Source: Candidatus Heimdallarchaeota archaeon (GTDB taxonomy: Archaea > Asgardarchaeota > Heimdallarchaeia > Heimdallarchaeales > Kariarchaeaceae). Taken from it: a stretch of DNA of 41,579 bases. How positions within the stretch are numbered: the first letter of the stretch is position 1; every line of letters starts with the position of its first letter. The translations under genes were made by a program, and so were the position numbers. Below the pieces are notes generated by a model. That model saw only the letters and a list, made by a program, of their open reading frames with translations, searched no databases and was not told the origin of the DNA. Of the stretch, positions 1 through 41,579 are shown one piece after another. The stretch spans positions 1-41,579 of the forward strand of contig WAMJ01000259.1 of assembly GCA_015522385.1 (NCBI GenBank), in the 5' to 3' direction.

Positions 1-62
1 CCAGATATTAACTTCCAGATCGGAAGACTGACTCGATAGAACTATATATCAAGGAAACAAAG

Positions 63-491
63 ATGGGAAATACTGTGGAGCTAGTCATCACCGCCAAGGG
101 ACATCCGAATATTCGAGCAATGCACAAATCGACATGGCAGCTCACCGTGGAGGAGGAGATCACACCACGGGGGGACTGCATCATCGGAGTTCGTAGCTCC
201 CATTCTTGCGCTACACTTCCCGGTTGGTTCAAGTCTGCTCTTCAAGACGGTTTCCGCGTATCGGTGACAATTGAGGTGAATGGGGACCTCTTTCACGGGG
301 AATTCACCGGTGACCCGGGACTTGAACTCACAGATGAGAAGGACATCGTCATCAGGAGGAGTTACTTTCTATCAGAGCGAACTGCTGGTGTTGGTTGCTC
401 ATTCAGTGCAAGGGATCTTCCAGAGGAGATGAGGATGGCTTTAGCAGATACAGAAACGACGATAGTGACTAGGTTCAAGGTGATCACATGA
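63..491 (+). CDS. DUF371 family protein
   Basis: A 142-residue protein matching the archaeal DUF371 family in length (about 140 residues) and in its signature: GHPNIRAMHKST near residues 13-24 followed by TPRGDCIIGVRSS near 35-47. The biochemical function of the family is not known to me. The ATG at 63 is followed by the conserved N-terminal strand, so this start is likely. The stop codon overlaps the start of the Trm5-like gene (ATGA at 488-491), so the two are probably co-translated; this hints at a role near tRNA or RNA metabolism, but that is inference from context only. A T/A-rich stretch at 42-49 lies just upstream. Confidence 0.85.
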   Translation: MGNTVELVITAKGHPNIRAMHKSTWQLTVEEEITPRGDCIIGVRSSHSCATLPGWFKSALQDGFRVSVTIEVNGDLFHGEFTGDPGLELTDEKDIVIRRSYFLSERTAGVGCSFSARDLPEEMRMALADTETTIVTRFKVIT

Positions 492-1495
492 TGGGTCTGA
501 GGGTCAATAAGAGCTACGCACAGACTGTGCTTTCGAGACTCAAGGAGTTGGGAGTGATCGATCTCCAATTCAGAATCCAGAGTTCTGGTGACGATGTGAT
601 CATCCCTCTGTCGAAAACCGAATTTAGTGATGTCCTTGTAGATATTCCCTACAAAATCGAGGACTGTGAGTTTGAGCAGAGAACTCCACGCAACACCAGT
701 TTACGTGACTACCTCTCGACCGTACTCCCCGAGCACCTCATCCCGATCTCTTCCTTTGACACCATAGGAGAGATTGCTGTAGTTGATATCAAGGAAGACC
801 TACTGCCCTTTAAGAAGACCATCGCGGAAGGAATTCTCAAGACCTCTCCAAAGATTCGGACTGTGTATCGAAAGATGAGGGCAGTGAGTGGGAAGTTCAG
901 GCTTCGGCAGCTCGAGCACCTTGCAGGGGAAGATAGCTCATCCACTGTTCACAAGGAGTATGGTGTGAATCTCAGGGTGGATATACAAAAGGTCTATTTC
1001 TCACCCAGACTCTCCACGGAGCATTGGCGTATTTCTCAAATGGTTCACGAGGGAGAGCGGATACTTGATCTCTTCACCGCCACGGGCATTTTCCCACTCG
1101 TCATCGCCAAGCACCATAACTGCGAGATTGTTGCTGTAGATCACAATCCTCATGGTATTGAGGAACTTGAGGGGAATATTTCACGGAATAAACTACTGGG
1201 GACTATTAAGGCTGAATGCTCAGATGCAGGTATCTTCCACTCCAAAGTGCCATTTGACCGAATTATCATGAACCATCCCTCGGGATCCCAGAACTTCTTG
1301 ACTAAGGCAGATTCGTTGTTGAAGGTTGGGGGTATCCTCCACTTCTACACCTTTGTCACTATCGAAAATTTCGAAAAGGAGGCTGTGAACAAGCTTCATT
1401 CGCGACTTCCAAAGTATGAGGTCATACGGGTGCATCGAATCCGTCAGTACTCTCCAAACGAATATCATGTAGCGGTAGATGCCAGAAAAGTTTGA
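488..1495 (+). CDS. Trm5-family tRNA (guanine-N1)-methyltransferase
   Basis: Class I SAM-dependent methyltransferase of the Trm5 type, expected to methylate G37 of tRNAs from S-adenosylmethionine. Seen: the YFSPRLSTEHWRI segment (about 170-182) that precedes the Rossmann core in archaeal Trm5, SAM-binding motif I as DLFTATGIFPL (194-204), the acidic strand AVDHNP (216-221), and MNHPSGS (261-267) where family members usually carry N-L/P-P. Length 335 is normal for archaeal Trm5 (about 330). The N-terminal 150 residues are more divergent than the core. The second motif residue is His (MNHP) instead of the usual Leu or Pro, so the exact substrate (m1G37 or a wyosine-pathway activity) is not certain. 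Overlaps the upstream DUF371 gene by 4 bases. Confidence 0.85.
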   Translation: MMGLRVNKSYAQTVLSRLKELGVIDLQFRIQSSGDDVIIPLSKTEFSDVLVDIPYKIEDCEFEQRTPRNTSLRDYLSTVLPEHLIPISSFDTIGEIAVVDIKEDLLPFKKTIAEGILKTSPKIRTVYRKMRAVSGKFRLRQLEHLAGEDSSSTVHKEYGVNLRVDIQKVYFSPRLSTEHWRISQMVHEGERILDLFTATGIFPLVIAKHHNCEIVAVDHNPHGIEELEGNISRNKLLGTIKAECSDAGIFHSKVPFDRIIMNHPSGSQNFLTKADSLLKVGGILHFYTFVTIENFEKEAVNKLHSRLPKYEVIRVHRIRQYSPNEYHVAVDARKV

Positions 1496-1597
1496 GCTCA
1501 TCAGCTCGCCCGTCAGACGTCATCTTCACAAATGTGAATCTCCGAAAAGCTATCTTCATCTGAGCTATACTTAGCTACAAAATTCCAGTGATAAATC

Positions 1598-1792
1598 TTA
1601 TGGATCGAGCAGTGATGCGATTATTTTCTGATCAAGTTGAGTATGTTTTGACCGGATGAATTCCTGAGGATTTTCCTCGAACTTCTTCAAGCATAGATCA
1701 TTGCAAAAGAAGAGTTTCTTACCCTTGTACTTCAGGAATTTATCTTTTCCTCGGGAGAGGACAGGTGCACCGCATATTGTTATCTTTGCCAC
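1598..1792 (-). CDS. TRASH/YHS-domain small zinc protein
   Basis: A 64-residue protein that is almost entirely one TRASH/YHS-like metal-binding domain: Cys7, then Cys30 and Cys34 in a C-x22-C-x3-C pattern with the typical aromatic FFC before the second Cys and a KKFEENPQEF tail. Such domains bind zinc or sense copper and heavy metals, alone or inside larger proteins. No DNA-binding or transporter domain is attached here. A very clear TATA-like box on the minus strand at 1812-1820 lies about 24 bases before the ATG at 1792, which fits a leaderless transcript and supports this start. Confidence 0.8.
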   Translation of the reverse strand: MAKITICGAPVLSRGKDKFLKYKGKKLFFCNDLCLKKFEENPQEFIRSKHTQLDQKIIASLLDP

Positions 1793-1811
1793 GAGAACAG
1801 TTACGGTTTGC

Positions 1812-1820
1812 TATATAAAA
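1812..1820 (-). promoter_or_regulatory. TATA-like promoter element of the TRASH gene
   Basis: Reads TTTTATATA on the minus strand, centred about 24 bases upstream of the ATG at 1792. That spacing puts transcription start at or next to the start codon. The region 1821-1957 between this gene and the next is A/T-rich and otherwise empty. Confidence 0.6.
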
Positions 1821-1957
1821 AGATAGTTTTTGTAAAGGTATTACACATTCAATAAAATTGAGATTTTTGGTCTTTTGTGGATTATAGCCCGAATATTAAG
1901 TCAAAATATCGGAATATGAAGCTATATATGCTGAGAAGGATATAGTATATACTGAGT

Positions 1958-2299
1958 ATGTCTGAGACAGAAAAGATTCTGGCTAGAGCAATGAAGAATA
2001 TCATCGAGGTTGCTGCAGAGGATGGCTATATCACTGAAGAAGAGCAGTCCCTGATTGATTTTGCAGAAATCTCGCTTAAAAAACTCCAGATTGAATTGCA
2101 AGAAGCATATTCGGATGGTGTAATTTCAGCAGAAGAGCAGGAACGACTTTCAGAACTGAAGGCGAAGATAATTGATACTGTGACTGACATCGCCAATTAT
2201 GATGATATTATTTCCTCTGATGAGATGGCAATGATAATGGCTTATCTTGTCGGAATCAAGATTCCTAAAATCTCGAATCGTAATTTGTCCACTACATAG
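1958..2299 (+). CDS. Small acidic helical protein with three D/E-rich loop motifs
   Basis: Not recognised as a named family. The 113-residue sequence contains three similar motifs about 30 residues apart: AEDGYITEEE (20-29), YSDGVISAEE (51-60) and NYDDIISSDE (80-89), each at a predicted helix boundary. This pattern resembles TerB-like or EF-hand-like helical repeats, but a calcium-binding role is only a guess. The last 15 residues are polar and probably disordered. No signal peptide or membrane segment. A TATA-like CTATATAT at 1922-1929 precedes it with room for a short leader. Confidence 0.65.
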   Translation: MSETEKILARAMKNIIEVAAEDGYITEEEQSLIDFAEISLKKLQIELQEAYSDGVISAEEQERLSELKAKIIDTVTDIANYDDIISSDEMAMIMAYLVGIKIPKISNRNLSTT

Positions 2300-2301
2300 G
2301 G

Positions 2302-2310
2302 TATAAATAT
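2302..2310 (+). promoter_or_regulatory. TATA-like promoter element of the FMN reductase gene
   Basis: TATAAATAT centred 25 bases before the ATG at 2331, directly after the stop of the upstream gene. The spacing implies a leaderless mRNA. Confidence 0.6.
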
Positions 2311-2330
2311 CTTTCACCATATTTAGATAC

Positions 2331-2954
2331 ATGACTGATCAAGTTAAGATTATTGGAATTGTCGGGAGCGTAAGCAAAGATAGTTCCACTCGAAAAGCTA
2401 TGAAAATCGTCCTTGACGAGGCTGCAAAACGAGGGGCGCTTACGGAACTCGTAGATCTTCGGGAGTACGACCTGCCGATAGCAGTCAGGTACTCGAATGA
2501 CGAGATGCCGGAGCATCACCGTCAGGCTCTTGAGAAGTTCAAGAGCAAGTTTGATGGAGCAGTCGGGATTATCCTTGGAAGCCCCGAGTACCATGGAAGT
2601 ATGACTGGAGTCCTCAAGAATGCAATCGACAATCTGGGATTCGACCAGTTCCAAGGAAAGATTGTCGGTCTCCTTGGGACTGCGGGCGGGGAGATGGGTG
2701 CGACTAATACCCTTAATCATCTGAGACTTGTCGGGAGAAACTTGCATTCTTGGGTTTTACCCAAGCAGGTGTCGATTGGAAAGGCGAGTAGTAAGTTCGA
2801 TGACAACGGAACCTGCCTTGACGAGAGAATCGAAAAACGTTTGAGAGAGTTGGGCTGCGAAGTAGCCAAATTTTCCTACCTCCACCACTCCAAGGAAATC
2901 TCGAAGTTCGTAGACATGTGGTTAGGTTCACAGGAAAATCCTGGTGGAGACTAA
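2331..2954 (+). CDS. NADPH-dependent FMN reductase family (flavodoxin-like fold)
   Basis: Flavodoxin-fold oxidoreductase of the NADPH-dependent FMN/azo/chromate reductase group. Seen: N-terminal phosphate-binding strand-loop IIGIVGSVSKDSSTRKA (7-23), the GSPEYHGSMTGVLKNAIDNL stretch (about 83-102) that contacts the flavin ring, and LLGTAGGEMGATNTLNHLR after it. Length 207 is slightly longer than the usual 180-190. Likely cytosolic, reducing FMN, quinones or another acceptor with NAD(P)H; the true substrate cannot be read from sequence. It converges with the SfsA gene and shares a 4-base stop overlap with it (2951-2954). Confidence 0.85.
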   Translation: MTDQVKIIGIVGSVSKDSSTRKAMKIVLDEAAKRGALTELVDLREYDLPIAVRYSNDEMPEHHRQALEKFKSKFDGAVGIILGSPEYHGSMTGVLKNAIDNLGFDQFQGKIVGLLGTAGGEMGATNTLNHLRLVGRNLHSWVLPKQVSIGKASSKFDDNGTCLDERIEKRLRELGCEVAKFSYLHHSKEISKFVDMWLGSQENPGGD

Positions 2955-3670
2955 AGAACTGGTAATTCCCCACTGATTGATACATCTATGGCTGGATTCT
3001 CATCTTCGATCAAGGTGGTATGAGCTTGAAGTACGGTTACTCCAATTGAGTTCCTAATCTCACTGAATCTCTGTGAGAATTCAGGATCGATGTCCACACA
3101 TGGACTGAATGCCCTTGCCGACCTGTATACCACAAAGAGGATCAAACACCTTTTTCCATCTCTTGCCAAAGAGGAGAGGGTATCCAAGTGGTGTCTTGCA
3201 CGAGCGGAGACCGCGTCAGGAAAACAGGCGATTCCGTCTCTCACAAGTGTCGTCGACTTAACTTCGGTGTAGACCTCGGTACCAGTAGAATCCAATAGCA
3301 GGTAGTCGAGTCTACGGTTACGGTCACCCTCTTTCACAGGTACTTCACTTCTGGCTATTCTCCATCCACTCAGGCTACCAGTCGGTTTATTCAAGAGGTA
3401 CTCTGGGATTAATCCGCTCACAAGGTTGCTGTTCAACTGGATGACTTCATCACCCATTTCCACTGCTACGACACTAGCTCGGGTTTTTCTCTTCTGATCG
3501 TCTGTAAACTTGATCAGCAGTGTAGACCTTCCCGGTTCCAGTAATTCAATCATCCTCCCTGGATTCGGAAGGTGGCATCTGATCTCCTCCCCCTTGTAGT
3601 CTACCTTCGTGATAAATCTATTCGGACGTGAGAGGAAAGTTGCCCTTCGCAGATCCTCGATTTTCACCAT
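2951..3670 (-). CDS. sfsA: SfsA family protein (sugar fermentation stimulation homologue)
   Basis: Full-length SfsA homologue (239 residues; family about 230-240). Seen: N-terminal OB-like half with FLSRPNRFITKV and CHLPNPGRMIELLEPG (about 12-49), and a C-terminal nuclease-like half with DYLLL (about 122-126), the TEVKSTTL motif (about 135-142) and FPDAVSARARHHL (about 149-161). The D...E-x-K arrangement resembles a restriction-endonuclease-like active site; the cellular role of SfsA is not settled (nucleic-acid binding has been described for the E. coli protein). Lies one base downstream of the nitroreductase stop, so the two are probably one operon. Confidence 0.9.
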   Translation of the reverse strand: MVKIEDLRRATFLSRPNRFITKVDYKGEEIRCHLPNPGRMIELLEPGRSTLLIKFTDDQKRKTRASVVAVEMGDEVIQLNSNLVSGLIPEYLLNKPTGSLSGWRIARSEVPVKEGDRNRRLDYLLLDSTGTEVYTEVKSTTLVRDGIACFPDAVSARARHHLDTLSSLARDGKRCLILFVVYRSARAFSPCVDIDPEFSQRFSEIRNSIGVTVLQAHTTLIEDENPAIDVSISGELPVL

Positions 3671-3671
3671 T

Positions 3672-4265
3672 CTACTCTCCCCAGTTCCCTCGGTGAATCA
3701 CCTCTGAAAGGGGTCTTCGAGGCACTTTTGGTTTGGATCTGTATGTATGATCTGCATAACCAATGCTGATAACACCGAGTGGTATAAATTCCTCGGGAAC
3801 AGAGAACCTCCTCCGTAATTCTGCAGGATCCTTAATTCCAGTGAATAAAGCTCCAAGCCCTTGATCAATGGCTGAAAGCAGAGCCAGAAGAACTGCCATC
3901 CCTCCGTCGATAAACCAGAATGGTGCTGGCCAAGTATCATCTTGGCTGTACCTCTGCTTGTCACTCATTCTGTACCTTTTCTCGTACCTCTTCTTGCTCA
4001 CGAACACCGCGAGGAGAAGGGGAGCTTTTTCTATTCCCTCCGATAGTGGGTACGACCTTCTCCGGTCTTCCTTGGAACCCCAGAGGCTGTACACCTTCTC
4101 CCGTTGCTTGCCCTGAATGACGAGGATCTCTGTTCCCTGTGAGAAGCCCGCGGACGGTCCTTTGAACATGTTTGCAAGGATCTGCTCAACAAGCACATCA
4201 GGTATCTTCCTATCGATGAAACGTCTCACCATCTGACGTCGGTTGACAACTTCTTGGAACTCCAC
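3672..4265 (-). CDS. Nitroreductase family protein
   Basis: FMN-dependent nitroreductase-fold enzyme of 197 residues. Seen: the N-terminal RRQMVRRFIDRKIP region (about 9-22), which is the FMN-phosphate-binding R-R-S-x-R-x-[FY] type motif, the helix LLALLSAIDQGLGALFTGI (about 126-144) typical of the dimer interface, and a C-terminal VISIGYADHTYRSKPKVPRRPLSEV, the usual GYP...R..L end of the family. Reduces an unknown substrate with NAD(P)H. First gene of a two-gene unit with sfsA. Confidence 0.85.
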   Translation of the reverse strand: MEFQEVVNRRQMVRRFIDRKIPDVLVEQILANMFKGPSAGFSQGTEILVIQGKQREKVYSLWGSKEDRRRSYPLSEGIEKAPLLLAVFVSKKRYEKRYRMSDKQRYSQDDTWPAPFWFIDGGMAVLLALLSAIDQGLGALFTGIKDPAELRRRFSVPEEFIPLGVISIGYADHTYRSKPKVPRRPLSEVIHRGNWGE

Positions 4266-4355
4266 ATCTTAGCTCCGGGATATATCTATAGAATGGTTGT
4301 GAAATAGCCACATATCAGAAGAAATTTCCAAGATTTGGGTTTCAATCACAATAGG

Positions 4356-4364
4356 TATTTTAAT
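4356..4364 (+). promoter_or_regulatory. TATA-like promoter element of the longin-Yip1 gene
   Basis: TATTTTAAT centred about 28 bases before the ATG at 4388, in the divergent 122-base region between the nitroreductase and this gene. Confidence 0.5.
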
Positions 4365-4387
4365 GCTGAACGTTAGTATCGAAATAT

Positions 4388-5422
4388 ATGCTTGAGGAAA
4401 TCCGTATCGTCACAAGGACTGGCTTGCCATTAGCAAACTTCCCGTTGACAATCTCCTCAGGTAACCGCAAGATTATGGAGAAGGACAAGGATATGTCTCT
4501 CTTTGCCGGTTTTATCTCCGCTTCTCTCTCGATGTTTCAGGAACTTGAGAATGAGGCTATTGACGAGATCATTTACCATGATTACAAGATCGTGGTGCAT
4601 GGGACGGAGACCTTATTCTACCTCTGTGTCACAAGTAACAAGGTACCTACCCGGCTGACTCTCAGCTTCCTCCAGAGATTATCTGAACGTTTGGAGTACT
4701 TCATGGATTTCAACTCTGGACTGATCGAAATTAACAACGACACAATGGAGAAAGCAAGGATAATAATTGATAAGGTTCTGGAGGAGGAGTTCTGGTGGGC
4801 CAAGCCAAAATACACGCTGAAGAACAACCTCCTGTTGATCAGGGACGCATTCTCGGATCCGTCAGCTACTTTCTTCGTCAGCACTCTTCCCAAGGTCTTC
4901 ATTACAACTGGGATCTTCCTCTGGCTTGGTGTCTTCTTCTTCTCTCTGTTGGTTGGTACGACATTCACTGGTATCGGAACATACCCCGTCTGGACCCCTG
5001 CTCTCTCGGTGAACTTGGCCTCCATAGTCGCATTGTGGGTAGGTACTGGATCAGTCCTTAAGATATTGGGACGGGATTCCGTCAACTTCGATGGATACCT
5101 TATCATATCTGGTGTGTATTCGCTGTCGTTAATACCCATGATATTCTTCGGGAGCGCTCTTTACCAGTTCCAGATCCTCACTCCTCTGGAGAGTCTTGTC
5201 GAAGGTTCACCATTCCAGACGTTCTTGATCGTCTTGATCTTCTGGATACCCTACAACGTGAGTTTCTTCACCTACTTCATCCTCAATGGATTCAGCACTT
5301 CATTCGTCCAATTCATGAACCCCAAACGATACATCGTGGTCTACACATCTGTTATGTTGTTCGTACTTGCTGGGCTCTCGGTTCTGTTCAATGTCGCAAT
5401 TCCCTTCAATCCTGTCTCCTAA
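4388..5422 (+). CDS. Longin-like domain fused to a five-helix Yip1-like membrane domain
   Basis: 344 residues in two parts. Residues 1-110 look like a longin/roadblock-type domain as seen in Asgard archaea: strand LEEIRIVTRTGLPL (2-15), a first helix DMSLFAGFISASLSMFQEL (about 35-53), then three strands including IDEIIYHDYKIVVHG (58-72) and TLFYLCVTS (75-83), and a final amphipathic helix. After an acidic-helical linker (118-155) come five hydrophobic segments at about 170-192, 203-227, 236-258, 276-300 and 314-338. Five helices with the glycine-rich GTGSVLKILGRDSVNFDGYL turn (219-238) match the Yip1/YIPF topology. In eukaryotes longin domains and Yip1 proteins both serve Rab-dependent membrane traffic; a membrane adaptor for a small GTPase is the natural inference. 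Its stop overlaps the downstream convergent gene by 17 bases. The domain calls rest on pattern reading only. Confidence 0.65.
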   Translation: MLEEIRIVTRTGLPLANFPLTISSGNRKIMEKDKDMSLFAGFISASLSMFQELENEAIDEIIYHDYKIVVHGTETLFYLCVTSNKVPTRLTLSFLQRLSERLEYFMDFNSGLIEINNDTMEKARIIIDKVLEEEFWWAKPKYTLKNNLLLIRDAFSDPSATFFVSTLPKVFITTGIFLWLGVFFFSLLVGTTFTGIGTYPVWTPALSVNLASIVALWVGTGSVLKILGRDSVNFDGYLIISGVYSLSLIPMIFFGSALYQFQILTPLESLVEGSPFQTFLIVLIFWIPYNVSFFTYFILNGFSTSFVQFMNPKRYIVVYTSVMLFVLAGLSVLFNVAIPFNPVS

Positions 5423-7949
5423 TTTTTCCTGTATCCCCGTCGATGGTTATCTCCTCACCGTCCATCAGAATATTGGTGGCGTGTTTGACCTGAATGACCG
5501 CGGGTATTCCGTACTCACGCGCAACCACAGATCCGTGGGAGAGCAACCCTCCCTCCTCCATGACAATGCCACTTATCAGAGAGAAGATTGGTGTCCAACC
5601 AGGGTTGGTGTGGGGAACGACTGCGATCTCTCCCCTCTGGATCTCCGATATTTGGGATACACTTTTCAGCACTCTTACTTTACCGGTGACAGTCCCGTTT
5701 GAGCAACCCACACCAGAAAGGTCTCCATCACCTTCTACCTGACCAAAAGGAACCCCCGAGCCTATTGTGTTAGGCGGATGGTAATTTCTATATAGTTCCT
5801 TTGTGAGATTGTAATTCCGGATCGCTGTATCGACGACTGATCTGTCCCCCCCTTCAAAGTAATCCATGAGGTCCGTGTAGGTCAGGGAGTACATGTCCTT
5901 GTGACTGTCAACCAGACCCTCCTTTTCGAACCTCCTAAATCTTTCCTCGAGGACGAGGTGGAGGAGGAAGTATATCCGAGCTAGCATCTCGCGGGTTTCT
6001 TCCCTCCACCACGAATATTTCCTCACGAGCTCTACCTGCTTCCAGAAAGATGATTTCCCCATAATATTCAACCTCCCCAATCCTCGGTTAAGTTCTCTCC
6101 TTACCTTCTCCTCTTCCTCCAGCCTTACATCTCGCTGTTTTTCCTCGCTCCTCTGTTTTCCGTCCCCTTGAGTGAGGAGGTTCTTTATCAACTGTACTGG
6201 TGTCTGGATATCGTCATACCACCTTGGACAGGAGAGATCCTCGTCATTCTCTGCCATCCATGCGAATCGCATGATATACTCCGCTATAGGTTTGAGCTTT
6301 TCTGGGGTATTCTCTCCCATTAGATCAGAAGGGTTCACTCCCTCCAAATCCTTGGTGGTGATTCCTTTCAACCTGTCCATCAGCTTCTCTAATTCCATTA
6401 GTGGTGTTGCAGTCTTGACATCTTCCAAACCGGTGAACAACCTTGAGAATGAGATTTTTTCATCTGCCTTCTTATTCAGTTTATCGAGCATTACGTGAAA
6501 GTCGTCCTGTGACTGTGTCGCTAGGAACGAGGTATATTGGGCGATTCGATTACACTCAAGATCCAACTTGAAAAGCTCCGTTATGAAGTCCTCCAATTCA
6601 TTATCATTCAGGTTCTTCGCGTCGAGCGCCCGATCTAGAAGTGGGGGATATATTTTCTCGAAAGAATTTTTGTACTCAGAGGCTTTTTTCCAGAACGTCT
6701 TGTACTCCCTCTCCAAAGCCAAGAGAACAGGAAGTGCCCAGATTATCCTACCCAGTGACCAAGGAGTTGTCCTCCCGTCACCTTCGTAATTAACCGGAAT
6801 GCCCGTTGTTATGTCGAAAGAGCGTTCATTGAATCCTGGTACTTGGACGAGGAGGTCTTTCACCGCAGAGACCTTCCAATAAGTTCTTCCGAAAATCAAC
6901 CTGTGCCATTTCTCCCTCTCTACCGGTGGTCTACGCCAGATCTTGATATTGATTAGGTACTCGTGTAGAGTTGTGGTGAATGCTCCCCCTGTTAGAGAGA
7001 ATGAAAGTGGATTGTGGAATCCCGGGAACACCTCGACGAAGTTGGCATTCGTCCACTGACCAAAGTCCTTTGAAAACTGTATCGAGGTCAATGGGCGAGT
7101 CTGCAGGAGATATACCTTCCCCTTCTCTACCGCCCACTCAATATCCTGAGGGTAACCGTACTGTCTACCTACCCTCAATCCCAGATGCACAAGTTCATTC
7201 AAGGTACTCTCTGTAATCGAGTGTTTCTCCTTCTCATCGTCTGTGGTGGGGATCTTATGAGTCCCTCCCTCCTCTCGTATTTCGTACTTATGTGACTGGG
7301 GTGAAGTGGTCTTCTCTACCAATTCCATGGAACTCCAGTCATAGATCAACCTGTCTGGACTGACCTCTCCCGTCACAACTCCCTCACCCAGTCCCCAAAC
7401 GCTTTCAATTAGCATATGTGTGTCTATCCCCGTCAAGGGGTTGACAGTGAAGAGCACTCCGCTAACCTCGGGACTGATCTGTTCCTGAAGCACAACTGCC
7501 ATGCTCATCTTTCCCTCCAACTTATTATCCCGCATGTAGGTCTGTGTCTCCCTTGACCACATAGAACTCCAACATCGCTTGATGGCCTCAACCAGATCTT
7601 CGATACGGGATATATTGAGAAATGAGTCGTACTGTCCTGCAAACGATCTCTCTTCCATATCCTCCATAATACCCGAGGATCTGACTGCGATTGTAGTGTG
7701 CTCTTTGAGAAACTGATTCAGCTCTTCCAGTAAATCCTGCTCAAATTGGATATCTGATATTCTCTTTTTGACCTCTCGCAGATCTTCAATCTCTCCTATA
7801 ACTGGATCTACGTACTGATGGTAAACCCTTGCAGGTAAGCAGTGCGCCTCAGGAACAGGTAGTTCGTTCCTAATCAACTCTGAGAGATGGATTGCCTTCC
7901 CCCCTACCTCTGATAGTGGATGTTCCTTCCTCAGATCCACGATGTACAT
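5406..7949 (-). CDS. PEP-synthase-like phosphotransferase, rifampicin phosphotransferase architecture
   Basis: An 847-residue dikinase-type enzyme. Residues 1-300 form an ATP-grasp domain: AVRSSG (88-93), the E-D pair at 96-97, SFAGQYDSF (102-110), SGVLFTVNPLTG and the IEWAVEKGKVYLLQTRP strand. A long helical middle (about 310-740) shows no PEP-binding TIM barrel. The C-terminal swivelling domain has GLLSHGSVVAREYGIPAV with the phosphorylated His at 805, 42 residues from the end. ATP-grasp / helical binding domain / C-terminal His domain is the layout of rifampicin phosphotransferase (about 870 residues) and unlike PEP synthase, whose C-terminus is a barrel. It probably transfers the beta-phosphate of ATP to a small molecule; archaeal RNA polymerase is not rifampicin-sensitive, so the acceptor is probably something else. 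Third gene of a minus-strand operon, 24 bases after the aminotransferase. Confidence 0.8.
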   Translation of the reverse strand: MYIVDLRKEHPLSEVGGKAIHLSELIRNELPVPEAHCLPARVYHQYVDPVIGEIEDLREVKKRISDIQFEQDLLEELNQFLKEHTTIAVRSSGIMEDMEERSFAGQYDSFLNISRIEDLVEAIKRCWSSMWSRETQTYMRDNKLEGKMSMAVVLQEQISPEVSGVLFTVNPLTGIDTHMLIESVWGLGEGVVTGEVSPDRLIYDWSSMELVEKTTSPQSHKYEIREEGGTHKIPTTDDEKEKHSITESTLNELVHLGLRVGRQYGYPQDIEWAVEKGKVYLLQTRPLTSIQFSKDFGQWTNANFVEVFPGFHNPLSFSLTGGAFTTTLHEYLINIKIWRRPPVEREKWHRLIFGRTYWKVSAVKDLLVQVPGFNERSFDITTGIPVNYEGDGRTTPWSLGRIIWALPVLLALEREYKTFWKKASEYKNSFEKIYPPLLDRALDAKNLNDNELEDFITELFKLDLECNRIAQYTSFLATQSQDDFHVMLDKLNKKADEKISFSRLFTGLEDVKTATPLMELEKLMDRLKGITTKDLEGVNPSDLMGENTPEKLKPIAEYIMRFAWMAENDEDLSCPRWYDDIQTPVQLIKNLLTQGDGKQRSEEKQRDVRLEEEEKVRRELNRGLGRLNIMGKSSFWKQVELVRKYSWWREETREMLARIYFLLHLVLEERFRRFEKEGLVDSHKDMYSLTYTDLMDYFEGGDRSVVDTAIRNYNLTKELYRNYHPPNTIGSGVPFGQVEGDGDLSGVGCSNGTVTGKVRVLKSVSQISEIQRGEIAVVPHTNPGWTPIFSLISGIVMEEGGLLSHGSVVAREYGIPAVIQVKHATNILMDGEEITIDGDTGKIRRQD

Positions 7950-7973
7950 TATGTGGATGTCTCTGCGAATAAT

Positions 7974-9254
7974 TTAACTCTTACTCAGTTTGGATAGATC
8001 TCTCAGGGACTCGGTGAAGACGTCCAGAACAAACTCGACTTCCTCTTTGGAGATTATCAGCGGGGGCATCACGATCAATGTAGATGGCCGGTTGTTTGCA
8101 TAGAGCGCCAGGGCTCCTCTTTTCAGGCACAAAGACATGAATGCATGGCAGAGCTCAGTGGTCAAAAACTCTATTCCAATGAACAGTCCCCTCTGTCTGA
8201 TCTCGGTGATTAGTCCAGATGATCCCTCCTTGAGTAACGCCAGACCATCCGCAAACTGACGTCCCCTCTCATTCACCTGTGGGAGGAGATCCAAGGTGAC
8301 ATCCAACATCTTGCTCGCCACCTTGCACGCTAGGTCAGAGCCACCAGCAGTGGAAATATGTACAAACGGATTCTCATCGAAAAATGTCTGCAGGTGTGGT
8401 CTGAAGGATGTGACGCTAAGGGGATACATGCCGCCGCTCATCCCCTTCCCCATCACCATGATGTCAGGAATTACGTCCCATTCCTCTATAGCCCACATCC
8501 TACCTGTTCGTCCCAGACCTGCTTGGACCTCGTCAATGATGAAGACCACTCCTTTCTCGTCGCATATCCTCCGGATTTCCCTTACATACTTCCTGCTAGG
8601 AATAATCACTCCTGCGGTCGCTTGGATTGTTTCCATGATGAAAGCGGCGGTATTATTATCAATCTCCTTCTCTGCGGCTTCTATGTCCTCGATCGGAATC
8701 TGGACATAATCTTCGAAATCCCCAAAAGGTGCTTTGAAGACCGAATCCCCAGTTCCAATTGCGAAACCAGTGTGCCCGTGGTACCCACCTTCGAGAGATA
8801 CGATCTTCTTTCTCGTGGTGTAACCCCTGGCCAGCTTGATTGCCAAGTCGACCGCCTCTCCTCCACTCACCCCAAACACCGAGTACTGGATATCTCCCGG
8901 GAGGATACTCGCCAATTTCTCGGCAAGGTTTGCCCTGTGTTCAGAAATGAGCATGTGGTCACCCATGTCGATCCCCTCATCGAGTGCCTCGATGAGCGCA
9001 CTGCGAGTCTGAGGGGGACTATGTCCGAGGTTGAACACTCCCCCGCTGGATCGAAGGTTTATTACCTTTGTATCTGAATACTTATCCTGAATCCAGCAAC
9101 CTTCACTTTTACCCGGGATAAAGTCTATCCCCATAGCCTTGTACATCGCTACCTTTCCAGGTGAGACATACTCGGCGAATTTTCTAAATACCTCGGAATT
9201 GCTCACTTTACTTATTGGTATTTCCCGAGTATAAAGAGTTCTTTTGACCTTCAT
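7974..9254 (-). CDS. Class III PLP-dependent aminotransferase
   Basis: 426 residues with all class III landmarks: VFGVSGGEAVDLAIKLAR (127-144) binding PLP phosphate, SLEGGYHGHTGF (153-164), DEVQAGLGRTG (241-251) with Asp241 that pairs with the pyridine nitrogen, and the Schiff-base Lys270 in VMGKGMSGG. Related to 4-aminobutyrate, acetylornithine and glutamate-1-semialdehyde enzymes; it lacks features that would fix the substrate. It is clearly different from the ornithine aminotransferase at 38871. The operon position between a C69-type hydrolase (9 bases upstream) and a phosphotransferase suggests a dedicated amine or amino-acid pathway. Confidence 0.85.
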   Translation of the reverse strand: MKVKRTLYTREIPISKVSNSEVFRKFAEYVSPGKVAMYKAMGIDFIPGKSEGCWIQDKYSDTKVINLRSSGGVFNLGHSPPQTRSALIEALDEGIDMGDHMLISEHRANLAEKLASILPGDIQYSVFGVSGGEAVDLAIKLARGYTTRKKIVSLEGGYHGHTGFAIGTGDSVFKAPFGDFEDYVQIPIEDIEAAEKEIDNNTAAFIMETIQATAGVIIPSRKYVREIRRICDEKGVVFIIDEVQAGLGRTGRMWAIEEWDVIPDIMVMGKGMSGGMYPLSVTSFRPHLQTFFDENPFVHISTAGGSDLACKVASKMLDVTLDLLPQVNERGRQFADGLALLKEGSSGLITEIRQRGLFIGIEFLTTELCHAFMSLCLKRGALALYANNRPSTLIVMPPLIISKEEVEFVLDVFTESLRDLSKLSKS

Positions 9255-9263
9255 GAACTGAGT

Positions 9264-10547
9264 CTATATTTTCATCCCGACTTTTTTGGAAAGGGAATTC
9301 CAGTATGCGCTGTACCTTAGCTGTCGTATCCCTCCTGTCTTCGCCATAGGGACTGTGTTCAGACGCCTGATCTCTGCGAGGTGTGATTTCAGTGCCTCGT
9401 TGGTGAGGTCTGCGCTCAGGTTCTCCTGTACTTTCTTGACAAGTTCTAGTTCGAGTTTTTCCATCTCCGCCTTAACTAGTGGTGCATTGCTCTTGTAGTC
9501 TCTTATCACTCTTCGCTGCAGAATTTCGTGCTCCCACCAGAGGCTGTCTTGGTCATAGGTTCGTGATGTCTTCATGGAGGAGGTGTCAAAGGCTTCCGTT
9601 CTGAAAGGTTTGAAAACTGAGAGACAGGGAGTGGAGGTTCCTGTCATCCAGTGTGTGGGATGGTCTGTGATATGGGAGACCATCGATGCTGTCGACTGGG
9701 TGGGGGTGAGTAGTGAGCTTGCGTGGAGACAGGGTTGAGCCATCGAAGACTTCCGGGGATTGAAGCTCCCCTCGGTGTTATGGGATCTCAGGGTCGCCAT
9801 TGCGGTCTCTATTGAGACCTTCCCTGCATCATTTAGCACCTTGAGTGTGCACTGTCTTCTCTTATCTCCCATCGCAGCGAAACTCATGAATCTACTCTTG
9901 TACTGTTCCCTGAAGTTGAAGTCGTCCTCGTCCCTGCACCTCCCCGTCTCTATTGTGTGCTCCAGAAGTTCGGGATGGATTAGATCGTACTGGTTCTCAA
10001 TCGTCAGTATGTTACTGATGGTTCTGATACCTCTGACCTTCTCAGCAATCCAATACTTCCCTGCCGTTTCGAGAACCCATGCTTCACCCTTGTCTGCAAT
10101 AATGAAGGAGTTGTCATAGAAATCCTTGTGATACATCCCGCAGTTGCCCCCTTGACCGAACTCTTTGAGTAGATCTGCAATGACATCAATCGCCCCTCTG
10201 GCGGTATCTGCTCTTTCCAGGGCTAGGCGCAGGAGATCCATTCCAATCAGTTTATCGCTATTTTCCTGCTCACTGGTCCATACCGCCTCGTTCCCTATAA
10301 CGACTCCCTTGTCGTTAGCTCCCATCTCTGCTCCCCAGATCCAGATTGGTCTAGAGATTAGAACCGAATTTATCCTATCTACTTGGGGTATTGTGATATG
10401 GGTACATCTAAGCTCTTCGTTGTTACTCACTCCTCCCTCGTGAAACTCAATGATTTGGGGTTCATTTGGATGTCTGTCTGAATTCTTCCCGAAGATCACG
10501 GAGTTGTCTTCTGTGTACTCATTCACCGCGACAAATGTATCGCACAT
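9264..10547 (-). CDS. Secernin/C69-type N-terminal-cysteine hydrolase
   Basis: N-terminal nucleophile hydrolase of the peptidase C69/secernin group. The reading frame is open to an ATG at 10616, but the better start is 10547: there the protein begins M-C-D-T-F-V-A, so removal of Met exposes the catalytic Cys as in secernins (CDTFVAL...IFGKNSDR). The frame continues with SVIFGKNSDRHPNEPQ. Two signals support this start: a TATA-like TTTTATC at 10569-10575, 25 bases upstream, and an AGGTGATT ribosome-binding-like site at 10553-10560. The encoded protein is about 427 residues. Likely a peptidase or amidase acting on a small amide substrate; it may supply the amine used by the aminotransferase nine bases downstream (inference). 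Confidence 0.85.
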   Translation of the reverse strand: MCDTFVAVNEYTEDNSVIFGKNSDRHPNEPQIIEFHEGGVSNNEELRCTHITIPQVDRINSVLISRPIWIWGAEMGANDKGVVIGNEAVWTSEQENSDKLIGMDLLRLALERADTARGAIDVIADLLKEFGQGGNCGMYHKDFYDNSFIIADKGEAWVLETAGKYWIAEKVRGIRTISNILTIENQYDLIHPELLEHTIETGRCRDEDDFNFREQYKSRFMSFAAMGDKRRQCTLKVLNDAGKVSIETAMATLRSHNTEGSFNPRKSSMAQPCLHASSLLTPTQSTASMVSHITDHPTHWMTGTSTPCLSVFKPFRTEAFDTSSMKTSRTYDQDSLWWEHEILQRRVIRDYKSNAPLVKAEMEKLELELVKKVQENLSADLTNEALKSHLAEIRRLNTVPMAKTGGIRQLRYSAYWNSLSKKVGMKI

Positions 10548-10568
10548 ACACCAATCACCTTGATATAA

Positions 10569-10575
10569 GATAAAA
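10569..10575 (-). promoter_or_regulatory. TATA-like element of the C69 operon
   Basis: TTTTATC on the minus strand, centred 25 bases before the start codon at 10547. It lies inside the longer open frame (10548-10616), which argues that the upstream 23 codons are not translated. Confidence 0.55.
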
Positions 10576-10800
10576 GGCTTTTTTGATGATTCTTCTATCC
10601 TGAAGCCTGAACGCAAATCCAGAATAACTCCCTCTAGTATATCTTATCCAATGAACACATTCAATTTCTTGGAAATACGAAAACTTGTCGAATTACTTTC
10701 CTCGATGTACGATATATTTCTTCTGAGTGTTGTATTTCGCAAAATTGACAGAATCCAGTGGCTATTATTTTAGCACTTCTCATAATGTATAGACGTTTAC

Positions 10801-10807
10801 TTTAAAA
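10801..10807 (+). promoter_or_regulatory. TATA-like promoter element of the thiolase-DUF35 unit
   Basis: TTTAAAA centred about 28 bases before the ATG at 10832. The rest of the 284-base divergent spacer (10548-10831), the longest gene-free stretch of the window, is A/T-rich and holds nothing else I recognise beyond the C69 promoter. Confidence 0.6.
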
Positions 10808-10831
10808 GTCGAGAATTCACCATACCCTTAG

Positions 10832-12205
10832 ATGGCACGCAAAAAAGTGTACATGGTCAGTGGTGGCGTGAGTAAATTCACTAAATCACGCCAAGACCGA
10901 ACCTTCCAAGCTATTGTAAAGGAGTCGTATGACTATGCACTCAAGGATCTTAAGCTTCCTGCCAAGCAGGTTCATGAGATGATTGATGGCTCTACTGCTT
11001 CTTATTTCTCCGATCACTTCACCCGCCAGCTCATGGCAGGTATTATGGTGCAGGACTATCTTGGTCTCACACCACGCCCCTCCCACAGGGTAGAGGGTGG
11101 TGGTGCAACCGGTGGTCTGAACTTCCAGGCCGCATGGCGAGAGGTCGCATCCGAGAGGATGAACCTCTGCGTTGCATACGGTTTTGAGACAATGTCACAT
11201 GTCAATACGTGGAAGGGCAACGAATTCATCGCCCTGGCCTCGGACATATCCTTCGACTTCCCTGTAGGTGGTTTTTACTCCGGATACTACGCTATGATGG
11301 TGACAAGACATATGAAGGAGTTCGGCACCACGCCCGAGCAAATGGCCTATGTCTCGGTAAAGAATCACAGAAACGCTATGTACAACCCCTATGCCCAGAA
11401 ATCTGCAAAGCTCACCGTAGCTGATGTCAGAAATTCCCCGATGGTTGCATGGCCCCTTACTCGACTGGACATCTGTGTGATGTCAGACGGTGCAGCCACG
11501 ACATTGCTCGCCGACGAGGACACTGCATTCCAACTAACTGATAATCCGATTGAGATCACTGGAGTGGGCACAGGTACAGATGCCATGAGGATGGCTGACC
11601 GTCCTCACAAGGACGTTGTGCTTGCGCCAAATGAGAAGGCCGAGGACTACGTTGGTGATCAATTCCACGGTGGTAAGCTAAAGTACCCTGGTATCCACTC
11701 TTTCAGAGCAGGGCGTACTGCAGGAAACATGGCATACAAGATGGCAGGAATCTCCAACCCTCTGAAGGAACTCTCCTTCGTAGAACTCCATGATGCTTAC
11801 ACCTCTTCCGAGCTGCAGACCATCGAGGATCTTGCTCTCGCCAAGTACGGTGATGCGGGTAAATTTATGGAAAGCGGTGCGGCATTCATGCCTAATATCG
11901 ATTATGGTCTTGATTTCACAGGAGAGCAGGGAACGCTCCCGATCAATCCTAGTGGTGGGTTGATCGCCTGTGGTCACCCCGTGGGTGCTACCGGTCTGAT
12001 GCAAGCAGTCTTCGCCTTCTGGCAGTTGCAGGGCTCACAACCAAGGCACTTCCAAGCAATGGGTATGGACGCTGAGAAAGCTAAGGTTCTCCAGCTGGAG
12101 GATCCTCACAAGGGTGCAATCCACTCACACGCCGGAACCGGTACCTATGTCACAGTGAGTATCTTGGAGAGACCCAAGGGTCAAGAACTTGAATTTAGGA
12201 GGTAA
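10832..12205 (+). CDS. Thiolase-superfamily protein lacking the nucleophilic cysteine
   Basis: A 457-residue SCP-x/lipid-transfer-type thiolase-fold protein. The region that normally reads E-x-A-C-A-S/T-G reads VEGGGATGG (87-95), so the acyl-accepting Cys is Gly91; the codon is GGT. Other active-site parts remain: HDAY (His320-Tyr323), and the CGHPVGATG loop with Cys380 and His382. A missing nucleophile makes ordinary acyl transfer unlikely. Known thiolase-like proteins without this Cys, such as Ltp2 of actinobacterial steroid catabolism, act as retro-aldolases on acyl-CoAs together with a DUF35 partner. A DUF35 gene follows here after 5 bases, so an aldolase or a scaffold role is the best inference. 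A beta-ketoacyl-CoA thiolase should not be assumed. Confidence 0.8.
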   Translation: MARKKVYMVSGGVSKFTKSRQDRTFQAIVKESYDYALKDLKLPAKQVHEMIDGSTASYFSDHFTRQLMAGIMVQDYLGLTPRPSHRVEGGGATGGLNFQAAWREVASERMNLCVAYGFETMSHVNTWKGNEFIALASDISFDFPVGGFYSGYYAMMVTRHMKEFGTTPEQMAYVSVKNHRNAMYNPYAQKSAKLTVADVRNSPMVAWPLTRLDICVMSDGAATTLLADEDTAFQLTDNPIEITGVGTGTDAMRMADRPHKDVVLAPNEKAEDYVGDQFHGGKLKYPGIHSFRAGRTAGNMAYKMAGISNPLKELSFVELHDAYTSSELQTIEDLALAKYGDAGKFMESGAAFMPNIDYGLDFTGEQGTLPINPSGGLIACGHPVGATGLMQAVFAFWQLQGSQPRHFQAMGMDAEKAKVLQLEDPHKGAIHSHAGTGTYVTVSILERPKGQELEFRR

Positions 12206-12210
12206 GAAAA

Positions 12211-12765
12211 ATGAAGACAAATCCCAACGCTAAACTTGACGAGGACTGGAAGTCCCTCGATGGTACAATGGTTCTCAACATCCCATTCCCTGAGGACTGG
12301 ACGGATGACGAACTAAAGAGGATGAAGCCAATTGTGATTAAATTCCCCTACCAAGTGAATTATCTCCACAGTTACGGGCAGGACAGTCCTTGGTTTGCTG
12401 CACTTTCCAACGGTCAGCTCCTTGGAACAAGGTGTAAGGAGTGCGGTTTCACAACTGCTAACCCCAAGCTTGCCTGCCAAGAGTGCTACACACCAAACTC
12501 AACCGAGTGGGTCAAGCTCCCGATGGAAGGTAAAATCCACGCATTCACCGTCTGCTATTTCGGTGCGGAGGCCTTCCTAGACCAGACCCCCTTCATACTC
12601 GGACTCGTCGAATTTGAGGGTGTTGACACTCTCCTGCTTACACGTATCGTTGGTCTGGATCCTGAGGAGGCAACTCTTGACTGGATAGGTCTCGAGGTCA
12701 AGGCCAAATTTACCAAACTTACTCAAATCAAACCAACAGACGTGTACTTTGTTCCAAAGAGTTAG
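12211..12765 (+). CDS. DUF35 OB-fold protein with zinc ribbon (acyl-CoA-associated partner)
   Basis: 184 residues. A zinc ribbon with Cys75, Cys78, Cys89 and Cys92 (C-x2-C-x10-C-x2-C) is followed by an OB-fold half (about 100-180: GKIHAFTVCYFG, PFILGLVEFEG, LEVKAKF). DUF35 proteins bind acyl-CoA and bridge thiolase and HMG-CoA synthase in archaeal mevalonate synthesis, or pair with thiolase-like aldolases. It follows the thiolase-like gene by 5 bases with an AGGAGGTAAG-like site (about 12197-12206) in front, so both are co-expressed and probably form a complex. The N-terminal 60 residues are an extra extension of the kind seen in other DUF35 partners. No HMG-CoA synthase gene lies nearby. Confidence 0.85.
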   Translation: MKTNPNAKLDEDWKSLDGTMVLNIPFPEDWTDDELKRMKPIVIKFPYQVNYLHSYGQDSPWFAALSNGQLLGTRCKECGFTTANPKLACQECYTPNSTEWVKLPMEGKIHAFTVCYFGAEAFLDQTPFILGLVEFEGVDTLLLTRIVGLDPEEATLDWIGLEVKAKFTKLTQIKPTDVYFVPKS

Positions 12766-12840
12766 ATAATCTTCTTAGTCAAACCATTAGTCAATCAGAA
12801 ATTAATCCAAATCGGAAGTTAAGCCAATTATTCTGAACAT

Positions 12841-13695
12841 TTAGTACTTGTAGAACCCGTAACCGGTCTTCCTCCCTAACCTGTTGGCTGCCACCATCTG
12901 CCGCATGAGTGGAGGAACTCTATATTTTGAGTCTTGGAACTGCTCATAGAACGACTGCGAGACGTGTAGGGCAGTATCGATCCCGATGAGGTCAAGAAGT
13001 GCGAGAGGGCCGATTGGCATGTTCGTTCCAAGAACCATTCCCTTGTCGATATCCTCCGCGGAGGCAAGCCCTTCTTGGTATGCAAAGACCGCCTCGTTAA
13101 GCATTGGCACGAGTATTCTATTGACGACGAAACCAGGGGAATCCTTGGCGACTATGGTCTCTTTGCCCATCTTCTCACAGAGCTTGCGAGTAGTTTCATA
13201 AGTACTGTCACTTGTCTGAAGTCCTCTGATGATCTCAATGAGTTTCATCACTGGCACGGGGTTGAAAAAGTGCATTCCGATAAAGTTCTCTTGTCTTCCT
13301 GAGGCGCCACCCAAGAGTGAGAGACTGATACTGGAGGTATTGGATGCGATAATTACCTCGGGAGGCAGAAGCTCGTTTAGCTCCTTGTAGAGGTTGATCT
13401 TCACCTCGAGATTTTCGTAAACTGCCTCGATGACAAAGTCAACTCCTTTCGCTGCTTCCTTGAGATCTGTGTAGGTACTAAGCCTGGCCATTATCGCTTC
13501 TATTTCCTCCTCGGTGATCCTGCCCTTTTTTAGTCCTCTCTCAAGGTTTTTCCTGATAGTGGCAATACCTCTATCCAAGAACTCCTGCTTGACGTCGTAG
13601 CACTTAACGGTGAACCCAGCTTGTGCTGCAATGTGGGCGATACCATTTCCCATGGTTCCCAATCCGAGAACCAGAATAGTCTTTACTTCTGACAT
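12841..13695 (-). CDS. 3-hydroxybutyryl-CoA dehydrogenase family
   Basis: NAD-dependent 3-hydroxyacyl-CoA dehydrogenase, 284 residues, the standard length of the stand-alone enzyme. Seen: GLGTMG (11-16), the NAD-binding G-x-G-x-x-G, SNTSSISL (118-125) and the catalytic His142 in GMHFFNPVPVMKLIEI (141-156), then the helical C-terminal domain with GFVVNRIL and GTNMPIGPLALLDLIGID. It interconverts 3-hydroxyacyl-CoA and 3-oxoacyl-CoA. It converges with the thiolase-like/DUF35 pair, leaving 75 bases between, and probably serves the same acyl-CoA chemistry. A TATA-like GAAAATAG (13714-13721) lies 23 bases before the start. Confidence 0.9.
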   Translation of the reverse strand: MSEVKTILVLGLGTMGNGIAHIAAQAGFTVKCYDVKQEFLDRGIATIRKNLERGLKKGRITEEEIEAIMARLSTYTDLKEAAKGVDFVIEAVYENLEVKINLYKELNELLPPEVIIASNTSSISLSLLGGASGRQENFIGMHFFNPVPVMKLIEIIRGLQTSDSTYETTRKLCEKMGKETIVAKDSPGFVVNRILVPMLNEAVFAYQEGLASAEDIDKGMVLGTNMPIGPLALLDLIGIDTALHVSQSFYEQFQDSKYRVPPLMRQMVAANRLGRKTGYGFYKY

Positions 13696-13752
13696 AGGCC
13701 ACAGTGCAATCGTCTATTTTCAAACGTTTTTGTCCTCTGTGTCGAAATTTGA

Positions 13753-14652
13753 TTAACTCAGGATCTTGATTCTATTGATCAGGGAGAATTTCAGACCCAG
13801 TAAGCTCTCATTCAGTGTACGTGAGTCAGGTATGAGTTTCTTGATGTATTCAACAAGTGGTTGTAGCTCTGATATTGAGGGAAAAGCCCTGAAATACTCA
13901 TTCTTGATAAACAGGCAGAAGAGGTAGTAACCGTATTCTAGCCGAACCTCATCTGCGTCCGGGTTGTCGAGTCTGAAACTGAACACAAGGATGGAATATT
14001 CTGTGGAGTCCCCCGCTGGCATGAAGTAACAGGATTCATGGTAAGTATGCCCTTGACCTACCAGTAGTCCGAGGTGTAGACCAAGGTTGGATAGAAATTC
14101 AGAAGTGAGTTTCTCATATTTATTCTGTGAGTCTGGGAAGACCTGAAAGTCTTTGGCGACCAGTTCAAGTCCTGATCCTTTCAGTGCATACATAACAACG
14201 GGGTAATTGTCAGGATTGTACACCTGGCTGAAGTAGTCCGCTTGCCTTTTCTCCTCCTCGATCCTTGCGTACAGTCTGCTCAGGCTGTAGATCATGTCCG
14301 AACCGAAGTCTTCACTACGGCCGAAGACAACCTCGTCCACTCCACATGAAACCATCCTAAAGGCATTCCTGAAGTTGTCTATCACAATAAGGAGGATTTT
14401 CAATCTGGGGTAGTTTGACTTGAGGTACGGTCCGAGTGAATAGAAGTTGAATTCGTGGGCAACTTCCGAGCAGAGGATCAGTAGGTTCGGGTTCTCAGTC
14501 GCGAACCAGTCGTCAATTCGAGTTAGGGTCTCGGCGTGTTGAACAGTCAATTGCATACCATTGAGATTCTTGAACTCCTCGATGACCTTAACGGTCTGCC
14601 CCAGCAGCTCCTCTGCTCTGACGGAAATTAGAGCTTTAAGAGGTGCTTTCAC
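13753..14652 (-). CDS. Receiver-like domain plus possible longin-like domain protein
   Basis: 299 residues, no family firmly recognised. The first 125 residues have the strand-helix rhythm of a response-regulator receiver: LKALISVRAEELL, NLLILCSEV (53-61), RLKILLIVID, CGVDEVVFG, then a helix. The usual acidic pair and Lys are not conserved, so it is probably a pseudo-receiver. After a short helix, residues 147-270 begin VVMYALKGSGLELVAKDF with later strands CYFMPAGDS, YSILVFSFRL and YLFCLFIKN, a pattern like Asgard longin-type domains. No membrane segment or signal peptide. A regulatory or trafficking adaptor is conceivable. The start at 14652 is a good ATG; nothing adjacent is co-directional within 57 bases except the dehydrogenase downstream. 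Confidence 0.6.
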   Translation of the reverse strand: MKAPLKALISVRAEELLGQTVKVIEEFKNLNGMQLTVQHAETLTRIDDWFATENPNLLILCSEVAHEFNFYSLGPYLKSNYPRLKILLIVIDNFRNAFRMVSCGVDEVVFGRSEDFGSDMIYSLSRLYARIEEEKRQADYFSQVYNPDNYPVVMYALKGSGLELVAKDFQVFPDSQNKYEKLTSEFLSNLGLHLGLLVGQGHTYHESCYFMPAGDSTEYSILVFSFRLDNPDADEVRLEYGYYLFCLFIKNEYFRAFPSISELQPLVEYIKKLIPDSRTLNESLLGLKFSLINRIKILS

Positions 14653-14770
14653 AAAACATTCCTACTTCTATCGATATTAAATTGTAATGCAAATGAATTG
14701 GAACAAAGTCTAGTATTGGTCAGAATTTACAAAATAAGGATATATTAACCCAAATACTAGATAGAGGTAA

Positions 14771-15418
14771 ATGATTGATATTTCAAGAAGGTCTGTTCTC
14801 TCATATTATAAAAGGGATTCGAGGGTAGATTATTCTAAACTCCGTGAGGACGAGACTATCAGAGGTATAATCCAGACCATTGAGAATTCAGATCTATCTG
14901 GGATGAGCCATGATGAAGAGTTCGCTTTCTGGCTAAATGCCTACAACTTCATCACCTTGAAGTCTGTACTCCAGAGATTGGATAAGAACCCAAATTGGAG
15001 AGGGAATCTTGGAATTTGGTCCAAGATCAAGTTCTTCGTATTAGAGAAGCACACCGTGGCCAGGAACAGGATATCGTTATACAATCTTGAGAACAAGATA
15101 CTTCGCAAGAAATTTAACGACCCAAGAATTCACTTCGCAATAAACTGTGCCAGTGTCAGTTGTCCTGCATTACCCGGGAAGCTCTTCGTGGCTGAGGACC
15201 TCGAACAGTATCTTGAGGAACTCACCGTGCAATTTGTAAACTCGGACAATGTTCAGAAAAGAGGGAGCAAACTCTATGTCTCAGAAATTTTCAAGATGTA
15301 CAAAAATGACTTCCAACCATCGATCCTTGAGTTTATCAGGAATTACTCTAAGGAAGATTTATCCGATGTGGAGGAGGTCAAGTACCTAACCTATGACTGG
15401 TCGATTAATTGTACATGA
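14771..15418 (+). CDS. DUF547 family protein
   Basis: 215 residues spanning a DUF547 domain: DYSKLREDETIRGIIQTIE, EFAFWLNAYNFITLKSVL (55-72), then FNDPRIHFAINCASVSCPAL (115-134) with the conserved H and two Cys, and SEIFKMYKNDF near 180. This Cys/His set looks like a papain-type or transglutaminase-like active site, but no reaction is established for the family. No signal peptide is present, so it is cytosolic here, while many bacterial homologues are exported. A GAGGTA site lies directly before the ATG at 14771, and an A/T-rich stretch precedes it. Confidence 0.85.
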   Translation: MIDISRRSVLSYYKRDSRVDYSKLREDETIRGIIQTIENSDLSGMSHDEEFAFWLNAYNFITLKSVLQRLDKNPNWRGNLGIWSKIKFFVLEKHTVARNRISLYNLENKILRKKFNDPRIHFAINCASVSCPALPGKLFVAEDLEQYLEELTVQFVNSDNVQKRGSKLYVSEIFKMYKNDFQPSILEFIRNYSKEDLSDVEEVKYLTYDWSINCT

Positions 15419-15444
15419 CTCTTCACTTAAAATCCACTCTCTGA

Positions 15445-15455
15445 TTACTAATAAG
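15445..15455 (+). promoter_or_regulatory. TATA-like element before the GTG-start gene
   Basis: TTACTAATAAG centred about 27 bases upstream of the GTG at 15478; it supports that non-ATG start. Confidence 0.45.
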
Positions 15456-15477
15456 TCAGGATGGTCTATGTAAATTC

Positions 15478-15828
15478 GTGGAAGAACAACTGCACACCTT
15501 CAGGAAATTCAACCAGATGGTCATCGAACCTGAGGTCTCTGGACTGTCTCTGAAGGAGTTACGGGCGGAGATAAATTCTTTGATCAGGGGGATGACTCAG
15601 GAAGAACTTCGGAACCTCTTTATCACTCTGGCTACAGAGGACGAGATGGGACAGCTCTTCAACCTGATTACGGAGGGAATGAGTAAAGATTCGGTCACAC
15701 TACTTACCATGGAACTTCGGTTACTCGATCCACCCCTTCACAAGAAATACCGAAGAGGTCTTAGACATCTATTGGCCAAGAAGGAGAAAGAGGAACAGTG
15801 GATGAAGGTCACACAGCTCAAGGTCTAA
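15478..15828 (+). CDS. Small helical protein, unknown
   Basis: Not recognised. A 116-residue, charge-rich, helical protein with GTG start. Motifs of note are ELRAEINSLIRGMTQEELRNLF in the middle and a very basic end (KKYRRGLRHLLAKKEKEEQ, about 90-108). No Cys, no membrane segment. The basic tail may bind nucleic acid or membrane; there is no direct evidence. It converges with the next gene and shares the 4-base overlap CTAA at 15825-15828. Confidence 0.6.
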   Translation: MEEQLHTFRKFNQMVIEPEVSGLSLKELRAEINSLIRGMTQEELRNLFITLATEDEMGQLFNLITEGMSKDSVTLLTMELRLLDPPLHKKYRRGLRHLLAKKEKEEQWMKVTQLKV

Positions 15829-16190
15829 ATATCCTCTTCATCAATCACCACATGCTCTTGCCTTAGAATCAATATGTCATCGCTGGGGTCGGGGGTTGAC
15901 TTGTCATTGATGAAACCAATTACGCTCCCGTCAGTGATCAGTTTTAGCAACCCATTTGTCATTCGTTTGATATCCACTCCTGTCTCCTCATGGATCTTTT
16001 GGAATGTGATCTCGGCAGGCGGCTTGATACCCTTGAGGTAGGTTTTCAGAGACTGAATATCTTCCTCACTTGCGAGTGAACTCTGATCGACCCTGTCTGA
16101 TTTTATCTCGGAGATGATCTCTTTGGCTGCAGGCGCAAATTTATCGAGGATCTTACTAGCCACCTTATCCGGGGCATCATCTTGACTCAT
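15825..16190 (-). CDS. Winged-helix-like small protein, unknown
   Basis: Open from an ATG at 16250, but the internal ATG at 16190 (MSQDDAPDKVASK) is the likelier start because the first 20 residues look uncoded; this gives 121 residues. An N-terminal helical half is followed by AEITFQKIHEETGVDIKRMTNGLLKLITDGSVIGFI, which has the helix-turn-helix-strand rhythm of a winged helix like the one ending PCI domains. The end is acidic (VVIDEEDI). Function unknown; a protein-protein or nucleic-acid adaptor is possible. Confidence 0.5.
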   Translation of the reverse strand: MSQDDAPDKVASKILDKFAPAAKEIISEIKSDRVDQSSLASEEDIQSLKTYLKGIKPPAEITFQKIHEETGVDIKRMTNGLLKLITDGSVIGFINDKSTPDPSDDILILRQEHVVIDEEDI

Positions 16191-16323
16191 AATATGAGGT
16201 AGAGCGCGGTATGGCATAAACTTTCCGTGTGAAAAACGAATGTGTACCAAAAATCATGGTCAGGAAGAATATTCTTGAAATTTGTAGAACATATCCAACG
16301 AAAATACATTCGAATAAATAAAA

Positions 16324-17952
16324 TCACAATAGACCAGTGTCTGGATTCTCCAACACCAGATTCCTAAGTGCAACGACCGGTGGACTCCCATAGGACAGCA
16401 TCAAGTTGTGGAATTCCTTCAGTGAGAATTTTTCCCCTTTTTCCCTATGATAGTCATCCCGCAGTTTCTTAATCAGGAATTTTCCCAAACTATAGTTAAG
16501 GTACATGGGGTTTATGGTTCCACGGTTTGCTTCTATGGAAGCAGTGTCCTCGTTCATAAAAGCCTTTTCCATAAACAGCTTCTTAGCCTCATCGATGGTC
16601 ATGTCCCTGCAGTGCATCTTGATAGCCGCGATGTACCTGCAGTTACGGATTAGGGCTCCCATGAGTTGTCCTGCAAGCAGTACATCCCGATCAAATGGCT
16701 CATATCCAGATTCGTAAATCATCTCCTCACAATAGTGAGCCCAACCCTCTATCATGGTGATTGATCGTGCGAAGATCTTAGAGATCTCCGATTTTGAGGT
16801 TTTGTTATAGAGTAGTTGGAGATAGTGGCCGGGCCAAACCTCATGAATAGTAACCATCTCAAGAAAACCGTGGGAGAAGAATTGCATAAACTGTTCTCTC
16901 CTTTCTTTGGTCCATTTAGCATCTGGCGGTGTAATCCAGTAGTATGCTTCTGATGCCTCGGATTTCTCAAATGGCCCCGGGGTATTCATTGCAGCGAATC
17001 CAAACGACCTTGCGAACTCAGGTGTCTCGACAACCTTGCACTGCTCCGTCGTCGGAAGATCGACAATATCCGCTTTAACAAGCCAGTCCCGAGTTCGGTC
17101 CAAGCCCTTCTTGGCATATTCTACCAGTTCTTCGGGCGCGGGATGGTCTTCCTTTACCTTCTGTAGGAAGTCCTGTCCTCTCCTTTCCAGTAGATCCAAC
17201 ATCCTCCTATAATTGTTCTCCAAATCTTCCTCTCCGATTTTTAGGAGGGTGTCGACATCAAGTTCGACATTTTCGGTCATATTGAGCATTTTGAGAAACT
17301 TCTCCTCACCCAGTTGAAAATTCATGTGAGATCGTGGAAGGTACTCACTCTCCAATTTTTGTATAAAATTTGAGATTGCGTCACATGCGTCGACGTTGGC
17401 TTCGGACCACTGATCTATCAGTCTCTCGTCATCGGTTTGGACGATAAAGGAGATCAATCTATCCTGCAGATAGGTGAGAATCCCCCTGAGGAATTGGAGT
17501 GCCATAGTAATCTTCACCCGAGATAGACTTTTATCCATATTCAACAGTGCTATCTGTAGAAATTCCGGAATTGATCGCTCAATGGAGATGATGCTCATGA
17601 TTCGGTTGTCTACGGTATCGAATGACCGAGCAGCGTAGGATGTCTCTATTATCGCTAAGGGAAATACGTATGTCACAGGGTTGTCCTTGTAGGACCTCTC
17701 TTCCTCCAACCTGAACTTTTCGGTGAGGAGGGCATACCGAACCAGATCGTACTCAAATTGTTCGAACCTATCCTCCGACTTGTAAGATGATATGGTCCCA
17801 ATGTCTATTTCAATATCTGCCAGACGCGATCTTATCACCTCTGGACTGTAATCTTGCAATCTGCCATCAAACCGGTGTATACCTAGACCGTGGGCAACCA
17901 TTGGATTCGCTTCCAACCACCTGTCGACTATGTCTTGGATACCTTCTTCCAT
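16324..17952 (-). CDS. DUF885 family metallopeptidase-like protein
   Basis: 542 residues, near the normal size for DUF885 proteins (about 550-600). The signature HEVWPGHYLQ (H-E-x-x-P-G-H) sits about two thirds along, followed by GWAHYCEEMIYESGY with a further E-rich helix, consistent with a zinc-dependent gluzincin-like peptidase fold. No signal peptide, so it should act in the cytosol. Upstream half is mainly helical. Substrate unknown. It follows lipB by 37 bases on the same strand. Confidence 0.85.
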   Translation of the reverse strand: MEEGIQDIVDRWLEANPMVAHGLGIHRFDGRLQDYSPEVIRSRLADIEIDIGTISSYKSEDRFEQFEYDLVRYALLTEKFRLEEERSYKDNPVTYVFPLAIIETSYAARSFDTVDNRIMSIISIERSIPEFLQIALLNMDKSLSRVKITMALQFLRGILTYLQDRLISFIVQTDDERLIDQWSEANVDACDAISNFIQKLESEYLPRSHMNFQLGEEKFLKMLNMTENVELDVDTLLKIGEEDLENNYRRMLDLLERRGQDFLQKVKEDHPAPEELVEYAKKGLDRTRDWLVKADIVDLPTTEQCKVVETPEFARSFGFAAMNTPGPFEKSEASEAYYWITPPDAKWTKERREQFMQFFSHGFLEMVTIHEVWPGHYLQLLYNKTSKSEISKIFARSITMIEGWAHYCEEMIYESGYEPFDRDVLLAGQLMGALIRNCRYIAAIKMHCRDMTIDEAKKLFMEKAFMNEDTASIEANRGTINPMYLNYSLGKFLIKKLRDDYHREKGEKFSLKEFHNLMLSYGSPPVVALRNLVLENPDTGLL

Positions 17953-17989
17953 AACATGGAATTTTCCCTATTTACATAAGGATTTAGGG

Positions 17990-18643
17990 TCAGGCAACAA
18001 TACGATCAAAATTCAGCAGTATCCATTCTCGCAGTTCTGAGATGGAGACTCGCCTTCCCAGCTCCACGCTGAGTGTGCTAACTGGTAGGCTCAATCCACA
18101 CGGTACTATGTATGTAAATGGTGTCAGAGGGAGGTCCACATTGATGGCGAACCCATGGAGGGAGTAGCCCTCCTTAATCTGCATACCTACAGCAGCGAGT
18201 TTCCTCGGATTGTCATCTGCAGTCCAGACACCTGGATTGTCATCGTCAATTTTACATTGTATTCCAAAGGATTCGATGGTCTCTTTGACCAGTTGAAGAA
18301 CCTTCTTCACGAGATTGTAGGTACCGCCCAAAGTTGAGACTTTGCAGATCACGTACCCAACAAGTTGCCCGGGGCCGTGGTAGGTCGCGGACCCCCCCCG
18401 TTGCACACGGACAAGATCAATTCCCTTCTCCGCTAGCTGTTCTTTGTCCAGGACAAGATGCTCTTCCTTTGTCCTTCTGCCCAGTGTGACCACGGGTTTA
18501 TGCTCGAGAAGGTAAAGGACTGGATCGCCCCCACTCCGAACCTCCTCCATGGTCTGATACTGCTTCTCAAGCATGGAGGTATAATCCTGCACTCCCTCGA
18601 TGACAATTTTCCTAAAATTTGGCAACACGTGGATAGAGTCCAA
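17990..18643 (-). CDS. lipB: Lipoyl(octanoyl) transferase LipB
   Basis: Transfers octanoyl groups from acyl carrier protein to lipoyl-dependent proteins, the first step of lipoate assembly. Seen: RGGSATYHGPGQLVGY (82-97), the catalytic Lys148 in KLAAVGMQI, and the acyl-accepting Cys182 in VPCGL. Length 217 is normal. The start is a TTG at 18643; a TATA-like GTATAGT at 18664-18670 lies about 24 bases upstream, which favours this non-ATG start. No lipA or lipoylated dehydrogenase gene lies in the window. LipB is uncommon in archaea, where LplA-type ligases are usual, so a bacterial origin by transfer is possible. Confidence 0.9.
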   Translation of the reverse strand: MDSIHVLPNFRKIVIEGVQDYTSMLEKQYQTMEEVRSGGDPVLYLLEHKPVVTLGRRTKEEHLVLDKEQLAEKGIDLVRVQRGGSATYHGPGQLVGYVICKVSTLGGTYNLVKKVLQLVKETIESFGIQCKIDDDNPGVWTADDNPRKLAAVGMQIKEGYSLHGFAINVDLPLTPFTYIVPCGLSLPVSTLSVELGRRVSISELREWILLNFDRIVA

Positions 18644-18690
18644 TTTGCAAAAAAATCTTTTGAACTATACTACTCTAAAAGGGAATAAGC

Positions 18691-18698
18691 TAAATATT
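18691..18698 (+). promoter_or_regulatory. TATA-like element of the metzincin gene
   Basis: TAAATATT centred 24 bases before the GTG at 18718; points to a leaderless transcript starting with GTG. Confidence 0.55.
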
Positions 18699-18717
18699 TC
18701 TCTACAACCGATAACTT

Positions 18718-20181
18718 GTGAAGCTGTCCAAAGCACATCTTACTGCAATTTCCATTATCTCGGTTCTTATTATAGCTGGGGGTAGCTATCTGCTCTTGTC
18801 AAACTCAGCTTCACAGACCTTCGTTCCAACGGAGGGGCTGTACTGTGAATCAGGTCTGGACATTGCCTCTTCCTTCCCCAACAAGATGCAATACGGAGAC
18901 GGGCTTCAGCTCACTCTTCAGCTTGATCCCAAGGAGGACGCCTTCCTTCTTCAAGTCATTATCACTGTAGATTCCGGAGGAAAGGAGTACAAAGAGGGGA
19001 TAAGTTTTGACTTTCTGATGTTGGAGAAAGGTGACTCCATTTCGCTCCAACTCAATTACGGATCATCACTAGCGGGAAACAAGACATTCCTTGCTCTACA
19101 ACCTGGCAACTACTCCGTGAACAACATCGAGGTACAGTACATCTCCTGTCTTAGTAGCGAGACACAAACCATCACCCTAGGTCAACCATTTGAAGTTCTT
19201 CAAAATGGCATCGAGAACAGGGCAGCTTCTGCAACATGGGATGTGCGAACAACCGATATTAACACTTCGTCTGTAAGCGAGTCCAGTTTCACAGGCTCGC
19301 AATTTTCAGTTGACTCTTCTCCCCACCTCCAAAGAATTGAACTTAACACCTCGTTGAGCCTGTCTGGTGTCTTGCTTCTCAGGGTGGAGAATGTGGGATT
19401 GACCAACCTCTCCCTCTTTATCGACGGGTCGTTAAATGCAACATCAACAAACTCGACTGAATTCACCTTCCCACTTGTGACGTACGCGAACATGCACAAC
19501 CTGAGCCTTGTTCTGTACGTTGAGGGAGATACTTCTGCCACGATCAACATGCAGATGCTGACCAAGCGGATTAAGGTGATGACTGCGGTGATTGATGACC
19601 AGTGGTCATCGACATTCTCACCCCCTCAATATTATCTTGACCAGGTCAGTGAACGATTCACAATGTACTTCAACGTCAGTTTTGTCATATCAGTTTCAAT
19701 ACCCGTAGTTTACGAAGGAGGTTCAGATCTTTTCGACCTCATCGAATACTCCAAGGATCAGTTCGGAAAGGTGCTGGGGCTGACCACTTGGGGAAATGAT
19801 CGCGTCTACAATCCATCAAACTACGGTCTCAACATGCTTCTCATCCTGACAAACAAGACGATGGATCACTATGGAATTGTGATTGGGGATCAAGAGGGGC
19901 CCTACAACATCGCGGTTAATGCGGGTGGGAGTGTTTTCGCTGGGGGACAGAGATTGAGCTCATCGTGGGGGGACAACCTCTTCCAGCACGAGATAAGTCA
20001 TGTTTTTGGAGCTCTCGATCGCTACTCCTCTTCCGCTGCTCCATCTGTGATGACCAAGGCAAGTAGTGCCAGCGAGGTGCTCTCTGATATTCTAAATAAC
20101 AGGCTCTGGCTCACGCTCACACATTGGCTTCCTGAAGACCTTCTTCTCATGATGGAAGTTGTTTTGAATTTTTACTCTTAG
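18718..20181 (+). CDS. Exported metzincin-like zinc metalloprotease
   Basis: 487 residues starting at GTG. Residues 8-28 are a hydrophobic signal peptide or anchor (LTAISIISVLIIAGGSYLLL). The body to about 290 is Ser/Thr/Asn-rich and beta-like, with many N-x-S/T sites, as in exported proteins. The C-terminal part has the active site: His424-Glu425, His428, Gly431 and Asp434 in HEISHVFGALD, that is H-E-x-x-H-x-x-G-x-x-D, and a Met-turn candidate SVMT with Met445. H-E-x-x-H-x-x-G-x-x-D plus Met-turn is the metzincin signature with Asp as third ligand, as in snapalysin. It lacks obvious similarity to any named family elsewhere. The protein ends only 42 residues after the Met. Likely a surface or secreted endopeptidase. 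Converges with the next gene by a 4-base overlap. Confidence 0.75.
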   Translation: MKLSKAHLTAISIISVLIIAGGSYLLLSNSASQTFVPTEGLYCESGLDIASSFPNKMQYGDGLQLTLQLDPKEDAFLLQVIITVDSGGKEYKEGISFDFLMLEKGDSISLQLNYGSSLAGNKTFLALQPGNYSVNNIEVQYISCLSSETQTITLGQPFEVLQNGIENRAASATWDVRTTDINTSSVSESSFTGSQFSVDSSPHLQRIELNTSLSLSGVLLLRVENVGLTNLSLFIDGSLNATSTNSTEFTFPLVTYANMHNLSLVLYVEGDTSATINMQMLTKRIKVMTAVIDDQWSSTFSPPQYYLDQVSERFTMYFNVSFVISVSIPVVYEGGSDLFDLIEYSKDQFGKVLGLTTWGNDRVYNPSNYGLNMLLILTNKTMDHYGIVIGDQEGPYNIAVNAGGSVFAGGQRLSSSWGDNLFQHEISHVFGALDRYSSSAAPSVMTKASSASEVLSDILNNRLWLTLTHWLPEDLLLMMEVVLNFYS

Positions 20182-20693
20182 AGGTGGTGTAACTCGTATT
20201 CCTTAAGAATAGAGACTGCATTCTTGGTCAACTCTTCCTCCATCTGGAGGTGTGTCGTCAGAAGCTGCCTTAGGGTGATCTCACCGTAGACCTCGTGCCT
20301 GATCTTGAACTTGTCCCACTCCTCCTCTTCCTTTAGGGGGAAGAGAGCTCTGAACAGTTTCGCTCTCGCGTCCATAAATTCCCTGAGGTTCGCCTTAACC
20401 GACTCATCCTCAATGTCAATCTTTTCAAGAAACTTGTCTGGGTTGTAGTCCCTCGTCTCGGGGACGTCCTCTCCCTTGACCATCCTCTGTACTCTCTCGG
20501 CAAATACTTCTGCTGCGTGCTGGAGGATAACGAGGGCCTCAAGTGGGGAGTATTTCCCATACTCGTCACCCTCTGGTTTGTAGTTCACTGCTGCCCTGTC
20601 CTTTCCCCAGAAAGCCGAGTGGAGGATTCCACTGGTCGCTGACAGCCTTGCATGTAATTCATCCTTGGGTAGAGGTTCAATCATACTCCCCAT
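20178..20693 (-). CDS. DinB-like four-helix-bundle protein
   Basis: 171 residues, helical, with the DinB-type closing motif HEVYGEITLRQLLTTHLQMEEEL (a His, then Y/G-E-I-T-L, then a second His a helix-turn later) near residues 134-156 and an earlier His in LQHAAEVF (about 57-64). In DinB/YfiT proteins three His bind a metal. The exact third ligand is not sure, so a metal-dependent thiol or glutathione-like transferase is inferred only by fold. No partner evident; it lies between alaS and the metzincin. Confidence 0.6.
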   Translation of the reverse strand: MGSMIEPLPKDELHARLSATSGILHSAFWGKDRAAVNYKPEGDEYGKYSPLEALVILQHAAEVFAERVQRMVKGEDVPETRDYNPDKFLEKIDIEDESVKANLREFMDARAKLFRALFPLKEEEEWDKFKIRHEVYGEITLRQLLTTHLQMEEELTKNAVSILKEYELHHL

Positions 20694-20731
20694 CCCACAA
20701 TAATTCTTTTTAATTTGTCCCTATCTTACAC

Positions 20732-23527
20732 CTAATTGGAAAGTGAATTCTTCACAATTTCCCAGCTCTTATCCAATGCTTCAGAAATATTTTCTGGTTT
20801 GCTCCCACCACCAGATAGGACGTCCTTGTTTCCTCCTCCGCCTCCTCCAACGATCTTTCCGAGAGAACGGATGATCGGTGTGAGCTGGGTCTTCATCCCT
20901 GCAGACCGGCAGACGACTATCCCTGCACGTCCCTCGTCCTTACCCAAGATCACCCCGATGAAGTTTCCTTGATCCTTGGTCGCAGTGGACAGCTTCTCCC
21001 CCAGTTGAATCAGGTCATTCAAGGGTGCATCCTGCCTCATGATGGCTACCCTGTAGACTGTACCTCCGACCTCTAGCTCCTTCGCCTTCTCGATGACCTG
21101 CGGGATACGTGCTTCCGCTAGATCCTTGGAGAGCTTGGAGATCTGCTTACCTCTCTCCTTCCACTCGTTGAAGAATCTTTCTGAGGTCTTTGGAAGGTCC
21201 TCGGGGTTGACGCTGAATACACTGGATGAGTGGGCAAGGAGGTGGTACTGATGCTGGCTTGAAGCAACTGCCTTCTTCCCTGCGGTCAGCGTTATTCTCA
21301 CGATTCCGTCTTGGATTCTCTCCGAACCCAGTATCTTGATGTAGCCTAAATCTCCAGTTTGGTGTGCGTGAGTACCACCACACGCCTCGGTGTCTATTCC
21401 AGGGATCTCAATGATCCTCAGCTCTTCGCCTGGGACAACACCTCCTTGGTAGATGGTGAAGCCGTACTTCTGCTCAGCCTCTTGGCGAGGAAGTACATGC
21501 TTTATGATCTCACGGTTGTCCATGACAACCTCGTTCGCGACCATCTCGATCTCGTCTAGGGTCTCCCTGTCGAGGTTCTCCCAATGTGTGATATCCAGTC
21601 TCCCACGTTCCGTCGTCTTGTCGGCCCCTGCCTGCCAGATGTGTGGTCCTAATACCTTGCGAGCCGCCCCTCCCACGATGTGCACCGCGGTGTGGTGCCG
21701 CATCAATGCCTGTCTTCTCTCCCAGTCGATCTCCAGTCTCACGGTTGAACCCACCTTGAGGGACTTCAGTGGACTGTCAAGTTTGTGGACAATTGCATCC
21801 CCAAACTTCTTGACATCAATGACTTGTCGTGTAGATTTCCCAAACCTGAGAATCCCGTGATCCTCCGCCTGCCCTCCTCCGATAGGATAGAAGATGGTTC
21901 TGTCAAAGACAAGATGACCAGTGTCGAAGACCGCCAGGACCTTAGCCTTGATCTCCCGCTTGTACGGGATGTCATAGTACATCTTCTTTGTCTTGAACTC
22001 CTTGAGCCGATCAAGTTGGAATTCCTCCTCGATCTTCTCCTCGGTCTCTTCAACCGATCCGCTGCTTATCCTGTTGTAGAAGTCCCCCGGTATCTCGATC
22101 TCCTTTCCCTTCTCGGATGCTATGGACTGCACGATCTCTGGGCTTATCCCCCTGCTCTCGTAGAGTTCGATGAGCTTCTCCGTCGTCACCTTTCCCTTGC
22201 TCTTGAGCAGCTGTTCCACGTATCGCGTCCCGGACTTGATGGTCTTCCTATACCTCGCCCTCTCCACGTCGATGATCGTCTCGATGAAGGAGGATATCTC
22301 CTTGAGTCGTGGGTAGGTCTGTGAGACATACATGATCTGCCGTGAGATCAGCTCTGAGATGTCAAGATCAAAATTATTCATCTCGCTGAGGGTGAACATC
22401 CTGCGCAGAACAGTTCTGACGTTGTAACCACCCCCGACATTGCTAGGAATAGCACCGTCTGCGAGCGCGAAGGATACGGTTCGTGAGTGGTCTCCAATGG
22501 CGTAGAGCGCCTCCACACCAGCGAGCTTCTCGTTGAGCTCGGGCAGGGTCATCCCCAGCCTCTCCGCGATACCAGAGCGGGCCGATTTGATGTCGGTGAT
22601 CTCGTTGACATCGAGTAGACCAGCGAGTATTGAGTATTTCGAGACGAGGTCCCTGTCATACTCCAGCCCACTCTCCTTGAGGAGGTAGTCCCAGACTGGA
22701 CCGAATGTGGACTCGTAAATGGTGGGTGTGCCCTGAGAGAACCAGCCGACCCTCTCTGCACCCCAGCCAACGTCGATGACTCTGAGATCCATCTCCCTGT
22801 ACCCACCGCCAGGTAGGTTCTGGTACTGCATGAATACCGAGTTTACGATCTCCGTGCCGTAGGCCATGGACTCGAGATTTGGACCAAAGTTCCCACCACC
22901 TGCCCAGATGTTCTCGGTGTAGGTGATCTGTTCGGGTTCGATCTTAAGCACGTTGGTCAGGAAGTCGAAATTCAGGTCGATGCACCTGTCCATCCAGTAC
23001 CCCCCCTTCAACCCCTCACCATTGAAGGCATGCTGACCGAACATGATAAAGCTGGACAGATGTCGTCCCGTCCTCCCGATGTTGTCGAGGTCGTTGAACT
23101 CACCCCCGAATCTAAGGCAGGGTTGGGGGATGGTCAGGGGATTCGCAGGTGGCTTGACAGCACCACTCGTTACGTAAGGTTGGAAGGTGGCGATGCTTGC
23201 GATGGTGAACTCTATGTCATCCCTCCACCTTGCCACAACAGGGTAAGGGTCAATTGGAGTGTGACCATTCTTCTGGAAGAACTTGGTCAGGTTATTTATT
23301 GTCTGGTGGAAATCCCAGTTGGGGCCCTTGCGACCGATGAATTTGTATCCACCCTCGCACTCAGTCTCCCCACAGGTGGTTCGATCCGGATCAAGAGTCC
23401 AATAGCTCAAATCACAGTTACTGCATTTCTTCCTGATGAATCCTTTGTCCTTAAAGAGCTCAACTTTGTAGCTCTCCGGGGTGAAAATCTTCTTCAGTTC
23501 TTTCTTGTTCACCATCTTTAATCCCAT
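20732..23527 (-). CDS. alaS: Alanyl-tRNA synthetase (archaeal type)
   Basis: 931 residues (archaeal enzymes about 900). It charges tRNA-Ala. Seen: archaeal-specific N-terminal zinc site CSNCDLSYW...TTCGETEC (about 35-60), aminoacylation core with FTIASIATFQPYV and ALADGAIPSNVGGGYNVR, editing domain with HHTAVHI (H-x-x-x-H) and CGGTHAHQTG further on, and a Gly-rich C-Ala tail (VGGGGGGNKDVLSGGG). Two starts are possible: ATG at 23527 (MGLKMVNKK) or ATG at 23515 (MVNKKELKK). A TATA-like TTTATC at 23544-23549 would put transcription start near 23521, which slightly favours 23515. Divergent from priL with an 84-base shared promoter region. Confidence 0.95.
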   Translation of the reverse strand: MGLKMVNKKELKKIFTPESYKVELFKDKGFIRKKCSNCDLSYWTLDPDRTTCGETECEGGYKFIGRKGPNWDFHQTINNLTKFFQKNGHTPIDPYPVVARWRDDIEFTIASIATFQPYVTSGAVKPPANPLTIPQPCLRFGGEFNDLDNIGRTGRHLSSFIMFGQHAFNGEGLKGGYWMDRCIDLNFDFLTNVLKIEPEQITYTENIWAGGGNFGPNLESMAYGTEIVNSVFMQYQNLPGGGYREMDLRVIDVGWGAERVGWFSQGTPTIYESTFGPVWDYLLKESGLEYDRDLVSKYSILAGLLDVNEITDIKSARSGIAERLGMTLPELNEKLAGVEALYAIGDHSRTVSFALADGAIPSNVGGGYNVRTVLRRMFTLSEMNNFDLDISELISRQIMYVSQTYPRLKEISSFIETIIDVERARYRKTIKSGTRYVEQLLKSKGKVTTEKLIELYESRGISPEIVQSIASEKGKEIEIPGDFYNRISSGSVEETEEKIEEEFQLDRLKEFKTKKMYYDIPYKREIKAKVLAVFDTGHLVFDRTIFYPIGGGQAEDHGILRFGKSTRQVIDVKKFGDAIVHKLDSPLKSLKVGSTVRLEIDWERRQALMRHHTAVHIVGGAARKVLGPHIWQAGADKTTERGRLDITHWENLDRETLDEIEMVANEVVMDNREIIKHVLPRQEAEQKYGFTIYQGGVVPGEELRIIEIPGIDTEACGGTHAHQTGDLGYIKILGSERIQDGIVRITLTAGKKAVASSQHQYHLLAHSSSVFSVNPEDLPKTSERFFNEWKERGKQISKLSKDLAEARIPQVIEKAKELEVGGTVYRVAIMRQDAPLNDLIQLGEKLSTATKDQGNFIGVILGKDEGRAGIVVCRSAGMKTQLTPIIRSLGKIVGGGGGGNKDVLSGGGSKPENISEALDKSWEIVKNSLSN

Positions 23528-23580
23528 AGGGTTTTCGACTATTGATAAATTTCGTTATGGTCTCCTCGTTGTCTACATCC

Positions 23581-23588
23581 TTAAATAT
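23581..23588 (+). promoter_or_regulatory. TATA-like element of the primase operon
   Basis: TTAAATAT centred about 28 bases before the ATG at 23612. Confidence 0.6.
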
Positions 23589-23611
23589 CCAAAACCGAAT
23601 TTCAATATGTC

Positions 23612-25039
23612 ATGGCTCTCCCAGCGTGGTTCCCCTTCAGAAAAGTCGAGAACTCGGTAGTTGGAGAGGACGACCAGAAGAAACTGACGAAAGGCAGGGT
23701 CATGCTCCTCTCCGGTAAGCTACCGCAGAGACTCCTGAAGCAGGAGGTCTTTGAGACACACGAAGAGTTCATGACAAGGGCAGACCGGGAGATCTTGGGT
23801 CACGGGCTCCTCCGTATAGCTGCGGCCTCGGACATGAAGGTCGCATCTTGGCTTGTCGAGACGGAGGGAGACCTCTTCTACGAACGTTTCAAGGCCAGCT
23901 TGAAAACCGAGAAGGACGCTATACTTGACTACCTCTATGGCGATCTTGCAATAAGTGGTGAGGAACTTTCCCGAAGACTCGACGAGGATGTTCTTGTCAA
24001 ATTCCACTTCGTCAACCCACTGGAGCAGAGAAGACGTAAACTACTGCGTGACTCGAATATCCTACGGGATCGATCTGGGCTTAAGGATGTCCTCGCTATC
24101 CGGTACACTCAGGTTCCCGATGTCCTCAAGCAACGAAAATTCGTCCTCTACCACGGATGGATACTCGGGACAACGGAGTCGCTGCTCTCGGTGATCAAGA
24201 AGCGGTTCGAGCACCTGTTGAAAAGCCGGATCAGTGAAATAGGTGAGAGGCTTGAGAGCACACCAGCCTTGGGCCGTATGTCATCATCGATTCTTGAATT
24301 CCTCGAAGACGAGGATACCAAACCCCTGATCAAACCTCGGTACGAATCCTTCGGTATCGACCACATCGAACTCGATGGGAGTGTCGAGGAGAACGTGCTC
24401 ATCCTGCCACCGTGCCTGCAAGACCTCATTCACAAGGTGAACGCTACGGGTTACCTCACCCACTGGGAACGTTTCCAGCTCGGTATCTTCCTCAAGGTGA
24501 CCGGTATGCCCATCGAGGAGCAACTGAGGTACTGGTACAATAAGGCAGTTGACAACATCGGTATGACTTTCGAGGAGTTCAGCAATAGAGCCGGCTACAT
24601 CATCCGCCATATCTATGGGATGGAAGGGGGGAAAATAGATTACACCATGCCCTCGTGCAAGACCATACAGGACAAGATGCACTGCACCTTTAAGCACAAC
24701 AACGTGGAAACCGTTTCTAAGATGCTCGCAGACATCATAGATATGATCGAAAAACCAGCACTGAAGGAGAGTAGAACCGTTATAGCCCGGAATATAGTGT
24801 CTAGCACCTACCAGTTCGATGCCAATAAGGCATGCCGGCACTTCCTTAGCTTCATCACGGGTGACCTCTCCTCCTCTCCTCCCGTGATCTCTCATCCACT
24901 ACAGTACCTGAGGATGGCGAAGGAGAAGGGTCTAGTCTTCGAGCTGAAGATGGCGCCAAGCGGTGAGCCCGTCAACCTTGAGGATCCTCCAGAGGATACC
25001 TCGGAACCAATAAGTTCTCAGGAGGCCTCTGATGACTGA
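23612..25039 (+). CDS. priL: DNA primase large subunit PriL
   Basis: Regulatory iron-sulfur subunit of the archaeal/eukaryotic primase. The helical N-terminal half (FMTRADREILGHGLLRIAA) is followed by a C-terminal 4Fe-4S domain with candidate ligands Cys268 (LPPCL), Cys349 (MPSCKTI), Cys358 (KMHCTF) and Cys408 (KACRHFL), and the helix HWERFQLGIFLKVTGM (284-299) typical of PriL/PRIM2. Length 475 is above the 330-400 of many archaea. The Fe-S domain aids primer initiation. Its last 8 bases overlap priS, so the two subunits are translationally coupled. Confidence 0.9.
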   Translation: MALPAWFPFRKVENSVVGEDDQKKLTKGRVMLLSGKLPQRLLKQEVFETHEEFMTRADREILGHGLLRIAAASDMKVASWLVETEGDLFYERFKASLKTEKDAILDYLYGDLAISGEELSRRLDEDVLVKFHFVNPLEQRRRKLLRDSNILRDRSGLKDVLAIRYTQVPDVLKQRKFVLYHGWILGTTESLLSVIKKRFEHLLKSRISEIGERLESTPALGRMSSSILEFLEDEDTKPLIKPRYESFGIDHIELDGSVEENVLILPPCLQDLIHKVNATGYLTHWERFQLGIFLKVTGMPIEEQLRYWYNKAVDNIGMTFEEFSNRAGYIIRHIYGMEGGKIDYTMPSCKTIQDKMHCTFKHNNVETVSKMLADIIDMIEKPALKESRTVIARNIVSSTYQFDANKACRHFLSFITGDLSSSPPVISHPLQYLRMAKEKGLVFELKMAPSGEPVNLEDPPEDTSEPISSQEASDD

Positions 25040-26063
25040 CAACCAGAATTCGGATGGCCAGTCCGGTAAGAAGGTCGTCTTCAAACCATCCATTTCCGAC
25101 GAACAGCTCAAGACCTACTACAGGGATCACTTCAACATCACGCTCCTCTGGAAGGTGCTGGACAGGGAGAGTTTCCCCCGTCGTGAATTTGGTTTCGACC
25201 GGACTGGACACTACTTCACAAGGAACAAGTCGTTCTCCCAACCGGAGGACCTCAAGGAGTACATGAGCATCTATCCAATAAGAGCGGCTTATGCGGGAGC
25301 AATCTACGCTGATCCAGTGAGAACCAAGACCAAGAAGTACAGTGCCTTCACCATCCATGACACCGAGTGGGTGGGTAGGGAGTTGATCTTCGACCTCGAC
25401 GCCAGCGACTACGACCCCGTTCGGCAGTGCAGTTGCAAGGGCAGGGATGTCTGCGAGATCTGCTGGGGACTTATGCAGGACGCTGCCCTGATCATGGACG
25501 AGACACTGCGGATTGACTTCGGCTTCAAAAAACTGCAGTGGGTTTTCACGGGTGGAAGGGGATACCACTGCTGGGTGCTCGACAAGGAGACTCTGACACT
25601 CAATCAGGAACAGCGTTCTGGACTGGTGAATTACATGCAGTTGATCAACGATCCCGGGGGAGACCAGAGGATTGAGAAGATCAACAATGACTCAATCCTC
25701 CTCAAGGAACGTATCTTCCGAATGCTCACGGAGAGATTCGTACTCGAAACAAAAGCGAAGGTCTTCGAGGAGATAGGGATCAAGAAGACCGCACGGGCCA
25801 CGATGGTCAAGAAGATTGAGCAGAAGTTGTACCAGAAAATCATCGACATCATCCCGCAAAAGATACCCCACAACCAGTTCTTCGATCTAATGGTGAAGTA
25901 TAGGTATGCAAGGATCGACCACAAGGTGACGATAGATACCCGTAGGTTGATCAGACTCCCAGGATCTGTCCACTACCACACGGGTTACGTCGGGCAGTAC
26001 ATCGACAACCCCGAGTCATTCTATCCAGAGGACGCGAAGCACATACAGGACATAACTGGATAG
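25032..26063 (+). CDS. priS: DNA primase catalytic (small) subunit PriS
   Basis: Archaeo-eukaryotic primase polymerase subunit, 343 residues (normal 330-400). Catalytic acids are Asp121 and Asp123 in IFDLDASD, a zinc-binding group follows (Cys133, Cys135, Cys141, Cys144), then the GGRGYHCW motif (174-181) that contacts the nucleotide, and a third-acid/basic region VDHKVT/IDHKVTIDTRRLIRLPGSVHYHTG near 296-320. It makes RNA/DNA primers at replication forks. Overlaps the end of priL by 8 bases. Confidence 0.95.
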   Translation: MTDNQNSDGQSGKKVVFKPSISDEQLKTYYRDHFNITLLWKVLDRESFPRREFGFDRTGHYFTRNKSFSQPEDLKEYMSIYPIRAAYAGAIYADPVRTKTKKYSAFTIHDTEWVGRELIFDLDASDYDPVRQCSCKGRDVCEICWGLMQDAALIMDETLRIDFGFKKLQWVFTGGRGYHCWVLDKETLTLNQEQRSGLVNYMQLINDPGGDQRIEKINNDSILLKERIFRMLTERFVLETKAKVFEEIGIKKTARATMVKKIEQKLYQKIIDIIPQKIPHNQFFDLMVKYRYARIDHKVTIDTRRLIRLPGSVHYHTGYVGQYIDNPESFYPEDAKHIQDITG

Positions 26064-26188
26064 ATTAGCACCTTTACCGTGAATTACATCTTCCAATGAC
26101 CCCATCAAAGGGATTGCTCTCATCCACCTCGTACCCATAAGGGGGAACTGAAAACAGGCATATCCTGATCACGGAACTACACGACACC

Positions 26189-26194
26189 TTAAAT
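26189..26194 (+). promoter_or_regulatory. TATA-like element of the GTG-start membrane protein gene
   Basis: TTAAAT centred 25 bases before the GTG at 26217, supporting that start and a leaderless transcript. Confidence 0.5.
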
Positions 26195-26216
26195 CAGAGG
26201 TGTTGAACCCTATACT

Positions 26217-27059
26217 GTGGATCTGTCGATATCTAAGAGCAGAGTTGACCTCCTGATTAGAGTTCTTCTCCTGCTAAATATAGTATTTATCGTATTAACC
26301 GATACCTCTGCCCTGCACAAGCTCTCTCTCGTAGGACAGGGAGTCTGGGCACTGATCGCCTCAATCACTCTCCTGCCTGTCATGGTCTACGTCTACAGGA
26401 CGACAGAGGAGCCCATCGTGCTCCTAGCCATGGTGTTTGCCTACGTCTTGGGTGTCGCGAACATCCTCGACATACCCTCATCCAATATAATATTCAGGGT
26501 CAGCCTCTTGGTTCTTAACATCATAATAGTGTACTACCTTTTCACAAAACTCGACAGGAAGGAACATCTGCTCACCACCTATTTCGCACTCATCACGGTC
26601 GTCACACTTGACCTGCTAATCCAGATCTTCACTATCACCACTATATACATCTCCCTCGTTGTGGAAATCCTCGTTCTCGGTGCACTCCTTATAGCTCTCA
26701 GGAACTACCAACTCATCGATGTCATTATCATAGCTGTGGTGGGAATTATCGGCGCTGTTCTTGGACAGTTCGTCCTCGGGCTCCCCCTCCCAACCACCAT
26801 CGTACGCACCCTGATCTCTCAGATCCTCGGAATCAACTCAGGGTCAATACTCGCAGTGTCCGGTGACATCTTCTTCATGCTGCATCTCGCGGAAATAGCA
26901 GCGTACACCACTGCTCTGCTTATAAAGAAGAAATATAACCTCCTATTCCTTCTCCTAACAGGAATCAGCATGAGCTTCGTCCCACTCGTCCTGATCAGAA
27001 TATACCTCCTCACTGATATATTCCAAACAAACAAGAATATTGACAACGCGGAAGAGTAA
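26217..27059 (+). CDS. Polytopic membrane protein, unknown
   Basis: 280 residues starting at GTG. Roughly eight hydrophobic segments cover most of the chain, beginning with LLIRVLLLLNIVFIVL near 12-27 and ending with FLLLTGISMSFVPLVLIRIYLL. Short loops and few charged residues inside segments. The C-terminus is polar (TNKNIDNAEE). No transporter signature or catalytic motif is visible, and there is no neighbour that explains it. Confidence 0.65.
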   Translation: MDLSISKSRVDLLIRVLLLLNIVFIVLTDTSALHKLSLVGQGVWALIASITLLPVMVYVYRTTEEPIVLLAMVFAYVLGVANILDIPSSNIIFRVSLLVLNIIIVYYLFTKLDRKEHLLTTYFALITVVTLDLLIQIFTITTIYISLVVEILVLGALLIALRNYQLIDVIIIAVVGIIGAVLGQFVLGLPLPTTIVRTLISQILGINSGSILAVSGDIFFMLHLAEIAAYTTALLIKKKYNLLFLLLTGISMSFVPLVLIRIYLLTDIFQTNKNIDNAEE

Positions 27060-27192
27060 GATGCTGGGGAAGAGTAATGAAGCTCAATTGCTTCCTTGGT
27101 AATTGTAGTCAATGAACCCAGTCTCCATAGATACCCTGTAAGGTGTCAACACTCTTCATTTGTGGTCATCCAAACATGAATAACCTGAAAGG

Positions 27193-27199
27193 TTTATTT
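27193..27199 (+). promoter_or_regulatory. TATA-like element of the zinc-ribbon gene
   Basis: TTTATTT centred about 26 bases before the ATG at 27222. Confidence 0.45.
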
Positions 27200-27221
27200 G
27201 CAACACGACTCCCCTTAGACC

Positions 27222-27560
27222 ATGTTCGGCTCACGAAAGAAAATGACCTGCTGGTTCTGCAAGAACCCCCCAGCAGATGGAAACATAGCATTCACTGCCT
27301 CTGACATACTGGATATGCTCAAGGAGAAATTCCCAAACGTCGACCCCGTGGCCCCAATCGACAACACCTGCATATGCACTACATGCGAGGCACTCATGAG
27401 AGGAATCAGTTCTGACTACCTCAAGGCGAAGGAGAAACTCCAGAAAACTGGAGAAAAGATCAAGGCAGGAACTTCCGCACTGGGGAAAATGATCGCCGAG
27501 AAGTCATCAGGACTGAAAGAGAAGGCCGCTAAGATCAAGGAAGAAAGGGAAAACAGCTGA
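27222..27560 (+). CDS. Zinc-ribbon plus coiled-coil small protein
   Basis: 112 residues. Cys10 and Cys13 (C-x2-C) and Cys52 and Cys55 (C-x2-C; Cys50 nearby) can form one zinc ribbon across a 38-residue helical insert. The last 50 residues are a Lys/Glu-rich, Ala-poor coiled-coil-like helix (KEKLQKTGEKIKAGTSALG, GLKEKAAKIKEERENS). I do not recognise a named family; the shape suggests an adaptor or nucleic-acid-binding protein. Lies alone, upstream of the tRNA-Arg pair. Confidence 0.6.
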   Translation: MFGSRKKMTCWFCKNPPADGNIAFTASDILDMLKEKFPNVDPVAPIDNTCICTTCEALMRGISSDYLKAKEKLQKTGEKIKAGTSALGKMIAEKSSGLKEKAAKIKEERENS

Positions 27561-27655
27561 ACTCATCGTCTACAGGAAACGTAGTTCTAAAATATGGGTG
27601 TCAGGAAGACCGCAGTGGGAAAGGAAGAACATCCGACCTCGGAAATTATGCAAAC

Positions 27656-27665
27656 TTAATTATAT
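27656..27665 (+). promoter_or_regulatory. TATA-like element of tRNA-Arg(GCG)
   Basis: TTAATTATAT, about 45 bases before the tRNA 5' end at 27707, so transcription would start about 20 bases before the tRNA. Confidence 0.5.
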
Positions 27666-27706
27666 CGAGAATCCACACTCCAATCAAGGACATATCAGTC
27701 CATACC

Positions 27707-27795
27707 GAGCGATTAGTTCAGTGGAAGAATGCCCGCCTGCGGAATGCTACAATGTAGGAAGCGGGAGGTCGCGAGTTCAAATCTCGCATCGCTCA
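27707..27795 (+). tRNA. tRNA-Arg (anticodon GCG) with 17-nt intron
   Basis: Cloverleaf read by hand. Acceptor GAGCGAT pairs with ATCGCTC; D stem GTTC/GAAT; anticodon stem CCCGC (27732-27736) with GCGGG (27761-27765); T stem GCGAG/CTCGC; discriminator A; no encoded CCA. The anticodon loop is interrupted: intron 27743-27759 lies after position 37, giving a mature loop CTGCGGA with anticodon GCG (Arg CGC/CGU). The precursor forms a bulge-helix-bulge: helix CTGC/GTAG (with one G-U) flanked by three-base bulges GGA and GAA, cut as in canonical archaeal tRNA introns. Mature length 72. Confidence 0.9.
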
Positions 27796-27843
27796 TTGTT
27801 TAATTCACGGATCCAACTGACAGTCATGGGTCCAAGGGAATTA

Positions 27844-27930
27844 TGAGCCAGCTGGGAATTGAACCCAGATCTCAGGTTTGCTCCGAGATTCTCACCGGAG
27901 ACCCGTATACTTCCATTATACTACTGGCCC
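27844..27930 (-). tRNA. tRNA-Arg (anticodon CCG) with 16-nt intron
   Basis: Minus-strand tRNA whose 3' end faces the other tRNA-Arg, 48 bases away. Acceptor GGGCCAG pairs with CTGGCTC (one G-U); anticodon stem CGGGT/ACCTG; T stem CTGGG/CCCAG; discriminator A; no encoded CCA. The intron is 27879-27894, after position 37, giving a mature loop CTCCGGA with anticodon CCG (Arg CGG). Bulge-helix-bulge: CTCC/GGAG helix with bulges GGT and CAA and an inner stem GAG/CTC. Mature length 71. Confidence 0.9.
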
Positions 27931-27970
27931 TTCTGTGGATATCTCCACTGATTATGTTCTGTTCTGAATT

Positions 27971-27978
27971 TTTATAAA
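27971..27978 (-). promoter_or_regulatory. TATA box of tRNA-Arg(CCG)
   Basis: TTTATAAA within GTTTATAAAAATTC on the minus strand, 44 bases before the tRNA 5' end. The best TATA box of the window. It lies between the GTPase stop and the tRNA, so the tRNA has its own promoter. Confidence 0.65.
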
Positions 27979-27985
27979 CTCTCGC

Positions 27986-28477
27986 CTAGGGTGTTAGTGG
28001 TAATATCTGATCGAAGATGAAGTCTATGTTCAGGGCGAATTTTGCGGAGGTCTCTATGTAGAGGTTGTCCACCTTGACGACGGAGTCTACCATTCTCCTG
28101 ATTTTGCTCTTCTGCTGTTCTGTGACGAGGTCCTGCTTGTTGGCGATGACGATGAGTTTTGGGTCTGTCTTAGTGTTGCACACAACTTCCTCCCACCATC
28201 TGCTGAAGCTGTGGATGGTCTCTGGTCGTGACAGGTCAAATACGAAGAGGATGTGTGTTGTCCCTGCGTAGTATCCCTCCCTGATCTTTCTGAACCCGGG
28301 TTGTCCTCCTACGTCCCATATCTGAGTTGTGACATTGTCTCTTCTGTGTACTGAGAATTCTACTCCGAGGGTCATATAATAATTCTCCCTGAACTGATCA
28401 CCTAGGTATCTTCTTCTGAGCGAGGTCTTCCCTACTCGTGGATCACCGACCAAGACGATCTTCTGCTGCACTTTCAT
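27986..28477 (-). CDS. Rab/Ras-like small GTPase
   Basis: 163 residues with a complete GTPase set: G1 GDPRVGKTS (11-19), G2 Thr36 in MTLGVEF, G3 DVGGQP (55-60) with Gln59 at the Ras Gln61 place, G4 NKQD (113-116) and G5 ETSAK (142-146). The Y-x-T-x-G-V-E-F effector region and WDVGGQPGFRKIREGYY resemble the eukaryotic Rab/Ras branch more than Arf or MglA. There is no C-terminal Cys or hypervariable tail, so prenylation is not expected; membrane contact would need a partner such as the longin-Yip1 protein at 4388. ATG start at 28477. No GEF or GAP gene is recognised next to it. Confidence 0.9.
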   Translation of the reverse strand: MKVQQKIVLVGDPRVGKTSLRRRYLGDQFRENYYMTLGVEFSVHRRDNVTTQIWDVGGQPGFRKIREGYYAGTTHILFVFDLSRPETIHSFSRWWEEVVCNTKTDPKLIVIANKQDLVTEQQKSKIRRMVDSVVKVDNLYIETSAKFALNIDFIFDQILPLTP

Positions 28478-28571
28478 CTCATAGGTAGGTTTAATCTGGG
28501 CAGATAAACTCCTTAATCTGGATCGATCCGTATCCGATAATGTCTAATATCATGGGGTCGTATGTGGTTCA

Positions 28572-29435
28572 GTGAATCGAATCCGAATACGGCTGTTGAA
28601 TGTCTCGCGACTTCGTCGAGGGGTCTCTCCGGTTATTGCCACTGTCTTTCTCATTGGGTTATTCGTGGCTGCAATTGGAGCTGTACTGACGATTATCTAC
28701 CCAAATCTTCAGACCATCGATGACCAGATTCAGATTAACAGTACGTCCAGTCACCTTCAGACGCTGGATGATGGATTGCGCGCGTTGCTGGTTCAGTCTT
28801 CAGGTACTGAGAAGCTGATCAAGCTCAGGGCAGAGAGCTCGACGATCATAGGTGACAACGTTTCGACGATGACGATCATCCCGTTCATGAATGGTACAGA
28901 TATGAGCAGCTTTGTGACGTCGATCACCTTTCCACGTATAGTTATTACGAATCCTTTGGCTTCTGATTTGTATAGTCCATTCGAACACCAGTACCTTCGT
29001 GGTACTAATGCTCAGGACTTTTTCAGTCTCAATGAGACGACGATAAGAGACACCCCGTGGTCGATTCTCAATGTCTCTCGTCCCTCGGACAAGCCCATCC
29101 TGAACAGTTCGCTCTCTTATCGGATGATAGTGACCAATGAATTTCAATCTGGGAACTCCATCGTCACGACACTCACCTATGTCAATTTCAATTTTGTAGG
29201 TGCTCTGTTCAAAACGATCGCTACATCCAGTATTAAATTCCAGTACAATGGTGTTATTGAGTCCCCGATCTTTACACGTCTCTACAACACGAATGAAGGT
29301 AACATCAAGCTGTCGCTCTCGACGAAGCTCGTCGGGAACAATGCATTTGTTGAGGTTCCGTTGCGGTTTGCAGGGAGTTCGTTTTACTGGACGCTCAATT
29401 TGAGGTACTATGACGTCAACGTATCCTTCGAATAA
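28572..29435 (+). CDS. Type IV pilin-like exported protein (1)
   Basis: 287 residues from a GTG start. A short basic region (RLRRG, residues 13-17) is followed by VSPVIATVFLIGLFVAAIGAVL, the archaeal type IV pilin/class III signal layout, in which a prepilin peptidase cuts after the R-R-G and the hydrophobic helix then assembles. The rest is a Ser/Thr/Asn-rich beta-like ectodomain with several N-x-S/T sites and no Cys. Near 63-85 a LQTLDDGLRALLVQSSGTEKL segment recalls other archaeal pilin-like surface proteins. Expected to be at or outside the cell membrane. It is followed by a larger protein with a similar N-terminus. No pilus ATPase or platform protein lies in the window. Confidence 0.7.
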   Translation: MNRIRIRLLNVSRLRRGVSPVIATVFLIGLFVAAIGAVLTIIYPNLQTIDDQIQINSTSSHLQTLDDGLRALLVQSSGTEKLIKLRAESSTIIGDNVSTMTIIPFMNGTDMSSFVTSITFPRIVITNPLASDLYSPFEHQYLRGTNAQDFFSLNETTIRDTPWSILNVSRPSDKPILNSSLSYRMIVTNEFQSGNSIVTTLTYVNFNFVGALFKTIATSSIKFQYNGVIESPIFTRLYNTNEGNIKLSLSTKLVGNNAFVEVPLRFAGSSFYWTLNLRYYDVNVSFE

Positions 29436-29496
29436 TCAATTAACTGGATATTAAAAAAATTGTAATAAATATCTAGGTGATTTCTATTCCAAATGC

Positions 29497-29502
29497 TTAA
29501 TA
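29497..29502 (+). promoter_or_regulatory. TATA-like element of the second pilin-like gene
   Basis: TTAATA centred 30 bases before the ATG at 29530, within a 94-base A/T-rich spacer. Confidence 0.4.
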
Positions 29503-29529
29503 GGCCCAAAAGTCATATATTGTTATAAG

Positions 29530-31350
29530 ATGAGAATCCGTCGCGCTATCAGTCCAGTTATATCAAGTATCCTAATGATTGCGTTAATCGTTGCCAGTAC
29601 ATCTGCGGTAATGGTTTTCCTGCAATACTCGGAGAACACTTCCTCTGTGACCTCCGAGGATGGTCCCTCACAGGGTCAAGATACAACTACTGCAAGTTCA
29701 CAGTCGGTGTCTTTTGAGGTTGCTAAGTTTGCCAAGAACCTCAATGACACTTACTACTCAAGTATTGAGCTCAGAGTTGATTATACTGGGCCAGATGCTT
29801 ATATCCTCGTCTATGACGTTGATATCTATGTCGATGGCATCAGACTCGACGACTATTCCGAATGGGTAATTGTCGACTCTGCTGCGGAATACACCACGTC
29901 CAATGGTGAATTCACAGGATATAAGCAACTGGCCAATACTTCAATAGTCTACAAGGTTAACCTTACCGATTCCAGCAATACACTGGCACGTCTTCCTATG
30001 AATACTGGTTTTACATATACCGTTGCATTAGGTGATATAAACGGTGAGATCGTCGAGGTGCTAACAGAGACACACATCTCAGTTAACATCTACAACCCGG
30101 TTGTTTACAACGTCTCTGTACTTCACTATGGTCAAGACATTGATGATCCCGATTCAATGCTTGCTACTATTATTAATATGGTCAAAGAGCTTAATGGATC
30201 CAATAAGTTGTACTACCGTCTGAACAATGAAACCAACGTGTATGATACAAGCGAGGATTTCAATGGTACTGCTATTGCAGAATGGTCGGATCTTATAATC
30301 AACGCGGAATGGGTAGTGAGTACTGACGCGGCTGCGGAGATGATGAAGATTTACCTCTCTGGCAAGCCTATGTTGATGATCGGTAGGGTCATAGAGGATC
30401 TTTATGATGATGATAATGTCGATAACTCTACGACTCAGAGTATTACTGGTGTCTGGTACACACCACACACAAAGGAGTACAAGGAGAAGAAATATTATCT
30501 CACTGGAAGTTACACTTGGGCAAAGACCAACGACTACCTTCTACAGTCACTTCAGGGCTCGATTACCCTTTACGATAATCAGGAATACCTCTGGTCGATC
30601 GGGAAATACGACGACTCAAACAACCAGACGACATCATATGGTATCACCGAGTATCAGATTTACAAGAGGGCAAAGCGATCTCATCCCCCTGAAATTAAAT
30701 GGGCTGGAAATGGATCACTTGTCGTCTCTAAGGCAGCTAACGTCACTGCTTCTAACATCACTCTTGGTGAGGTAATTACCGTGCCGGTTGATGATAGAAT
30801 ATTTGACCAAGCAGAGCGGGATATCCTTGTAAGGAATTCTATCCTTTCACTCCTAGTTGAGACCAATCGTCTAGATCCAATTGGAAAGCTCTCAATCACC
30901 GAGAACAAGTTGACCGATATCACAGTACCTACAAGGAAGAAAAACCCGACCTACTGGTCGTTGCAGGTGTCCTTCCAAGTTCTAGATGCAGATCTACCCA
31001 CAACTGGGCTCAGTCTAGTCTACACGCTTCCCGAGAAGTATAAATACACCAATCCCCACCCTGTGGTCTATATAAGTCGATCAATGGGTTCTACTGTTAG
31101 TCAGTCATTTTCGGTGGTGAGTAAGACTATCACACTTGATCTCTCTACCATCCTCTCTGGAAATCTCAAACAGGGTGAGATTGTCACTCTCCTCTTCACG
31201 GGATTCGGTGAGAAGGTAAGGAACAAGAATAAATGCTACGATTGGACTGCTACCTTAAATTATCAGCAGTTCGACCTTACCTCCCAAGTCTCGGAGCAGA
31301 CATCCCAGATGAAGATTCCTAGTAAGAAGTATCCGTCTTATCTCTGCTAA
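29530..31350 (+). CDS. Large type IV pilin-like exported protein (2)
   Basis: 606 residues, not a named family. The N-terminus (MRIRRAISPVISSILMIALI) is again of archaeal pilin type: basic R-R, then A-I-S-P-V-I and a hydrophobic helix to about 30. The ectodomain starts with a Ser/Thr-rich linker (32-60) and a beta-like domain (65-180). Residues 195-310 (VLHYGQDIDDPDSMLATIINMVKELN... WSDLIINAEWVVS... MIGRVIEDLYDDD) have alternating strand-helix character, like a class I glutamine amidotransferase-like or Rossmann-type fold, so the protein may carry a globular domain on a pilin-like stalk. A last beta domain (460-590) precedes a short KKYPSYLC tail with one Cys. Confidence 0.65.
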   Translation: MRIRRAISPVISSILMIALIVASTSAVMVFLQYSENTSSVTSEDGPSQGQDTTTASSQSVSFEVAKFAKNLNDTYYSSIELRVDYTGPDAYILVYDVDIYVDGIRLDDYSEWVIVDSAAEYTTSNGEFTGYKQLANTSIVYKVNLTDSSNTLARLPMNTGFTYTVALGDINGEIVEVLTETHISVNIYNPVVYNVSVLHYGQDIDDPDSMLATIINMVKELNGSNKLYYRLNNETNVYDTSEDFNGTAIAEWSDLIINAEWVVSTDAAAEMMKIYLSGKPMLMIGRVIEDLYDDDNVDNSTTQSITGVWYTPHTKEYKEKKYYLTGSYTWAKTNDYLLQSLQGSITLYDNQEYLWSIGKYDDSNNQTTSYGITEYQIYKRAKRSHPPEIKWAGNGSLVVSKAANVTASNITLGEVITVPVDDRIFDQAERDILVRNSILSLLVETNRLDPIGKLSITENKLTDITVPTRKKNPTYWSLQVSFQVLDADLPTTGLSLVYTLPEKYKYTNPHPVVYISRSMGSTVSQSFSVVSKTITLDLSTILSGNLKQGEIVTLLFTGFGEKVRNKNKCYDWTATLNYQQFDLTSQVSEQTSQMKIPSKKYPSYLC

Positions 31351-31403
31351 AATCCCCTATTCCCGACAACAAAGTTGAAATTTCATCATGAGAAATACTC
31401 TAC

Positions 31404-33467
31404 ATGGCCAAAATCAGGGTTCTGTTCCTTATTATTTTACTCATCCCTTTGAGCCCCTACCCCACTGTTAGTTCCTTGGAAAGGGAGACAGTATATGACG
31501 ATGCATTATCGTACTACCAGAGTCTGGTTGGTACTAACTGGCAAGAGTTCCGTAATCCAGGTGACGACCAACTGTACTACTCTGTAGCGGGAGGTATAGC
31601 AGGACTGGGTATGCAGCTACTCAGGACAAATGGGACTCTCTCCTTAACAGAGCAGGTTGCGAATGACCTACTGGGTTTTGCACAGGTCAACAATGCGACT
31701 CACACCATATGGAGCGTAAGTGACAATACCACGGAGATAGACTTGGGATATGACTTCGGTCTGTCAGGCATTGCCGCCTTCTACTCGAAACTTGCATTGG
31801 TCACTCAGAATACCACGTATACGGCTGTTGCGTACAGGATTTACTCATCGATTTTGGATCTTTCTACAGTAGACACCAAAATATCTTGGGAGACCAACCT
31901 TACTTACCTCGATGGGAACTATTGGTATGCATTCGACTATTTCACTGATCAGATGGACTTTGCGACGTACACTGGTAGGGCCTTTGGTCCAGTAGGTCTT
32001 GGAGTCTCGATCCTCGACTACGTGGAGGCACCGGGTGCCAACCTCACCTTCGCTCGGGAAGTACTGGATCTTGTCAACACCTTCTTGGCAGAAAGTAGCA
32101 TTGATATAGAAGGATACTCGGTTCTGCCAATCACTGTCGGTGACACCGTTGTCTCTAACTCCAGAGCCTTGGGAGTTTCGGGTATCGGGGAGTACTACTT
32201 CAATTACCTACAGTTCGATAATGACAGTCTGATCCAGTCCAGACTTGAAGGAATGATATCGTGGTTGCTCGATGGGGATAATTACCTTGGTAACCTCTAC
32301 GACGAGACAATCGATCTGGAATCGTACTGGACGGGGCTTGAACTTGGTATCAGTGGAAACTTACGCTTCCTGTCCCTCACCTACGATTCGCTCAACAGTA
32401 CACAACAAGGGAAGGTATTGAATCTATGGAATCTTATTTCCCTGCTCAGGGAAGGGATAAATGGGGGACTTGGCTTCCCTGAATACGTGAATAACGGACA
32501 GAAGATAGACCTAACATCATCTTTGGCCTATGGTACTGCGGGAATTGTCGAAACCCTACTTGGCTTTGAGCAGTTGGTCAATCAAACCAAGGAGCTAAAC
32601 AGGTTAGATCTGTACAGAACCTCGATTCTCAACTCTATTGCTAACTTTTCTGCAGGTCTCTATTACCCAGTTGTTGATGAATACGGGCATGGAGCTTCAG
32701 TTGGTCTTGCTGGTGTTTTGTATCTCTTCACGATATCAACTCTTCCCCTAGTGACGGTGTCTGTATCCTCGGTCAACTTTGGTGAGGTCGAGATTGGTGA
32801 GACATCTCTTGAGACCGTGGTGATTACCAACATTGGATTCAGCATGGCCAACATATCTGTAAACGGCACTACTGATGAGTTCTCTACCAATATGTCTGAC
32901 TTCACTCTCGATGCAGGGAAGTCGGTTCCATTGAATTTAGTTTTTACCCCTCAGAACGAAACTGCACTTACAAATGTGATCTTCCTCCTCATCAATAATG
33001 CCTCCTCAATCGGAATCCAAGTCAGCGGACAGGGTATTGATTCTCCATCGATTACCTCTCTTGGTTTGGGTGAAGGATCGGTCATCGAGGGCACGGTGGA
33101 TCTCACCTTTAATATTACAGACAGCTCCCTCATTAAGGAGGTCAAGCTGAAGATTCTCGATGGCAACGGGGAAAGTGTCCTATCCACAACTCTTGACTCC
33201 ACTACTTCAACATACATCTACTCGTGGGACACAAAGACCGTTGAGAACGCAAATTATACCATTGTGGTTTCAGCGGTGGATATCCACGATAGGATCGGTG
33301 AACTGAGGGTTGACGTCGAGGTGGTCAACCCTGTGACTAAACCCACCGACTTCCTCTCCTCTGATGTCTTCATCTACAGTCTGGTAGGTGCTATTGTGAT
33401 TTTGGCAGTAATTGGAACGGTGCAGACAGTTAACACGATGAGAAAGAGCAAGGTAACTGGGGATTAG
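31404..33467 (+). CDS. Exported LanC-like toroid with ASH-like domain and membrane anchor
   Basis: 687 residues. Signal peptide 4-23, then an alpha/alpha barrel (about 30-445) with seven G-x-x-G-type turns: GGIAGLG (63), GLSGIAA (119), GPVGLG (195), GVSGIGE (257), GISGNLR (315), YGTAGI (376) and HGASVGLAG (429), the hallmark of the LanC-like/six-hairpin fold. LanC zinc ligands sit in C-Y-G and C-H-G; here they read AYG (375-377) and GHG (428-430), so the Cys ligands are gone while His429 remains, and I see no Cys anywhere in the protein. Next comes an ASH/choice-of-anchor-like beta domain (450-545, VNFGEVEIGETSLETVVITN), an Ig-like domain (550-640), and a transmembrane helix 655-676 with a short basic tail. 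Probably a membrane-anchored surface protein; carbohydrate or peptide binding is a guess. Confidence 0.65.
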   Translation: MAKIRVLFLIILLIPLSPYPTVSSLERETVYDDALSYYQSLVGTNWQEFRNPGDDQLYYSVAGGIAGLGMQLLRTNGTLSLTEQVANDLLGFAQVNNATHTIWSVSDNTTEIDLGYDFGLSGIAAFYSKLALVTQNTTYTAVAYRIYSSILDLSTVDTKISWETNLTYLDGNYWYAFDYFTDQMDFATYTGRAFGPVGLGVSILDYVEAPGANLTFAREVLDLVNTFLAESSIDIEGYSVLPITVGDTVVSNSRALGVSGIGEYYFNYLQFDNDSLIQSRLEGMISWLLDGDNYLGNLYDETIDLESYWTGLELGISGNLRFLSLTYDSLNSTQQGKVLNLWNLISLLREGINGGLGFPEYVNNGQKIDLTSSLAYGTAGIVETLLGFEQLVNQTKELNRLDLYRTSILNSIANFSAGLYYPVVDEYGHGASVGLAGVLYLFTISTLPLVTVSVSSVNFGEVEIGETSLETVVITNIGFSMANISVNGTTDEFSTNMSDFTLDAGKSVPLNLVFTPQNETALTNVIFLLINNASSIGIQVSGQGIDSPSITSLGLGEGSVIEGTVDLTFNITDSSLIKEVKLKILDGNGESVLSTTLDSTTSTYIYSWDTKTVENANYTIVVSAVDIHDRIGELRVDVEVVNPVTKPTDFLSSDVFIYSLVGAIVILAVIGTVQTVNTMRKSKVTGD

Positions 33468-33868
33468 AGATCATCAGTTTTTGGATATCCAATTAAGGTC
33501 AGTTTCCCTTTCCCCTTGATGTAAAGAACGGGTACATCCACCTCTTTGCACCTGTGGAGTAGAATTCTATCGAAGGTCAAGACTACCCCCCCTTCTCTTT
33601 TCGCAGTCTTTAGGAGCGCTATGTCTGTCCCTGCATACTCCTGATCGTCCTCGTACAACTCGTAGCGGTCAAGGAGTTGAAGAGCAAGCTTGGCCAATCT
33701 CCTTGTTTTCCCCGGGGCCTCAGTGGCCTCGAAGAGCTCCTCCAGAACTAACTGGTGAATGAGGATCTGGTACTTCTTTGTGATGAATTTCTCTATCTGG
33801 GTATCAAGTGATACCTTCCATTCGATGCTGTGAATCAGGACATTAGTGTCTATGAAGATCTTGATCAT
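33464..33868 (-). CDS. PIN-domain ribonuclease-like protein
   Basis: 134 residues. Starts FIDTNVLIHSIEW (acidic D-T-N, residues 5-17), with a helical middle including ELFEATEA, and a later YAGTDIALLKTAKREGGVVLTFDR with Asp residues that complete the PIN four-acid site (D7, E43 or E44, D82, D99 region). The family sits beside aIF2-gamma in many archaea, where it is often annotated as an FCF1/Nob-like PIN protein. Its ATG overlaps the aIF2-gamma stop (ATGA at 33865-33868), so it is translationally coupled. A ribosome or RNA-processing role is the likely context; no antitoxin neighbour exists, so a VapBC pair is unlikely. Confidence 0.85.
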   Translation of the reverse strand: MIKIFIDTNVLIHSIEWKVSLDTQIEKFITKKYQILIHQLVLEELFEATEAPGKTRRLAKLALQLLDRYELYEDDQEYAGTDIALLKTAKREGGVVLTFDRILLHRCKEVDVPVLYIKGKGKLTLIGYPKTDDL

Positions 33869-35493
33869 TCAACGACTTCACCGTAGCCGATGAGCCTCCA
33901 CCTCTTTTGAACTCTTCGAGAGATGGCAATTTTGACGTCTGGGTCGAGAGCGACTACTCCGCTGAGCCTGAGCTCAGCAATACCCTTGCCGAGGTTGGTT
34001 ACTACACCCGTCATGGGTGCAGTACCGATAGTGAGGAGCAGTGCTTCCTTGGAGGCAATAGGTTTAACTTCAAGTTCCTCATCACTACCGACTACCTTGT
34101 CGAAGAGGGTGTACTTGAGCTTGATGTCATTCACTACCTCTACAGGGTTGTCTGGATCGGTAATGATACAACCGCTGAGATTGTCACTTCGTGTCATGGA
34201 GGGGTCAATGGTGGTCTGGATGGCCACAAGTCCTCCTGGAGTTGCGTTGTCCGAATCAGTTGTGGCACCGACCCTGATACTCACGACCTCCGTAACTGTG
34301 GGGATACGTTCTACCTGCTTGCCCGATTTCTTCTTCAGACCAGGGAGGATCAAAACCTTGTCCCCAACTTTCACCTTACCAGATTTGATAGACCCACCGA
34401 AAACTCCTCCTCGGAGTTGCATGGGCTCGGTTCCTGGTCTGTTGATGTCGAATGATCTAGCTGCAAACATACGCAGGGAAGCTTTCTCATCTCGTTTAGG
34501 GTTGGGGATAAAGTTCTGGATGGCAGAGAGGAGGAGGTCCATGTTGATCCCGTGGATCGCACTCATAGGGATAACAGGTGCTCCCTCTGCGATGGTTCCC
34601 TTGAGGAACTCTGTGATCTGTCTCTCATTTTCCCTAACTTGTTCTGGATCGACGAGCTCGACCTTGTTCTGGACGATGATTACATTCCTGATCCCGAGAG
34701 CTGTGATTGCGGCGAGATGCTCCCTTGTCTGTGGTTGTGGCACACTTTTATTTGCACCGATTACGAGGATCACCCCATCCATGATGGCTGCACCTGAGAG
34801 CATAACCTGCATGAGGATCTCGTGTCCTGGTGCGTCGACGAAGGAAACTCTTCTGTTAAGCTCTGCCTCAGCTCCACAATGGGCACATGTTGGGCTGATA
34901 CCCCACTTATCGGGCTCGTCACATTCGGGACACTCGTAGATATCCGCATCTGCATAACCTAATCTGATGGTAATACCTCTCTTGACCTCTTCTGAGTGGC
35001 TGTCAGGAAATACTCCTGTGAGTGCTTGAACGAGGGTCGATTTACCTTCGTCTACATGCCCTGCAGTCCCGATGTTGACACTGGGGTGTATCGTCTTCAC
35101 ATCTACCTTCTTTGTTGTGGACTTCTTCGCAGTTGACTTCTTAGTGGTAGTTTTCTTCTCCGTCGTCTTCTTTGTCGTGGACTTCTTCGCAGTAGACTTC
35201 TTAGTGGTAGTTTTCTTCTCCGTTGTCTTCTTTGTCGTGGACTTCGCAGTGGACTTCTTAGTGGTAGTTTTCTTCTCCGTCGTCTTCTTTGTCGTGGACT
35301 TCTTCGCAGTAGACTTCTTGGTGCTTGTCTTCTTCTCAGTTGTCTTTTTGGTCGTGGATTTCTTGGCAGTCGCCTTCTTCTTGGTGCTTGCCTTCTCCTC
35401 CGACTTTGTTTCTGTTTTCTTCGCTGTGGATTTTCTCGCAGTCGACTTTCTTTTCTTTACGGGTGTTTTCTCTTCTTTCTTTGCTATTTTCAA
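33865..35493 (-). CDS. Translation initiation factor aIF2 gamma with Lys/Thr-rich tail
   Basis: GTPase subunit of aIF2, which brings initiator Met-tRNA to the small ribosomal subunit. From residue 132 on it is a normal aIF2-gamma: G1 GHVDEGKST (145-153), switch II DAPGHE, zinc knuckle CPECDEPDKWGISPTCAHC, and NKVE as G4, ending at 542. Residues 1-130 are an unusual tail built of Lys/Thr/Ser repeats such as KKSTAKKSTTKKTTEKKTTT. The frame opens at a TTG (35493). An alternative GTG at 35100 (codon 132) would give 411 residues, the usual size. The tail region is translated in all likelihood: its 60-bp DNA repeats differ mostly at synonymous sites and by one whole-codon deletion. Confidence 0.9.
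   Translation of the reverse strand: MKIAKKEEKTPVKKRKSTARKSTAKKTETKSEEKASTKKKATAKKSTTKKTTEKKTSTKKSTAKKSTTKKTTEKKTTTKKSTAKSTTKKTTEKKTTTKKSTAKKSTTKKTTEKKTTTKKSTAKKSTTKKVDVKTIHPSVNIGTAGHVDEGKSTLVQALTGVFPDSHSEEVKRGITIRLGYADADIYECPECDEPDKWGISPTCAHCGAEAELNRRVSFVDAPGHEILMQVMLSGAAIMDGVILVIGANKSVPQPQTREHLAAITALGIRNVIIVQNKVELVDPEQVRENERQITEFLKGTIAEGAPVIPMSAIHGINMDLLLSAIQNFIPNPKRDEKASLRMFAARSFDINRPGTEPMQLRGGVFGGSIKSGKVKVGDKVLILPGLKKKSGKQVERIPTVTEVVSIRVGATTDSDNATPGGLVAIQTTIDPSMTRSDNLSGCIITDPDNPVEVVNDIKLKYTLFDKVVGSDEELEVKPIASKEALLLTIGTAPMTGVVTNLGKGIAELRLSGVVALDPDVKIAISRRVQKRWRLIGYGEVVE
35111..35347. repeat. Tandem 60-bp repeat inside the aIF2-gamma gene
   Basis: About four units: 35111-35170, 35171-35230, 35231-35287 and 35288-35347, the third shortened by 3 bases (one codon), with a degenerate fifth unit after 35348. 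On the coding strand each unit encodes a 20-residue S/T-A-K-K-S-T-T-K-K block. Differences are mostly third-position changes. Confidence 0.85.
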
Positions 35494-35526
35494 TCACTTC
35501 CTTGACTCCGAGATGAAGGGTCTGTT

Positions 35527-35913
35527 TTACTCTGAGAGAGGTTTGCTACCTTCTTTGACTACGACACAGTTCAGCTGTGCGACATCGTCTTGAATTTCGT
35601 TTCCTCGTAGTCTCTTGCGCTTCCGCTCTCCTTTCTTCCTCGGTTTGTAGCCAACTCCCTTGCTCAGCAGAGGCTTGTAATGGAGGTTACCCTCGAAGTC
35701 GGGGCGCAGGGGGAAGCCGTTCTTATCGGTTCCTCCAGTGATCTTGAATACATATCCATCGTAGTCCTCTCCAATGAGATTACCCTCGAACTCGTCACCT
35801 ATAACGTAACCGTACAGAGGTGCCTGAGCCTCATCTTGGAGGAGGATCTTCTCGGTTTTACCGGATTTGGTCCCGATATTGATAATCATCTTAGTAACTT
35901 GTTTCTTTGCCAT
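35527..35913 (-). CDS. 30S ribosomal protein eS6
   Basis: 128 residues, the length of archaeal eS6. Seen: QAPLYGYVIGDEFEGNLIGE, GYVFKITGGTDKNGFPLRPD and GVGYKPRKKGERKRKRLRGN, the latter the rRNA-binding basic stretch typical of S6e. It lies 33 bases upstream of aIF2-gamma on the same strand, the usual archaeal order. A TATA-like TATAAGT (35938-35944 on the minus strand) lies about 28 bases before the ATG at 35913. Confidence 0.93.
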   Translation of the reverse strand: MAKKQVTKMIINIGTKSGKTEKILLQDEAQAPLYGYVIGDEFEGNLIGEDYDGYVFKITGGTDKNGFPLRPDFEGNLHYKPLLSKGVGYKPRKKGERKRKRLRGNEIQDDVAQLNCVVVKEGSKPLSE

Positions 35914-36040
35914 GTGTCTCAGACCTCGTTATCTCTAACTTATACTTCTCAACTTATCTAGCGTATTAAAATTGTAGTTTTAGTTCGCGCGTAACACCTC
36001 TTGTCTCCACTCGAAATCTAACACAAGGAATTTAATAGAC

Positions 36041-36047
36041 ATATATT
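36041..36047 (+). promoter_or_regulatory. TATA-like element of rpo7
   Basis: ATATATT about 41 bases before the ATG at 36085, which leaves room for a leader of roughly 15 bases. The 171-base divergent spacer between eS6 and rpo7 holds no other clear element. Confidence 0.4.
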
Positions 36048-36084
36048 CACTTAGTTTGTCGATATTACTCAGGGAGCCCTATCT

Positions 36085-36645
36085 ATGTATTACATCTCAT
36101 CTATAACCGATACACTTCGCGTACCACCTGATAGATTCGATCAGAACCTCAGTTCAATACTTCTTGACTTGGCGAGAGACAGCCTAGAGGGGAAGATCTT
36201 TCCCGAGTTGGGATACATCGTCTCTGTCATGGAAGCCGAGGAGATTGGGAAGGGCAAGCTGATCCCTCAAGACGGTGGTGCCTTTTATCCCTGCAACTTC
36301 AAAGTACTGAGCTATAAGCCTGAGAGGGGAGAGATCGTCGAGGGTAAGGTGAACGATATCACCAGCTTCGGGATATTCATCCAGGTTTCCACTATCCAAC
36401 CCCTGTGCCATATCTCTCAGGTGGGCAATGACCACTTCAGGTACGACGATTCCGCCAATAGGCTGATAGGTAAGGACACTGGTGCCACCGTAGATGTCGG
36501 TGAGATGGTCAGGGGTAGGATCATCGTTGTGGGTGTGCAGAAGAAAGCTATCCGTGTCGGAATAACGATGCGACAAGCCGGGCTAGGTACACAAGCGTGG
36601 ATAGATGAATGGAAAGAATCTTTAATTGAGAAGAGACAGGAATAG
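36085..36645 (+). CDS. DNA-directed RNA polymerase subunit Rpo7 (RpoE')
   Basis: Rpo7 of the archaeal RNA polymerase stalk, 186 residues, normal length. N-terminal RNP-like half: DTLRVPPDRF then GYIVSVMEAEEIGKGKLIPQDGGAFYPCNFKVLSY. C-terminal S1-type OB half: GEIVEGKVNDITSFGIFIQVS and PLCHISQV, closing with KKAIRVGITMRQAGLG. Together with Rpo4 it binds exiting RNA and aids initiation and elongation. In most archaea rpo7 is followed directly by spt4; here a QueG-like gene follows and spt4 lies 2 kb away on the other strand. Confidence 0.95.
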   Translation: MYYISSITDTLRVPPDRFDQNLSSILLDLARDSLEGKIFPELGYIVSVMEAEEIGKGKLIPQDGGAFYPCNFKVLSYKPERGEIVEGKVNDITSFGIFIQVSTIQPLCHISQVGNDHFRYDDSANRLIGKDTGATVDVGEMVRGRIIVVGVQKKAIRVGITMRQAGLGTQAWIDEWKESLIEKRQE

Positions 36646-36649
36646 AATA

Positions 36650-37588
36650 GTGCTAGATACTACCAAGCAGCGCCAACTCGCACAGATCATCCCGAGGGGT
36701 ATGGAAGGTGATCCTGTCATTGAGGAGTACCGGTTGAGGTACAACAAGCAGCGCGAGACGATCTCAGCTCTCAATCGAACTGCGAGCAATCCTTCCTCAT
36801 ACAAGGGGGATCCAGAGATAATCCTTGATCTGATCCTTGAAGGAGGGAGGGGTGGTGTGGCGGAGTTGAGACCGGAATTCCTCTTTAAGGGGAATTGGCT
36901 TCCGGAATCCCACCAGAGGGTCATCGTACTCATCGAGCAGATGGATTACTGGAAGATGAGTACAGTCCCGTCACTGGAGTCTGCCCGTGAAATAATGCGG
37001 ACGTACATGCAGCTTGGAGACAGGCTCATTTCCTTGGCACAGAAGCTTGTGGATCTTGGGGTATCTGTCTTCGTTCACCATCCCCTTGGGGACTTTGATG
37101 AGTACCACCAACTCCTTCTTCCTCCTCACGCCCGCCACGCAGGTCTGGGTGAGCAGGGGAGAACAGGATTATTCATCGACTATGAGCTGGGTCCACTTGT
37201 TCGAGTGGGTGGCATATCAACCGATATCGCCATCCCAAATGGTAAACCAAAGGACAGGGGGATAACCGAGTTCTGCAAGAAGTGCGTCTACTGCGTCAAT
37301 AATTGCCCAGTCAGCGCCCTCCCCTCGATGACCAAGTTGCAAAGTTTGGTAGAAGGTGTAGAGATTGAGTTCAAGGTAAATGGAGACCGTTGTATCAAGT
37401 ACTTCTCCAATCACTACGGTTGCGGGATGTGCATGTTCCACTGTGTCCTCGCCAAACCCACCAAGGAGGAAATTACCAAGAGGGTGGAACGGATAGAGAC
37501 TTGGTACACCACATGGGAGATTCCAGGTCTGTTGAATGAAGAGAAGATGAATTATGTAAAAAGGGTTAGAGAACAATCTACTTCTTGA
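36650..37588 (+). CDS. QueG-like/reductive-dehalogenase-like iron-sulfur protein
   Basis: An Fe-S protein with the second half of the QueG/reductive dehalogenase group: HARHAGLGEQGRTGLFIDYELGP (about 159-181 of the long form), a first cluster CKKCVYCVNNCP (C-x2-C-x2-C-x3-C-P), and a second cluster using C in GDRCIKYFS and GCGMCMFHC. The N-terminal part has no clear cobalamin site by eye. The frame opens at TTG 36626 inside rpo7, but a GTG at 36650, 5 bases after the rpo7 stop and behind AGGAATA, is a better start. It may reduce epoxyqueuosine-like bases or another substrate; archaea carry archaeosine rather than queuosine, so the role is uncertain. Its end overlaps the convergent eS27 gene by 11 bases. 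Confidence 0.75.
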   Translation: MLDTTKQRQLAQIIPRGMEGDPVIEEYRLRYNKQRETISALNRTASNPSSYKGDPEIILDLILEGGRGGVAELRPEFLFKGNWLPESHQRVIVLIEQMDYWKMSTVPSLESAREIMRTYMQLGDRLISLAQKLVDLGVSVFVHHPLGDFDEYHQLLLPPHARHAGLGEQGRTGLFIDYELGPLVRVGGISTDIAIPNGKPKDRGITEFCKKCVYCVNNCPVSALPSMTKLQSLVEGVEIEFKVNGDRCIKYFSNHYGCGMCMFHCVLAKPTKEEITKRVERIETWYTTWEIPGLLNEEKMNYVKRVREQSTS

Positions 37589-37730
37589 ATTCGGTGTGTC
37601 CACAGTGTCCGCAAGTGAATCTGTCCTTGTGCTCGCCCATGAAGTACCCGGGTCCGCACTCGGGGCAGGCCTTCATCTTCCGTGTGACTGTGTTGTCGTC
37701 CACAACTTTGATGTACTTGTTCTCTGTCAC
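37578..37730 (-). CDS. 30S ribosomal protein eS27/S27ae (small, GTG start)
   Basis: A 50-residue zinc-ribbon ribosomal protein, read directly from the sequence (MTENKYIKVVDDNTVTRKMK at the start). Cys22, Cys25, Cys40 and Cys43 (C-x2-C-x14-C-x2-C) bind zinc; PECGPGYFMGEHKDRFTCG is the typical core of archaeal S27ae. The start is a GTG at 37730 that overlaps the eS24 stop (GTGA at 37727-37730). Below common gene-finder cut-offs and easily missed. Last gene of the spt4-DPCK-eS24-eS27 unit. Confidence 0.9.
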   Translation of the reverse strand: MTENKYIKVVDDNTVTRKMKACPECGPGYFMGEHKDRFTCGHCGHTEFKK

Positions 37731-38020
37731 TCGTCGTCTCCTCCAGCTGTATTCCTTTTGATGATGTGTACTGCCTCAACCTTATCTCTTATCTCGACCG
37801 ATGGGTAGATGTAGGCGTGACCGGTCGAAACCTGCCGACCGAACTTCCCCTCGATCTTCCTAATAATGGTTCTCTCCGCGTCTGCGTTGAGCAGGGCAGC
37901 GAGTTTGCTCTGGACGGCAAGCCTTGCAGGTGTGCTCTCACCATCGTAGTGTAACTCGAAGGTTATCTCCTCTCTGTCGAGAAGTGGGTTTTCCTTTCTT
38001 TCAAGTATCTCGATGTTCAT
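37727..38020 (-). CDS. 30S ribosomal protein eS24
   Basis: 97 residues, archaeal S24e. Seen: MNIEILERKENPLLDREEIT, then TPARLAVQSKLAALLNADAE and GHAYIYPSVEIRDKVE, with an acidic end (GGDDE). It overlaps the DPCK gene by 20 bases and eS27 by 4, showing tight translational coupling. Confidence 0.93.
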   Translation of the reverse strand: MNIEILERKENPLLDREEITFELHYDGESTPARLAVQSKLAALLNADAERTIIRKIEGKFGRQVSTGHAYIYPSVEIRDKVEAVHIIKRNTAGGDDE

Positions 38021-38558
38021 CTGAAACTGTCTCCATTCTGTCGATGATGCTCTCTATTAAAAATCTCTTTGATAGATTTCTCGTCAGCACAACCGCACCC
38101 TTGTTCGGCTGTCCATAAATGACCGAGTAGTCCCTATCACCCAGTTCGATGATGACTGGGAGAACCAGTAGATCCTCTTCCCCGTCGACAATAAGGTGGA
38201 TCCTGCTCTCCGGGGTGAGCTCCTCGACGATGTAGCGGATCGTTCCCCAGGCCTCTTCAGAGACCTCCGCCGCAGGACTGGTAGTGATGATCTCCTCGTA
38301 GCGTGCGTCCTCTACCTTCTGCTCTAACTCCGCCCTCTTGGTCATTCCATCCGTGACCATGAGCTGGGGCTGCACCCCGTTCACAAGAAGCATATTGCTT
38401 ACGACATCACCTATTGTGACTATGAGCCCACTGCTCTGTGCCAATCTCTTCGCAAGCACTGGTCCAACCTGCTGCGCCGTACCCTCTATCAATTCACCTA
38501 GTGGCTCTGCCAGCTCTGACCGAAGTTCTACAGGAAGTCTGAGGTGTCGTATCTCCAT
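38001..38558 (-). CDS. GTP-dependent dephospho-CoA kinase (DUF359)
   Basis: Final step of archaeal coenzyme A synthesis: phosphorylates dephospho-CoA with GTP. 185 residues. Family motifs seen: IGDVVSN (49-55), VTDGM (68-72) and VDGEEDLLVLPV (124-135), with the acidic residues believed to bind substrate and metal. Starts 5 bases after spt4. In archaea this gene is regularly found between spt4 and eS24, as here. Confidence 0.9.
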   Translation of the reverse strand: MEIRHLRLPVELRSELAEPLGELIEGTAQQVGPVLAKRLAQSSGLIVTIGDVVSNMLLVNGVQPQLMVTDGMTKRAELEQKVEDARYEEIITTSPAAEVSEEAWGTIRYIVEELTPESRIHLIVDGEEDLLVLPVIIELGDRDYSVIYGQPNKGAVVLTRNLSKRFLIESIIDRMETVSDEHRDT

Positions 38559-38563
38559 GGTGC

Positions 38564-38752
38564 TTACCTGATCTTCAAGGCGAATTCGCCAGTCTCTGTG
38601 ATACCAAGTTTGACGGCAATCTCGCTGTTCTCGGGGTCTATCACAACCACAATTCCTGACCAGTCCTCAGTGAGGTCGATACTGTTACACCTCTCGCACC
38701 TTGGATTAGACTTGTCTGATTGGATTGCTCGGCATTTTCTGCAGGCTTTCAT
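38564..38752 (-). CDS. spt4: Transcription elongation factor Spt4
   Basis: 62 residues with one zinc ribbon: Cys4, Cys7, Cys19 and Cys22, then LTEDWSGIVVVIDPENSEIAV and a short C-terminus. Spt4 pairs with Spt5 on RNA polymerase to aid elongation; formerly called RpoE''. First gene of the block with DPCK, eS24 and eS27. Confidence 0.92.
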   Translation of the reverse strand: MKACRKCRAIQSDKSNPRCERCNSIDLTEDWSGIVVVIDPENSEIAVKLGITETGEFALKIR

Positions 38753-38842
38753 CTGGTCTCACATCTCCGGCTTGTGATTTAAATTTTTTAGTGGGAGACA
38801 GCAGGGTGCAAACTTTTTTGTTGTGGGATGCAGGAAAATTTT

Positions 38843-38849
38843 CTAATAT
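38843..38849 (+). promoter_or_regulatory. TATA-like element of the ornithine aminotransferase gene
   Basis: CTAATAT centred 25 bases before the ATG at 38871; this supports that start rather than the in-frame ATG at 38895. Confidence 0.5.
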
Positions 38850-38870
38850 CTCCGAACCTCTCCTCAATCA

Positions 38871-40094
38871 ATGACCAACGAAGAAGGTTTGACAATGGAA
38901 TATATTCAGAAGGAGGAGAAGTGGACGAGCCCGAACTACACACCTATACGTGTTGTGCTCTCGAAGGGTGAGGGAGTTTACGTTTGGGACGTCGAGGGCA
39001 AACGTTACCTCGACTGCCTTTCCGCGTACTCCGCAGTGAACCAGGGACACCAGCACCCCAAGATCGTAGCCGCGGCCAAGGATCAGTTAGAGACCCTGAC
39101 GCTCACCTCCCGCGCATTCTTCAACGACCAGTTGGGAGAGTTCATGAAGACCTTGTGTGAGTTCGCAGGATACGAGATGGCCTGCCCTATGAACACAGGA
39201 GCTGAGGCGGTCGAGACGGCCATTAAGGTTGCACGGAGGTGGGGATACTGGCATAAAAAGGTTGAGAAGGACAAGGCAGAGATCATCGTCTGTGAGAACA
39301 ACTTCCACGGAAGGACAACAACTATCGTCGGCTTTAGCTCAGACCCTGATACCTACGGTGACTTCGGACCTGCAACACCCGGCTTCAAGAAGATCCCGTT
39401 CGGTGATGCAGCAGCGCTCAAGGAGGCGATCACCCCCAACACCGTCGCGTTCCTCGTCGAACCCATACAGGGAGAGGCCGGAGTCATTGTACCCCCCGAG
39501 AACTATCTCAATGAGGTCTATGAGATCTGCAAGGTAAACAATGTCCTACTCATCGCTGACGAGATCCAGACTGGCTTCTCCAGGACAGGTAAGGACTTCT
39601 GCTTTCAGCACTTCGGGATCAAACCCGACCTTGTCTGTGTGGGTAAGGCACTCGGTGGCGGTATCATGCCCATCTCAGGAGTTCTCGGTTCCAAGGAGAT
39701 CCTCAGTGTTCTGACCAGTGGATCCCACGGCTCGACCTTCGGGGGGAACCCACTGGCCTCCCGGATCGCAGTCACTGCTATCGAGGTAATCAAAGAGGAG
39801 AAGCTTTCCGAGCGGTCTAAAGAACTGGGTGAGTACTTCAAGAAGAAGTTGGAGACGCTTCCCAAATCTAAGATCAAGGAGGTCAGAGGGATGGGACTAC
39901 TGCTTGCAATAGAGTTCACCGAGGAGGCGGGTCCCGCCAAACCGTATGTCTACGCTATGAAAGAGCGAGGAATTCTGGCCAAGCAGACACACGAGACCAC
40001 CATCAGGTTTGCTCCCCCCCTCGTCATCACCAAGGAGCAGATTGACGAAGCTTTCGAGGCCATCAAGGACGCTGTCGAGAATACCAGCGCTTGA
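38871..40094 (+). CDS. rocD: Ornithine aminotransferase (ornithine--oxo-acid transaminase)
   Basis: 407 residues, class III aminotransferase. It converts ornithine and 2-oxoglutarate to glutamate semialdehyde and glutamate, linking arginine and proline metabolism. Seen: SAYSAVNQGHQHPKIV (51-66), MNTGAEAVETAIKVARRWGY (107-126), Asp230 in IADEIQTGFSRTG and Schiff-base Lys259 in VGKALGGG. The first two stretches are typical of ornithine aminotransferase rather than acetylornithine enzymes. No arginase or proline genes lie next to it. Confidence 0.9.
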   Translation: MTNEEGLTMEYIQKEEKWTSPNYTPIRVVLSKGEGVYVWDVEGKRYLDCLSAYSAVNQGHQHPKIVAAAKDQLETLTLTSRAFFNDQLGEFMKTLCEFAGYEMACPMNTGAEAVETAIKVARRWGYWHKKVEKDKAEIIVCENNFHGRTTTIVGFSSDPDTYGDFGPATPGFKKIPFGDAAALKEAITPNTVAFLVEPIQGEAGVIVPPENYLNEVYEICKVNNVLLIADEIQTGFSRTGKDFCFQHFGIKPDLVCVGKALGGGIMPISGVLGSKEILSVLTSGSHGSTFGGNPLASRIAVTAIEVIKEEKLSERSKELGEYFKKKLETLPKSKIKEVRGMGLLLAIEFTEEAGPAKPYVYAMKERGILAKQTHETTIRFAPPLVITKEQIDEAFEAIKDAVENTSA

Positions 40095-40116
40095 ATTCTG
40101 TCTTAATTAAAATAAC

Positions 40117-40122
40117 TTAAAT
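40117..40122 (+). promoter_or_regulatory. TATA-like element before the 280-residue unknown gene
   Basis: TTAAAT in AACTTAAATCC, centred about 28 bases before the ATG at 40148. Confidence 0.45.
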
Positions 40123-40147
40123 CCGAAAGTTCACCAGCATTGTTCAG

Positions 40148-40990
40148 ATGGGTACATACATCAGGGCATATCCAGACTTCTCATTCGAGGTCGTCATCAC
40201 CAGTGGTAAGTTCAAGAAGAGAAGAGCCCATGTGCTCATCAACCCCAATTCACAAGTAGAGCTTGACGTCTTCGCGAACAAAGATGCTGCAGTGAACCCC
40301 GAGGGTGTCACTCACCTTGTATACTTGAGAAAGATCAAGGGGGATGAGGAGTGCTTCCTTAGAACCCTGAGACTTGCGGAGCTCCTGAACAAACCGGTGA
40401 TCGTGGACGAGGACTCAGGAACGGTGCTCCGCTCCGAAGGGATGAGTGTGAAGCAGCTGAGGTATATCACGGATGAGGATGTCATCCCCGGACTGAAAAT
40501 CATCCCTATTGAGTTCGAATGGAAGGACTACGAACCAGATAGAGAACATGTCAATCTCAATCCCCAGCCTGACAAATCGCCAATTCAGAAGGGGCTGGAG
40601 AACGTCGTCAGCAGTGTGAGCAATGTGCTCAATTTCTTCAACCCTGCAAAGCTCCTCTCCAAAGAGGAGGTAGAAGACACTCCGATAATGGAAGTAGACA
40701 GGGCCATGGCAATGTTGCTTGTCTTCAATAAAACAAGATTGCTCCTTCCGCTCGATGATTTCGGTTGTCGCTATGTTGATAAGATATCAGAGATGCATTC
40801 TCCGACGGTCATAGCGTTCTCCGAGTCAACCGTGTCAGAGGTGATCCAGTTGGAAATGAGGGCCAAGAACATCATGGTCTTTGACAAAAACCACCCCAAG
40901 GACAAGGAGCTCTTCATCCCCAAGTCTGTCAATGACACGGACTTCGACATCAAGCTGGCAAGCACGGAGGAATGGGTAGAGCTACTGTGA
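40148..40990 (+). CDS. Unknown protein, possibly degenerate metallo-beta-lactamase fold
   Basis: 280 residues, not recognised. The alternating pattern (EVVITSGKFKKRRAHVLINPN, then GVTHLVYLRKIKGDEECF, a helix LRTLRLAELLNKPVIVDED, then GLKIIPIEFEWKDYE) recalls a metallo-beta-lactamase-type fold, but the H-x-H-x-D-H metal site is not present, so it would be inactive if the resemblance is real. Residues about 130-190 look like a flexible insert. No signal peptide or membrane segment. Convergent, 17 bases from the next gene. Confidence 0.5.
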   Translation: MGTYIRAYPDFSFEVVITSGKFKKRRAHVLINPNSQVELDVFANKDAAVNPEGVTHLVYLRKIKGDEECFLRTLRLAELLNKPVIVDEDSGTVLRSEGMSVKQLRYITDEDVIPGLKIIPIEFEWKDYEPDREHVNLNPQPDKSPIQKGLENVVSSVSNVLNFFNPAKLLSKEEVEDTPIMEVDRAMAMLLVFNKTRLLLPLDDFGCRYVDKISEMHSPTVIAFSESTVSEVIQLEMRAKNIMVFDKNHPKDKELFIPKSVNDTDFDIKLASTEEWVELL

Positions 40991-41007
40991 GTACTATGAA
41001 ATTTGAC

Positions 41008-41579
41008 CTAGCCAAGCAAATCCTCAAGTGCATCCCTGAACCTGCTTATGTCTTCGTCCTCGGTGTAGCAGTGGAAGGACAACCTGGTGACATCGGTGAC
41101 GCCCAACTTGTCGACAGCGAGATGAGAGCACAGCTGTCCACCCCGTGTCTGCACGTTGTATCCCTCGCTGAGGATAATTGCCAGTTCCTGTGCATTCCAC
41201 CCATTCAGGGTGAAGCTCAAGTGGCTTGATTCCTCGGTAGACACGACCTTTATACCCTCGATACCTCCGAGGAACTCTGTTAGATTAGAGACATATCGTG
41301 AGTAGTCGAAGAGTCCTGTAGGTATCTTTGTGGTGTACTCAATTGACCTTGCAAGACCGTGCAATGCGACAATATTCACAGGTTCGAGAAGGAACCTGTC
41401 GATATTGTTGACCGTTGAGACTGACGATGATGTCACAGATGCCACACCAAGGCTTCCCACAGCGTAGTTCCCCAGTTGCTCTCCCACTCCTTCACCCACG
41501 TACATCAGCCCAGAACCCAAGGGTCCCAGTAGTCCTACCGACCCGTCCATGACGATGATCGTGTCGTGGAGTTCGCGAC
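41008..41579 (-). CDS. Class V aminotransferase/cysteine desulfurase-like protein (partial, 5' end missing)
   Basis: C-terminal 190 residues of a gene that continues beyond the window edge: the frame stays open past the ATG at 41550 (RELHDTIIV precedes it). GLLGPLGSGLMYV and, near the end, VQTRGGQLCSHLAVDKLG resemble SufS/CsdA-type enzymes (S-G-H-K-x-L-G-P-x-G-x-G and R-x-G-x-x-C). Where the PLP-binding Lys is expected the sequence reads DGSVGLLGP, with Val in place of Lys, so the protein may not bind PLP covalently. The upstream part is needed to judge this. It could be a true non-catalytic paralogue. Confidence 0.6.
   Translation of the reverse strand, partial: RELHDTIIVMDGSVGLLGPLGSGLMYVGEGVGEQLGNYAVGSLGVASVTSSSVSTVNNIDRFLLEPVNIVALHGLARSIEYTTKIPTGLFDYSRYVSNLTEFLGGIEGIKVVSTEESSHLSFTLNGWNAQELAIILSEGYNVQTRGGQLCSHLAVDKLGVTDVTRLSFHCYTEDEDISRFRDALEDLLG

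Follow-up and report, generated by a model that had tools for sequence, protein, structure and literature searches.

Results

The gene at 4388..5422

The window, a stretch of 41,579 nucleotides, carries on its forward strand at 4388..5422 a gene for a protein of 344 aa (P0001). According to the open reading frame, its relatives and a structure model, the protein consists of a longin domain and a membrane domain of five helices. The open reading frame is real, as had been predicted, since conservation over the full length in P0003 and P0004 argues against a chance ORF. Among the approximately 7,800-8,000 best candidates scored from 5.8 billion proteins, P0002 was 100% identical to P0001, P0003 showed 72% identity over 100% of the length, and P0004, which was found with an alignment as query, 38% over 90%. 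An NCBIfam scan of P0001 and a PADLOC run both returned zero matches.

The longin domain was assigned to residues 1-138 (4388..4801) by the structure model, structural matches and a profile comparison, with residues 12-31 modelled at pLDDT < 50. It is followed by a linker of net positive charge (residues 139-168; 4802..4891), described from the model, the alignment and a charge count, with two short helices at 144-156 and 158-166. The five hydrophobic helices of the original prediction are present in the structure model, and hydropathy windows reach at least 1.6 at all five. Helix 1 spans residues 169-189 (4892..4954), helix 2 residues 206-231 (5003..5080), the kinked helix 3 residues 234-254 and 257-270 (5087..5197), helix 4 residues 277-305 (5216..5302) and helix 5 residues 312-337 (5321..5398), all on the forward strand. 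In alignment A3, L167 and P288, the latter within helix 4, are invariant in 22 of 22 rows, and P158 is kept in 90% or more. The linker residues D157-P158-S159 of P0001 align with RP[ST]R of the relatives.

Both flanking genes (3672-4265 and 5406-7949) are located on the opposite strand, so that the window gene stands alone; the second one overlaps its 3' end by 17 bases. The orthologue of P0001 in genome G002 (locus L176) has a same-strand gene 85 bases upstream (L176:4730-5596), which by eye is not the window neighbour. Elsewhere in the window, the reverse strand encodes a protein of 141 aa with a weak PCI-domain match below the cut-off (15825-16250; E 0.033) and one of 299 aa without a Pfam match above the cut-off, whose start resembles a receiver domain by eye (13753-14652). 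Two proteins on the forward strand (28572-29435 and 29530-31350) have N-termini that by eye are like those of archaeal type IV pilins. The alanyl-tRNA synthetase encoded in the window has its closest matches, at 63-64%, in records of Heimdallarchaeota, Kariarchaeota and one further archaeon, which makes a Heimdall-branch Asgard archaeon the most likely source of the DNA.

The N-terminal domain

For the N-terminus, an alpha/beta domain of longin or roadblock type had been proposed with its end at residue 110. The alpha/beta character, the position and the longin assignment hold, whereas the roadblock assignment and the boundary do not: the model opens with a strand and ends the domain at about residue 138, and Robl_LC7 is absent among the Pfam matches at E <= 1, where longin-type families recur. 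Structure prediction gave a longin fold, with a strand (residues 2-9), an unreliable stretch (12-31), a helix (30-54), three strands (60-63, 66-72 and 76-83) and two helices (88-106 and 117-134). This agrees with the longin order of two strands, a helix, three strands and two helices without a helix ahead of strand 1, except that the second strand would fall into the unreliable residues 12-31; the first six ten-residue blocks have a mean pLDDT of 40-73. Solved longins matched the model across most of the head domain, with Sec22b as the best match. These matches cover residues 1-138 and the longin part fills the list, so the absence of Yip1 from it carries no weight. Sequence searches against solved structures gave nothing useful (VAMP7 longin at E 0.77), and Foldseek against viral structures yielded nothing at E <= 0.001, with V-SNARE first appearing at E 0.23.

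P0001 scored 17.3 bits against Pfam Longin (PF13774), below the cut-off of 26.2. Fuz_longin_1 was matched at E <= 1 by 57 of 73 family members, weakly and judged on E-values instead of bit scores (best 1.8e-4). In the HMM-HMM comparison the P0001 group was linked to other Asgard longins at 99.0%; these longins had been chosen for matching the family, and one of them (L104) independently passes the Fuz_longin_1 cut-off. Structure prediction, weak Pfam matches and profile comparison thus support a predicted longin fold for the head of P0001.

Two related classes were rejected. A SNARE heptad motif takes about 60 residues, and the approximately 30 residues (139-168) between the longin domain and membrane helix 1 leave no room for it, which excludes an R-SNARE longin of the Sec22 or VAMP7 type. 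Membership in the roadblock/LC7 family was discarded because the chain starts with a strand instead of a helix and has two helices after the sheet; passages of PMC10933270 describe roadblock domains with a helix before the first strand, and longins without that helix and with an extra C-terminal helix.

Family and distribution

With a three-sequence query, 46 of 227 Asgard genomes gave matches at E <= 1e-3, mostly to the longin part alone. Three groups can be told apart among the two-part relatives. Five helices occur both in the P0001 group (P0001, P0003, P0004 and L075) and in the second five-helix group (L090, L092, L093 and, as a partial sequence, L091). The larger seven-helix group, of about 425-475 aa, carries two extra helices between the longin and the five-helix part. 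A midpoint-rooted tree of 33 of the 73 rows of alignment A5, which includes 55 of the 67 new proteins P0005-P0071, separates the groups with a support of 99/97 or better, subject to a long-branch warning. Genome G002 encodes both a P0001-type (C429) and a seven-helix member (C639), which indicates paralogous lines. A protein search with 18 members, in which the best 7,999 candidates were scored, yielded 69 proteins at E <= 1e-3, none of them with a precomputed Pfam domain; where an organism is named, it is a Heimdall, Kari or Thor archaeon, and the products shown are called 'hypothetical protein'.

A search with the helical part by itself detected it in 36 of 222 Asgard genomes, at 37 places and in one fragment of 49 codons interrupted by stops. 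It had been suggested to look for co-occurrence of the fusion across Asgard genomes, and 36 of the 37 places could be assessed, all of which encode the longin and the helical domain in one frame; the 37th (G027) is cut by the contig end. The helical domain therefore makes up a separate family, one that occurs together with its longin. Outside the Asgard archaea, five genomes gave no match, and in two other archaeal phyla, covered by 489 genomes, there were four matches, all weak and partial (2/246 and 2/243; E 3.7e-4 to 9.3e-4, one with stops), which we take as chance.

Two further architectures were encountered, both on the reverse strand. One protein of 440 aa (L240:189-1508, genome G180) combines a longin-like N-terminal part (Fuz_longin_1, E 0.022) with a prenyltransferase-type toroid (PF00432, 6.2e-30). 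Another of 340 aa (L243:381-1400, genome G059) has a longin-like N-terminus and four hydrophobic segments which by eye are unlike the P0001 family, perhaps a second longin-membrane design.

The membrane domain and its topology

The helices and a glycine turn had been read as Yip1-like, and this reading found no support in sequence or profile tests. None of 73 family members matched PF04893 at E <= 1, and only one of 16 helical pieces matched it at all (E 2.4). In three profile comparisons with Asgard Yip1 groups the helical part reached 0.2-0.5%, then 0.1-1.4% and finally 0.1-2.2%, that is 0.1-2.2% in total, whereas the helical parts of the three family groups reached 86.7-96.6% against each other. 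The 0.1-1.4% comparison used 46 Asgard Yip1 frames, from 26 of the 30 loci L116-L145 (no frame was found in four) and 20 of 20 of L188-L207. As a control, Yip1 groups compared with each other scored 91.9-100% in eight of nine pairs and 8.1% in one, so this method may overlook a remote Yip1 relative. Groups of different pairs share members (H1-H4 are subsets of B), whereas the two groups within a pair do not. Matches to PF04893 are widespread among Asgard archaea, with 161 of 222 genomes at E <= 0.01 and 120 above the cut-off, and among the matches listed no place from the helical-domain search of the 222 genomes coincides with a Yip1 place. A sequence search with one Asgard Yip1 found no solved relative. 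Yip1 membership was rejected on the sequence and profile tests, the fold left aside. Judged by sequence, these comparisons show a membrane domain that would form its own family, without catalogued relatives and without a sequence relation to Yip1.

Yip1 proteins have five membrane helices and an N-terminus inside. P0001 shares both features, the inside position being predicted from charges. KR and DE residues were counted in the loops of the model over 73 rows (7 five-helix and 66 seven-helix). The linker is net positive, with means of 5.0 KR and 1.9 DE in the five-helix rows and 11.3 KR and 7.5 DE in the seven-helix rows, whose linker count takes in the extra helices. Loop 4-5 is also net positive (KR vs DE 1.6 vs 0.4 in five-helix and 2.7 vs 0.2 in seven-helix rows), whereas a negative excess is seen in loop 1-2 (0.1 vs 0.7 and 1.5 vs 4.8) and loop 3-4 (0.7 vs 1.6 and 1.2 vs 3.0). 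In loop 2-3, KR outnumber DE in the seven-helix rows (3.6 vs 1.1) and equal them in the five-helix rows (1.6 vs 1.6); in P0001 itself this loop has 1 KR and 2 DE and so is not net positive. We infer that the head lies inside and the C-terminus outside, an orientation which the loop charges fit without proving it.

Gene neighbourhood

In 21 of 27 seven-helix loci, tblastn detected an FtsX-type permease gene on the same strand about 58-154 bases downstream, and in 19 of the 27 an adenosylhomocysteinase upstream. The count covers 27 of the 30 loci L146-L175; L151, L155 and L165 were left out as a neighbouring gene had been picked as the frame, and their raw matches show the permease in L151 and L165 and none in L155, a short stretch. 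Domain scans verified FtsX in the permease copies of G018 and G002, and the adenosylhomocysteinase in its G018 copy. The permease is present even in G001 and G002, where the adenosylhomocysteinase is missing, and the two permeases are 33% identical. The G018 permease scored 49.7 bits against LolCE, far under the cut-off of 362.45. A second large permease-like gene comes next in G018, G027 and G002, and 16 further loci show its first 59-88 residues at their edge. Its G002 copy scores above the cut-off for MacB_PCD, and its G018 copy above that for FtsX but not for MacB_PCD.

The permease is missing in six of the 27 loci, which belong to two clades (G038, G039 and G040; G042, G004 and G005). In G016 (L182, outside the 27) the next FtsX-type gene follows 3.1 kb downstream, with two opposite-strand genes between. 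For the P0001 group no permease link was seen, the neighbours of P0001 lying on the opposite strand and those of its orthologue L176 being different. None of the 73 family members matched FtsX at E <= 1. In the second five-helix group, glycerol-1-phosphate dehydrogenase is encoded directly upstream in L178, L179 and L180 (NF002022, 477-494 bits vs a cut-off of 413), and L091 has an upstream frame similar to it, by likeness only. This enzyme, here encoded beside a five-helix longin gene, is that of the archaeal lipid backbone; further upstream, the scan of L178 found DUF1844 and NAD-kinase-like genes.

The Ras-type GTPase at 27986-28477

The protein encoded at 27986-28477 is of Ras type (Pfam Ras, 8.3e-31). 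It ends in ...ILPLTP without a C-terminal cysteine, which agrees with the predicted lack of a prenylation site. The suggested link to P0001 is not backed by the locus, as the two genes are 22.6 kb apart on opposite strands. Six related genomes have 23-44 Ras-type matches each in 2.9-4.4 Mb, roughly one per 85-150 kb. About 0.3-0.5 such genes are thus expected within 22.6 kb on either side, and proximity was therefore discarded as evidence of partnership.

Discussion

As a longin is joined here to a five-helix membrane domain, membrane attachment of a longin domain seems to occur in some of these Asgard archaea. We propose, with a probability of about 45%, that P0001 is a polytopic membrane protein in which a cytosolic longin head and a five-helix membrane domain without catalogued relatives serve to dock a partner. 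By analogy with other longins, we infer that the head serves as a platform on which GTPases or further longins dock. It would dock a small GTPase or another longin at the inner face of the cell membrane, and the helices would hold it there and may contact other membrane proteins. Longin-superfamily domains are fused to GTPases in these archaea, which makes a GTPase a plausible partner for the head. In the seven-helix branch the likely membrane partner would be the FtsX-type permease encoded directly downstream, and this adjacency makes a transport-related role plausible for that branch.

The same adjacency could mean that the family supplies an accessory subunit or a regulator to an ABC permease of the FtsX/MacB/LolCE type, with the head sensing or recruiting a cytosolic partner and the helices relaying this to the permease. 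The gene order in most seven-helix loci, which extends to the distant G001 and G002 lineages, speaks for this, as do the FtsX domains of the G018 and G002 copies, the resemblance of the former to LolCE far below the cut-off, and the second permease-like gene. Nevertheless, we consider it rather unlikely for the family, because six of the 27 loci are without a permease, the G016 gene is distant, the window gene and its G002 orthologue lie outside such a cluster, and three loci of the second five-helix group adjoin glycerol-1-phosphate dehydrogenase instead. The helices might also be a plain anchor, so that the protein would do no more than concentrate longin dimers locally at the membrane. Passages of PMC10933270 report Asgard roadblock, longin and TRAPPC3 proteins as dimers (the longin as a model only), and the helix number differs by branch (5 or 7), as an anchor might. 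However, the conserved L167, P288 and P158 in linker and helices, together with the permease link, point to a role beyond anchoring, and we judge this explanation unlikely.

A fusion of a longin to Yip1 acting as membrane receptor for a Rab-like GTPase, as first predicted, would fit the five helices with the head inside and the abundance of Yip1 proteins in the same archaea, and the one control pair at 8.1% shows that Yip1 relatives may escape the profile method. Against it stand the missing PF04893 matches at E <= 1, the low profile scores and the lack of a shared genomic place among the matches listed, which make it very improbable. That the head only looks like a longin and is in truth some other alpha/beta domain (roadblock, profilin or ligand-binding) is hardly credible, even though P0001 alone yields a sub-threshold Longin match and its second strand is unreliable in the model. 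Beyond the docking function which we prefer, Heimdall-type integral membrane longins might couple a cytosolic GTPase/longin module to envelope permeases, preceding or paralleling the Sec22-type membrane longins of eukaryotes; this is a speculative and distinctly doubtful extension.

Longin and GTPase genes are numerous in Asgard archaea. A longin fixed by its own helices, as encoded in 36 of 222 Asgard genomes, is a concrete protein for probing where Asgard longins act and what they bind.

With Yip1/YIPF proteins (PF04893) P0001 shares five helices and occurrence in the same archaea, but no sequence or profile relation. The FtsX/MacB/LolCE-type ABC permeases are encoded beside the seven-helix branch, but are separate proteins. 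Sec22a and Sec22c carry several membrane helices. In mammals, both are longins without the SNARE part, as described in passages of PMC2779197. The Sec22 family and P0001 both have an N-terminal longin followed by membrane helices, and Sec22b is the best structural match; however, P0001 is without a SNARE motif and without evidence of vesicle traffic. The likeness is one of outline, membrane parts aside. Closest are the Asgard longins, which by profile belong to the same superfamily and share the Asgard origin and the modular fusions. Passages of PMC10933270 describe them as stand-alone or fused to GTPases or TRAPPC3, and report 26 GTPase sequences of a single genome in combination with roadblock or longin domains, a longin-TRAPPC3 protein, and a Thor-Rab without the lipid-anchor cysteines of eukaryotic Rabs. 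Fusions to Vps28-C and an adaptin appendage, suggested to be able to activate small GTPases, appear in passages of PMC11188069. The main text of PMC10933270 does not contain the word 'transmembrane', and passages of PMC10933270, PMC7997004, PMC11188069 and PMC11291895 mention no longin-membrane fusion, which is weak evidence of absence as subscription journals are poorly covered. In the P0001 family the longin is instead joined to a multi-helix membrane domain and, compared with the published longin fusions searched, a longin on a polytopic membrane domain in Asgard archaea appears to be new.
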